A stretch of DNA of 64,000 nucleotides, from the NCBI RefSeq assembly GCF_964204645.1, contig NC_134026.1, positions 31,226,150 through 31,290,149 of the forward strand, written 5' to 3'. This DNA is from Tubulanus polymorphus (taxonomy: Eukaryota; Nemertea; Palaeonemertea; Tubulaniformes; Tubulanidae). The notes under the pieces are model-generated. The model ran no database searches, was not told the origin of the DNA, and was given only the letters and a program-made list of their open reading frames with translations. Below, in pieces: positions 1-64,000 of this stretch. The position numbers and the translations under genes are program-made. The first letter of the stretch is position 1. Each line of letters opens with the position of its first letter.

Positions 1-231
1 TTACTGTAACACGATAGGTTGCTGTGGGTAGCCCTTACTTCATTTGATATTGGGCGTTTTTGCGACCTCGACTTTTTTGCCGGTACACTATTCCTACTGT
101 GGCATGCGAGTAATAAATTAGTTCACATATTCACCGTCAACGATATGTATAGGGGCAGCACTTGACGGTTACGATAAAGAGATGCGAAATTCTGAAGGTC
201 GTCGAGCAAGTCGACCCGCTTGGTTTTCGCT

Positions 232-2996
232 ATGGTAAGTCTACAATATTTAACCGACTAAAACACAAAAATGCATAGTTTGGGCCAGAATTCCTGACCA
301 AGCAGCTAGAGACTAACCCCTAAAAGGAATCCAGTGGGATTGGCAGACTCTTATTGGGGCTCGTCTGTGGACCCAAGGGCCCAATTCATTCAGACTACTC
401 TGCTTTCTCAACTCCACAAATCCTTCTTCACTAATCAGAGGCTGCCTGTCACAGTCTAATCCAATCCAGTAGTATTAGTAGTATTCTCCTCCCCTCTTTC
501 CTCCCTCTCCCCTCTCTCCTCTCTCTCCCCTCTCCTTTCTCCCCTTTCTCCTTTCCTCTCTCCCCTCTCTCCTCCCCTTCCCTCTCTCCCTCTTTCCTCT
601 CTCCTCCCTCTCCTCTCCTCTCTCCCTCTCCTCTCCCCTCTATCCTGTTTCATGTTGGGCTCTTATATCCAGATCAATCATAAAGATATTACAGACACCA
701 GGTGGCAGTACATAACCCCCCCCCCCATCTTGCAGCACAGCAGGATTTATTTATCATGGTATGAATTATATCTTGCAGGATCAAAAACTGACAGTTCAAC
801 AGCTGTATACAAGTGTATATGACCAGTGTTACTCGCCTTGTGGTAAATATCTGGCCGCGTGTAATAACTTTGGGAAAATAGCCGTATTCAAGTAAGTTAT
901 CATTTAACCAAATATTTAATGCAGATTTAGTTTTTGTTGTTTAATCTATTCATAGTAAAACGATACCCCTTTATTTTAGCATTTCAGCCGCTTTAAGTCC
1001 GGAGGGCAACGAACAAAACTGGAGACCTGTTTTTAAATTCACAGGTAAAATAACAGTTTCAATTATTGTCACCGTAATAACTATTGATGAATGTCTATTT
1101 CGATTCGGTTTAAGCAGACGCTCGCTGTCCTAGCACAGGCAGTTTTAGTAGAATACACCTGATATAGTCGTGTTCAAATGACCAGCACTAAATTGAACCA
1201 GCTAGCTTGAAATAGAATTTTTAATCCATTCTATACTGTATTGAAGGATTTTTTTTAAAGTCTTCTTTTACTCAATTAATTTCTTCTTAAATGAATCAGA
1301 TTTAAACCGATGCCTGTTTAAACAATTTGAAATAGTCATCAGTACCGGTACTGTACAGTACTGGTACTAGCTGTACAGTACCGGTACTAGCTGTACAGTA
1401 CCGGTACTGTACAGTACCGGTACTAGCTGTACAGTACCGGTACTAGCTGTACAGTACCGGTACTAACTAACTGTACAGTACCGGTACTAACTAGCTGTAC
1501 AGTACCGGTACTAACTAACTGTACGGTACCGGTACTAACTAACTGTACAGTACCGGTACTAACTAACTGTACAGTACCGGTACTAACTAACTGTACAGTA
1601 CCGGTACTAACTGTACAGTACTGGTACTAACTGTACAGTACCGGTACTAACTAACTGTACAGTACCAGTACTAACTAACTGTACAGTACCGGTACTAGCT
1701 GTACAGTACCGGTACTGTACAGTACCGGTACTAGCTGTACAGTACCGGTACTAACTAACTGTACAGTACCGGTACTAACTGTACAGTACAGTACCGGTAC
1801 TAACTGTACAGTACTGGTACTAACTGTACAGTACCGGTACTAACTAACTGTACAGTACCGGTACCAGCTGTATTTAGTCCCACATTTGAAGTTCGCACAA
1901 TTTGAATTCACTCGAAGGCGATGCCGGTCTCAGATGTACTTGAGAGTTTGTATCATTGAAACCATTGGTCAATGAGCAGATATAGTAAAACCAAGCTCCG
2001 TCTGAGATGAGTTGTTTCGATTGGAAGGTACACGGTAGAGTTTTATTGAGGTCTGTAGACTGAATGTATGTCTGATATTCAACATTACCAATACCTGAAA
2101 TAAATACAACTCACTTTAATCTAGGCCTATATACCCTGGACCCAGTCCCACAGTTCTGGATCCAGTTCCACAGTTCTAGATCCAGTCCCACAGTTCTGGA
2201 CCCAGTTCCACAGTTCAGGATCCAGTCCCACAGTTCTGGACCCAGTTCCACAGTTCAGGATCCAGTTCCACAGTTCAGGATCCAGTCCCACAGTTCTGGA
2301 TCCAGTTCCACAGTTCTGGATCCAGTTCCACAGTTCTGGATCCAGTCCCACAGTTCTGGACCCAGTTCCACAGTTCAGGACCCAGTCCCACAGTTCCGGT
2401 CCCAGTCCCACTGTTCTGTTCTGAACCCAGTTCCACAGTTCTGTTGTGGACCCAGTTCCACAGTTCTGAACCCAGTTCCACAGTTCTGAACCCAGTTACA
2501 CAGATCTTATATTGAAATATATTAACTTTTACTTAAGTTAGTAAATTTTTGAAGAGTTATGCGACAATTATTAAACTTACTAGTCATAAAGCGTAGTTGA
2601 TACGTATTAGAATGATTTGTAGGGTGTTGCATGATTAAACCTTGTACAGGTTGAGTACGAGACCATTTTAAACACGAGAAATTATCGCCGTCATAAAGAG
2701 TACTGTAGTCAATAGAGATAATGTGACCGGCCGAGCCATCTAGAAACTGAACGATCGGCATCGATAGACGTGACCCTAGAGTGGAATTAAAACAATATCG
2801 TCAAATTTATTGCATAAATAAATTGACGATTTGAAAGTTATTTACAGTTAAACTCGCGTTGAAATACGTCATTTTAGAAGTTGTCATATTCCTGAAGTCA
2901 TTAAGAGTCCCATAATTAATTACTTATCATTTGGATAAATTATCAATATTATGATTTGTGCCAACTATGACGACTTCAGCAGCTACAGCAGCAGCT

Positions 2997-3039
<43 letters not shown>

Positions 3040-6000
3040 CAGCAGCAGCAGCTACAGCAGCAGCTGCGAGTTTCACTGTAATTAAATCATACTTAAGCTG
3101 CAGTAACACGGTTTACTGTTGCACATGTTTTCTTTGCCTTCGTAAGGGACACATTTTTCCTCTAGTCCACAATTGATCTGAAATTGAACGGACAATGAAA
3201 TAATCAGGATTCAAATATTCTAGACCGAGATTCCACTTCCACAGTTCGAGATCCACTTCCACAGTTCTGGGCTCAGTTCTACATCAGGACCCAGTTCTAC
3301 AGTTCTAGGCCCTGTTGCACAACTTAGTGAATTAAGTCTTAAATCTTAAGACTGGTCTCAGTTATAAAATTGGCTATGGAACTAAGATATTCTTAGACTG
3401 GTCTTAAATCTAAAACATAACCCAGGGGCCGGTTGCATAGTCATGGCTTAGACTTAAGACCAGTCTAAGAACATCTTAGGTCCATAGACCACTTTTAGAC
3501 TTAAGTCTCAACTATGGAACCGGCCCCAGGATTCAGTTCAATAACTATTGGTCAATGTGACTCAAGAGGTTGAAATAAGTTAATTTCTAAATATTTGATT
3601 CAATTGTCTGATTCTATGTATTTTATTAGTATCTCCTTCTTACTCCGTTTTGTTTGTGGCAGAGTTCAGCCGCGTAGAATCTGAATTCACTGTCGTTGAC
3701 GAGAGTCTGTGGTAGATCCGTATAAATACTTCTGCTCGATAATTCACACAGTTTTTGATTAGGAGAATAATTGACCGATTGACAGGAAGTGACTGTCAGA
3801 CACGAGTTCACGCAATCCGTCGAACTTCGAACTGATTTAGTTTTAAATATTCTTTCGTTTAAACGCTTCCCTTTCAATGCGCACATAACTCCTGAATTAC
3901 ACCCGGACATTCGAAACAACGTTCCCCCGATTATACAACCCATATCTGAAAAGAGAGAAAAAATAGTGTTGAGTCAAGAGGTGAATTCCAGTCGTTGCGT
4001 AAAACAAAAAAAGAAATAAGAGAAATGTCGGGAATTTTGGATTCCCCGATCTGTGAGAACTCTGAATCAATAAAACCTGATCAAGTGAAAATTTACAACC
4101 AGTTTCTTATGCTGGGAAATGCCAGGGCATTTTGGATTCCCGATCTCTAAGAACCTTAAATACATCTAAAATCTAGAACCATTGATACTTGAAACAACCG
4201 ACGGTTGAATATGACCGGTATAGAAGTTTATTCTAACAGTTACGTGGTTTTAACTAAACCTTGTCATCTGAGACATGAAAACCCTCAGAATGAACGAGGA
4301 ACCTCCTAGTACTATTGATTATTTTTTATACTCTTTTTTACTCGTTTGTTATAAATCCAAAAGTTTCTAAGGCTTAAGCTACTTTTTGTAAGTTCTTACA
4401 GATATAACAAAACCTGGTGAGGATTATTTACATAATGTGTATAAGTAATAGTTGATTTATGTGAGGAAGTTGTCAGTGACAAGTGTTGTGCAGTAAATCA
4501 GCTCTGGTTGATTGATCGTATTTGATTATTACTGTTCACAATGTCCGCCGTCATTCGTTCGTTCGTTTGTTCCTGGTTTCTATATAAACAAGTTGTTTAT
4601 AAAGTTAATTACGGTTCAAATTCTGTAGAAACTTCTCTCAAATATTCTAAAACATGTTTCTTTGAAGTTTACTTTGAATTTTTTCAAATTTCCGTAGTTC
4701 TTAGTCGTATACGGTGGAACTAACTGTAATTTCGATCTCCAGATTTCTTCGATGAATTAAATAAAATCTGAATTACGAATAATTGTCCAAACGGTTCCAG
4801 CTTAAATGGACCAAATATTTCATTCGTATTAAATGAAAATCCTGGTTGAAAAATCTGTATTAAGTGAGTTCAAATTCAAGAGCTAAGAACAATATAATCA
4901 TGATTGTAATAAAAATTGGTCTAAATTGTGGTAAATTGAAATAGAGTAATTCAGTAAGGTCTGGACTGCTTTAAATATTTCAATTGAATTTAGAATCTGA
5001 GAAATAGAAGGTTTTTCCAAAATTTTAGTAAAACTTTAGCAATTTGAGCGCTGAGTGAGCATTATTCTATTGTTTATCACATTTGTAAATTTAAAAAACC
5101 TGATATTTATTTTAAATGATGATGAATTCATGATAAATAAGATTTACTCACTGAAAACAATGGTTAAAATAAACCAGTTCATGATGTGACAGTCCGACCG
5201 CTGAGTTCTCACCTACCACTAGTAACAGTCCGACCGCTGAGTTCTCACCTACCACTAGTAACAGTCCGATCGCCGAGTTCTCACCCACGGCTAGTGACAG
5301 TCCGACCGCTGAGTTCTCACCTACCACTAGTAACAGTCCGATCGCCGAGTTCTCACCCACGGCTAGTGACAGTCCGATCGCCGAGTTCTCACCCACGGCT
5401 AGTGACAGTCCGACCGCTGAGTTCTCACCTACCACTAGTGACAGTCCGACCACTGAGTTCTCACCCACGGCTAGTGACAGTCCGGTCGCCGAGTTCTCAC
5501 CCACGGCTAGTGACAGTCCGATCGCCGAGTTCTCACCCACGGCTAGTGACAGTCCGGTCGCCGAGTTCTCACCCACGGCTAGTAACAGTCCGGTCGCTGA
5601 GTTCTCACCCACCACTAGTGACAGTCCGACCGCTGAGTTCTCACCCACCACTAGTGACAGTCCGACCGCTGAGTTCGGCTAGTGACAGTCCGGTCGCTGA
5701 GTTCTCACCCACGGCTAGTGACAGTCCGGTCGCTGAGTTCTCACCCACCACTAGTGACGATAAGACTCCCTGTGATTGGTTTTATCGACGCTGCTCGCTG
5801 CATTTAACAACCAATCTAATAAAATAATCGCTCGTATCCCATTACGATCGATCTGCTCAAATTCACAAACTGTTTCATAAAACTTGTGTTAATTGTTATT
5901 ATTTGTTTGTGTAGCTCACGATGGCCCGGTTTATACTCTAGTATCAACTGATAGATTTTTAATCAGGTAACAAAACTTTCATTTTGATTATCAAAACTTA

Positions 6001-8881
6001 ATCAATTATTATAATAAAGTGTAATAATGATATGTATATTTCAGCGCTGGTACTGGTGATATTAAAGCCTGGATTTGGACTGATATAATCAGAGCTGATA
6101 ATTTCCACAAGGTAATCTCATTACCTAGTATTTCTAAATCTCAATCTAAGTGTCAGATTAAGGGGGTTTGTCTCGGGGGGGGGGTGGACCCCTGCTGTCC
6201 CGCTGAGGTTGCCCTTTTTGTCTAGGCAACTGATTAAAACCTATATATTTAGTACTCGCCCTCTTGGAAACTACATCTTTTAAGACAAATTTGGGGATCC
6301 CACCAGTGGCCGCTTTATCCGAGTAATGCCTTTTCTTCTGGACCCCCAAATTCCAATTTCCCTAGGTGTGTTCCTGAATTTATTTGAAATTCATCAATTA
6401 ATACATCGAGAATATTGTATGTATTTCAGACTCCGAATGTCGCGTGGTGTTTATCAGTTCCAGGAGAGTAAGTTCACTTTTCAATTAAAACTCAATTACC
6501 GGGGTAATTGTGACTGATTTTAGACTAAGTGAAAATACTTTTTATTATCATTCACATTTTCAGAAGTAGATTTGAACATCCGGAAGTGAATTCACTGGTT
6601 CTCGATAACAAGGTATTGTAAAATCAATCTCTCATTCGTGTTACTTTATCACCGTAGGTTCAATTTGTGATCATCCACATGGACCTGACTATTTTGAGAG
6701 GTCAATTACTACCAAACATATCAAAATACCGGTACTCTGAAAGTCTGGCTTGCGATGTGTTCTGAACTTCATCTGAGACATTTTTACTTGAAAATGAGTT
6801 ATTAGCAATAAGACATTTTACCTAAAAGTGATCATTCATACTTTCATAAGACACTGGTGAATGAATGTCTTGAGGAAACCTACATTAAACCCGCATGTAT
6901 ATTTTCCTATTCTGTAAAGTGTTTTTAACTATTTTCTAATTTATAGAATGGTACGAATAGTTTATTTGGAGCAGGAGGTGATGGTAATGTTTATATGTGG
7001 GATTTAGAATCTGGAAAACTTCAGGTAAAACAAAAACAATCCATGATTTCATAATTTCGCATTAAACTTGTACGTGTGAGGTTTTAATTTCAGAATACAT
7101 TTAGAGGCCACACGGATTATATTCATAGTTTAACATTACGTAAAAGTAGTAATGAATGTTTATCAGCTTCAGAAGACGGAACCGTTCGAGTTTGGGGTAA
7201 ATAATAACTTTCATCTCAGCATCCAGTTCCGCAGTTGTGAGCTGAGAGTTAACTCTGAACTCAGCATCCAGTTCCACAGTTGTGAATTAGAGTTAACTCT
7301 GAACTCGGGATCCAGTTCCACAGTTGTGAGTTAGAGTTAACTCTGAACTCAGGATCCAGTTCCACAGTTGTGAGTTAGAGTTAACTGTGAACTCAGCATC
7401 CAGTCCCACAGCTGTGAGTTAGAGTTAACAGTTCCACAATTCTCAATTGAGATTAGTTCATGTAGGGAAGTACTACTGGTATAATTCATTCGCTTTCCAT
7501 ATTCAAATATATACCCGGGTAACGATGGAGTCCAATTTGTACTCCACAACTGTCTAACTGGATCCACAACTATTGAACTGGATCCACAATTGTGTAATTA
7601 TTAATATTGATTGATGTGTATTATTGGAAATACATTTTGTTTACAGATGTTCGAATACCGCAGGAAGCTGCTCACGTTATTGAGCCGTATAAAACTGAAC
7701 GTTGTAACCGTCCACATTTAGGTAAATGGATCGGTTGTATCGCGATGGATTCAGCTGATGATTGGATGGTAAGACACTTTAATATTCTCCATTTCAACCT
7801 ACGCACTATGTTTCCAATTGCATACCAGTTAAACTTATTGAAGTCATCTGCAGATAGGTCATCACATTCCTGAAGTTGTCACAATATTCACCGAGTTATA
7901 TTTCCAATTTAATTTCACTAAATGTAAGTCTTCACATTTACTGAAGTCTTTAATTAATTATTGAGTCCCAATTTGTATTTATAATTCATGTATGTCGTGT
8001 CCCATAAGTCTTTATTTAGATAAGTCATCAACATAAGGCTAAACAAAAATGATACCTTGTTTCTCCGCAGCGGCCGGGTCATTTTAGTAAAATATGATAA
8101 AATTTATAAACAGTTCATTTCTATAGCGGCCGGGTCTGTTATGGTAAAATTGATCACGATTTTAAAAAAAGTAATGGATAGGGTAGATAGGCGGCCGGCC
8201 GGGTCAACATTTAAGCTCAGCAGAGCGGAGAAACAAGGTATCATTTTTTTTAGCCTAATCATCATTGCAACTATGATGGCTTAAGCAGCAAGTTTCACTT
8301 TAATTTGGGGGTGGAGCTAATCTGCGCAGAACTTCATGAGTGTCTCCTATGTGTTTAATGCTATAAATTGTGAACTGTGTTATGATGTATTTGATAGGTT
8401 TGCGGAGGAGGTCCTAATCTATCGTTATGGTACATGCGTTCTCTGGCTCCTACGACTGTCTTCACCGGTAGCAACGCCTGTCATCAATTTGTTAAATTTC
8501 ACGAAGACACAGTAAGTTTCATCGATCGACCACTAGATGGCGTTAGTTGAGTATTTGGTAATATTTCTCTTTCGCTTGTTATAGATTATTTCTGGTGGTA
8601 ATGAAAATCTGGTCACTCATTGGAATATCAGCGGAACATTAAAATCTCAAGTTCCCTGTTCCTCAAACAGTGTCTATAAAGTTTGCGTCAACGACAAATC
8701 CGATAGCTGCAAGGTATGTGTAAAATTCGTAAAGGAATTCTAAATATTTTCTTAGATTTGGAGCTTATTTCTGATGAAATGAATATATCTACATTTCTAG
8801 GTTCTCTCCGTCAGTGGAAACAGTGCAAACATCGATATCTTCACTAATTTCGGATATAAAGCATTTTCATTGTGCTTTTAA
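232..8881 (+). CDS. THOC6: THO complex subunit 6 homologue (WD40 protein), complete, multi-exon
   Basis: THOC6 is a WD40 beta-propeller subunit of THO/TREX, which couples transcription to nuclear mRNA export. Exons read: 232-234 (ATG ending at a GTAAGT donor), 779-891, 980-1044, 5915-5966, 6045-6111, 6430-6467, 6567-6612, 6947-7024, 7094-7196, 7647-7768, 8398-8511, 8585-8713, 8801-8881. All junctions keep frame and give 336 residues; the human protein has 341. Family signatures seen in order: [74 protein letters not shown], and the tail [16 protein letters not shown]. The start is uncertain: an ATG at 761 is also in frame and would give 341 residues without the first intron; the 232 start has G at -3 and a perfect donor. 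The 4.9 kb intron 1045-5914 carries a nested antisense gene. Identity is secure; exon 1 is inference. Confidence 0.93.
235..778 (+). other. Putative THOC6 intron 1 with CT-rich low-complexity tract
   Basis: If exon 1 ends at 234, this is a 544 bp intron with GTAAGT at 235 and TCTTGCAG ending at 778. Positions 484-650 are almost pure C/T on the + strand (CTCTCC-type units). The frame running through it on the minus strand is low-complexity Arg/Glu/Gly and is not taken as a gene. Confidence 0.5.
1341..1870. repeat. Palindromic satellite, about 22-24 bp units
   Basis: About 20 units built on GTACAGTACCGGTACTGTAC, a perfect 20-base palindrome, joined by short AGCT or AACTAACT linkers. It ends 3 bases from the stop codon of the nested minus-strand gene, so it lies in that gene's 3' flank or UTR and in THOC6 intron DNA. 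Confidence 0.9.
1874..5182 (-). CDS. Nested secreted PAN/Apple plus F5/8-fucolectin-like protein, 239 aa
   Basis: Four exons on the minus strand: 5152-5182 (10 codons plus 1 nt, GTGAGT donor), 3644-3945 (acceptor CTCTCTTTTCAG, donor GTAAGA), 2581-2746 (donor GTAAGT), 1874-2094 (acceptor TTATTTCAG, stop TAA). All phases agree. Residues 1-20 are hydrophobic ([10 protein letters not shown], then a Gly/Ile stretch), fitting a signal peptide. Residues about 30-106 look like a PAN/Apple domain: Cys-rich, with DCVNSC, a central Cys, KLCEL and FRFYAAELC. Residues 112-239 contain [11 protein letters not shown] and end LCELQMWD, like the end of F5/8-type or fucolectin domains (LCEVEV-type). PAN and galactose-binding folds bind protein or sugar ligands, so an extracellular recognition role is inferred. 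The whole gene lies inside one THOC6 intron, antisense. The exon 3 acceptor (CAG before 2746) is the weakest junction; a stronger-looking TAG at 2777 would give a stop. Confidence 0.75.
2135..2502. repeat. 22-bp minisatellite (GTTCCACAGTT core)
   Basis: Tandem CCAGTTCCACAGTTCTGGAT-type units, about 16 copies, inside an intron of the nested lectin-like gene and of THOC6. The same core recurs at many other places in the window. Confidence 0.9.
2978..3067. repeat. CAG-rich trinucleotide repeat
   Basis: Imperfect (CAG)n with TAC, CTG and TAG interruptions, intronic. The poly-Ala and other homopolymer frames through it are not taken as coding. Confidence 0.85.
3302..3530. repeat. Fold-back element pair (GGGGCCGGTTGCATAGT ends)
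   Basis: The segment about 3424-3527 begins GGGGCCGGTTGCATAGT and ends with the near-complement ACTATGGAACCGGCCCC, with internal TTAAGACCAGTCTAAG palindromic motifs. A diverged relative occupies about 3302-3420. Related sequence occurs at 36,740-36,990, 56,130-56,500 and 57,140-57,490. Confidence 0.7.
5189..5757. repeat. 36-bp minisatellite, about 16 copies
   Basis: Units of the form AGTCCGACCGCTGAGTTC followed by TCACCTACCACTAGTAAC or close variants. The array starts 6 bases upstream of the nested gene's ATG, so it forms that gene's 5' flank. Because 36 is a multiple of three, both strands stay open for long stretches; these frames are satellite artefacts. Read on the minus strand, each unit contains GGTGAGAAC, a donor-like motif. 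Confidence 0.9.
7213..7450. repeat. Minisatellite with GTTCCACAGTTGTGAG and GAGTTAACTC
   Basis: About 4-5 units of roughly 55 bp in the THOC6 intron after exon 7094-7196. Each unit pairs the GTTCCACAGTT core with the palindrome AGAGTTAACTCT, the same building blocks as the 110-bp palindromic element at 53,087. Confidence 0.8.
8037..8255 (+). mobile_element. MITE copy 1, PIF/Harbinger-like, 219 bp, in THOC6 intron
   Basis: Ends are inverted repeats: GGCTAAACAAAAATGATACC at the left and GGTATCATTTTTTTTAGCC at the right, extending inward through CTTGTTTCTCCGC. Flanked by TAA at 8034-8036 and 8256-8258. A 3-bp TWA duplication is characteristic of PIF/Harbinger insertions. Internal GCGGCCGGGTC motifs are shared with the copies at 38,074 and 62,457. 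No transposase. Confidence 0.85.
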
Positions 8882-8908
8882 AAGTGAATTTTATTGTTGT
8901 AATTTTGT

Positions 8909-8914
8909 AATAAA
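8909..8914 (+). terminator. THOC6 polyadenylation signal
   Basis: AATAAA lies 28 bases after the THOC6 stop codon at 8879-8881, the usual position for a short 3' UTR. Confidence 0.75.
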
Positions 8915-8994
8915 CGTGGCATTTAATGTGTAACTTAAACACGCACTTCTCTCCTGTCGATTTGATTGTACTAGACACTAATACTCCACTCATC

Positions 8995-10694
8995 TGGTAG
9001 GAGAGGGACAGAGACATCAGAGAGAGGGAGGAGAGAGAGACATCAGACTAGAGAGAGAGAGAGGGAGGAGAGGGAGAGATATCAGACTAGAGAGGGAGAG
9101 AGAGGGAGGACAGGGACAGAGACATCAGAGAGAGGGAGGAGAGAGAGACATCAGACTAGAGAGAGAGAGAGGGAGGAGAGGGAGAGATATCAGACTAGAG
9201 AGGGAGAGGGAGGAGGGGACAAGAGACAGAGAGAGGGAGACATCAGACTAGAGAGAGAGGGGAGGAGAGGGACAGAGACATCAGAGAGAGGGAGGAGAGA
9301 GAGGGAGGAGAGGGAGACATCAGACTAGAGAGAGAGGGGAGGAGAGGGACAGAGATATCAGACTAAAAAGGGGAGATATATCAGACTAGAGAGAGGGAGG
9401 AGAGGGAGACATCAGACTAGAGAGAGGGAGGAGAGGGAGACATCAGACTAGAGAGAGGGAGTGGGAGAGATATCAGACTAAAAAGGGGAGAGAGGGAGGA
9501 GAAGGAGACATCAGAGAGTGCGAGGAGAGGGAGACATCAGACTAGAGAGAGGGAGGAGAGGGAGACATCAGACTAGAGAGAGGGAGAGGGAGAGATATCA
9601 GACTAAAAAGAGGGGAGAGAGGGAGGAGAAGGAGACATCAGAGAGTGCGAGGAGAGGGAGACATCAGACTAGAGAGAGGGAGGAGAGGGAGACATCAGAC
9701 TAGAGAGAGGGAGAGGGAGAGATATCAGACTAAAAAGAGGGGAGAGAGGGAGGAGAAGGAGACATCAGAGAGTGCGAGGAGAGGGAGACATCAGACTAGA
9801 GAGAGGGAGGAGAGGGAGACATCAGACTAGAGAGAGGGAGGAGAGGGAGACATCAGACTAGAGAGAGGGAGAGGGAGAGATATCAGACTAAAAAGAGGGG
9901 AGAGAGGGAGGAGAAGGAGACATCAGAGAGTGCGAGGAGAGGGAGACATCAGACTAGAGAGAGGGAGGAGAGGGAGACATCAGACTAGAGAGAGGGAGAG
10001 GGAGAGATATCAGACTAAAAAGAGGGGAGAGAGGGAGAAGGAGACATCAGAGAGTGCGAGGAGAGGGAGACATCAGACTAGAGAGAGGGAGGAGAGGGAG
10101 ACATCAGACTAGAGAGAGGGAGGAGAGGGAGACATCAGACTAGAGAGAGGGAGAGGGAGAGATATCAGACTAAAAAGAGGGGAGAGAGGGAGGAGAAGGA
10201 GACATCAGAGAGTGCGAGGAGAGGGAGACATCAGACTAGAGAGAGGGAGGAGAGGGAGACATCAGACTAGAGAGAGGGAGAGGGAGAGATATCAGACTAA
10301 AAAGAGGGGAGAGAGGGAGGAGAAGGAGACATCAGAGAGTGCGAGGAGAGGGAGACATCAGACTAGAGAGAGGGAGGAGAGGGAGACATCAGACTAGAGA
10401 GGGAGGAGAGGGAGAGATATCAGACTAAAAAGAGGGGAGAGAGGGAGGAGAAGGAGACATCAGAGAGTGCGAGGAGAGGGAGACATCAGACTAGAGAGAG
10501 GGAGAGGGAGAGATATCAGACTAAAAAGAGGGGAGAGAGGGAGGAGACATCAGAGAGTGCGAGGAGAGGGAGACATCAGACTAGAGAGAGGGAGGAGAGG
10601 GAGACATCAGACTAGAGAGAGGGAGAGGGAGAGATATCAGACTAAAAAGAGGGGAGAGAGGGAGGAGACATCAGAGAGTGCGAGGAGAGGGAGA
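8995..10694. repeat. Purine-rich satellite with higher-order units
   Basis: 1.7 kb of GA-rich sequence built from GAGAGGGAGACATCAGACTA and AGAGATATCAGACTAAAAAG blocks. Larger blocks of roughly 100-160 bp recur from about 9,480 to 10,690. It fills most of the gap between the convergent THOC6 and kinesin genes. Arg/Glu-rich reading frames through it are not credible genes. Confidence 0.95.
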
Positions 10695-10699
10695 GTGTA

Positions 10700-11377
10700 A
10701 TGTAAAGTATGAAAGGGTTAATCCAAGTATGAGTATTTAAGGGTCAAGGATCACACGACCTAAAGTCATGTGGTGCTTTTGTGCCACAACTGGATCTGTC
10801 TTCTTTTCCTGGACACCATCATCATCATCAAGGATGATCCCCACATTTACAAGAGGAAGAGGGAGTGGAGAGGAAGTGGGGAGAGGAAGAGGGTGGAGAG
10901 AGGAGAGGAAGTCATCCTCGCTTGCCAGGGGTCCAGTATCACTCCCGAACTCGCTTCCACCAGCCCCCTGGCCTCACGAAGCGTGATTTCATTACTCCCG
11001 CTGTTGCGCGTGACGTCATATATTGATTTGCGAAATACTTCCTTGTTCGGTAAAACGTTCGCTGATTGGTCCATTTAACGGGAAAACCAACAGAAGTCTA
11101 CTGTCGGTTTGTTACAAGCGCTGTGATTGGTACGACCGGATTCTGGTCGGCTAGTAACGACTCCAACGACTCGTGAGGTCAAGGGGTTTGGGGAACAGCT
11201 TTAGCGTAGTGGGTTCGAATCCCTTGACGGGTGAAGATGAGAGGAAGTGGAAAGGAGAGGGTGGAGAGGAAGTGGGGAGAGAGGAGAGGAAGTGGGGAGA
11301 GAGAGGAGAGGAAGTGGGGAGGAAGAGGGTGGAGAGGAAAGAGAGAGAACATGAATTTATAACATTAAAGTAACAAA
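10700..11377. other. Intergenic: GGAGAGGAAGTGG tracts and a dispersed fragment
   Basis: Purine tracts GGAGAGGAAGTGGGGAGA at about 10,855-10,915 and 11,230-11,345 bracket a non-repetitive piece. That piece contains CATCCTCGCTTGCCAGGG (similar text at about 36,067), a TGACGTCA and two ATTGGT boxes. GGGTTCGAATCCC near 11,212 resembles a tRNA T-arm/B-box, with flanking GTCAAGGG and CCCTTGAC, but no cloverleaf can be drawn. No gene seen. Confidence 0.5.
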
Positions 11378-11383
11378 TTTATT
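11378..11383 (-). terminator. Kinesin distal polyadenylation signal
   Basis: AATAAA on the minus strand about 350 bases past the stop codon. A closer AATAAA lies at 11631-11636, directly after the triplicated stop-codon repeat, and either could be used. Confidence 0.5.
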
Positions 11384-11636
11384 CCATAAAATACATTTTT
11401 ACAAATTGAATAAAATATATATTTCCATCATTTCTAATAATGTTAAAGATACAGATCTTATACAGAAATCAATTAATATTAACTAATAACAAGAGGATGG
11501 ACAGCTCCAATAAAATGGAGGACGCAGTCCAGTTAAACAAGACGATGGACAGCTCCATTCAAACGTAAGATGCGGTCCAGTAGAATCGATTCATTGATTT
11601 AGAAATGAACTCAAAGGTCTTGAGCAGGTATTTATT

Positions 11637-11783
11637 CTACTGTTGCCGATAGTGTTGTCTATGATTGTTGCCACGTCCGTTAGTTACTGTTGCCGATAGT
11701 GTTGTCTATGAATGTTGCCACATCCGTTAGTTACTGTTGCCGATAGTGTTGTCTATGATTGTTGCTACGTCCGTTAGTTTCAG
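11637..11783 (-). repeat. 47-bp repeat, three copies, spanning the kinesin stop codon
   Basis: Three copies of a 47-bp unit. The coding copy contains the last kinesin codons (…YRQQ) and TAA at 11731-11733; the next two copies repeat this past the stop and carry TAA and TAG at the equivalent spot. The unit length is not a multiple of three. Confidence 0.9.
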
Positions 11784-14700
11784 GTTGTTGTAAGACTTCA
11801 TTTCGCGGATGCGGGTAATCATCTGAGAAACAAAAAACAATCTCATTAGTTTTGACTTCATGGTTGAGATACAGGGTTTTTAATATATATAGTGTGTGAG
11901 TCACTATAATTCACAACAATTTAACAAGCTAATTAGATGAATACTTACTTTGTTTATTTTGAGACTGCCGCGGTCTGTTTTGTGGTATAGGGTCTGGTGC
12001 TGGGCCTAGAAAAAGTGATATAACTCAACGGTTTATACAATCGGAATCAACACCTCTTAATTCAAACACTAATCACAGATTGTAAGGAGAGTTGTGGTAA
12101 CTTGTTACACGTACCTGGTTTACGTCTGGGTGATGGTAAAGGGTCCGGATCATCGTATTGTCCATTATTACGATACTGTTGATGATACGCTGGTGGATAA
12201 ACCGATTGCTGTTGATCCGCAGGAATGTGTTGAGATGACGCGGGTAACGACGGGTAACTCTGATGAGGTCTAAACGCTGGATTCAATCCATCTCCCGGGC
12301 TCCCGTACCCCGGCCCGCCACCTCGAGGGGGTGATGGTGGCCGGGAGTTGTATATATTATCTTGCGAAGCTCGGACATCCATTCTCTGTTGAAATCTATC
12401 CGCGTATCCAGGACTACCGTACCTACATCAGATATATAACCACAAATAACTAATCATGTTCTAGTATAATCTGGAGCCAGTCCCTTCTTAAACATTGGTT
12501 GAAATTTATAACCCATAACAGCTCTACACTTCACTGTGGAACTGAGTCCAGAACAGTGGAACTGAGTCCAGAGCAGTGGAACTGAGTCCAGAACAGTGGA
12601 ACTGAGTCCAGAACAGTGGAACTGATCCAAGAGAACTGTGGAACTGAGTCCAGAACAGTGGAACTGAGTCCAGAGCAGTGGAACAGAGTCCAGAGCAGTG
12701 GATCTGAGTCCAGAGCAGTGGTACTGAGTCCAGAACAGTGGAACTGAGTCCAGAGCAGTGGAACTGAGTCCAGAACAGTGGAACTGATCCAAGAGAACTG
12801 TGGAACTGGGATTCATATTAATAATGCAGTAAGATAGATATACAGATAGTACTCACCCAGGTCGGGGAGGAGTATTTACATTATCCGGCGGTAATCTATG
12901 AGGAGGTTTCATATTAGCTTGTCGTCGACTACTGTAGCCACCAGGGGGCGTATTGCTATCGTATCCATTCAGGGGGTTTGATCGATGGTAGTCAGGTAAT
13001 GAAATGTTACCCTAAAAACACACAATAAACATTTTGAACATTTTTCCCTGCAGGGGGTTAGGGGAGGGGTTGAGGGGAGGGGGATGTGTTTCCAGTAACT
13101 CACGTTTGACGTTCGAGCGTTCCTCAAGTTTTGATCGACCGACCCGGACCCGCTGATCGACAACAATCGTTCTATATCCTCGAGTCGTCGTGACAACCTC
13201 TCGTTGTCGTGAGCTAATTGTTCCTGGTCTCTTCGCGATCGGTTTTTAAAGTTCACTAATTCTGTGTTTTCTTTTCTGAAAATAACATTTTTTAAAACAG
13301 GTCTTTAATTAAATGGTTCAAACAACAGTCAAATATTTCTAATTCGTATTACTGAGTAGAAGTCATTATTTGGATAAGTCACTGAGATGATGATGATCAT
13401 TCCACCTATGACGACTTATGCCTGAGTTTGACTGTACTAATAATTCATAAAACGTTAATCAAACAAACTTCAGCCGTGTCTACAGCAGTTCATTGTCAAT
13501 TCAATATACAGAGAAAATATCGACTAATTATCAAACTGTCTCTAATACAAATATCTCGACTCTAATTAATTTACGCCATCTGTTTATTTTCCCTCGCTGA
13601 GAACCACAGTGAAACCTCCCTTAGTGAGAATTAAACTCCATAACCAAACATGTAGTGAACTGTCCATAATGAACAACTCATAAACAATGCTTTCTCTAGG
13701 AACCAAATTTTTTTAGTTCATTTTAAACACTCTCAGCTCGGAGTTCAAATGATTACTCCAAGCTCTCAGTAGCCAGTCTCTCTCTCAGCTTGGAGTTCAA
13801 ATGATTACTCCACGCTCTCAGTAGCCAGTCTCTCTCTCAGCTTGGAGTTCAAATGATTACTCCACGCTCTCAGTAGCCAGTCTCTCTCTCAGCTTGGAGT
13901 TCAAATGATTACTCCACGCTCTCAGTAGCCAGTCTCTCTCTCAGCTTGGAGTTCAGATGATTACTCCACGCTCTAAGTAGTCAGTATGTCTGGTATTATT
14001 ACGATAGTGCTCATTATCAACTCATTCATTATTATTGTACCCCATTCTAATTCTATTAGTCTGTATCATACTGATTGACATGAGTGACCACCAGGTGGCG
14101 TGATGCTAAAAAGTTCATGTCTCCCCTCAGCGAGAACTCGAGGTGTTTTGTTGTAGAGGAGTTTTACCTGAGTGTCTCATTTTCGACCATATACTCCTGT
14201 AACATGTCGTATAGTGAACTCTGTTCCTGTTTAGTAGCCGATGATTGTGGAGGGGATTTAGACGGTGATTCTACGTTAGAAGCAGACGGCTCCGAGGCAG
14301 ACGGCTGCAGAATACCAGACGTCGAATTATTATCCGTTACTGGAAACTCGTTTGATTGACTTCCTTCAATATTCTTCTTTTCTGAAGATTTAAATTATAA
14401 AATGCAGTTTACAAATTAAAAACCTTGAATTCAGGATCCAGTTCTACAGTTCAGGGTCCAGTTCTACAGTTCAGGACTCAGTTCTACAGTTCAGGATACA
14501 GTTCTACAGTTCAAGACTCAGTTCCACAGTCAAGACTCAGTTCCACAGTTCTGGTTCCAGTTCCACAGTTCTTTGTTACATTTGACAAAGAGAGTAGATT
14601 TGGAATGTTTAAACCCTTGTCTGTCCTTTGAGTGAAACCTTTACTGACTGCCTTCACGACTGTGGAACCAGCTCCAAAAACTGTGGAATAAGCTCCAGTG

Positions 14701-17700
14701 GATTGGAAAATATTAATGACAAAACCATAAATTGCGTAGTGAACGTCACGAGCTCAGTATTAATGAAGAACTTACTCTTATTCTTAGAATTTGAAGTCGC
14801 TGGAACTGGTTTGATTAATTTATGAAATTGTTCATCGTTTTCCTTTTGAAGACGTCCTTTCGGTTTCTCAGGAAAATTCAACTAAAACAAATATAAAATC
14901 ATTGCAGGTCATCAGGATTTTACGTTAAACCTGAATAAAATCCTGAATTAATCAACTAATTCTATTTTCATTAGATCAATAAAATGCACAATACATATCA
15001 TTATTGAGATTTTGATTGGAACTGGATTTATGGATACCGGTATCTGTGGCTGTATTGAGGGTCAGGTGAGTGGTAGGATTCTGTTTGATTCTGGAATGTC
15101 AGGTCACCAGTTGAAACCACTGCATATTACTGTACTCTATCATCGGTGAGGCGAGGGACACTCATTGCCTCTCTCCACCCAGGAGCAATTGAGGGGTACC
15201 CGACCTGAGCCTTTAGTAGCAGGACTAGTGTTACACCCAGAGAGATATGACTGATTCACAGTAAGACTGTAAAATTCTTTAAGCAGCCTGGATCGATGGA
15301 CCTTTTAGCACTTCTAGCTTGATTTAACACTATGAAAACATCATCATAATTGTGAAAATTACCTGTTGTCGAAGATAATGATTTTCAGATCGTAATATTT
15401 TCAATTCTCTTTTCAACGTCAGAATCAGTTTTTCACGAGGATCCTGCATTTCATAACAAAATATAATAACAGTGAAAACATTCCTTCAATCAGTAACAGA
15501 CTTGAACAGAAATCATCATCGAATACTGACTGACCATTTTAATGACTGGTTTATTTTTGATTTTCTTAGCTCTGTTTGAATAACGTAAAGTGTTCATAGT
15601 TTCTCCTACGTTGTAAGTTGAAGGACTGACACATGATATCTGTACAAACAAAATAAACATAATTATTCATAATTCTTATCCGTAAACCATTGAAAAATAT
15701 CTCAAATATCAATCTGGATCCAGTTACACATTTGTGAGTAAAGAGTTGACTCAGAACTCTGGATCCAGTTCCACATTTGAGTTAAGAGTTGACTCAGAAC
15801 TCTGGATCCAGTTCCACATTTGAGTAAAGAGTTGACTCAGAACTCTGGATCCTGTTTCACGTGAGTTAGGAGTTGACTCAGAACTCTGGATCCTGTTTCA
15901 CGTGAGTTAGGAGTTGACTCAGAACTCTGGATCCTGTTTCACGTGAGTTAGGAGTTGACTCAGAACTCTGGATCCTGTTTCACGTGAGTTAAGAGTTGAC
16001 TCAGAACTCTGGATCCAGTTCCACATTTGAGTTAAGAGTTGACTCCGAACTCTGGATCCAGTTTCACGTGAGTTAGGAGTTGACTCTGAGTTAAAATCAG
16101 TTCATTTTCAATCAATTAGCTTTGAGTCAAATCTAAACTCGGCAACTGTGTAACTGAATCCTGTAGTCATATCTACCATTAATGTAACACCATTTCCTCC
16201 TAAACTATCGGCTAAAAGTTTAGTCAGTTTGCTGTCTCGATATGGAATGTGACCGTGCTTCTTTTTACTATCCGCTAATGCTGAAATGCAGTTCCCTGAA
16301 AATAGAAATATATGAGATTAGTTTATAGCTATATCTGTGTATTTACCACGGAGTGAGGGATATAGAAAACACTGATACCAACCTAGAACTAAGAGACTTT
16401 TATTGATGTTATTAGTTTCTGCGACTGCTTCGCCGTTTTGAGTGTCCTTTACTTTCTCACTTCCTAAAAACATGTTTGACATCAATTAGCAACAACAGCA
16501 ACGACAGATTGATTTATAACACGTAACAATCCAGTTTCCACACGACTACACTATCAATTAGAGTAATCTGACATCAAATTTGGTAGTTTCACATCCAAAA
16601 TGCATCAAATTTTGAGAATATATTTCTAGATATTTACGATATTTCTAGATATTTACGATATTTCTAGATATTTCCGATATTTCTAGATATTTATGATATT
16701 TCTAGATATTTATGATATTTCTAGATATTTACGATATTTCTAGATATTTATGATATTTCTAGATATTTACGATATTTATGATATTTCTATACTAACATGA
16801 GCTGCATAAAAAGAAGTAAACACTCTTTTAAGTGTGGCCGTAGTCAGGCTTGCAGTTCTTAGTCAGGTTAAGGTCAAATATCAACTCTAGGATCAAAACA
16901 TTGGAAATAAACTAAATCCAAGGTATTGTTGACACTGCAACTGGATTTGTGAACTCTGTAATTGGACGCAGAACAGCGGGTCTGGGTGTGCCAACTTTGG
17001 AATTGGACGCAGAACAGCGGGTCTGGGGCTCGTGAACTGTGGAATTGGACGCAGAACAGCGGGTCTGGGCTCGTGAACTGTGGAATTGGACACAGAACAG
17101 CGGGTCTGGGCTCGTGAACTGTGGAATTGGACACAGAACAGCGGGTCTGGGGCTCGTGAATATTTTACCTGCCAGATCTACAAACGTTAGTTTTCCATGC
17201 TTCGTTACGTAGAGATTTTCATCTTCAGGATCTTGTATTTCAGAATCTATCATTAATTGTAACATTGTGTGACTTCTACTGGAATAGTCATTAGCATCAG
17301 TAGCAGCAGAGACTCGGTTCCTCAACCCTAAAACAACAACAACAACATTATTCATATAATCATCTTGATCAGACAGTCATTCCTGGATATAAAGAGTTTT
17401 CAATGAGTTTTAAAATTCAAATTTCGAGAAGCGTCTGCATGACTTTCATATCCCAATTACAGTAGACTCCTCCTGAATCGGTACTGTTTATCTCAGTAAA
17501 CCAATCGGTACTGTTTATCTTGGTAAACCGTCTAAGGGGGTAAAAAATACATTTTCATTTTTCAATCCTCCTCACCCCAATTCTAAATATCATCTACAGA
17601 GAGGGAGGGAGGGAGGGGGAGTGGGGAGGCAGAGGGAGAGAGAGAGGTGGCATCCATGGAAGCGTATGTACACATACTTAATGAATGGCCACTATTGATC

Positions 17701-20700
17701 AAAATGTGGGTAATTTCCTGAGGAAAAGAGTAAATGTTTGATAATGGTTGGTATTGATTTACGCTTGCTCTCAATTTTAACGAGCCACAATTTCACTTCG
17801 TAATTTACCGAAAACCAGAGATGAAATATTCAGCATATACACATTCTTTACAACGTGGAAACATAAACGACTATTAGTCATTGTGTAAATATTAGTAATT
17901 CATGAATTAATGACTGTAGTAAAAATACATGTTCTAAAACTGATAGAAACCAACCGTGTAAGGGAATATTGAAATAAAACAAGTCATTGAGAATTAGTGA
18001 AGGGTTTCATGATTGATTGAATATTGAAGTATCAATTAATATGCAACTTCACGACTTATAAACAAACACAGGAGACAGAGGTATACAATACATCTACGGG
18101 TATAATAGACTCCGCTCAAGTCTGATCTTTTGACTTGAGAGTGATATCTGAGTTGGACGATACAGTAGACTCCGCTGAAGAGTCTGATCTATTGACTTGA
18201 GAGTGATATCCGAGTTAGATGATACAGTAGACTCCGCTCAAGTCGGATCTTTTGACAAGAGAGTGATATCTGAGTTAGATGGTACAGTAGACTCCGCTCA
18301 AGTTGGATCTTTTTACTTGAGAGTGATATCTGAGTTGGATGGTACAGTAGACTCCGCTCAAGTCTGATCTTTTGACTTGAGAGTGATATCTGAGTTGGAT
18401 GATACAGTAGACTCTGCTCAAGTCGGATCTTTTGACAAGAGAGTGATATCTGAGTTAGATGGTACAGTAGACTCCGCTCAAGTCGGATCTTTTGACAAGA
18501 GAGTGATATCTGAGTTGGATGGTACAGTAGACTCCGCTCAAGTCTGATCTTTTGACTTGAGAGTGATATCTGAGTTGGATGATACAGTAGACTCCGCTCA
18601 AGTCTGATCTTTTGACTTGAGAGTGATATCTGAGTTGGATGGTACAGTAGACTCCGCTCAAGTCTGATCTTTTGACTAGAGAGTGATATCTGAGTTGGAT
18701 GGTACAGTAGACTCCGCTCAAGTCTGATCTTTTGACTAGAGAGTGATATCTGAGTTAGATGGTACAGTAGACTCCGCTCAAGTTGGATCTTTTTACTTGA
18801 GAGTGATATCTGAGTTGGATGGTACAGTAGACTCCGCTCAAGTCTGATCTTTTGACTTGAGAGTGATATCTGAGTTGGATGATACAGTAGACTCCGCTCA
18901 AGTCTGATCTTTTGACTTGAGAGTGATATCTGAGTTGGATGGTACAGTAGACTCCGCTCAAGTCTGATCTTTTGACTTGAGAGTGATATCTGAGTTGCAT
19001 GGTACAGTAGACTCCGCTCAAGTCTGATCTTTTGACTTGAGAGTGATATCTGAGTTGGATGATACAGTAGACTCCGCTCAAGTCTGATCTTTTGACTTGA
19101 GAGTGATATCTGAGTTGGATGATACAGTAGACTCCGCTCAAGTCTGATCTTTTGACTTGAGAGTGATATCTGAGTTGGATGGTACAGTAGACTCCGCTCA
19201 AGTCTGATCTTTTGACTAGAGAGTGATATCTGAGTTAGATGGTACAGTAGACTCGCATAGGGAAAAATATCTTTAGAAATGTCAGAGTTAATCAGTGATT
19301 TCTGATTTGAACAGAGTCTGCTATATTTTCTATTAACCTCACTGAATAGAAATGTGACTTCGCCTAATTCTAGAAAATTGATCTGCTAAACTCTTCCATA
19401 CACAACCTAGGTATCAATCATTTAGAAAACCAATTATAACAAAATATCTGGATAATTTCTCAATAAATCAATCATTGATCTCGTTTGAGGGGCGACACAT
19501 TGAGAGAGAGATCAACAGGTTGAGAATTGATAGAAAATATAACACTATCTGAAAGAATTATCGACTACTTTGTGAGTGGTTTTTCCTGTGAGTGGTTTCA
19601 CCGTGAGTGGTTTCACCATGAGTGTATAGTGTATTCTACCTCAGTCAGATTGATGGCTTTTAATTGATAAATAAACATGAAGCAATAAATGTTGCCGTGG
19701 TCTCGCGCCGGAGACCGAGAGGAGAGCGAAAACTTTATGAGATTCTCCGCAATAGCAAAATACGCCACGCTCCGGCCGGCCGCTGTGTGCTGTTGCCGGT
19801 AGCAACCTACACGGAAAAGTTCATAACAAATATAAATCAGGAAAGAATTAACATATTTTCGTTTGCGTCGAGATTTCTAAACGAGAACTCACTTCAACCT
19901 GTTCATTTTATTCTCTATTCATATTGAGGACGAGTGAAAAATAAAAACAAGTCGCGCTGTATTTGTGCATTCAAGCGTTCAATATATATAAAAAAACATT
20001 CTTTATAAAAGATATTTGAAAAGCGTTGATTTTGTAATTTGACTCTATTTGTGTCGATGTAGAAATAGCTGTTACTTAAATATAAACGCTTATTTAAAGC
20101 GCTTTTATACTTAAATAGTTTTTAGAACTTCAAATAGATTTCGTGGTCCTTCTTTTTGTGACTCAATTTATGAAGGATTGGAAAAACAGTCAAAATTTTG
20201 TTAACCACTTTTCCAGACGATGAATTACACTAAATTTTTAGACCCGTTTTATATAAACTACTGAATTAGAAATATAAATGGAGACTTATGTGACGACTTA
20301 TCCAAATGATGACTTAAATTTGAAATATAAATTTGGACTTATGCGATGACAAAAAGAGAGATGATTTCCGTAATGTGACGACTTATAACAAATATGTAGT
20401 AATTCTATGAACGGAATTTTACTTACTTTTTTCCCGTTTAATTAAACCGTTTCCGAACCCGATTTGAACGTCGTCTATTTCTAGTTTAATCGGGCCGATG
20501 ATATCTCCGTCATCGGTGAGTAGAGATAAAATATAAACCGCTTCCTCGTCGCGTTCAAAAATCAAATCCTCGAAATCATCGAAACTTTCATTCATTTTAC
20601 GAACGTTTTCCGGTTCGAAATTCTTCCAAATTTTTTTCGCTCGTTTTTTCACGAATTTATTCTCTTTTTCGGAGCCTTTATCTTTATTTTCCGAGTCGGA

Positions 20701-21423
20701 CTGACTGTAGCTGCTGCTGCGGCTGTTATAAATCTGATCAGGCGTCGCTGATTTCGGATTTAAATCTGCTTCTTCGTTGAAATTAAACACAATTGATTCG
20801 ACATCTGATTCATTCTCCTCATTATCAATATTACTATCTTTAGAACGATTAATCGCTGAAAGCGCTGATTTTTTAAGTTTAGATTTAGATCTGGTTTGTA
20901 ACGGAGCTCGTAATGAAGAGACCGCCGGAGCTGGTTGCGATTTACGCCTCGATTCGTTCTGATCGGGTTTTAACAGATTTCTAGACGGTATCGTCGTCTT
21001 CCCTCTTTGCACCGTCGACTGTGTCCTCCTTGTCGTCGGTGATTCTGTCCTCCTCGTCGCCGGCGCCGCTGCCGATGTTTCAGTTTGTGTTTCGATATTT
21101 TTAAACGGTTCGTCCTGCGTTTCAGTTTGAACTCCGATATCTTTATCCGGTGATTGAGTTTGAACTTCACGACTCTCGGTGTTCGGTTTTAGAGGTTGTG
21201 TATTAACCATTGATTTCTGTTTATTGATCTCTGGTAAAACGGGAGTGATCCTCGTGTGATCCTCACGAGGATTACTCCTCCTCCCGGAGACCGCCGATAG
21301 AAACGGTCCGTGTTGTACATATTTAACGGGATGTTGAGGTGATGTAGATGTATTCACGTATTGTCCAGTAATCGGTGGTTGTAATTGGTCAGTATTTAAC
21401 GGTTCCTCTGTTTCGACTGGTAC

Positions 21424-21461
<38 letters not shown>

Positions 21462-24400
21462 GAGGTGATGCTGAACCGTTTATTCTAACAGGTCCGTACG
21501 TATATATATTAATACCGTGTTGTTTATCAGTTTTATGTGGTTCACTGACGTGTGACGTTACATCATTACGACTAACACTTCTAAACTCATCTTCATCAAC
21601 TCTCCTATACGGGTAGTGGTCCGAGTGATACCCGTTACGGGCCCGGGCCGGGGTCGTCCCGCGTTTCGTAGTCCCGTATTTCTTCCCTCGTAACACGTAC
21701 TCAGTTCTAGGAATCGGTGATTCATCGGTCGAATCGAAACCGTAATTATCCCTACGAAATTCGCGTTGTTTTTTCGATAGTTTTTTGAGTTGTTTTTTCG
21801 CGCTGAGACTGTCGAGGTATTTCCTACTCGGTAGTCCGTGCGGAGAATAATCCAAATCATCCAGGTCATTATTATTATTATGATGATTATTATTATTACG
21901 TTTAAGTCTGATATTTCTATACGGATTCATTCTCTCGATCTCGCGCCGATACTGATCCAGTAATAAAAGTTCCTGTAATCGATGTTTGAAGTTGTGATAT
22001 GATTGGTTACTGGAGTCAGCGTGCTGCTGCTGTAAACCGTCGTCGTCAGCGGCCGTGGCAGACGGGTTTGTCAGTAACGTTTTAAACCTCGTAGGTGGTG
22101 GATATCGTTCCAGCTCGTCCCAGTATAAATCGTCGGGTGGACTCGTCAGTAATTTATTAGATTGTTTAGCGATACTCGTCGGGTTTAAGACGACCGGTTT
22201 GTTACCGCTGTTAAGCGTGTAATCGCCGTTCCAACCAGTCAAACGTCTTTTACGAGTCAGCGTTTCTTTAAACGTATTGTAACCGATTTCAATGTCTTCA
22301 ATATGATTGAGGTCGTAGCTGTAAGGTTCGAACGATCGAACGAAATATTCCTTATCGACATCTTTTATGAATCCGTTATCAGTAAATAGGTCGCTGTCAT
22401 CGTTTCTGTAAATATCGTCAGTGTTTGCGATATTTCGATGTTTTTTCAGTGGTTCCGTCTGAATCGCTTGATCTGTTTTACTTTGTGCGGCGACTGCTGG
22501 TTTTTTCTTATTTCTTCGTTTCGGTCTGTGAATTTTCGGTTTGATATAAACCTCTTCCTCGACGGGACTCTCATCATCATCATCATCATCATCGTCACTT
22601 CTCCATTGTTTATCTCGATATCTCAAATCGTGATATTTCCCCGTGCGATATCGAGGTATTCTCTCGTATCTATCCTCATCGTTTTCCTCGTCGTCACTCA
22701 GCGAATGATGCTTTGTTCTCCTCTGTTGTGGTTTTACCGGTGGTTTTAGTAAGTTATGTAAATGTTGATCAGTTTGTGGTATAATAACCACTGCGTACGG
22801 CTGTTGTTGTTGTCGCGGTAATAACGACTGTCCTCTGTTGTCTATCACCGGCAGTAAGTTACCGATCGGTATTTGATCGAGGAATGTTTGTTGTTGAGTT
22901 GGAGCAGCAGGTGGCGCTGCTACAGCTGGTTCGGGTATAGCCTGTTCCGGAACAGGAGACGGTACAAGGATTGATCTTCGAGGTCTGATATCTATAGAAG
23001 GTCTAGTTGAACGTATAACGTCTATAGAAGGTCTACTGTGTAACCATCTCGCGCTGGGGTCGCTCATTTTTCTCGAGATGTTGCTCAGTTTTCTCAGCGG
23101 TTCAGGTATTTGATGCGAAGGTCTGCGGATATACCGAGCATCGTCTGGTGCCAGATTCTGAGATGTAGAAGGTCTATTTCTGGGAGTTGAAGGTCGTCTA
23201 TCTCTGACCGGTGGTTCCATTCTAGGTTTATCGTGTCTATCAGTCGGGGTCGGTGTCCGGGATCGTCTACCCAGTATCTGTACCGGTGGATGTTTAGAGT
23301 TGTGGGTTCTATCCGGGGTTCTAGCTCGACTGATCGGCCTCGGTTCGCTGATATAAATAGGACTTCGCGCTCGAGACGGAGCCTTCCTCTTCTTCGGTTT
23401 TTCTCGCTGTTTTGGAATATCCGGCGATCGAGGAGGACTGCTCCTAGACTGTCTCCTCATCGGAGGAGGACTGCTCCTAGATTGTCTCCTCGATGATTCC
23501 GGTTTGAAATACTCGTCGCTGTCCGTTGTTTGATCCGGTGCTTGTTTTCTATACGAGCGAATGAACCTCGACCGATGCGGATCCTCGTGAGGTTGCTCGT
23601 GAGGTTGCGGAGTATTCCTACGACTGATCTCTCTCTGAAACGATACGATCGAATCCTCTCTGTCGAGGTCGGTCGATAGTTCGTTATTGTTGAGTTTAAG
23701 TCGAGGTATCGGAGTCGGTTCTCGACTGACGGGTGACTCCGCGTAACGGGGTGACTCCGCCGCGTAACTACGCTCCGTTTCTAATTCGTGTAATTTCTCG
23801 CGTTTCTGTTGAACTTTCAATCTCAAACTCTTGGCTAGCGCCGGTGAGATCGTCGAGAACTCGTCATCAGACGGATGACGATGTTTCCAGAATCCGTCTG
23901 CGTATTGACTGAGAGCTGATCCCTCTCTACTGTAACGAGGTGTATTCACACCCGACTGATCCGGAGCCGCTAAATTATATTTCTCGCGTATCGTTTTTTT
24001 CCGCGGGGGACTCAAACCTACGACTCCTTGAATTCTATTCCTCGACATTTTTATTCTAGGTACGACATTTTTCGTTTTCTAATTCTAGAATTCGCATTTT
24101 TCGTTTTTTGGTCGGGTCAGGTCGTACGCGAGCAGTTTCTCGATAAACACTCGAAGTCTCGTGAATAAATAATGAAACGATGATGAAATGATGTACGGTT
24201 ATTGAAACGTTGTCGACGGCGATGATGAATCCGTCGTAAAATATCGAAATATCGATAAAAACACGACGAGAGTCGGTTTTATAACGATTAATACTCGGAA
24301 CAAACGAGCACAAAACTCAACTCGATTCACAGAGAATAAATCCTTATAAATAATGTATGAATTAAATCATAAAATACTCATCACTCACGACGGATTGAAA

Positions 24401-25626
24401 CTGAGTGTGACACGACTTATAGCAGTCCGAGATACACGACTTATAGCAGTCCGAGATACACGACTTATAGCAGTCCGAGATACACGACTTATAGCAGTCC
24501 GAGATACACGACTTATAGCAGTCCGAGATACACGACTTATAGCAGTCCGAGATACACGACTTATAGCAGTCCGAGATACACGACTTATAGCAGTCCGAGA
24601 TACACGACTTATAGCAGTCCGAGATACACGACTTATAGCAGTCCGAGATACACGACTTATAGCAGTCCGAGATACACGACTTATAGCAGTCCGAGATACA
24701 CGACTTATAGCAGTCCGAGATACACGACTTATAGCAGTCCGAGATACACGACTTATAGCGGTCCGAGATACACGACTTATAGCGGTTTCGAGATACACGA
24801 CTTATAGCGGTTCGAGATACACGACTTATAGCAGTTCGAGATACACGACTTATACCAGACCGAGATACACGACTTATATATATTTCTGAGCTGAGATTTC
24901 ACTGTCAATTTCACTGAGCTGAGATTTCACTGAACTGCTATCATTCAACGCTGGTGTCAGTATCTAAACATTAAACATTCCGATTCCTGCGAAAAACGAT
25001 CGCTTTTAGTGAATAATATTTCAATGAATAAAACGACAACTCGAGAAATATTTCATCGATAAATCATTTGTAACAGATGAGAAATTCTTTCATTGTTGAC
25101 GCGACGGTAACAGCCCCGGTAACAGCGACGGTAACACGGACGGTAACAGCAGACGCCCGACCGTTAGAAAAATCTTATTTCAAACTAATAATCAATTAAA
25201 CTGCACCTTTACGAGATGATATATCTGATATTCCTCAAGAGTCTTCCCTATTTATGATCTAATACTTCTCAATATCCAATATCACTGACAGTCTAAACAT
25301 TTCTCAGCCAAAACCACTTTAAAAACATCAATATTATTCCAATAAAGCGTCGAATGAAAATATTTCCTTTTTCTGATGATAGAAATAGTAATCCAGTTTA
25401 TGAACCGGCACTGATCCTGTAAGCGCAGGTCCGTCGTATATCTGTGTCAGAAAGAGTATTTTAAATATCGCAACGTGTTTCTTTCATATTCCGTACAAAA
25501 GACCTTTTATAAATTCAGTCTGACGTTGCCTAGTGTTTTCATACAATAATAACTAAACTATCAGCCACAAAACTTTTTTACTATTTCAGATGAAAGAAAG
25601 GAATTTCTTTCAAAAAGACACTCGTC

Positions 25627-25672
<46 letters not shown>

Positions 25673-28600
25673 CTAACTGACTCCTATGTTACATCCAATG
25701 TTCAGTATCAAGAACCTTCCTCATTAAAATGAGTCACGTCATGAATGACTTCGAATTCAAGTTTTAAACTCGATGACAAAAAATTTATGAATCTTTTAAT
25801 AAGAAAATGTCAAAAATATGAATTCAAATGAAATGTGGTGTATTTGCTGACTGTGTGTGTGTCATGCATAGAAACCTATAACAGTATTCAGTAGCTGTTT
25901 GTCACTGAAAGTATTTTTTTTTTATCAGCTAGCAGGTTTTTTTTTATATCCCAAATGATTAAATAGTTTCATTATATGGAAATATGACACGACAATAAAC
26001 GTATAGAAATGAATATCAACGATGAATTGAGGAGCAGGTTTTGTAAAGACGCGATGAGAAAACAGGTCTTACTGTTCACACACCGGGCGTCTTTAAACAT
26101 TAATCAGTGAATGTCACGAGAAACACGGGCAGACACCTGCTCGGTTAGTTCATTAATCAGCCTCAAGATGGCAGCATTATCTAGCTGCAATTATAACTCA
26201 GTTCAACAGTCGTTTGACTTTGATAAGTTTAACATAAATTGATTTCAAATGAGCAACAACTGTGGAACTGGCTTTGGTTCCACTAACTGTAGAACTGGAT
26301 TTGGTTCCACTAACTGTGGAAGTGGGTTCAGTTCTGTGGAACTGTGGAATTAAAATTGATTTACCTTCTTCTAAAACTGTCATCATATCATCGAGATTCT
26401 CACAGGAAACGATGAATAAATTCTCGACGTAAAATCCTTTATTTTTGCCCCAGCGAACGTTAAGGGGACTCCTACGAGGGTACGGATTCAACAAATCAAT
26501 AACCTACAAATATATCAAATACTGTTAGTTATAATCGAGCTGATGATTTGAAAACATCTCAGTTTCATTCATAGACCAATGGAAACAGTTGTAGTTCTTG
26601 ATTTCACAAAATGGAGTCTCTTTTCACTTATTCAACTTGTTGAGTGAAATAAGACTTTTTTGGATACAGTTTAAAAGGGTTTAAAATCGATGTTTTTGTT
26701 CAACTATCCGTCCTTTAAAGACCTCTATCGGATATGTACAACAAAAAATGATTGAGCATGGCCTGACGCCTGACGTCTGCTCAGCTGACGCCTGATGTCT
26801 GCTCAGACGGAGTTATAGTTACCTGTTCGTTGTATATTTCTAAGTAAGATGCGTGAACTCTTAAAGTCGTTGGATTTTTTGCTTGCATGTGACGATACAA
26901 ATAAGCGAACGATCGCGGAATTAGTCCGAATAGTTCAGCATTCGGTCGACGGCCATCTTGAAACTGTATAACGGCAAAATGAAACAATTAATCGAATAAT
27001 TTCAATGAGATTGGATTAAAATTTCATTAATTCTAATGCAATCATGAAACAGAGTCAGAAGGTCAATTTTCAATGACAACTAACTACGTATCTCATGATG
27101 TCAACCAGGGAGAGGTGTCCATACCTCCCTTGGGTTAAACCAGGGAGAGGTGTCCATACCTCCCCCGGGTTAAACCAGGGAGAGGTGTCCATACCTCCCC
27201 CGGGTTAAACCAGGGAGAGGCGTTCATACCTCCCCGGGTTAAACCAGGGAGAGGTGTCCATACCTCCCCCGGGTTAAACCAGGGAGAGGTATCCATACCT
27301 CCCCCGGGTTAAACCAGGGAGAGGTGTCCATACCTCCCCCGGGTTAAACCAGGGAGAGGTGTCCATACCTCCCCCGGGTTAAACCAGGGAGAGGCGTTCA
27401 TACCTCCCCGGGTTAAACCAGGGAGAGGTGTCCATACCTCCCCCGGGTTAAACCAGGGAGAGGTATCCATACCTCCCCCGGGTTAAACCAGGGAGAGGTG
27501 TCCATACCTCCCCCGGGTTAAACCAGGGAGAGGTGTCCATACCTCCCCCGGGTTAAACCAGGGAGAGGTGTCCATACCTCCCCAGGTTAAACCAGGGAGA
27601 GGTGTCCATATTGCTAGTACGGTCTCAAATCTGGGGATCCCTATAATCTCACTAGTTGAGGTGGTCCCCGGGGATCCCTATAATCTCACTAGTTGAGGTG
27701 GTCCCCGGGGATCCCTATAATCTCACTAGTTGAGGTGGTCCCCGGGGATCCCTATAATCTCACTAGTTGAGGTGGTCCCCGGGGATCCCTATAATCTCAC
27801 TAGTTGAGGTGGTCCCCGGGGATCCCTATAATCTCACTAGTTGAGGTGGTCCCCGGGGATCCCTATAATCTTACTAGTTGAGGTGGTCCTGTGATTGTAT
27901 GTGTCTTTCCTGATCCAGTTTGTCCAAATGCAAATGCTGTACAAGAATATCTGCAAAATTATCAAAATCATTTTATAATAAAACTAAGTAACTTTACAAG
28001 AACTGGTGTAGACCTTCTCAAGTACAGTTTGAAATTATCATTTTGTTCCCAAACACTTGTAATTTACTTGTTGGATCGTGATATGAATGTATGAGTGAAT
28101 GAATGACCTATTGTGTGGTAATTAAGTAATTCGGTCACTATTAAAAAGAAATAAACAACATGTTATCAACTTGACCACAACTACCCGGCGCTACCTGGCA
28201 CACATCCAAACTGTAGGACATTATGTGTACGACTGGTATGGATTATAACATGACAACCTTGAACAAGTGTCAAATAGTGGTCGTATAGTACCCAGTATAC
28301 CTGGCAGCTACCCCCCCCCTAGTGTTCCCACCTCTCTGAAGAGCTCTCACCTCCCCGGGGAGCTCCAACCTCCCCGGAGAGCTCTCACCTCCCCGGAGAG
28401 CTCTCACCTCCCCGGGGAGCTCCAACCTCCCCGGAGAGCTCTCACCTCCCCGGGGAGCTCCAACCTCCCCGGGGAGCTCTCACCTCCCCGGAGAGCTCTC
28501 ACCTCCCCGGGGAGCTCTCACCTCCCCGGAGAGCTGCTACCTCTCTCATTGTATACATACCCATTTATTGCTAAATCAATGAGTTTTTGAACTCCACAAT

Positions 28601-31330
28601 GTTTGAAAACATCTTCCTGCGACGCTTCACATTCAAACGTTACATTAAATGTGAATGATTTCGTCGATGATTGATTATCAACCTGTTAAAATAGAAAATA
28701 TCCTCACTATTATCGGTACTGGTATCGGTAACAGTACAGGTATTGGTATTGGTATCAGTATTGGTATCAGTATAGGAATCGGTACTGGTATCGGTATCGG
28801 TATCAGTACTCAGGGGCGGATCCACGCTATATTCCACTGTATTGCAGAATATAGTCTGAATATTTTCAAGAAGTACCTAATCTAACAGTTCCAGAATGCC
28901 TTTAAATACAAGGAAAGAGTGATTTTTCAAATTTTTCTCGGGGAAGACCCCAAACCACCCTTTAATGAGCTTCATCGCCGGCATATCATCGAGCAATTAT
29001 TTTGAGGAGTACAGTTAAATTCACCGGCTGGATGCGCCCCTGGTACTGGTATTGGTATTGCCATCAGTACTGGTATTGGTATCGGTAGATAAGGAATCAT
29101 AGTTATCGGTTCATTCTAAATGAGAATCCCTGTAAATAGATGCTGAACCGGTGAGTTTACGATGTTAGGAATAGTTTAGAATGTCACGTACCCAAATGCC
29201 GCCGTCTCCGGGAAACTGAATCACACTTTTATCAGCTCGATTCCGTTCCGCGATATTTAAAGGTCGAACTCTGAAAACAAATAAAGAACAGTAGAATCAG
29301 ATCTCACGAGACCAATGAATATTCCACGCGAGACAGTGAATGAATTCCAGGGGGCGCTCACAGCGCCGTGTCAGGTCAACATCACATCAGATATTTTTTC
29401 ACGTGGCGCGAGTGATAATCAGAGACAATCCGTGGTAAGCAGAGGTCAGGGTCACGAGGAGTCTACCGTTTAAACTCATAGAATGTTTATCCGGAGTTTT
29501 CTTACCTAATAACTACCATCGACGCCATAAATCCAAATTAAAATATCTGCCTAAATATTCCATGATATCTAAGCGTATGCAATGGATATAAGTGAGTGAC
29601 TTTCTGATGTACGACACTCACTCACTGTCTTATAGACAACTCACACTAGTTTCTGATCACGGTTTATTTGTTTATAGTTATGTGACTCTGAGTAAATTAA
29701 CTCCTTTATTTCATACACTTAGATAAATATAGTTCGGGCAGCGACAAGGAGGAGCAGTTTATAATCTATTCCTACAAATAATAGCATTCATTCCTGCACC
29801 GATTAAAATAGTTGAGATATTTGAGTCTGAAATATTCAACCAGGGTTTGTCAATACAGTCAAACCTGTTTCTTGATCTGAATCATTTAGAACTGACTAAA
29901 TTCTCAATTAAACATCATGTTTTACACATAATTTGTGTGTGAACCTAATCAATAAATGGACAGGTGGTTTAATTTGGTTTGAGACCATCTCTTTATAAAA
30001 GCTTACCAGTAAGGCGGATTAACGTGGATTAAACTGATAAGGATTAGGCCGCAGTTAAGGTGGATTAAATAGATTTGACTGTATTTTATATTAGCTTCAC
30101 CGGGGTCATTTTTTCTAACCTGTTGGTGATTGATTTTAATTCTGGAACAATTTTAAATAAAAATCCCTGAAAATGACTAATATACGATTTAGTCAAAACG
30201 TCAAATCAACTTTTAGCTCAAAGGAAATATTTCAGACTCTATTTTCTTTTTAAATGTCAAATTTTATATGATCTTTAAAATACAGACTCAAGAATATTCT
30301 ATCAACGGTAATCTGAAATATTCTAATTAGTTTCTATAACAGGAATAGTAAACACGGCAAAATTCATTACCGTAGTAACCGTGCGCAACAATACAATAAA
30401 TATCGTGTCGCAATAGCGTGTTAACAATTTCATGATTAAAACGTAATTGTTCATGAAGATTTAATCCCATACAATCCTTCTTTTATTGTCAACTCCTACA
30501 ACACGGACGGACTATTAAACTTATTGTATATATATCTACGCGGTGACAACCAGTGAATTCATAATAACGGTTGAAACTATTGGAAACTTACCTAACAACT
30601 ACATTTATATTATCAGTCCCTGAATCATCGGAACCATCAGTGTTATTAGACGTATCTGTAGCGCTCCTGAAACACATAGAAATAAACATAATATTAAAAC
30701 ATATTCCAATGAAATAACAGTGAAACTCGCAGCTGAATCTGTTACTGGTGAATCTTACACTGAATTAGAAATACAAATCAAGACACAAAAATAGAGACGA
30801 TTTTAAAAATGTGACGACTTATTCAAATGAAAACTTATACACTAGTTGGGTCTCAAAAATACAAAATGACTAATATCCGATCCCCGCGACCTGGTGATAT
30901 TTTTTTTTTACCTAGCTATCGTTATTTTTCCAGAATATGAAGGTTTTCTAATTAAAGGTTTTTTCCGAGGAGCTGGTATAGGCTGATCAGTACTACCAGC
31001 ACCAGTAGCACCAGCAATAGCATCGGCACCAGCACCAGTACCAGCACCAGCAGCAGGAATACGACCAGCAGCTACTATTCCATTATTTGTATGACTATCG
31101 GGTTGTGAGCTTCCATTAACAGGTGCTCCAGCTCCAGCTCCAGCTCCTGCTCCAGCTCCTGCTCCAGGTACTGCTCCAGGTCCAGCTGAAGAATTATTAA
31201 CGCTATTTTTCGAATTATTCACAGATTTTTCCAGTTTCGTCGCGTGATTCGTCGTAGATTCAGTTTTTGATTCCGATGATTCCTCTTTTATAGAATTCAT
31301 ACTTCCGCGTTTATCCGAGGAGAATTTCAT
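11731..31330 (-). CDS. KIF12: KIF12-type kinesin, 19 coding exons, 899 aa
   Basis: Kinesins are ATP-driven microtubule motors; KIF12 is a little-studied kinesin linked to epithelial and ciliary phenotypes. Exons (minus strand): 30912-31330, 30592-30666, 29192-29270, 28561-28682, 27875-27950, 26823-26963, 26365-26503, 17169-17327, 16383-16463, 16177-16295, 15535-15639, 15363-15443, 14776-14881, 14168-14381, 13104-13275, 12857-13011, 12115-12422, 11949-12005, 11731-11822. All 18 junctions are in phase. The N-terminus is low-complexity (Gly/Ala run, PAPRKKPL). The motor spans about residues 155-505: [13 protein letters not shown]-loop GQTGSGKT (241-248), SYLEIYNEQ, switch I SSRSH (366-370), switch II DLAGSEK (401-407), [22 protein letters not shown]12-like points are [16 protein letters not shown] and [16 protein letters not shown] near 624-639. 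A short coiled coil and a Pro/Gln-rich tail follow. The upstream GTG at 31363 is not a start; ATG at 31330 is. Confidence 0.93.
12533..12805. repeat. 18-bp minisatellite in kinesin intron
   Basis: GTGGAACTGAGTCCAGAACA units, about 14, with two longer AGAGAACTGTGGAACTG variants. The frames through it are artefacts. Confidence 0.9.
13733..13985. repeat. 50-bp minisatellite, five copies, kinesin intron
   Basis: Units contain CTTGGAGTTCAAATGATTAC, then TCCACGCTCTCAGTAGCCAG and TCTCTCTCAG. Copies are nearly identical, suggesting recent amplification. Confidence 0.9.
14428..14575. repeat. GTTCTACAGTT / GTTCCACAGTT minisatellite, kinesin intron
   Basis: About seven 19-22 bp units of AGTTCTACAGTTCAGGA(C/T) type between kinesin exons 13 and 14. 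Same core as the arrays at 2,135 and 15,712. Confidence 0.85.
15712..16090. repeat. About 48-bp minisatellite, kinesin intron 10
   Basis: Eight or so units of GGATCC(A/T)GTTTCACGTG or GTTCCACATTTGAG joined to AGGAGTTGACTCAGAACTCT. It merges at 16,090-16,165 into a diverged copy of the palindromic element (AGTTCATTTTCAAT core). Confidence 0.85.
16621..16795. repeat. 18-bp AT-rich minisatellite, kinesin intron 8
   Basis: GATATTTCTAGATATTTA(C/T) units, about nine. AGATATCT-like self-complementarity could favour slippage. Confidence 0.85.
16925..17158. repeat. About 43-bp minisatellite, kinesin intron 8
   Basis: Five units of GTGGAATTGGACGCAGAACA followed by GCGGGTCTGGGGCTCGTGAA, lying immediately downstream of the exon 17169-17327 donor. 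The array runs into the frame of the kinesin exon but is intronic by splice-site position. Confidence 0.85.
18085..19256. repeat. 60-bp minisatellite, about 19-20 copies, kinesin intron 7
   Basis: Units such as AGTCTGATCTTTTGACTTGA followed by GAGTGATATCTGAGTTGGAT and GGTACAGTAGACTCCGCTCA, highly uniform over 1.17 kb. Reading frames through it on the minus strand exist only because 60 is a multiple of three. Confidence 0.95.
20419..24048 (-). CDS. Large disordered protein of unknown function, 1209 aa, inside kinesin intron 7
   Basis: A single uninterrupted 3.6 kb frame from a real ATG at 24048 (good purine context, stop codon upstream in frame) to TAA at 20419. I do not recognise the family. 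Composition is Arg/Ser/Pro-rich and probably disordered: many SP/TP and RRxS sites ([27 protein letters not shown]), an acidic run DDDDDDDDE near residue 490, an Asn-rich stretch near 740, a short Ala run, repeated VQTQ/IQTE segments. The best-folded part is the C-terminus: [45 protein letters not shown]. It lies wholly in the 9 kb intron between kinesin exons 7 and 8, same strand. The frame ends at AAAAA then GTAAGTAA, so it may terminate there or splice onward. A minus-strand AATAAA at 19907-19912 could serve a 3' UTR. Length and composition make chance unlikely. Confidence 0.8.
24408..24885. repeat. 24-bp minisatellite, about 19 copies
   Basis: ACACGACTTATAGCAGTCCGAG plus AT; about 15 perfect copies then decaying variants toward 24,885. 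It lies about 360 bp upstream of the 1209-codon frame's ATG. In-frame RLIAVRDT and TAISRVSR repeats are artefacts of the 24-bp period. Confidence 0.95.
24890..26190. other. Kinesin intron 7, no gene seen
   Basis: AT-rich unique-looking DNA with a (CTGG)n run at about 25,627-25,670 and poly-T stretches near 25,915-25,945. No coding signal recognised. Confidence 0.5.
26248..26350. repeat. GTGGAACTGG minisatellite beside kinesin exon 7 donor
   Basis: Three to four CTGTGGAACTGGCTTTGGTT-type units just downstream of the exon 26365-26503 donor; another GTTCCACAGTT-core array. Confidence 0.75.
27092..27609. repeat. 35-37 bp minisatellite, about 14 copies, kinesin intron 5
   Basis: GGTTAAACCAGGGAGAGGTG followed by TCCATACCTCCCCCG. 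Each unit is partly self-complementary (AGGTGTCCATACCT). On the transcribed (minus) strand each unit carries GGAGGTATGG, resembling a 5' splice site. Confidence 0.9.
27632..27893 (-). repeat. 37-bp minisatellite made from kinesin exon 5 end and donor site, seven copies
   Basis: Seven copies of a 37-bp unit (GGGGATCCCTATAATCTCAC followed by TAGTTGAGGTGGTCCCC on the + strand). The exon-proximal copy contains the end of coding exon 5 (…PPQL) and the donor GTAAGA at 27869-27874; the other six repeat the same exon tail with GTGAGA instead. Confidence 0.95.
28325..28537 (-). repeat. About 19-bp minisatellite of donor-like motifs, kinesin intron 4
   Basis: AGCTCTCACCTCCCCGGGG units. On the transcribed strand seven units read GGGAGGTGAGAGCTC, a near-consensus 5' splice site, and others GGAGGTTGGAG. 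The real exon 4 donor (GTATGT) is at 28555-28560, just upstream in transcript order. Confidence 0.9.
28705..28815. repeat. GGTATCGGTACTGGTATC-type hexamer repeat
   Basis: Six-base-based repeat GGTATY in kinesin intron 3; a second short tract is at about 29,040-29,090. Between them is unique sequence. Confidence 0.85.
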
Positions 31331-33387
31331 TTTAAATCGAGCAGCACAAACTCCAAAATACACGTTATAAACTCGTGTTACACAACATCCGATCCTTTAC
31401 AGCATGTTATAAACAAACATTTTAAACAGTTTTCAATTTGTCACAAACAGAAATCACACTCAACACATACAGCCAGCGTCAGGCACTCGCTCGCTCGCTG
31501 GTTTTACTGGGATCGCGCAGACGTGTATGATTAATTAACTTCCATGTCATGATTTAATTACGAGTCTCTCTAGCGCTGGTCACCTTCGCGTTAACTCCGA
31601 TCATACCGCTACATTCAACCATAAAACGGGCAACAAAACAAACCCTAAACCAACCGTTTGTTACCGCCGCATATTTGCACTGTTGTCCTTAACGCTTCGA
31701 TGAATTCTTTAAACATTGATTAATATCAAATTTATATTCAAAACAGTTCAGTTCATTCATATATAATTAACTATTAGAATCATTATGGATTAACACGATA
31801 ATCCCAGTGGATTAACATAATCCTAGTGGATTAAACATGAAAATCCGAGCGGATAACTACAATCCTAATGGATTAACACCGGATTATGATAATTTGTAAA
31901 ATAATCTGCGTTTTATCGAACTAATGCTCGTATGGTTGTTACAATCAGTGCAGCTCGCAGGTCGCAGGGTCCGGCGCATACCTTCACCTCACCCCTCCAG
32001 TCCAGCTCGCAGGGTCCGGCGCATACCTTCACCTCACCCCTCCAGTCCAGCTCGCAGGTCGCAGGGTCCGGCGCATACCTTCACCTCACCCTCTCCGTGT
32101 AGGTGAGGTACTGAATATTTCATACTGAGACCACTAGGGATTTTATACAAGATCTGTGTGTCTCATTATATATTTATCTCATTATCTTTACTTTGATAAC
32201 TTCGGCCAAATCTGATACAGAATATTAAACTCTGCAATCAGGGGTCAGTTACTCAGATAAGTCCACTAAAGTTGGGTTGAAGTGTTAACCAGTGTATAAC
32301 TGACGCGACTGTGTTGATATATTTATCACACAGTTGAGTCTTTTATTCTGATATTATGAAATCATAAACTGCACCATAAATTGAAATCCACCTTAACGTA
32401 TTACAACAAAAGTTAAAGAAAAACACGTTGGTAGCAATACCATTCTTCCAATGGGTCACTGGGTCTGGTTAACTGGGTCTGGTTCACTGGGTCTGGTTAA
32501 CTGGGTCTGGTTCACTAGGCCCAGGTCACTGGGTCTGGTTCACTGGGCCCGGGTCACTGGGTCTGGTTCACTGGGCCCGGGTCACAGGCATTTTCTGTAC
32601 TGGATAAAAGATAATTGAAAACTTACCAATTTGATGAAGCGCGATTTGAAATCATCATTGATTGAGGTTTCTGTTGACTACACAGCGCTCGGGCTACAAT
32701 CAGTGCCCTACCAGTTTCTGTTGACTACACAGCGCTCAGCTACAATCAGCTCCCTACCAGTTTCTGTTGACTACACAGCGCCCGGGCTACAATCAGCGTC
32801 CAACTGAAATAACACAACAACTGAAATCAAAGTCTAGTTTTCAATCAACTCATCATAGAATATCACAATGTTTTACCTGAAAATTATACAACTATCAATT
32901 GAACCCGGAAAATCTGTTCGTTATAAACCGATAGTTCATTATATCCAGTATGAAACTAATCAAATTGTCTTTAATTTGGGATGAAATGTTTTGTAAAATC
33001 CGATAAATGGTTATATATCCGAGTTCGTTCCGACACAGGGAGGTTCGGCTGCAGTTCAAAACAGACTACTGTAAATACATAGTGAGAAGATTAGTTTTAA
33101 TGAGTTATGTATCCATTAATGATGATATAAATGAATGGAGCGATGACAGCTCCAGCGCTCCGACCAACGCCTGCTTGTATTATATCACAACATTAGAACA
33201 TGTAGTCGATTGATCCATTAGTAACAGAGTCTAATATAAAACAAACCCTTCGAGCGACTATAATTAATATTGTTTACTTTTCTTCATCATTCCTTCAGAA
33301 AATTCCATTTACTCATTAGAAAAAAAAATAGCCCCAATACGTATGTTATCATAGTAAATACGCATTAGTCTCACTACATACGACCTG

Positions 33388-34223
33388 TACCGGTGATATA
33401 GTTGAATACTGATCCTGTACCGGTGATATAGTTGAATACTGATCCTGTACCGGTGATATAGTTGAATACTGATCCTGTACCGGTGATAAAGTTGAATACT
33501 GATCCTGTACCGGTGATATAGTTGAATACTGATCTTGTACCGGTGATATAGTTGAATACTGATCCTGTACCGGTGATAAAGTTGAATACTGATCCTGTAC
33601 CGGTGATATAGTTGAATACTGATCCTGTACCGGTGATATAGTTGAATACTGATCTTGTACCGGTGATATAGTTGAATACTGATCCTGTACCGGTGATATA
33701 GTTGAATACTGATCCTGTACCGGTGATATAGTTGAATACTGATCCTGTACCGGTGATATAGTTGAATACTGATCCTGTACCGGTGATATAGTTGAATACT
33801 GATCCTGTACCGGTGATATAGTTGAATACTGATCCTGTACCGGTGATATAGTTGAATACTGATCCTGTACCGGTGATATAGTTGAATACTGATCCTGTAC
33901 CGGTGATATAGTTGAATACTGATCCTGTACCGGTGATATAGTTGAATACTGATCCTGTACCGGTGATATAGTTGAATACTGATCCTGTACCGGTGATATA
34001 GTTGAATACTGATCCTGTACCGGTGATATAGTTGAATACTGATCCTGTACCGGTGATATAGTTGAATACTGATCCTGTACCGGTGATATAGTTGAATACT
34101 GATCCTGTACCGGTGATATAGTTGAATACTGATCCTGTACCGGTGATATAGTTGAATACTGATCCTGTACCGGTGATATAGTTGAATACTGATCCTGTAC
34201 CGGTGATATAGTTGAATACTGAT
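33388..34223. repeat. 30-bp minisatellite, 28 copies
   Basis: CCTGTACCGGTGATATAGTT followed by GAATACTGAT, 28 nearly perfect copies. On the minus strand it reads in frame as DQYSTISPVQ repeated 28 times with an ATG before it. Only a few variants are seen, including CAG to CAA (silent) and ATA to TTA (Ile to Leu). No flanking coding context supports a gene. Confidence 0.95.
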
Positions 34224-37200
34224 CTCTCATCGAGCAGAAACAGAAGATGAAATATTTAATAACAAATAATCAATAAATGTGTGAGAATAAATGATCGTCT
34301 TACATTCATTTCAATTAAATATCAATCCGTAATATTCAGTTCTATTCAACATTTAATCCATGAGACACTAAAACAATAAGTCACACTCCGGTGTAAGTCA
34401 TCATCTAGATAAGTCGTCATCTTACTTTTAAGTTGTACAACTTCAAGGATGTGATGATTATCTACGCTTTGATCGAGTTCAACTCTATTAATGAACGTAA
34501 TGAGAAAAGATTTGAAATATACAGTTAAACTTTTAAGACATCAAATAGATTTACTGTTTCAATTCAGAGTGGAATGAAAAGATTTTCCCACAAATGAATG
34601 AGAATTTTCACGAGTCAAGATTTCGTGAGAATTTTCACAGTAGTTTAATTACTTTGAACCCGAAGAACTCGTTTTATTTGCACGTGTGCGTTGTTTGTCT
34701 AGTCATGAATTAAATATCACTCTCTCAAGGTTGATAAAGTAAAAGTTGAAATTTCAAAATGTTCACATCTGAGCTCAGTACTGATTATTGGGAGTCCATC
34801 CGATGAGGTTGTTCAGGTGCATTGGAAGCAATTTTTGATTGCTGCGACCAATTGACGATTTTTGACAGGTTCTAATAATTTATGTTGCCGTGTCGAAAAC
34901 AAAACGTCATTTAGTAAATTACTGCAGTCTTTGCTGTGGTTCCAACACTGCTGTTGATTTTTGCTATGCACAAATAAACTTCAGGCGAAGCTGAATGAAT
35001 TTCTTAATGACTGATGCTAATAACAAACAGTAGGAACCATTTCTAAAGTTTAAAATTTGATTCTTGGGTCTTTGACATTCTGAACTTGTTTCTTGAGTTT
35101 AACCCCATCAACTAAAGAATCAATTATTTATATCCAAGTAGAACTATAGTAATCCAACGTCATAGTATTTTACCGAGAATTCATTTTCTTGTCTTATGTG
35201 ATTCATTCTTTATATTTAAACATGTCAATAAATAGGGCCTACATACATGCATTAGACTGAACCCCTAAACATAAGACAAGAAAATAAATTCCAAACATGA
35301 AATAGTTTAAATATTAACAACATAAATCACATAATTCTCACACTTTTCATACATAGGCCCTAAATCAAACATCAATTTAATATTGTATGAAATATTTCTA
35401 GACCTGTAAATATCAACTATATTTGAACTTTCTCAAAATCAATGTTTAAAGTCTATGGAATTATCTAGTTAAAAGATGTAAATAGGGCAGCCACAGACAG
35501 TGAGGACAAATATTTTGATATAAACAAACACAGACGCCACAAACAACATGTGATCATGTGATGATTGGTCTAAAGCTCTGGTCATCTCATTTGAATACAC
35601 ACGCCACTCCTAGTCCTAGGGTGACCTTGTGGCTGACTAACCCTAACCCTAGAATTGTTAGTGATTGGTCTATAGAGAACAGGAACAACAACCCTGCGCC
35701 ACGTGTGTGACCGTGGGGCGGGCCGCGCCCAGCACGACACACCTGATTGGTCAAGAGCTGATGTAAACAAACTGGTTACCCAGTCAAAATAGATTTACTT
35801 CTGTCAAAAAAAAAAACAAATTTACCTGCCTCAGATTGTAGAATCAATTATAAATCACGTGCAAACGAATGATATTCAAGAACGAATTTGACGTTCCGCT
35901 TTGTGGTGATGACATTTGAATATTTCCGCATCCACATTGACCTTCAACTCGCCTGCCACAGCACGACAAAAGTCAGTTCGAATCCTGAATAAACTGTAGA
36001 AATATTCCATCGCCAGCGCATCATCTTCCGCCATCTAACGGAATAGAATGGGTTCGATTCAATCATCCTCGCTTACCAGGGCATGTTACTCGTGCCGTTC
36101 AGCCTTCGAAAGCTGTTAGCTTGACTGCAAGCATCAGTACGGGCTATAACCATGGTGGCATCACGAATTAAAGGTCCCATTGATCAAGTTCCAAGAAGAT
36201 CCCACCCCGCCCCGATGCTAGGCCACTCCCGGAGCAGCTTTTCCAGCCATGCGGCCAGAAATTCCAAATTTGGACCATGGGCCTTGTGAATATAAATCAA
36301 ATTTTTGAAGCGACGAGGATGGAGTCGTCTGAGGTTGAATGCTCCGCTGTTGTATTTCTAATCCATTTCTTCTTCAGCTTGGAACAAATCGTTTCAGCAG
36401 ATTGGAGGAAATCATCTGAGACGCGAAGAACGAAACCTCAATTTGAAAAAAAAGAAAGCGAAATAAGAAACCGATTTTGAACAAAATAATTACAACTTTT
36501 CTACTTTATTTACTTGAAATCTTTCCGAGGATTTTTTTTTTATATCAGAAGATTTGAGAATATACTTATATATATACAACATAGCGATGATTAAACTGTA
36601 TTTGAATTTATTCAAACGCAGATCTCACCATGCACAGTGATCAGTAGCGGAAAATAGGAACAATTCGGAAATTTCTGCAGACAGACAGACACACAAACAA
36701 AACATCTTTATTCCAGAGCTTTGAGCGAATCTATGGGTCCAGTTCCACAGTCAGGCCAGTCTAAGCACATTTTCGTTCTATAATCTAGAACTTAAGACCA
36801 GTCTAAGACCATTTCGAAAGTCTTAAGACCAGTCTTGTGATTTAAGACCACTTTTCGAGTTAAAACTCTAGCGCCCATTTGCACAGTCTCGGCTTAGATT
36901 TAAGACCAGTCGAAGATCATTTAAGTTCTATATCCGCCAAAGACCAGTCTTAAGATATCAGACCAAGTCACAATTGTGCAACTGGTCTCTTACAACCCGG
37001 TTTCACAAGCCATGACCGCGTAACTGGGACCTCCTGTAGATTATCTGAATAATAAACCCATCATTGAAAGCATCAAAGATTCATTAAGTCTATAGATACA
37101 GTTTTTCTTATGAATTATTGATTTACAGATTATCGATAAAAATCCGACAAAAATGGATTTCACGACCGATAAATGATAAATGGCAAGACAAAGGATCTCA

Positions 37201-37867
37201 CATCTCAAGAACGGTATCACACTTATCCTAGTGATTTACAAATATTTAATGCTATATCAAAATGATGCCACTTTATGAAGTTACACCGATTACATCTATT
37301 TACACAAAAACAGGAATTCGTGTCCATTTTCCCAGTCATAAATGCGAGAGATATTTGTGAACATTATCATCGTTTCATTATAGTTCGTTCGCAAATAATA
37401 CTCCGTATGTTTATATATATAATATATGTACAAGTATTTGCACTTGAAATGAAACATTTTGAAATATAGTTATTTTTTCTTGAATATTTATGAATTATGC
37501 TTGCGTAGGACTGACTGTTCCTCGTGGGGGAAAAACAACGGCTAATAATGAATTAAACATGTTTACGATTAGCTTAATGAACGCATTTAGGAACAAGCGC
37601 CGTTTTTTAATAATTTGAATAATTTGAGTTTTAATTGAATTGAAAAGAGAAAACGTCTAATTGATTTATGGTTTATAGTCTGTTATAAATTACTGCGAAT
37701 AATCTTGTGAATTACATGTAAAACGTTATATTTCATCATCAGTATTTTCTGTGTCGAATATTCAAATTGCCTGAAGCAAATTTCATACGTTATATTTCAT
37801 AAATTTATTATTCTTTGACATGGCTTGCTTTATGTTTAAATACGGCGGAACTTCGTTACAACGGACT

Positions 37868-37985
37868 ACACGATCCAGTTGTACAGTTCTAAGTTATAAC
37901 GCTTGAGTTTAAATTAGTTCATTTTCGATGTTTTAAATCGGAGTCAAATCCTAACTCAGAATTGTGGAACTAGGAACAAGGGACC
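37868..37985. repeat. Palindromic element, about 115 bp
   Basis: Left end GATCCAGTTGTACAGTTCTA, right end the near-complement AGAATTGTGGAACTAGG, internal AGTTCATTTTCGATGTTTTA. Same family as 39,595-39,840 and 53,087-53,197. Confidence 0.7.
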
Positions 37986-38073
37986 AGAAAATATCTTCGT
38001 TATAACTGATAGATCTATATACAGTTGAACCTCGTTACAACGAACTCCAGGACACCAGAAAATATGTTCGTTA

Positions 38074-38295
38074 GGCTAAACAAAAATGATACCTTGTTTC
38101 TCCGCAGCGGCCGGGTCATTTTTGTAAAATATGATAAAATTTATAAACAGTTCATTTCTATAGCGGCCGGGTCTGTTATGGTAAAATTGATCACGATTTT
38201 TAAAAAAAGTAATGTATAGGGTAGATAGGCGGCCGGCCGGGTCAACATTTAAGCTCAGCAGAGCAGAGAAACAAGGTATCAATTTTTTTTTAGCC
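38074..38295 (+). mobile_element. MITE copy 2, 222 bp, with TTA target duplication
   Basis: Same inverted ends and internal GCGGCCGGGTC motifs as copy 1. Flanked by TTA at 38071-38073 and 38296-38298. It interrupts a local repeat whose intact neighbour reads GTTCGTTATAACCGATAG, so the empty site can be read next door. Confidence 0.9.
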
Positions 38296-39594
38296 TTATA
38301 ACTGATAGATCTATATACAGTTGAACCTCATTACAACGAACTTCAGGAGACCAGAAAATCTGTTCGTTATAACCGATAGATCTATATACAGTTGAACCTT
38401 GTTACAACGAACACAGGAAATCCGTTCGTTATTATGATTCATACAGTTTGAAATTACTGAAATTGTCCTGTTTGGGATGAAATTCGAGGTCCCTATACTC
38501 GACCAAGGTCGTTATAACAAGGATTCCTTGTACATTGTAGTAAGTATATCATGTGTATGTATGAAATATAATGAGTGGAGACATCTCGACAGGTTCCCGC
38601 TGAAAACGTACATTCCAGTTACTACCGCGATCATTACACACAAACATTAATTAAAATATAAAAATCCTACAATTATAAATTGATATAGAAATCATTTTAT
38701 TCTAGTCAAACGAACCGACGAAGGACCCGAAATATTTCTGTATTTTCAATCGATTTTTTGATCAATGAAATCTTCATTCATAATTGTAGAACTTTTACAT
38801 GACATTTTAAATCACGGATATCACGTGATGATTACGAGTAATAATATATTCTATAAACAGAAAATAATCATTTAAATCTATTCATAAAACACATTCTAAA
38901 ACGTAATTAAAAACTCGTATTCTAACGCAGTGTAATTAGCTACAATTAGATGAGTAGCTTTTGACATCAAAAATACCTTGGCAGAAATAGATTCGTTCTG
39001 GTGCTAAAACATCTACACTGCATTCACTTCGTGACTTGTATCGATCGAGTTGAGTTCTTGCGTTCCAAAATATAGATTATTCGAATACCAGCGGAGTAAG
39101 ATGAGTAAATATACGTATAGCTTTTGAATGTCATCGGTGTTATGATGTAAGCTGGAATTAACCGAACCTTCTCATTACTGAGCTGAACCCACAGGCTAAA
39201 GAATCATTGAACTCGGCGGCACGTGCGCGCATACGACAGACCCCGAGTACTCGGTATCGATCACAGTTCGTATTCGAAGTACAATTTATGTTCTAGAAAA
39301 GACAATAATATTTTAGTAGAAATTCGTATAATGGACATCCGTTCAAATCGTCAGGTGAAATTAAAGCCTTAAAAAAACATTTCAACAAAAACAAATAAAT
39401 AATTACAAATTAAAACCAACTCAGAAAAAATCGGTAACCGACTCGAAGTCTTTTAGAGTTTCGTAAGAAAATATCACAAATTATGATTATATTTCGCCCT
39501 TCCAGAACTGATTAAAATTAAATCTCTTTTTTGGTCGAATTCCGTTTGATTAAACTCATAGATCCCGAGTCGAATAAACTCTTTGTTACAATCA

Positions 39595-39845
39595 GATTCC
39601 TGAACTCAGTTTTACAGCTGTGAGAAACAGTTAACTCTTGAGTCAAAATCATTTCATTTTTTAACTCCAACTCAGGACTGTGGGACCAAGTTTCATAGTT
39701 GTGAGTTCAGTATGAGATTAATTCACCTCCAATGTTTAAACTCTGAGTGAACTCGCAACTGTGGAACTGGATCCAGTTCTGCAATTGTGAATAAAGTTTT
39801 AAATTAGTTCATTTCAGAATCTGAAGCCCGAATTCTAACCCGGCA
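39595..39845. repeat. Two degenerate palindromic elements downstream of the sulfotransferase
   Basis: CTGTGAGAAACAGTTAACTC, AACTCAGGACTGTGG, GTGGAACTGGATCCAGTTCT and internal TAGTTCATTT motifs in alternating orientation; diverged copies of the 53,087 element. Confidence 0.6.
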
Positions 39846-39918
39846 CGTCACTGACTGTGTAATCGCGTGCTGGAATTCTACGAGTTGAAATGATTAATGT
39901 TTTCTGTAGTAAGTGAAA

Positions 39919-41010
39919 TTAAGGCCAGTCGATATAAGTTCCTGTCATTTCGAAGAATCTTTCGTTGTGGGGTCGGAAGAAATTGTTAAGTTTTTCCATC
40001 ACTTCAGGATGAACTCGGGGATGTTTGCGCCCTTTCCCCGTGCCCAAACAATGGTCCTGTCCTTCGTTACGCATACAATAAAATCCTTTCGTTTCGTTAA
40101 AGTAGAAATTCTCTCTCGTAATTCTATGCGCCAATCCGAGAAACTTCTCTACGCGTTTTATCTGCGGAATCGGGTTCCGAATGAGTTCGTCACCGTCGAC
40201 GATCAGAACCTGACTGGCTGGAAATATCTCCAACCATCGCTCCATGTGACGATGATAGATACTAGTCCTGATAGCTTTTAAATGTAGATTCACCTTCCCA
40301 GTCACCTGATCGATGGCTAATTGCTCAAAACTTTGATGACTTTTATTTCTGGCGAGTTTATTATAGTGAATTTGAGTGTAGTCGCTGATCGTTCGAACTG
40401 TCGGGTTACGGACGATCAATAGCAGTTTGATACTACTGTTCATGGCGTATATCCTCTGCGGCACCTCCTCCGTGATGAAATAAGCCGGACTCTTTTCGAT
40501 GGTTACCTGGTGCGGGAAAGAATACGGCATCCGTTTGCGATACCAATCCAAACCGTATTTATAATTGTCATCGTTATCGAAAAAATGAATTTCCTCCATG
40601 GCTGCGTTCACATCCGGGTGTAAGTTCAAAAATTCCAACAATGCGCGCGTTCCGCATTTTCGAACGCCGATAACAATGCATTGCGGTAACCGTCGCTTAG
40701 TACCGCGAATATGCAAATTAGTCGGCTGCTGTTTCGTGTGATCGGATTTAGACGAGTGTTTTAGCGAATTTTGATCGGAACTAAGGCAGAGGAATGGTTG
40801 ACCTAAAATACTGGCGTACATGAGTCGAGCGAATATTGATAGAATGATAAAAAAGCAAATGGCCGCTATGACGATTAGTCCACTTCGTCCGCATTTCCGT
40901 TTGACGATAGGCGGCGCTCTAAAATCCACATCCACCAGGCTGTCGTCTGAGGCGGTCAATGCGCGGTGTTTCTGTTTTTGATTTAACAGCGGGGCTTTGG
41001 CCACAGTCAT
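39919..41010 (-). CDS. HS3ST5: Heparan sulfate glucosamine 3-O-sulfotransferase, HS3ST5-like, 363 aa
   Basis: Type II Golgi enzyme that moves sulfate from PAPS to the 3-OH of glucosamine in heparan sulfate. The sequence shows a cytosolic tail, one membrane segment at about 44-66, a short stem, then the sulfotransferase domain: 5'-PAPS loop GVRKCGTRALL (115-125), EEIHFFDNDDNY with the likely catalytic Glu at 140, EKSPAYFITEEVP (172-184), 3'-phosphate site RNPTVRTISDYTQ with Arg201 and Ser209, a Cys312/Cys321 pair and KGR at 326-328. Segments such as IHFFDND, TIEKSPAYFITEEVP and MNSSIKLL are closest to vertebrate HS3ST5 (346 residues). The coding region is one exon. A TTTACAG acceptor ends at 41019, 8 bases before the ATG, so at least one 5' UTR exon exists upstream. 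The second Gly of the usual RKGGTRA loop is Cys119 here. The symbol is by resemblance; orthology needs a tree. Confidence 0.92.
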   Translation of the reverse strand: MTVAKAPLLNQKQKHRALTASDDSLVDVDFRAPPIVKRKCGRSGLIVIAAICFFIILSIFARLMYASILGQPFLCLSSDQNSLKHSSKSDHTKQQPTNLHIRGTKRRLPQCIVIGVRKCGTRALLEFLNLHPDVNAAMEEIHFFDNDDNYKYGLDWYRKRMPYSFPHQVTIEKSPAYFITEEVPQRIYAMNSSIKLLLIVRNPTVRTISDYTQIHYNKLARNKSHQSFEQLAIDQVTGKVNLHLKAIRTSIYHRHMERWLEIFPASQVLIVDGDELIRNPIPQIKRVEKFLGLAHRITRENFYFNETKGFYCMRNEGQDHCLGTGKGRKHPRVHPEVMEKLNNFFRPHNERFFEMTGTYIDWP

Positions 41011-41018
41011 TTTTCAAT

Positions 41019-41021
41019 CTG
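41019..41021 (-). promoter_or_regulatory. 3' splice site before the sulfotransferase ATG
   Basis: Minus strand ATATTTACAG followed by ATTGAAAA and then ATG. It supports the chosen start and predicts an upstream non-coding exon, position unknown. Confidence 0.6.
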
Positions 41022-41531
41022 TAAATATATGGAAATAGAATAGATTTAATCATATAGTTAGTTAGTAATGCAGTTGCTGTGGCTCAAAATGGTCAAACAC
41101 GTTTTAGTTATAACAACTGGTAGTTCATGATGCAAATAAAACCATTGAACGCGCGGAGAGGGAGATGGAGAGAGTTGTGTCTCATTCCCGACATAGTGAA
41201 ACGACGAAAAGCGATGAAATCAGAAGAAATCAATTACATGAAATGAAATCTGCGACGTCTCTGTCTGATTCACTTTACGGGGTACAAACATATCGAGTGA
41301 AGGACCCTATATGTTTTCATTGTTACCCGACAGAGAGAAAGACGATTAAAACACAATTGATTTTCATTCGCTTAATTTTAACAGTGTACATTAATTAGAT
41401 TTAATGCGTAAACAGTTTAACAACAGTTTCTCGGCAACTTCAACATCGGCGGGATTTTAACCATTGATGAAACATTCCGAGTCCGTGTTGTATTGAAATC
41501 CCTACACACTGAGAATGAAAACAGTTTGAAA

Positions 41532-41945
41532 TGTTTCCTTGAGCTAGTGTAGTTTATTCAACGTTTTGACTTTATCCTAATGTCATCTTCAGGAATACTG
41601 TATTCCTTGAGCTAGTGTAGTTTATTCAACGTTTTGACTTTATCCTAATAGTCATCTTCAGGAATACTGTATTCCTTGAGCTAGTGTAGTTTATTCAATG
41701 TTTCGACTTTATCCTAATAGTCATCTTCAGGAATACTGTATTCCTTGAGCTAGTGTAGTTTATTCAACGTTTCGACTATATCCTAATAGTCATCTTCATG
41801 AATACTGTATTCCTTGAGCTAGTGTAGTTTATTCAACGTTTAGACTTAATCCTAATAGTCATCTTCGGGAATACTGTATTCCTTGAGCTAGTGTAGTTTA
41901 TTCAACGTTTCGACTTTATTCTAATAGTCATCTTCAGGAATAATT
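41532..41945. repeat. 68-70 bp tandem repeat, six copies
   Basis: Unit CCTTGAGCTAGTGTAGTTTA, then TTCAACGTTTCGACTTTATC and CTAATAGTCATCTTCAGGAA. Two further copies occur at 52,945-53,088 and degenerate pieces at about 48,745-48,930 and 57,100-57,135. On the minus strand the unit contains GACTAT-TAGG-ATAGTC, a hairpin followed by GAAACG. Confidence 0.9.
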
Positions 41946-42301
41946 TTGTAACCTGTAATTCCTGAACCTACGATACAAGATCCCTTCACGTTGAGAATAA
42001 AAAGAGTCGGAAATGTTTATGAACTTATAGTACAGATCATCCTTATAGTTGTGTTCGGGAATATTTGTGTTATAAAAACATATGAGATAAACATGTGTAG
42101 TTCAGAACGATGAGACAAATCTAAACGATATGATTTGAAACAAACTATAGGGGTCGGTCATATACAACATAAAAACACCAGTATTCCCGAAGAGACTTTA
42201 CATAGAATAAACTATCAGTGCCTAAGGAAACTTTTTAGACTTTATCTAAGCACGCAGGGATTTTATATTATCCTGATACCATTCATTCCATTCGATCGAA
42301 C

Positions 42302-42361
42302 TGTAGCGGCGGCAGCAGCAGCGGCAGCAGCAGCGGCGGCAGCAGCAGCAGCAGCAGCAGT
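42302..42361. repeat. GCA/GCG trinucleotide repeat
   Basis: Mixed GCAGCAGCG run ending in (CAG)8. A poly-Ala frame crosses it but has no other support. Confidence 0.85.
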
Positions 42362-43392
42362 ACGAGAGAGGGAGAGATTGAAACCACTGTTACTGCTCAC
42401 TAAAGACAGTTACAGCTGTTTCAGTAATTGACCAGGTGCGCAATAAAGCGATTAACAAACCAGTATTCATTATCTATCCATCTAACTTGAGATGAGTCGG
42501 TGCCTATACACGCGTGAGCGCAATAACTTTTATACAACCTTTATAAACTAACTGTGTACAACATCTTATCCTGTTACACATGATCCGATATCTCCCGTAA
42601 CCATTTCACTGCGTAAGTCAACTCGCCCCGACCATGTGATAGATATAGGATAGATTCTGTCGATAGTAAAATGGTCAGTTGACAACAAATCCACTATACA
42701 CAAATTTAGAAATTTAAAAGCGATTTTTTTAATTAAATAAAAAAATTCAAAATGGAGAAGACAAATCAGGACTCGTATCTATCATCGTCATTTAGAGATC
42801 ATCGTCAGGTGTAAATAATGAATCTGAAGTTTGAATAATGAATAAATCTTACTTGTAAATATTTTAATTCGTACATAGCGGGTTTCACTCATATATACAT
42901 TCTAATCTCGACGCTTGATCTGTTCTCCTAGTTCTCGTAGTTCTAATGGTCAGTATTGTACCTTATTCTAAGTAATAGTATATGCGCAAATCTGTAGTGA
43001 TGTTGGGTGTTCTGTTTACATTACAAGTAATCAGTGTCACAAACAGACAAACAGACGACTGAGTCCAGATGTAAAGTCAAAACATGAGACAAAAGTGTCA
43101 GTTAGTAGTGCTTACAACAGTATTGACCACGTGGTGTGCGCGCTGCCGGTGTGCGCCTGTCGGTATGGGGGGTGCTTGTGTCAGAGATCGTTAGAAACGA
43201 TGCCCGCCGGGTATCATCATCCATAGAATCATCCAGATCTCAATCTGTGTGAATCCAATCAATAAAACAGTGAAATCTTTAAAAGATTTCGTCATTTATG
43301 AAATGTTTACTCAACCTCAGTGAACATAACATCTGCCTAATAAATACATCCAGAATTATAAGATTCATGAACCATGAAACCACAACGTTTCG

Positions 43393-43490
43393 ATCCCCAC
43401 CCAGATAGAATGGATCCCCACCCAGACAGAATGGATCCCCACCCAGACAGAATGGATCCCCACCCAGACAGAATGGATCCCCACCCAGAG
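43393..43490. repeat. 21-bp minisatellite (GGATCCCCACCCAGACAGAAT)
   Basis: Five units, nearly perfect; frames through it are artefacts. Confidence 0.9.
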
Positions 43491-44132
43491 ATGCATCTCC
43501 TCGACGAAATAATCTAATTAATAGACGCTGCACCTGTGACCAGCGAGTTGAAAGAAATGCCAGATTTATGATATATCCACCTTTTTAAAATGCTTTATTT
43601 GCGGAAATTGTCTGAGATTTCGTTTCTTCTCTAAATTAGCGGAAAGCATTAACACAAAAAACAACTGTTTCCGAGTAATTAGTTTTCATGGCTTATTAAC
43701 TTTCTTGTTTTTTCCGGACCATTAACGATAATTATGAGAACTGCACATCAGCACTAATCTGTAGTCTATAGCGGTGTTTGTGTCAACACTTCACAGGCGA
43801 CTGATTCTCCATCGCTCGCAGATGTCTGCCGTCTTCCTGCGCCCGCGCGCGCCCTACACACAACAGTTACTGTAGGAAATTTGACACGATGTTTATAGGC
43901 CACTAAATATACAGGAAAGATCGGCATAAACAACTGTCCGTGATTGGTGAGAAAATAGTTTCAGTTTGTATTCCATTTCTATTTACGTAAAAAAGGGTCA
44001 AAACGATTATTTACATATCAGTATTATATACAAAACTCTTATATTTTCCTCACCGACACAACAACATTTTTGGCCAGTATACGCCCGATGATTGTGGCTA
44101 ATAGTATTTAGCCGAAACGCTGCTCGTAATAT

Positions 44133-44321
44133 ATATCATTTTGATAATAAGATAAAAACCCACTATCTACAAATTAAAAGAATTTAACACACCAGACGAT
44201 GATCTCTAGGGTGAGATCCAAACGTCGTGTATTCTATATATTTTAGATTGAATAAATAAATTCTTGTTTTTAAATTCTTTTAATGTGTAGATAGTGGGTT
44301 TTTATCTTATTATCCGTTCAC
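44133..44321. repeat. Inverted repeat, about 48-bp arms
   Basis: Left arm contains GATAAAAACCCACTATCTAC, right arm its complement GTAGATAGTGGGTTTTTATC, both extended by (T)TAAATTCTTTTAAT. The arms are separated by about 85 bp. A CGATGATTGTGGCTAATAGT hairpin followed by GAAACG lies just left of it at about 44,087-44,120. Confidence 0.8.
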
Positions 44322-47300
44322 CACGTTTGAGAACTTTTCATTTCTGGCTGTTATGGCAGAGTTATTGTGGGATTTCTCTCGTTAACATTTTTGGCTGTTT
44401 CTCCACAACTATTTGACTATTTGAACAATATTATCCCCTTGCACAACCCCTCATTCAGAAATTTTCACAACTTCAGATTTCACTGAGTTACATTTTCCTC
44501 GCTCGATTCTTGCCAAAACAAGTTTATCCTTGAACGTACTACATTTTCACCGAGGCGTCAAATAATTCATTTATCATTAATTTTCTAGTTCGCTAATTCT
44601 GTATTCAGGAAAACTTTTGGAAAATAATCTTTTATAAGAAATTCCAGAATTTCATAATTTCTACGAAGTAGGAGGGTATTAGTTAGTTACATGGTCGTCG
44701 TTCTGGTAAGCTTTTATAATCGGATGGGCTTATACCAAACTTATGTGGTTTGTGAAAAATCTCCAGGTTACTGACTAGGTTTACGTGAGGTTTCTAGAAA
44801 AAAGATATCTAATCTTACGAATTAAAAAAAAAATCAGATGATGACAATTCCTTCTGTCCTTCGAAAATAATACAATAGGAAAAGTTATTTGGTGAATAAT
44901 TGAATGAAATCGAATGAATTATGAAAAAAAGATTTTATGGACCAAGGACTCCATGAAACAGCGACAGAAATTTCACCTGTTAATAATTCTTATTATCAGA
45001 AATGAAATTTCGAACACATAATTAATCAAGCATTTCAGAAGATTTGTGAAGATCCGAATTTGAAATTCAGTGAAGATTTGGATAATTTACTCCAGAGAAT
45101 TCTCTATCTTATTCTAACAACAGAAACAAACACACTGACAATACCTTCAAATAAAATCCCTTCCAAACGAATCCCATGTTTTAAATCCAGAAAATACTAA
45201 AATCCAAGATTTGGCGCCACTAAACAGACGAGAACGTGTCAGTAAGCATCCTAACAGTGTGGTCGACAGCAGCAGTACTGACTGGTTACAGCATCAGCAG
45301 CATCAGCAGCAGCAAGGCGACGACATTCAACACGCAGGGGTGGCAGGTAGCCATTAAGACGATTGCAGAGAAACAACGTTTTTATCAGTTACAAACAATT
45401 TGAAGAGGACGACAGGATGATGAAACCCGTGGGACTTAGAAAAAATACGAGAGGACCAATAAATAAATGTTAACTTTACGGTAGAAATTTATCTATAAAC
45501 AACTTTCCAACTTTTCAAGATGATAGGATGGTGGTTCGGAAAGTTTAAAAACGATCAAATCAAAATACCCTCTGGCCGTGCCTTATACCCTTATGATGCC
45601 TGTCAGCCTCAAAGGCGAAACGATCTTATCGCTGAGTATATTTTTCTAAGGAAAGGTTACATTCAATAAAATCGATCGTTTTTCATCATTATCTTTCGTC
45701 AATACGTCAGGGTGATGAATAGAGCCGTGGATTTCGTCAGGTTTGGGGAATGTTCGGGTCAACGGGGAAATGTAGGGTCACATATTGACTGGTGTCGACT
45801 TACTCACAGCACTATAACGCGGACCTTTTAAACCTCTAGTGGAAGTGATAATACCAGTTATTTAAGCTTTTCTAAATCCAAAATTAATTGAATTGGTCTC
45901 GTCTGCCGATATAGCAGACGAATCAATTCGGAGTAAGTTGTAATTCTGTGTAATCGAGTATAAAGAGAACTCAACTGAAGTCTGTGTTGGATGCCTTTCC
46001 GTTTTCTCAGCTTACACTTTCAAAGCTCGAGTCTTTGATGATGATAAGATTCTGACTATTTCGTTCTCAGCCTCGGGGATAGAACTGTAATCTCTGAGAG
46101 TGGTGCAAGCAGCGCCGACACCGACGCGAGTTTACTGTGCGGCTCTGAATATTGAGATATGGATTCTAAACTAGAAAAATATAGATTCTTGTGTTTTTCT
46201 AAAACTTGGCCCGGAATTTACTGATTGATACAGAACGTCAATGAATAACCTGACTCTAATATTAGTCACGAGGTTGTGTAAAAATGGAATCGAACAAAGT
46301 TTTGCAAAAAGATATCTCGATATAAAAATGGCGCAGAAAGGAAATATCGTGGGGGGGGGGGATTTGTGTAGGGAAGGGGGTAGGTCGGACCCAACTACAC
46401 CTCCGGCCGAATCACACGCCATCCTCGGGTTAGGTCGCCTCTCCGGCCGAAGCTGACTCGGAGTCATCCCTTGGTCGGAGGCAACCTCATCTTAGAAAGC
46501 GAGGATTACATTTTTGTGACACTTGTTTCTAGTACCGGTACAAAGAATGCAGCTTTATTCCAGAAGCATTCAGTTCCAGGGTACAACGTATTTGACGCGG
46601 ACGTGACGACGTCCAAGTTGTTTTTTCCCTTATTTTATCTAGTTTTACATGTGCCCCTAATCACCTGCCCTAGGTCGGATGTGGTGCGGTGCTTATATCT
46701 ATAAACACCGCGCCGCTCAGATCAATTTTCACGCTACTTAATTTGCAGCGCGCGCTGTTACAATAAATCGAAATACAATGCGTTGATTTATATCAGTGTT
46801 CAGAAATTAGAAATTAGATCTATTGATCAGGTTTCAGTGCACCCGGGTGACAATTCTAATTTTTCTAGTTTCCGGATTACGATGGTACAATAGCAGTGAT
46901 CAATAATTCCAGGAGACTCCTGCAGTGAGAGAGATTCCGAAAGATCAATAAAATTATTGCGTCTGTATTTTGTATTGTAACCGTTGACTATTGTTGTTAT
47001 CATATTTTTCAATTCGTCCCCAAACGACAATCAACCCGACCGCACAAAGTCACTGAGTAAACTAAAAGCTGTCACATCTGGGAATGCGCTGATTCGTCTG
47101 GGATTCAAATTCATATAAATCATTCCTACGTGCGATCGCTTAGGACGAGACGCCTTGTTACTTTGACAACAGCCCGGTAAAATATCCATATAGCTGAACA
47201 GTGATTAAGGGCTGAATAATGATAAAACGGCTGTGGACTAGAAGTCAATGACTTCCCAACAAATTCAGGCAATTTATGGGGTCAATATTGTACAAACGGC

Positions 47301-47997
47301 GGTATCTTATTCGACGCTGTGTTTAACACAATCGATGAAAATAGAAATATTTCATCGATATCGTTACAGCATTTAACGATAAACGTTTAATTTTCGAAGG
47401 TGTTTCACAATGTACAAATATTCTCAGATTACAATATAACAGTCAATATCCGTATCAATATACACAGTAACAGTAAACGTATATTTTACTCTTAAAAATG
47501 ATGCCGCAATTCTTTCGCCTAAAGCGATCTTTTTTAAAATAGTATTTATTTAGTATCACATTACGTTGACAAAGGCCGACAACAAAGGCGAATATTGAAA
47601 TAACAATGATATCTATTTTACCGTCAACAAACGATCATTTCTAAATTCAAAATCAAATTTACGGAAATGTTATTTGAGTAGATATGTGGACGTACTTACA
47701 CTATAATTACAGTTTTGAAACAGATGAATTTCTTCTAAGTTTGGATGTCGACTATTATCTTACTAGTGCAGACGTCATCAATATCCATCAGACAAATAGG
47801 CCAACTAAACCTATAAATATAGAACAAATTCAAATGTGAAAACAATGAAGATCAGTTCTTTTAGTTCATCTTCAAGTTGAGTAAGAACTTTTAGTATTTT
47901 CAGCTATTGAAATTGAAAAGATGATCAAGTAATAAGAGTTATCAACTAAACAGCCATTATTGAAGAGATGGCGATCATGATGTATATATTTCTAACT

Positions 47998-48385
47998 CAC
48001 CCCTCTCCCCTCTCCTCCCCTCTCACATCACTCTCCCCTCACGCTTTCCCCTCTCATCACTTTCCCTTTCTCTCCCCTCTCTCTCTTTCTCTCCTCTCCC
48101 CCTCTCTCCCTCTCTCTTTCTCCCTATCTCTCCCCCTCTCTCTCTCTTTCTCTCCCCTCTCCCCATCTCTCTCCCTCACCCATCACATCACTCTATCTCC
48201 CTCATCTCTCCCTCTATCTCCCTCTCTCTCCTCTCTCCCTCACCCATCACATTTCTCTCCCTTTCTCCCTCTCTCTCTCTCTCTTTCTCCCTCTCTCCCT
48301 ATCTCTCTCCTCTCTCCCTCACCCATCACATCTCTCTCTCTCCCTCATCTCTCCCTCTATCTCTCTCTCTCTCTCTTATCACTGG
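47998..48385. repeat. CT-rich satellite
   Basis: CTCTCTCCC-type polypyrimidine with CTCACCCATCACATCACT punctuation roughly every 60-70 bp. The Ser/Leu/Pro-rich frame is an artefact. Confidence 0.9.
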
Positions 48386-50282
48386 TTTTGATATGTTGTT
48401 ATTCATCTAAACGAACAGAACATTCACCAATAAATATTCGATTAGAGAAAGAATTTTCTATAAATCACTGATTGTTTACATTACACAGATAAACATATAT
48501 AATTATATACGTCATCAGATAATTGTCAAGACTTGATGATGATGATTTGTTTATACGGTTATGCATGTTCGTGGATACTTTGTTTGAATGTAGTGTAGAT
48601 ACACTCTGTGGTAGGCCTACATATCTGATGATACATTGTATCATTAGGTGTATTTTTGTAGTTTTGGTTTGGATACTCATGTATTGATGATAAAAGGACT
48701 AAAAGGAATCAGAAATGTTTCCTCTAGCCGATAATTATTTATCATCTTGACTCAATCCTAATAGTCTTTTTCATCTTCGGGATATAAGCTGGAGGAATAC
48801 TTTGAAATATTCCAAATCAAACACCATATTTTTCTTTCATATAAAATCCCACACTAGAAATAAAAGAGTCAGAAATGTTTCCATGAGCTAAATGAAATGA
48901 GCTAAAAGTTTATTCGACGTTTCAACAGTGTCTTCTAAGGGCAGGTTATCAGGGAAAAAGGCGAATACCTCGGGGCCGTTTTGTGCCCGTTTTTTAATAG
49001 TGCTAAGTGACCCTTAATAGTCACGTGTCCATCTCCAGATCTGCCCGGATTTCTAAAACCTTTAACACGCTAATACGTGATCAATGTGACTATGTTAGTA
49101 AAGATAGGGCTAAAAGATCGCGGCCTTTAAGTAGTAATTTTGTACAAATTGATGTAAAATTAGCGAGAAGAAAGGTATTCCCCTTGTGAGTCATGAGACG
49201 GTACCGCCGACAATACAGCAGAGAAATTAGTGAACCCCGCACCTTCATAGCAATCTCCTGTCAAGACACAATGGACTAGCGATTATCAGACCGTAGAAAC
49301 CCATCTTATAAGCAGATGACTCATTTAAACATATTGGCACTTAGGATCCAATTAGATCACAGTGCATGGATGACATCCCTCACCGGTCGCCAATCAAATT
49401 TCCACAATTATGAAATTACTAAAACTCATATCAGACGCGAAATTGTCGCCTAGATACAATTTCACCTGGTGACCATCAGTCAACTAATATGCGTGACGTA
49501 GTACCTTATTCAGCCAATCAGAGGACACGGTATGAAAAGACCCATGAATCTGACTGTTCGGTTAGAGAATGCTTTTACCCATATTCAGAGATTCGAAATT
49601 CCAATTGAATATTTTACACACAAGATGAGTTTAGAATATGAACATGGCCTGCATCGTTTAATTCTTAAATGAATATCTTGAGGACCAGAATATATTCGAA
49701 CTGTTTCATTTTTTTTTGGGGGGGGGGGGGGGATAATACTCCGTGAACCCCCAAGGTCAACCACCGTATTTCATGATTTAGAGTGAAACCTTTAGATTGG
49801 ATAGATCCCCGCCTGCCCTATACGTGTCTGAAGTCAGAAACAAAAGCCCATAAAACAAACAAAACTACACTTAAAGATGCCTCGAATTCTAAGAGGCTAC
49901 GGTAGGATTTTATCTCATAAAATCTCATAGAGAAATAATAGAACTCAAGGCCGTATAACCCACCCCACAAATAAATTACAGTTTTAGCATAACCTGTGGG
50001 AAGGTCTATAGAAACTAATCTAGAAATCTTCAATAAATCAGTAAACAACAGAACCACTCATATCTGAAGCACCCCCTAGCACCCGGTCAATGTGAACCAC
50101 CCTAGATTCCAGGTAAAATACTTGTTTGTGATAATAACAACAACTGAATACAATGTGTATATCCTACAATATAAAATACAATGTATTGGTACAGGATAGA
50201 TACAAGTAATATTTCTAAACAATTCTAGAATGTGTAAGAGCCGTAGAAATAGAGATAATGGTTTCTATCGATTAGCTACGGA

Positions 50283-50628
50283 TATACCCCCGGTTTACTG
50301 GCTCTCATTGATCAGAAATACCCCCGGTTTACTGGCTGTCATTGATCAGAAATACCCCCAGTTTACTGGCTGTCATTGATCAAAAATACCCCCGGTTTAC
50401 TGGCTGTCATTGATCAGAAATACCCCCGGTTTACTGGCTGTCATTGATCAGAAATACCCCCGGTTTACTGGCTCTCATTGATCAGAAATACCCCCGGTTT
50501 ACTGGCTCTCATTGATCAGAAATACCCCCGGTTTACTGGCTCTCATTGATCAGAAATACCCCCGGTTTACTGGCTCTCATTGATCAGAAATACCCCCGGT
50601 TTACTGGCTGTCATTGATCAGAAATAAA
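50283..50628. repeat. 34-bp minisatellite, ten copies
   Basis: AAATACCCCCGGTTTACTGG followed by CTSTCATTGATCAG, ten nearly perfect copies. Confidence 0.95.
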
Positions 50629-51649
50629 CTCGTCTTTTTTGTTCCTGTTATCTATTACTTTGTAGCAAGGATTCAACCATAAATTGCGTTCAACAACAAA
50701 AACAAAATAGAAGAACATCTTTTAACGATAACAGAACAATATCGATTTATCTGTTCGCGTGTAAAATAGCAGCATGTCACGTCACGTGACTGAGTCTGCC
50801 AGACTAATTGACGAAAAGAGCTGTTCTCAGCGTCAAATCCGAGAACAATGTACGCGTACGATCCCGGCGTCTTAATACGTCGATCAAACTGTTAAATTTC
50901 AATCACCGGTACTACACATCACCGTTTAGAATCATCATGCGAATTCGAAATATAGATTGCTGATTTTTTTTGGTGACAATGTCTCGATAATCGCTGATTA
51001 GATTCAGCACCTGATCGAAAATGACGCCATTTTGTTTTAAGCCGCCATTGTTGTTGTCAACAATATAGGCAGCTACCAAAAATGCTGATATCTAATATTA
51101 TGTTCTGCTTTCGCTGCAGTCAACAATAGGAAACCTCCCATGATACTGCGCTCCGACTGAAGATTCCACTTGTGGCAAGTGAAGATCCACCAGGTGTCGC
51201 TAGTAGTAACTCGGTCTTCCACGTCTCTGTCATTTTCAATATTTCAGTATATATACCATATTTACAATCAACACAGAAAATATAAACTTTTCTTCGTAGA
51301 ATATAACAAAATAATTAGCAATGCTGCACATGTTATACACTATTTACAATATATCGGGGCCTACAAACTGACAGACTTAATGCTCGTCACGCCATCTAGT
51401 GGGATAGTTACTGATCCATTAAGTATTGATAAGTCGTTTAATTATCTCGTCGGAAACAGGCAGAGTTTGTTTCGATGCATTCATTTTATTATCGAAAACA
51501 TCGCGTGCTAATGAGGAAACTGACGAGAATAGAGAAAGAAGAGGATACAAGTTGCTATTGTCAGTTATTATAATTGACACGTGATATGTTCATTCAGTGA
51601 GGATTACACCATCGTTTGGTTCGTTAACGGTGTGATGTACAACTTCAGG

Positions 51650-52548
51650 AGGTAGATAGAGAGAGAGATAGAGGGAGATGGTACTGGTACATAAAGCTCT
51701 CCTCGGGAAATACCGTGTGGCTGCCCTCAGGAGGTAGAGATCGATAGAGGGAAGGAGAGGGAGGGAGGGAGAGGGAGAGAGTGAGGGGGAGAGAGGGAGG
51801 GAGGGAGAGAGGGAGGGAGATGCTCTCCTCAGGAAATACTGTGTGGTTGCCCTCAGGAGGTAGAGATAGATAGAGGGAAAAAGAGGGAGGGAGAGAGGGA
51901 GGGAGGGTGGGAGGGGGAGAGAGGGAGGGAGGGAGAGAGAGGGAGGGAGATGCTCTCCTCAGGAAATACTGTGTGGTTGCCCTCAGGAGGTAGAGATAGA
52001 TAGAGGGAAAAAGAGGGAGGGAGAGAGGGAGGGAGAGAGGGGGAGAGAGGGAGAGAGAGGGAGAGAGAGAGAGAGAGGGAGGGAGATGCTCTCCTCAGGA
52101 AATACTGTGTGGTTGCCCTCAGGAGGTAGAGATAGATAGAGGGAAAAAGAGGGAGGGAGAGAGGGAGGGAGGGTGGGAGGGGGAGAGAGGGAGGGAGGGA
52201 GAGAGAGGAAGGGAGATGCTCTCCTCAGGAAATACCGTATGGTTCCCCCTAGGAGGTAGAGAGAGATGGAGGAAGAGATAGAGATGGAGGAAGAGAGAGG
52301 GAGGGAATGAGGGAGGGGGAGAGATGGAGGGAGGGAGAGAGAGGGAGAGTGAGAGGGAGAGAGTGAGGGGAGAGAGAGAGGGAGGGAGAGAGAGAGAGGG
52401 AGGGAGGGAGAGGGAGAGAGGGAGGGAGGGAGAGGGAGGAGAGCGATGGAGGGAGGGAGAGAGATAGAGGGAGAGAGAGATGGAGGGAGAGAGGGAGAGA
52501 GGGAGGGAGATACTCTCCTCAGGAAATATCGTGTGGTTCCCCTCGGGC
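51650..52548. repeat. GA-rich satellite with complex higher-order units
   Basis: Purine tracts (GGGAGGGAGAGA) are interrupted five times by a fixed segment containing CTCTCCTCAGGAAATACTGT and GGTTGCCCTCAGGAGGTAGA. Mixed simple and complex units give blocks of roughly 125-180 bp. Confidence 0.9.
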
Positions 52549-52944
52549 TGAAGCGATAATAGCGAGCATGAGCATTTAGCCTTCATCATCTCGACTCACG
52601 TTCTGCAGACGCGAAGAAAATTCTACCAAATTGCTGTTATTTCAAAACACTTTTGCTTTTACGGTAGAAATTGCCTCGATTGACTGTCAGTCGGTGTGGG
52701 TAACGCACTGGTGAGACCTTATCGTCAACTCCGTGACGAATCGGTAAAACACAGGACAGATAGTACTGTATACTTTGTAAAACTTGTCAGGGCGAGATTT
52801 AAAAACTACATTAAGTACTTCGTGTTTACTGATCTACACAACTCCTTCATTACCCAACCCTGACAATTTACTCTTCAATTATATAACCATTGATGAAACA
52901 TTCTGAGTCCGGCATTTAAAGTTCCTGCTCACTTAAACATGAAA

Positions 52945-53088
52945 AGAGTCCGAAATGTTTCCTTGAGCTAGTGTAGTTTATTCAACGTTTCCACTATATC
53001 CTAATAGTCATCTTCAGGAATACTGTATTCCTTGAGCTAGTGTAGTTTATTCAACGTTTCGACTTTATCCTAATAGTCATCTTCAGGA
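52945..53088. repeat. Two more copies of the 68-70 bp repeat
   Basis: Same unit as 41,532-41,945, about 11 kb away, directly abutting the palindromic element at 53,087. Confidence 0.85.
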
Positions 53089-53197
53089 CCCAGTTCCACA
53101 GTTGTGAGTTAGAGTTAACTCTGAGTTAAAGTTAGTTCATTTTCAATGTTTTAACCCAGGGTCAAATCTTAACTCAGAACTGTGGAACTGGACCCAG
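53087..53197. mobile_element. 110-bp palindromic element (MITE-like), best-preserved copy
   Basis: Begins GGACCCAGTTCCACAGTTGT and ends with the near-complement AGAACTGTGGAACTGGACCC. Arms extend through GAGTTA; the centre reads AGTTCATTTTCAATGTTTTA. No clear target duplication. Its arms are the unit of many minisatellites in this window. Confidence 0.75.
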
Positions 53198-53884
53198 GAA
53201 TACAGGTCTATGATAGGATATAGTCGAATTATCTTCAGGAATACTAGTGTTGTCCTCATTAACCATTGATACCAATATTCCTGAAGATGATCCTCAAAAA
53301 CATCAAATAGATAAAAGCTTTGAAACGTCGGTTCAAGAAAACATTTCAGACTTTTTATGCCCAATGTTGAGGGAATTCATATATTATATGTATTCGTCCT
53401 TCAGTTCTTGTGACTTCGTAATTTTGGAAACCAAGTAAAAACTTTAGCTGCAGGCTTTATCTGATAATCCATCGTCACCAGTAGAACAAGGCGGCAGCCG
53501 ATAATTTACTGGTCGTCGAAGTGTAATAATGAAATCATGTAAGGCGTCTTGTATCATGATTAAAACAAATTGAAGTAGAATATCATTGTTTCCTGAGTTC
53601 ATTCAGACGAACTGATAAAACTAATGTTTTCATCAGCTGCGATCTTATACAGCTTCTAAAATCTAATTATTACACTCTATATCAACATCTAATCCTTTAA
53701 ACATCATTAAATAATGATCATGTGACAGTTTTTAGATACCGCTCTCTAAGAGTAAAAGAGTCAGAAATGCTTCAATAAAGCATTTGACAACAACCAAACC
53801 TGACAACCGGTAACCAGTCACCACACTGACTGGTTACCGGTCACCGCACTGACCAGACAAACTTACCAACTCTGTCAATCACTA

Positions 53885-54195
53885 CCGATCTATGGTCTAG
53901 TGGTTAGCATGCTCGGCTGGTGTGCTTGTGGTTGTCGGATCGAGTCTCGCTAGGGTTCGGGACGACCCGCAAGGCTAGGGTTAGGGTTAGGGTGGAACGA
54001 GCTAGGGTTAAGGCATTTACTGCTGGTCTGTTTTTGGTAAATGTGTGTTTCTCTCAATTTTTTGCCAAATGAAAGCGGGTGAATACGCGGAATGAAGTCA
54101 CCACATCTATTCTGACTGGTCACCAGCTAAATGGTTAGATCGTGACCTGGTTCGTGTGCTGGAGGTCCCGGGTTCGAATACTAGCATCACTGCGT
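53885..54195 (+). other. tRNA-like box sequences and short telomere-like tract
   Basis: 53,893-53,950 has TGGTCTAGTGGTTAGCATGC (A-box-like) and GGATCGAGTCTCG (B-box-like). 54,128-54,182 has TAAATGGTTAGATCGTGACC and CCCGGGTTCGAATACTAG. Neither gives a closed cloverleaf, so these look like tRNA-derived SINE heads or decayed tRNA copies. Between them, at 53,974-53,993, is GGTTAGGGTTAGGG. Confidence 0.45.
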
Positions 54196-55810
54196 ACATA
54201 GGGATGAACAACTTTTCCTCCGATTTTATAAAACAATCTTTTTAAAATGAACTGTCCTGTAACTTATCAACGCCTTCAGGGATTTTATCGTGAATCCCAA
54301 AAACTGTGGCAACTCAACTCAGAATGAGAATGACAGAAGTTATTAAAAGTTTCTGTACACTGAAAGATGATAAGAATGGCTGGTTATATGCAAGATATAC
54401 CGATACTGAGAAGCGAAGGAGCAGTCCCTCCCTCGAAGCACCGGAGCAGTCCCTCCCTCGGGTTTCAATTAACGAAAGAAAGAAACAGCAAGAATTGTTG
54501 ATACGCGGAAATAATTATTATATAGATATAATTAAATGATTACCCAGTGCTGAAATGTGCAGTGCGATACAGGACCCTGAAGTAGAGGAGGTATATCTAC
54601 TGGTGGTGAGATCATACAATGGTATTATGGTAATTAAACGGGCTACAAGTCTATGCATCTTCAGGCTGTGTTTGTATGTACTGAATACGAAGATTAATAT
54701 ACGACTTATGATATATTGCTTCAAGACATGTTCTTGACTTCATTACAGTGATGAGTATTCAGACTCGCTGACTACTGGCGTGTGATTAGTTATTGGGTCC
54801 ACTGACCCAATAAACAGCGCTTCCAACAACTCGCATTTCCAACTGAGACAACCTTGAAACAAGATAAACTTACTTAAAACTTTATTGAAGCCTTGAAAAA
54901 TATCGTCGACAATGTATGAAAGATCGAATACACATATTTGTCAATGATCAATAAAGTTATTTTAGATTTGAATGTATCGACAATTGAATTGAATTGATCG
55001 GCCACCAGTCGAGCCCCAATTTTGATGACGTAGTGCACAACGACTCACACAATATTCTAATTCCTTGAAAATTCATTGAATAGACGTTAGAAATTTGATT
55101 AATAACAAAATTAACGCAATTTTCCAAAGTTTTGATTGTTATTTTAAAACGCCCCAATATTGATGACGTAGACTGTACTGAGTGAGGGGATATGATGATC
55201 CCAAAAACGCCTGTGTCTAGAAAACTATCTTTATCCTAAATTCGGTTTCTTGAACTAGCTTTCTACCTCAGATAAATTCATAAGTTAAGCTTATGTCTGA
55301 AACGATCCGTAATTTTGATTGCGCCGCTAGCTATTTGGGAGTTCCCGCACAACCGCCGTGTCAGCAGACGATATGTTTTATGCCAATCACATGTGATCGT
55401 GGACGGGTTTTGTTTAGGAAATACGTCACGGTTGGCTGATAATAGCATTTGACTGATTAAAACAATAGGCAGTGAGCTAATGTCATTTTCTGTTGATTAG
55501 ATCAGAAGATCTTTTAATATATGACTCATCATTAACGGTTCCTAGCTCGGTATACCGCGTGAGCATCGCCCACCGAGTCATATTATGAAAATAGAAACAA
55601 TAAGCGATGTCTGAACTCGGCGAGTTTTTATGCACGGTTCGATCGGCTGACCGGACCGGCGGTAAATTTAGCAAATAAATCAATTTGTTACCGGTTCGCC
55701 TCAGAGGCGCAGTCAGCCCTCTGAGGACTCGTGTAAGGTAATAATCTGGCACGTGAAATGCGTGATAAACAGATAACACGATAAAGAGATGGAGAATTCC
55801 GTGAAGAATT

Positions 55811-55997
<187 letters not shown>

Positions 55998-56127
55998 AAT
56001 TATTAAGTTCGGTAATTTGTATTCCGATTGAATAATGTGACATTCTGGGCATTACTAAAAAAACCTAAACATTGCTACCAGTTTTAGAGGGTCCAGTTGT
56101 ACAATTGTGACTTAAGTCCAAGATTTG

Positions 56128-56500
56128 TGTTTATTCTGTAACTGATCTTAAGTTGTTAGATTGGCTATAGAACCAAAATGAGCTTAGACTGGTCTCAAGT
56201 TGTTAGATTGGCTATAGAACCAAAATGATCTGAGACTGGTCTTAAGTTGTTAGATTGGTTATAGAACCAAAATGAGTTTAGACTGGTCTTAATTTGTTAG
56301 ATTGGTTATAGAACTAAAATGAGCTTAAACTGGTCTTAAGTTGTTAGATTGGTTATAGAACCAAAATGACTTTAGACTGGTCTTAAGTTATTAGATTGTT
56401 TATAGAACCAAAATGGGCTTAGACTGGTCTTAAGTTGTTAGATTGATTATAGAAATAAAATGAGTTTAGACTGGTTGTCTTTAAGCCATGACTGTGCGAA
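56128..56500. repeat. Left arm of large inverted repeat: 51-bp units
   Basis: About seven units of TTAAGTTGTTAGATTGGTTA, then TAGAACCAAAATGAGCTTAG and ACTGGTC. Confidence 0.9.
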
Positions 56501-57139
56501 TGGGTGCTGTACCACCACCAGTGACCGCTCCTCACAATCACCCTTGAACTTTCACAATCACCCCACGTCCATGACCGATACCGACCACAGGAAAGTTACA
56601 GTAAAATCATCGGCAATTTTTATTCACATTGAATAAATGCGAAAGTTATCGACATATTGACATTGATTTCTGTCGTGTGTGAAAGTTTGTTTCTACCTTA
56701 AGGGCCTCTGGTAGTGTTTTACTTGTAAATATTGTCAAACTTTATATCGATGGAAATATTGATTTGAAGGATGTTTCGAATTACTCGATGGAAGAGATGT
56801 GGTAATCAGGATCGCGAGTTATTTGAACTGTGTATAGAAGAAGCACTTTATATCACTTGATAGAAGAAAGAAGTTTATACCGCCTGAGCGCTTGATTATG
56901 TTACCAGTACCCGGTAGATGATGATGTAATATTGGCTTTATTTACCGGCATTTCTGGTAATAAAATTAGGTAACCTTTGATTGATTATAAACCAAGCGTT
57001 CATACAATAATGCATATTCCACAGATTGAAAGATGCTTCTTCAAACTCATATATAAAACTGGTGATCAGTTGGGAAGTAAAGAGAATAACAAAACCGAAA
57101 TCTTTCCTTGAGTTTATTCGACGTTTCGACTTCATCCTA

Positions 57140-57490
57140 TGAGCTTATTTTTGTTCTATAACCAATCTAAGAACTTAAGACCAGTCTAAAGCCATTTTGG
57201 TTCTATAACCTAACAACTTGAAGACCAGTCTAAACTCATTTTGGTTCTATAACCAATCTAATAACTTAAGACCAGTCTAAACTCATTCTAGTTCTATAAC
57301 CAATCTAACAACTTAAGAGCAGTCCAAGCTCATTTTGGTTCTATAACCAATCTATCAACTTAAGACCAGTCTAAACTCATTTTGGTTCTATAACCAAAGA
57401 CCAGTCTATGCTTATTTTAGTTCTATAACCAAACTAACAACTTGAAGACCAGTCTTGCAAGACGACTTCTGGACTTGAGTCATGACTGTG
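57140..57490. repeat. Right arm of large inverted repeat: same units, opposite orientation
   Basis: About six units of CTCATTTTGGTTCTATAACC, then AATCTAACAACTTAAGACCA and GTCTAAA, the complement of the 56,128 array about 640 bp away. Confidence 0.9.
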
Positions 57491-57779
57491 CAACCAAACC
57501 CTGTAGTTTTGACATCGCCCTGACATAAACCGTTCAATTCTAGCATGTTATTTGTAACCCAAGTTGACTGTAGATACGGCCGCGTGAGATCGCGACCTCG
57601 CAATATTCTGTGTCCATTAAACCATCTGTAAACGTCAAATAGAAACCTGATTGATGTTCTTACAATCATCTAGCTATTTTTGATTAAGAATGAGTGACAA
57701 GTCGTGTTCGGTATTTTATCTGACATTGATGGCAGTGGAAGACACTTCGTGACAATAACTCGATACATTTACTTCTCTC

Positions 57780-57937
<158 letters not shown>

Positions 57938-60900
57938 CATCGTTACTAAAACTACTGACATCATTTTGATTATTAATGGAACATCAAAGATTTTTACAAC
58001 GGAACTCAGTCGATTGTTTAGTGAATGAATCACCGGTATCTGTGTGGTTGTTGTTAGTTAGTGGTGAAGTAGTATCGAATCCCGATACTACTCGATACTA
58101 CCCGATACTACCCGATACTACCCGATACTACAGACCTGGCTGAAAACATCATTTACTAATCACTAAAAGATCCCGACCCTTAATATCGATAGACGTATCT
58201 CAGACACAATCCAATTCAATCAATCTTTATTGAACCGTTATAGAATAAAGCTGAAACGTTGCTCAATAATATATTCATTTTATACAGAACTTTTTTGGAC
58301 TTAATTTCTGGATTTTACTCGGTCATTGTGAGCTACCGTATAAAATCTGACAAGCTGAATAAAATCTACGAAGACATGTCATTGTGAGCTGCCGTATAAA
58401 AACTGACACTCATGAAGAGTTGGTGTCTCATCGGTCAGGTGACCACTTAGCTCTTATAAGGAAATATAAAACGCGAAAAAATGTCGATGAATTTGAGTGT
58501 TAGGATTATTGATAACGGACCAGTGGTCCATTAATGGGCGGACTGAAATCCGTCTTGTTGTTTTGAGAGGCGGTATTTGTCGCTATAATCAGCGACGTCT
58601 CTGATTCAAAGTCGTGTTGACTAAAGGCCATTTACACTGCAAATTACGAGCCTGTAATCCAGTGTTCCGGTATCAATCGGGCAGGATCTCTTCCGTGCGT
58701 CGATACCATTGGACAATAGACTACAAGGCTTAAACCTACAAGATATCGGAACCGGAATTCACCGTGATGAGATTCTCAAAAACGATACCGAGAAGAATCT
58801 CTGAGAGTCTCGGTTTTGATGGGTGAGGATTTGGCACGTGTACACAACGGATTCTGCTCGAGTCAAACGGGATTACAGTCTTAACGACGGTTGTTAGCAG
58901 ACGCGCTCTTGAACAACGACTCATCACGATGACCTTTCTTTCTACGAGTATGGGGAGTCCAAGGATACGTGGAGTCAATGTTAATCGCGTTCTTAATCAA
59001 GGATGAAACGTGGAGGAAACTGGTTTTAACCTGGAGTCGAATCAGTAAAACGTAGGCACAGATAGTACTTTGTAACATTAAAAAATACCAGCTTTCGCTA
59101 CTAGGGTTTAAAAGCAGCTTCATTAGCCCCAGATCCTCCCCGCCAGCCCCAGCCTCAGATCCTCCCCGCCAGCCCCAGCCTCAGATCCTCCCCACCAGCC
59201 CCAGACTCAGATCCTAATTTATGAGATTAAAATTAATCGCCCAGAAATCGTTTCACCCTTGAAATCATTCTGTGATTAGGTTTTTAAGATAGCCCGGAGC
59301 GTGGCGGAGGTCTTTGTCTCGTGGGCGGCTAGTCGGAGACTAAGTCGAATGTTTTTTTCCAATTCTTTCTCGGTAAATTGACCATAAGAATCAGACGGCT
59401 AACGCTACAGCTGTGACCGCGCAGTGTTAATACTGTCGGAACAAAAGCGACCTCCCGATAGGAAATAAGACCATTAGCAATACGTGAGATGTCAAATTGA
59501 AGACCGCTAAAATCAATTAGGAAACATTATTTTGCACTCAATACAGTAATTATTAATTTCAGCTTGTCTTTGATATGGACAGAAGGGTGGAGGGAGGGAG
59601 GGAGGGGGGGGGGGTAATATACGGTTTATTATTGTAAGATTCCGGCTTGTTCATTCTACCGGACTCTTTATTGTTTAAGTACATCTCGGTCCTCCGCCAT
59701 TTTCAGACATTTCTAATGAATGGATTTATTTTCAAGTGAAATAATGACAGTCGTTGTAACAAATGATGACGTCACGCGCAGTGGGGTTGGGGTTTAAACC
59801 GAGTCCGCCGAGCTCGATGACGTCACTCGCGCAGCCTCTATTGGCGTTTTCAATAACGTCACGTGCCTCCAAACGGCCAGTGTGACGATGCTGAGTCAAT
59901 TAAATCTGTGACAATCAAAACAAATTAGAAATATACCAATGACAACGCCCCCTGTGACAGCGCCCCCTGTGACAACGCCAGCGGAAAGGTTAAAATTGAA
60001 TTCAACTTCCTGTTTATCTGAGGTTATCACAAGTCACCAACACTGACACATCTTTTAGTCAATACCACTGGATTCCACTCATCAAAGATTCCTTCAGACT
60101 CGGTGACAACTTTAGACCCTCTGTATTCCCCTCATCAAAGATTCCTTCACACCCGGTGACAACTTAGACCCTCTCGCAATCAATTTGTCAAAGACAAAGC
60201 GTCCGAAATTAAATTGGAGCGCGTTCACTCAGCCAGAAATTAAGATGATTCAGAATGACAAACAGCTCTTCTATTAGCCTCAAATTGGATTAGATTGTCT
60301 TGTATTTTTGTTAAAATGTCGCCCGCGGCCTCGTTTTGACAACAGTTCCCGCATTTTGTATCGCGCGGAGATGATTGGAGCGATGAATTTATGCGCTGAG
60401 AACCCAGTCCCCTTTAGGGCTGATCACGAAAATACTGATGAAGAGTTGTTGAATTAAGTACTGCTTTAAGAGGCATCAAAAGTGACAATTCCCCCGGTCA
60501 CAGGAAACAAGAACCTGACAGTCATAAATGACTGGAGATAGAAAATGCGGCGCGTGAATCTCGCGAGAAGTAACGAGAAGTAACGAGATCATCATACACG
60601 ACGCGCAGATAAAATACATAAACATTGAAACATATTCCTGTCACAGGACGGCTCCCACGAGGAGACGATAGAACCAGCAGAAAGGCATCATTACTTATGC
60701 AATTCTTGTTAGACGCAACCATAACAATTCTGGACGTTGTGTGTGTATTGTAATTAGTGACATATAGATTAATCGCGTTAATGGCTATTGAGGGAGAGAC
60801 GTGTTACCAATGGGTAAAATCCGATATGTGTGAGAGACAGCCGGCTGACAAATGGACATCCTGTTATAAACTCCGTTACAATTCAATATGTAACATCCTG

Positions 60901-61089
60901 TCGTCTGCGAATTGATTTCCGGTCAATGGATACCGATATGTTTACACATATAGGTGTCTAATCAAAAGAGTTCCAGGTCTTTCATCGTCTATGATATTCA
61001 TATCTGAATATTGAACGTGGTCTGATGAACTTAGCCGAGGTAAGATTGGCCTGAAATGACCGTGACGATTTATAGACCATTTCCTCACG

Positions 61090-61228
61090 CTTCCAATAAT
61101 ACCTACCTCCGGTTAAAAGGTGTTGCTATGACGCGTTATTTTTGTGAAAAATTCGAATTTCGCTCAACAATATCGTATCATAGCAATGTAATAACTCATC
61201 CACAAACCGGAGGTATTATTGGAAGTTT
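61090..61228. repeat. Inverted repeat with 21-bp arms
   Basis: CTTCCAATAATACCTACCTC then CGGTT at the left and AACCGGAGGTATTATTGGAA then G at the right, about 95 bp apart; one arm has a short insertion. Possible tiny MITE. Confidence 0.7.
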
Positions 61229-62005
61229 CAAAATGGTGCCGCATACCTCACGGTCATGCTAGATATTTCGAGGTTGGAAAGACGACGGTTTTGTGGATTT
61301 GTCAGATCAGATCAGATTCAAATGAAGAACGTGTGAATGTGAATAAGAAGTTGAGGCTGAATGCCGTGTCACAAGAGGCTAATCTCATTAAGGGCGTCTC
61401 AACCAGAGGAAACAGCACGGTTTGTAAGTGACAGCGTTATCTTCTCACCAACATTCCTCATGTTTAGTTACTGGCATTGTCTCAACGGATTAGCACCGAG
61501 ATTCATTTCAAGCGACATGGCGAACATTATCGTTCCGAACCCATGACATCATCGCCGGTATCCGCGCGGAGTGGAATCCCGTGGTCTCCTCGGATCACGA
61601 CACCGTTTGAAACAGACGAGTGGTTTTTGGTATGCCGAGCAACAACAAAACGATTCAGACAAAAGCATTTGGTGTAAAAGTAAATTTTCATGTGCTGTTT
61701 GAAATCCCTGATCGATGTCGTCTCCAGTGTCATTAGTCAAACAGATTGTAACTCGCTGAGAGGCAGGGCACATCTGACTCATCATCGCAGGCTCAGCAGC
61801 AGCAGCAGGCGTCAGCTCCTCCCTCTCGCCTCCAGACAGAAACTACTGAACCGCGCACTTTAACCGTCGCGAAGAAACTGCCTCTCTCACCCTGAAGACA
61901 ATATCTCGTGACAAAGCAAAGAAGTCATCCTCAGTTTTACAGACTTTCAAAGTTACTGTCATCTACAGCCTTTTAGTTTTATCTGTTAAGCTCGTTTGTC
62001 TAAAT

Positions 62006-62122
62006 ATGGCTCGAAGTTTTGGAGTGGTATTAGGTGCTGCTTCTGACAACGGCACAACAAGAACGCCATTGCGGGGGCTGGACCCTCAAGAAAAACGACA
62101 TATTCTGAAAATCATTTTTTGA
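62006..62122 (+). CDS. Possible small ORF, 38 aa
   Basis: ATG to TGA coding MARSFGVVLGAASDNGTTRT and 18 more residues ending KIIF, followed by AATAAA at 62156-62161. No family recognised and no neighbouring exon. It may be chance or the remnant of a larger gene. Confidence 0.15.
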   Translation: MARSFGVVLGAASDNGTTRTPLRGLDPQEKRHILKIIF

Positions 62123-62456
62123 ACGGACAGATTATTTAAACAATGTTTTACAAGAAATAAAAAGTTAAAAAAACATTTTTCTCTTTAAGAAAAACTGAAT
62201 CCATGTTTAGCTTGAATTGTCTCAGACCTTGCACCTTGCCGTTTGCTTGGTGACCTCCGAGTAATCATTTTGTACAATGTATTTCGTGAATCAAAATTTT
62301 CTTTTGTTGAGAAAATGAATCATATCTATCTGTGTAAATACATCGCGAGACAAAGTTGCTCAAAAGTTGGTTGAATTTAACCATAACAGAAAACCGTTTG
62401 CAAAGTCGCAACTCTTGTCTACAACTCTTTCCATCAACTTTTGAACAACATTTTGA

Positions 62457-62672
62457 GGCTAAAAAAAATTGATACCTTGTTTCTCCGCTCTGCTGAGCTT
62501 AAATGTTGACCCGGCCGCCTATCTACCCTATACATTACTTTTTTAAAAATCGTGATCAATTTTACCATAACAGACCCGGCCGCTATAGAAATGAACTGTT
62601 TATAAATTTCATCATATGTTACAAAAATGACCCGGCCGCTGCGGAGAAACAAGGTATCATTTTTGTTTAGCC
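62457..62672 (-). mobile_element. MITE copy 3, 216 bp, inverted orientation
   Basis: Same TIRs and internal GCGGCCGGGTC motifs, opposite orientation to copies 1 and 2. Flanks are TGA and TAG, so the target duplication is eroded or the insertion was atypical. The short frames in all three copies are shadows. Confidence 0.85.
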
Positions 62673-64000
62673 TAGCCCCTGACTTTTATTGGGTTTATGT
62701 TGAAATGATATAGAGAACGTAATTAGTGTATATATGCGAACGGTATACATAACTATAACATAAGGCTCTCGTCGACCACACCCGGCCTCCAGCTTTTACT
62801 GGCTACCGACTTTCTACTTTTGTGTCAGTGACAAAGATAAAAAAACCTCCTGGGCTGGAGAGTATTACTGCAGCACTGATATTTGTTGAGTGCACACAAA
62901 AGGGGTTTCCTTGAGTCATTGTCAGCCGAGTCAGTGTGTGTATGACAGAGTCGGAATAATTGACAGTAGATCCTGCTTCAGATACACGATCGTTGTTTAA
63001 AGTGAAGATTCTTCACAATCGCTGACCATTACGTGACTAATACCACAAGTGTGTATTACTCCGAGTTTAATAGTCCGGCCGAGTCCCAGCGCCGCGGAAT
63101 GTGCGCCGAGTAGTGAGAGCGAACTGACTGACTGACTGACTGACTGACTGAGCTAACTTAGGTCAATCACTAAATATGATCTCATCTTCCGATCATGCAA
63201 TAAAGAGGAATCATGGAGAATGTGCATCACGCGTGTATCAGTACTGTGTGCGGGTCTCTGATCCCGAGTTCCAGTCTCACTATAAACCGTACCGGTCAAA
63301 AAGCTCATTATCTAGCCGGTGAAATTAACTAAGAAATTCATTTGCAAAATTGGGTCAGTTGCTCAAAGGTAAAAATAAAGATAACCAAAATTAAAGATAA
63401 CCAACCGCGGATTAATACCAAAATAACAATGAACTTTTATTGTCACTATGTCAACTATCCACTGGACCAACTGGACACTAAGCAACTGCAGTCCCATCTC
63501 TTCCCATGATTGTCCACTCCCCGAGTTTCCCAACGAGTTTCCTCAACGCTAACTATTTTTGAACGAAAATGCCCAATAATGACCGCCACAAAAAATCGAT
63601 AAAACTAATAAATCGATAGATGGTTAGTTACCAATATGGAGGAGTTTCTCGTAACAACAGTAGTGATCGTTATTATGACGGAGATATGCGTGCATAATCC
63701 TCCACAGGATTATAGAAACCAATATATAATCCCGATCTCCGCTGAGAGAGAAATTCTTCTTAATATAATTAGTATTCATGGCAGGTATTAATCAGTGACT
63801 AATATCGTTATGTATATAAAGTGAACATGCTGGGAATAATAAGAAATGTGTGAAGATGATTAAACCAGTTTACAGAATGACCTTTCATCTGCGCGCTCCT
63901 AAATAGAACAACTCGGTACAGAGACTATAGAATGTTCGCATGATCCAATAACCTTGACTTTCCTGACGAATATGAATGTGTGACGATATTTTTTCCTCTC

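Follow-up and report, generated by a model that had tools for sequence, protein, structure and literature searches.

We propose that the 37-bp minisatellite lying across the 5' splice site of exon 5 of a kinesin gene is a tolerated repeat of the kind known in amphioxus as mirages: with a probability of about 0.85, splicing proceeds in the ordinary way at the donor at 27874, and the other copies are carried as intron. The array is found at 27633-27889 on the minus strand of the window, i.e. the whole stretch of 64,000 nucleotides that was analysed, at C2:31226150-31290149 (6.9 copies, 99% matches, score 507 in Tandem Repeats Finder). Its unit straddles the exon-intron boundary, 15 nt being exonic and 22 nt intronic, in gene orientation GGACCACCTCAACTA + GTRAGATTATAGGGATCCCCGG. 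The copies and the stop codon discussed below are laid out as follows, a slash marking the splice boundary here and elsewhere.

27853..27889, minus strand: copy 1, comprising the final 15 nt of exon 5, the donor GTAAGA (27874-27869) and the initial 22 nt of intron 5
27633..27852, minus strand: copies 2-7, each with CTA/GTGAGA; copy 7 has 35 nt and is two bases short
27863..27865, minus strand: in-frame stop TAG, reached as GTA AGA TTA TAG with any donor beyond 27874

Copies 2-7 are identical at all the bases that they share, and copy 1 differs from them by an A at position +3 of the donor, where the others have G. The preliminary description held that seven 37-bp copies of the minisatellite repeat a real exon end together with its donor, and the copy-by-copy sequence bears this out, with GTAAGA present once and GTGAGA six times. 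It was also right about the consequence for the reading frame. The donors of copies 2-7, at 27837, 27800, 27763, 27726, 27689 and 27652, all lead to one identical truncation shortly past the P-loop, since the in-frame stop comes three codons (VRL) after ...GPPQL; the resulting product ends in ...GPPQLVRL and covers just positions 1-95 of the Pfam Kinesin profile. By eye, no GT other than that at 27874 occurs from the P-loop codons to the in-frame stop. For that reason, and because the motor is unbroken when the exons are joined there, we take the junction at 27874 to be right.

The host gene was reconstructed as a conceptual model, to which the exon numbers belong and in which exon 1 is putative.

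31330-30912, minus strand: exon 1, read by eye, start uncertain
30666-30592, minus strand: exon 2, read by eye
29270-29192, minus strand: exon 3, read by eye
28561..28682, minus strand: exon 4, read by eye, donor at 28560
27875..27950, minus strand: exon 5, the P-loop exon, read by eye, ending in ...ITGPPQL at CTA/GTAAGA
26823..26963, minus strand: exon 6, read by eye, ending in ...EIYNEQ
26503-26365, minus strand: exon 7, read by eye
17169..17327, minus strand: exon 8, GLRNRV...SSRSH...DLAG, joined in frame to exon 7, ends counted by hand

When exons 2-8 are joined through the authentic junction, they match the Pfam Kinesin profile without interruption from position 1 to 234 of 327 (194.3 bits), and a profile search of the genome places an additional kinesin exon, covering positions 254-305, in the window. 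Judged from the sequence, the gene thus has a seemingly intact motor region and would appear to be coding. Compared with solved structures, its top sequence matches are the motors of KIF11; presumably it also resembles KIF12. The 9-kb stretch separating exons 7 and 8 harbours, on the same strand, an open reading frame of 1209 codons (20419-24048, minus strand) that is of low complexity in places and has its 3' limit at a donor-like GTAAGT. It has no match in Pfam or in NCBIfam, the latter being a prokaryote library, and is possibly a nested gene.

Given that the data consist of a single assembly (268 Mb in 77 contigs) and that a DNA search of this genome found the 37-bp array at one locus, a lower bound as only the best candidates were scored and very common words were skipped, one may ask whether the array is an assembly artefact or sits in a dead gene. 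We regard this as highly improbable. Copy 1 is distinct from the others, the flanks are ordinary gene sequence, and the intact portion of the motor is followed by the later exon.

Donor strength was assessed with a matrix derived from 59 of 60 candidate kinesin junctions that could be resolved in this genome; the candidates were drawn from 138 kinesin exon matches, and the present gene was excluded. By this matrix, which is partly circular because the junctions were chosen with the help of a general consensus, copy 1 scores 3.80, at the 5th percentile of the 59 donors, and copies 2-7 score 1.68, at the 2nd. The calculated duplexes with U1 are both weak and about equal (-4.5 kcal/mol for copy 1 and -4.6 kcal/mol for copies 2-7), and a duplex equal to or weaker than that of the authentic donor is formed by 3% of real donors. 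A site as good as the GTGAGA of copies 2-7 arises in 57% of 2000 shuffled 37-bp units (P = 0.57), and therefore these copies owe their likeness to a donor to descent rather than strength. Their percentile and this frequency both speak against the competition among donors that had been proposed. As for the number of competitors, the seven copied sites counted earlier are indeed present, but seven is an undercount, because 14 higher-scoring donor-like sites are found further down the same intron. A third array with donor-like sites lies in intron 4.

27103..27610, minus strand: second minisatellite of intron 5, 35-bp unit, with 14 donor-like sites, GAG/GTATGG (12) and GAG/GTATGA (2)
28329..28535, minus strand: 19-bp minisatellite, from position 26 of intron 4, with 7 donor-like GAG/GTGAGA sites

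The sites of the 35-bp array score 8.3-8.76, close to the median for real donors and above the authentic donor of exon 5, and those of the 19-bp array score 7.0 compared with 6.35 for the authentic donor of exon 4. In 2000 shuffles, sites as good appear in 0.5% of the 35-bp units and 2.7% of the 19-bp units.

Folding models point to a further property of the array. Exon 5 together with the array folds at -119.9 kcal/mol (z = -3.61 relative to 100 dinucleotide shuffles), and the tiled 37-bp unit outfolds 200 tiled shuffled units by a small margin (P = 0.05; 0 of 200 for the 35-bp unit and P = 0.025 for the 19-bp unit). In these models, the six donor bases are open with a probability of 0.119 in copy 1 and of 0.034-0.057 in copies 2-7. 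It might be imagined that the near self-complementary CTCAACTAGTGAG makes the copies with G at +3 pair with one another and renders their donors less open, the A at +3 keeping copy 1 both open and better matched. Such an arrangement seems unlikely to us, as does the evolutionary corollary that the G variant spread because it removed competition, leaving one usable donor whatever the copy number. If A is placed at +3 in all copies, the modelled openness of the downstream copies rises to 0.128-0.253, and if G is placed there in all copies, that of copy 1 falls to 0.012. Both models being worse, the native arrangement would therefore favour the real donor best of the three, which may be a coincidence. 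However, the idea stands on one locus and one base. Copies 2-7 have a median openness of 0.049, at the 53rd percentile of the 59 real donors, whose median is 0.048, and hence they are not hidden in absolute terms. Nor would the hiding of decoys be general, because the 19-bp decoys of intron 4 are wide open, at the 92nd percentile. Finally, in the amphioxus globin gene BflGb6 the copies at the cluster edge reportedly escape homogenisation with no such cause (PMC3087553). That folding hides all decoys was rejected as a general rule, as the array medians stand at the 53rd, 32nd and 92nd percentiles for the 37-, 35- and 19-bp sites, respectively; among 87 donor-like GTs that lie outside arrays, the median openness is 0.0225, not above that of the 35-bp sites.

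A different role for the array was suggested in the preliminary description, in which copy number sets the share of splicing at downstream donors, so that the locus would act as a length-dependent switch between the full motor and the truncated product. This is conceivable because the real donor is weak, with a U1 energy no better than that of its copies; many donor-like sites follow it, every later donor leads to the stop, and the identity of the inner copies suggests recent turnover. Nevertheless, we deem a switch very unlikely. The low rank of copies 2-7 argues against it, and the sites of the 35-bp array, with scores well above those of the 37-bp copies, would be the first competitors. When 1 to 12 copies are modelled, the openness of copy 1 ranges over 0.074-0.135 with a folding window of 150 nt and over 0.017-0.070 with one of 300 nt; a single copy gives the maximum and three copies the minimum, the values are flat from about eight on, and there is no steady trend. 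Moreover, the published amphioxus analogues, in which many repeats carry AG/GT signals, are reportedly spliced regularly and without disturbance (PMC3087553, PMC3902484). Several results thus oppose the switch, and none was found in favour of length dependence.

Under the preferred reading of a tolerated mirage, the minisatellite would have originated when the 15 exonic and 22 intronic nucleotides around the kinesin 5' splice site were duplicated in tandem; it would subsequently have expanded to seven copies while its inner copies were kept identical. The spliceosome would use the outermost donor, at the exon edge. Donor 27874 is most likely the one used because it has the better base at +3, sits where the real exon ends and belongs to the most open modelled copy; the six other copies would leave with the intron. 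Some mis-splicing is plausible, because the authentic donor is weak and is followed by 14 higher-scoring sites. Occasional use of a later donor would give a single product, a motor cut shortly past the P-loop, encoded by an mRNA with a premature stop, and such transcripts would presumably be removed by nonsense-mediated decay.

How arrays are placed around other kinesin exons of this genome is consistent with tolerance. Counting arrays with a period of at least 8 and a score of at least 50, and using the 113 of 138 kinesin exon matches that were usable, we found the donor-side edge crossed by an array in two cases, namely the 37-bp array and one at C3:1993600-1993745 (2/113); the unbiased figure is 1/112, because the 37-bp locus was chosen beforehand. 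The acceptor-side edge was crossed in none of the 113 matches. Random shifts of the arrays, each kept inside its region, would lead one to expect 9.8 hits compared with the two observed (P(<=2) = 0.0045, 2000 shifts). Arrays avoid exon edges in this kinesin sample, and therefore the 37-bp array looks tolerated rather than preferred or selected. Together with the course of copy 1 openness over copy number, this avoidance also speaks against the length-dependent switch. The array on C3 belongs to a second kinesin gene and consists of 1.9 copies of a 78-bp unit with ACAAG/GTATATTT in both copies; an in-frame TAA follows the first donor, and a longer product would meet this stop.

Repeats that copy splice sites have been encountered in other animals. 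The minisatellite of human 6-16 (IFI6/G1P3), with a unit of about 12 bp, reportedly provides several donors that are really used; it is a multi-donor minisatellite, and the matrix scores of the kinesin copies argue against such multi-donor use. A study of the globins of amphioxus describes mirages as minisatellite-like tandem duplications of exon-intron boundaries in Adh3, with units of 10-72 bp, and in the globin genes BflGb6 and BflGb9 (PMC3087553). Similar boundary repeats have been described in amphioxus PGBD5, in a paper that also cites Adh and troponin C (PMC3902484). Like the 37-bp array, the mirages span the exon-intron boundary and many of their units carry splice signals; unlike it, they concern different genes and, as the 268 Mb of the present genome falls below the size of amphioxus genomes, probably a different lineage, and length instability is known in amphioxus. 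In human segmental duplications, one study reports internal tandem repeats averaging four 30-bp units that alter gene structure and, at exon-intron boundaries, may cause novel introns (PMC2812944). These repeats resemble the kinesin array in being tandem units at exon-intron boundaries. In contrast to the novel introns reported there, the kinesin array shows no new intron and is purely intronic beyond copy 1. From the amphioxus mirages, human 6-16 and the human segmental duplications, it follows that the architecture is already known. The kinesin array is a clean, nearly perfect added case of a splice-site-copying minisatellite, with a smaller second one among the kinesins of the same genome. 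If its host is not a cephalochordate, the animal range of the boundary repeats described in the consulted papers is widened. Natural arrays of near-identical donors with a single-base difference also lend themselves well to studying how the spliceosome chooses among copies. The 37-bp array alone changes no view of gene regulation.

Additional arrays lie close behind other donors of the same gene.

28329-28535: tandem repeat after exon 4 (the 19-bp array), beginning 25 nt past the first base of intron 4
26763-26806: tandem repeat after exon 6, beginning 16 nt past the first base of intron 6
26258-26325: tandem repeat after exon 7, beginning 39 nt past the first base of intron 7
16949-17160: tandem repeat after exon 8, beginning 8 nt past the first base of intron 8

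With the 37-bp array included, an array is thus found at or close behind five of the eight donors, a pattern noticed after the fact. A general preference of minisatellites for intron starts was rejected: elsewhere, an array lies across the donor or begins no more than 60 nt from it at 3 of the 59 resolved kinesin junctions, compared with 5/8 here. At the same 59 of 60 junctions, present gene excluded, arrays were not denser on the donor side than on the acceptor side, as judged from the bases in arrays per distance class.

0-30 nt: donor side 30, acceptor side 5, of 1770; the 30 are contributed by a single array, the one that straddles a donor on C3
30-60 nt: donor side 55, acceptor side 30, of 1320
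60-100 nt: donor side 99, acceptor side 80, of 1560
100-200 nt: donor side 271, acceptor side 465, of 2500
200-400 nt: donor side 200, acceptor side 199, of 1200

The local crowding of arrays is real and goes with the high repeat density of the window, 20.5% of which is in arrays compared with 0 to 36% in 30 other regions of the genome. The notion that donor motifs are systematically placed on the sense strand of array units was likewise discarded, since the 11 arrays in 15500-31330 are split between 5 with the higher score on the sense strand and 6 with the higher score on the antisense (one of the 11, at 31124, falls in exon 1), and of the six arrays in survey introns three score higher on each strand.

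Other repeats and one further gene candidate were observed elsewhere in the window. Two 47-bp arrays (56141-56475 and 57147-57397) share a unit but run in opposite orientations, with some 670 bp between them, and are flanked by long GCT runs (55812-55997 and 57782-57936); the pair may represent a mobile or inverted structure. Two arrays separated by 11 kb (41535-41942 and 52959-53088) are built of a near-identical 69-bp unit. Lastly, an uninterrupted open reading frame of 363 codons at 39919-41010 on the minus strand matches Pfam Sulfotransfer_1 with 117.8 bits.
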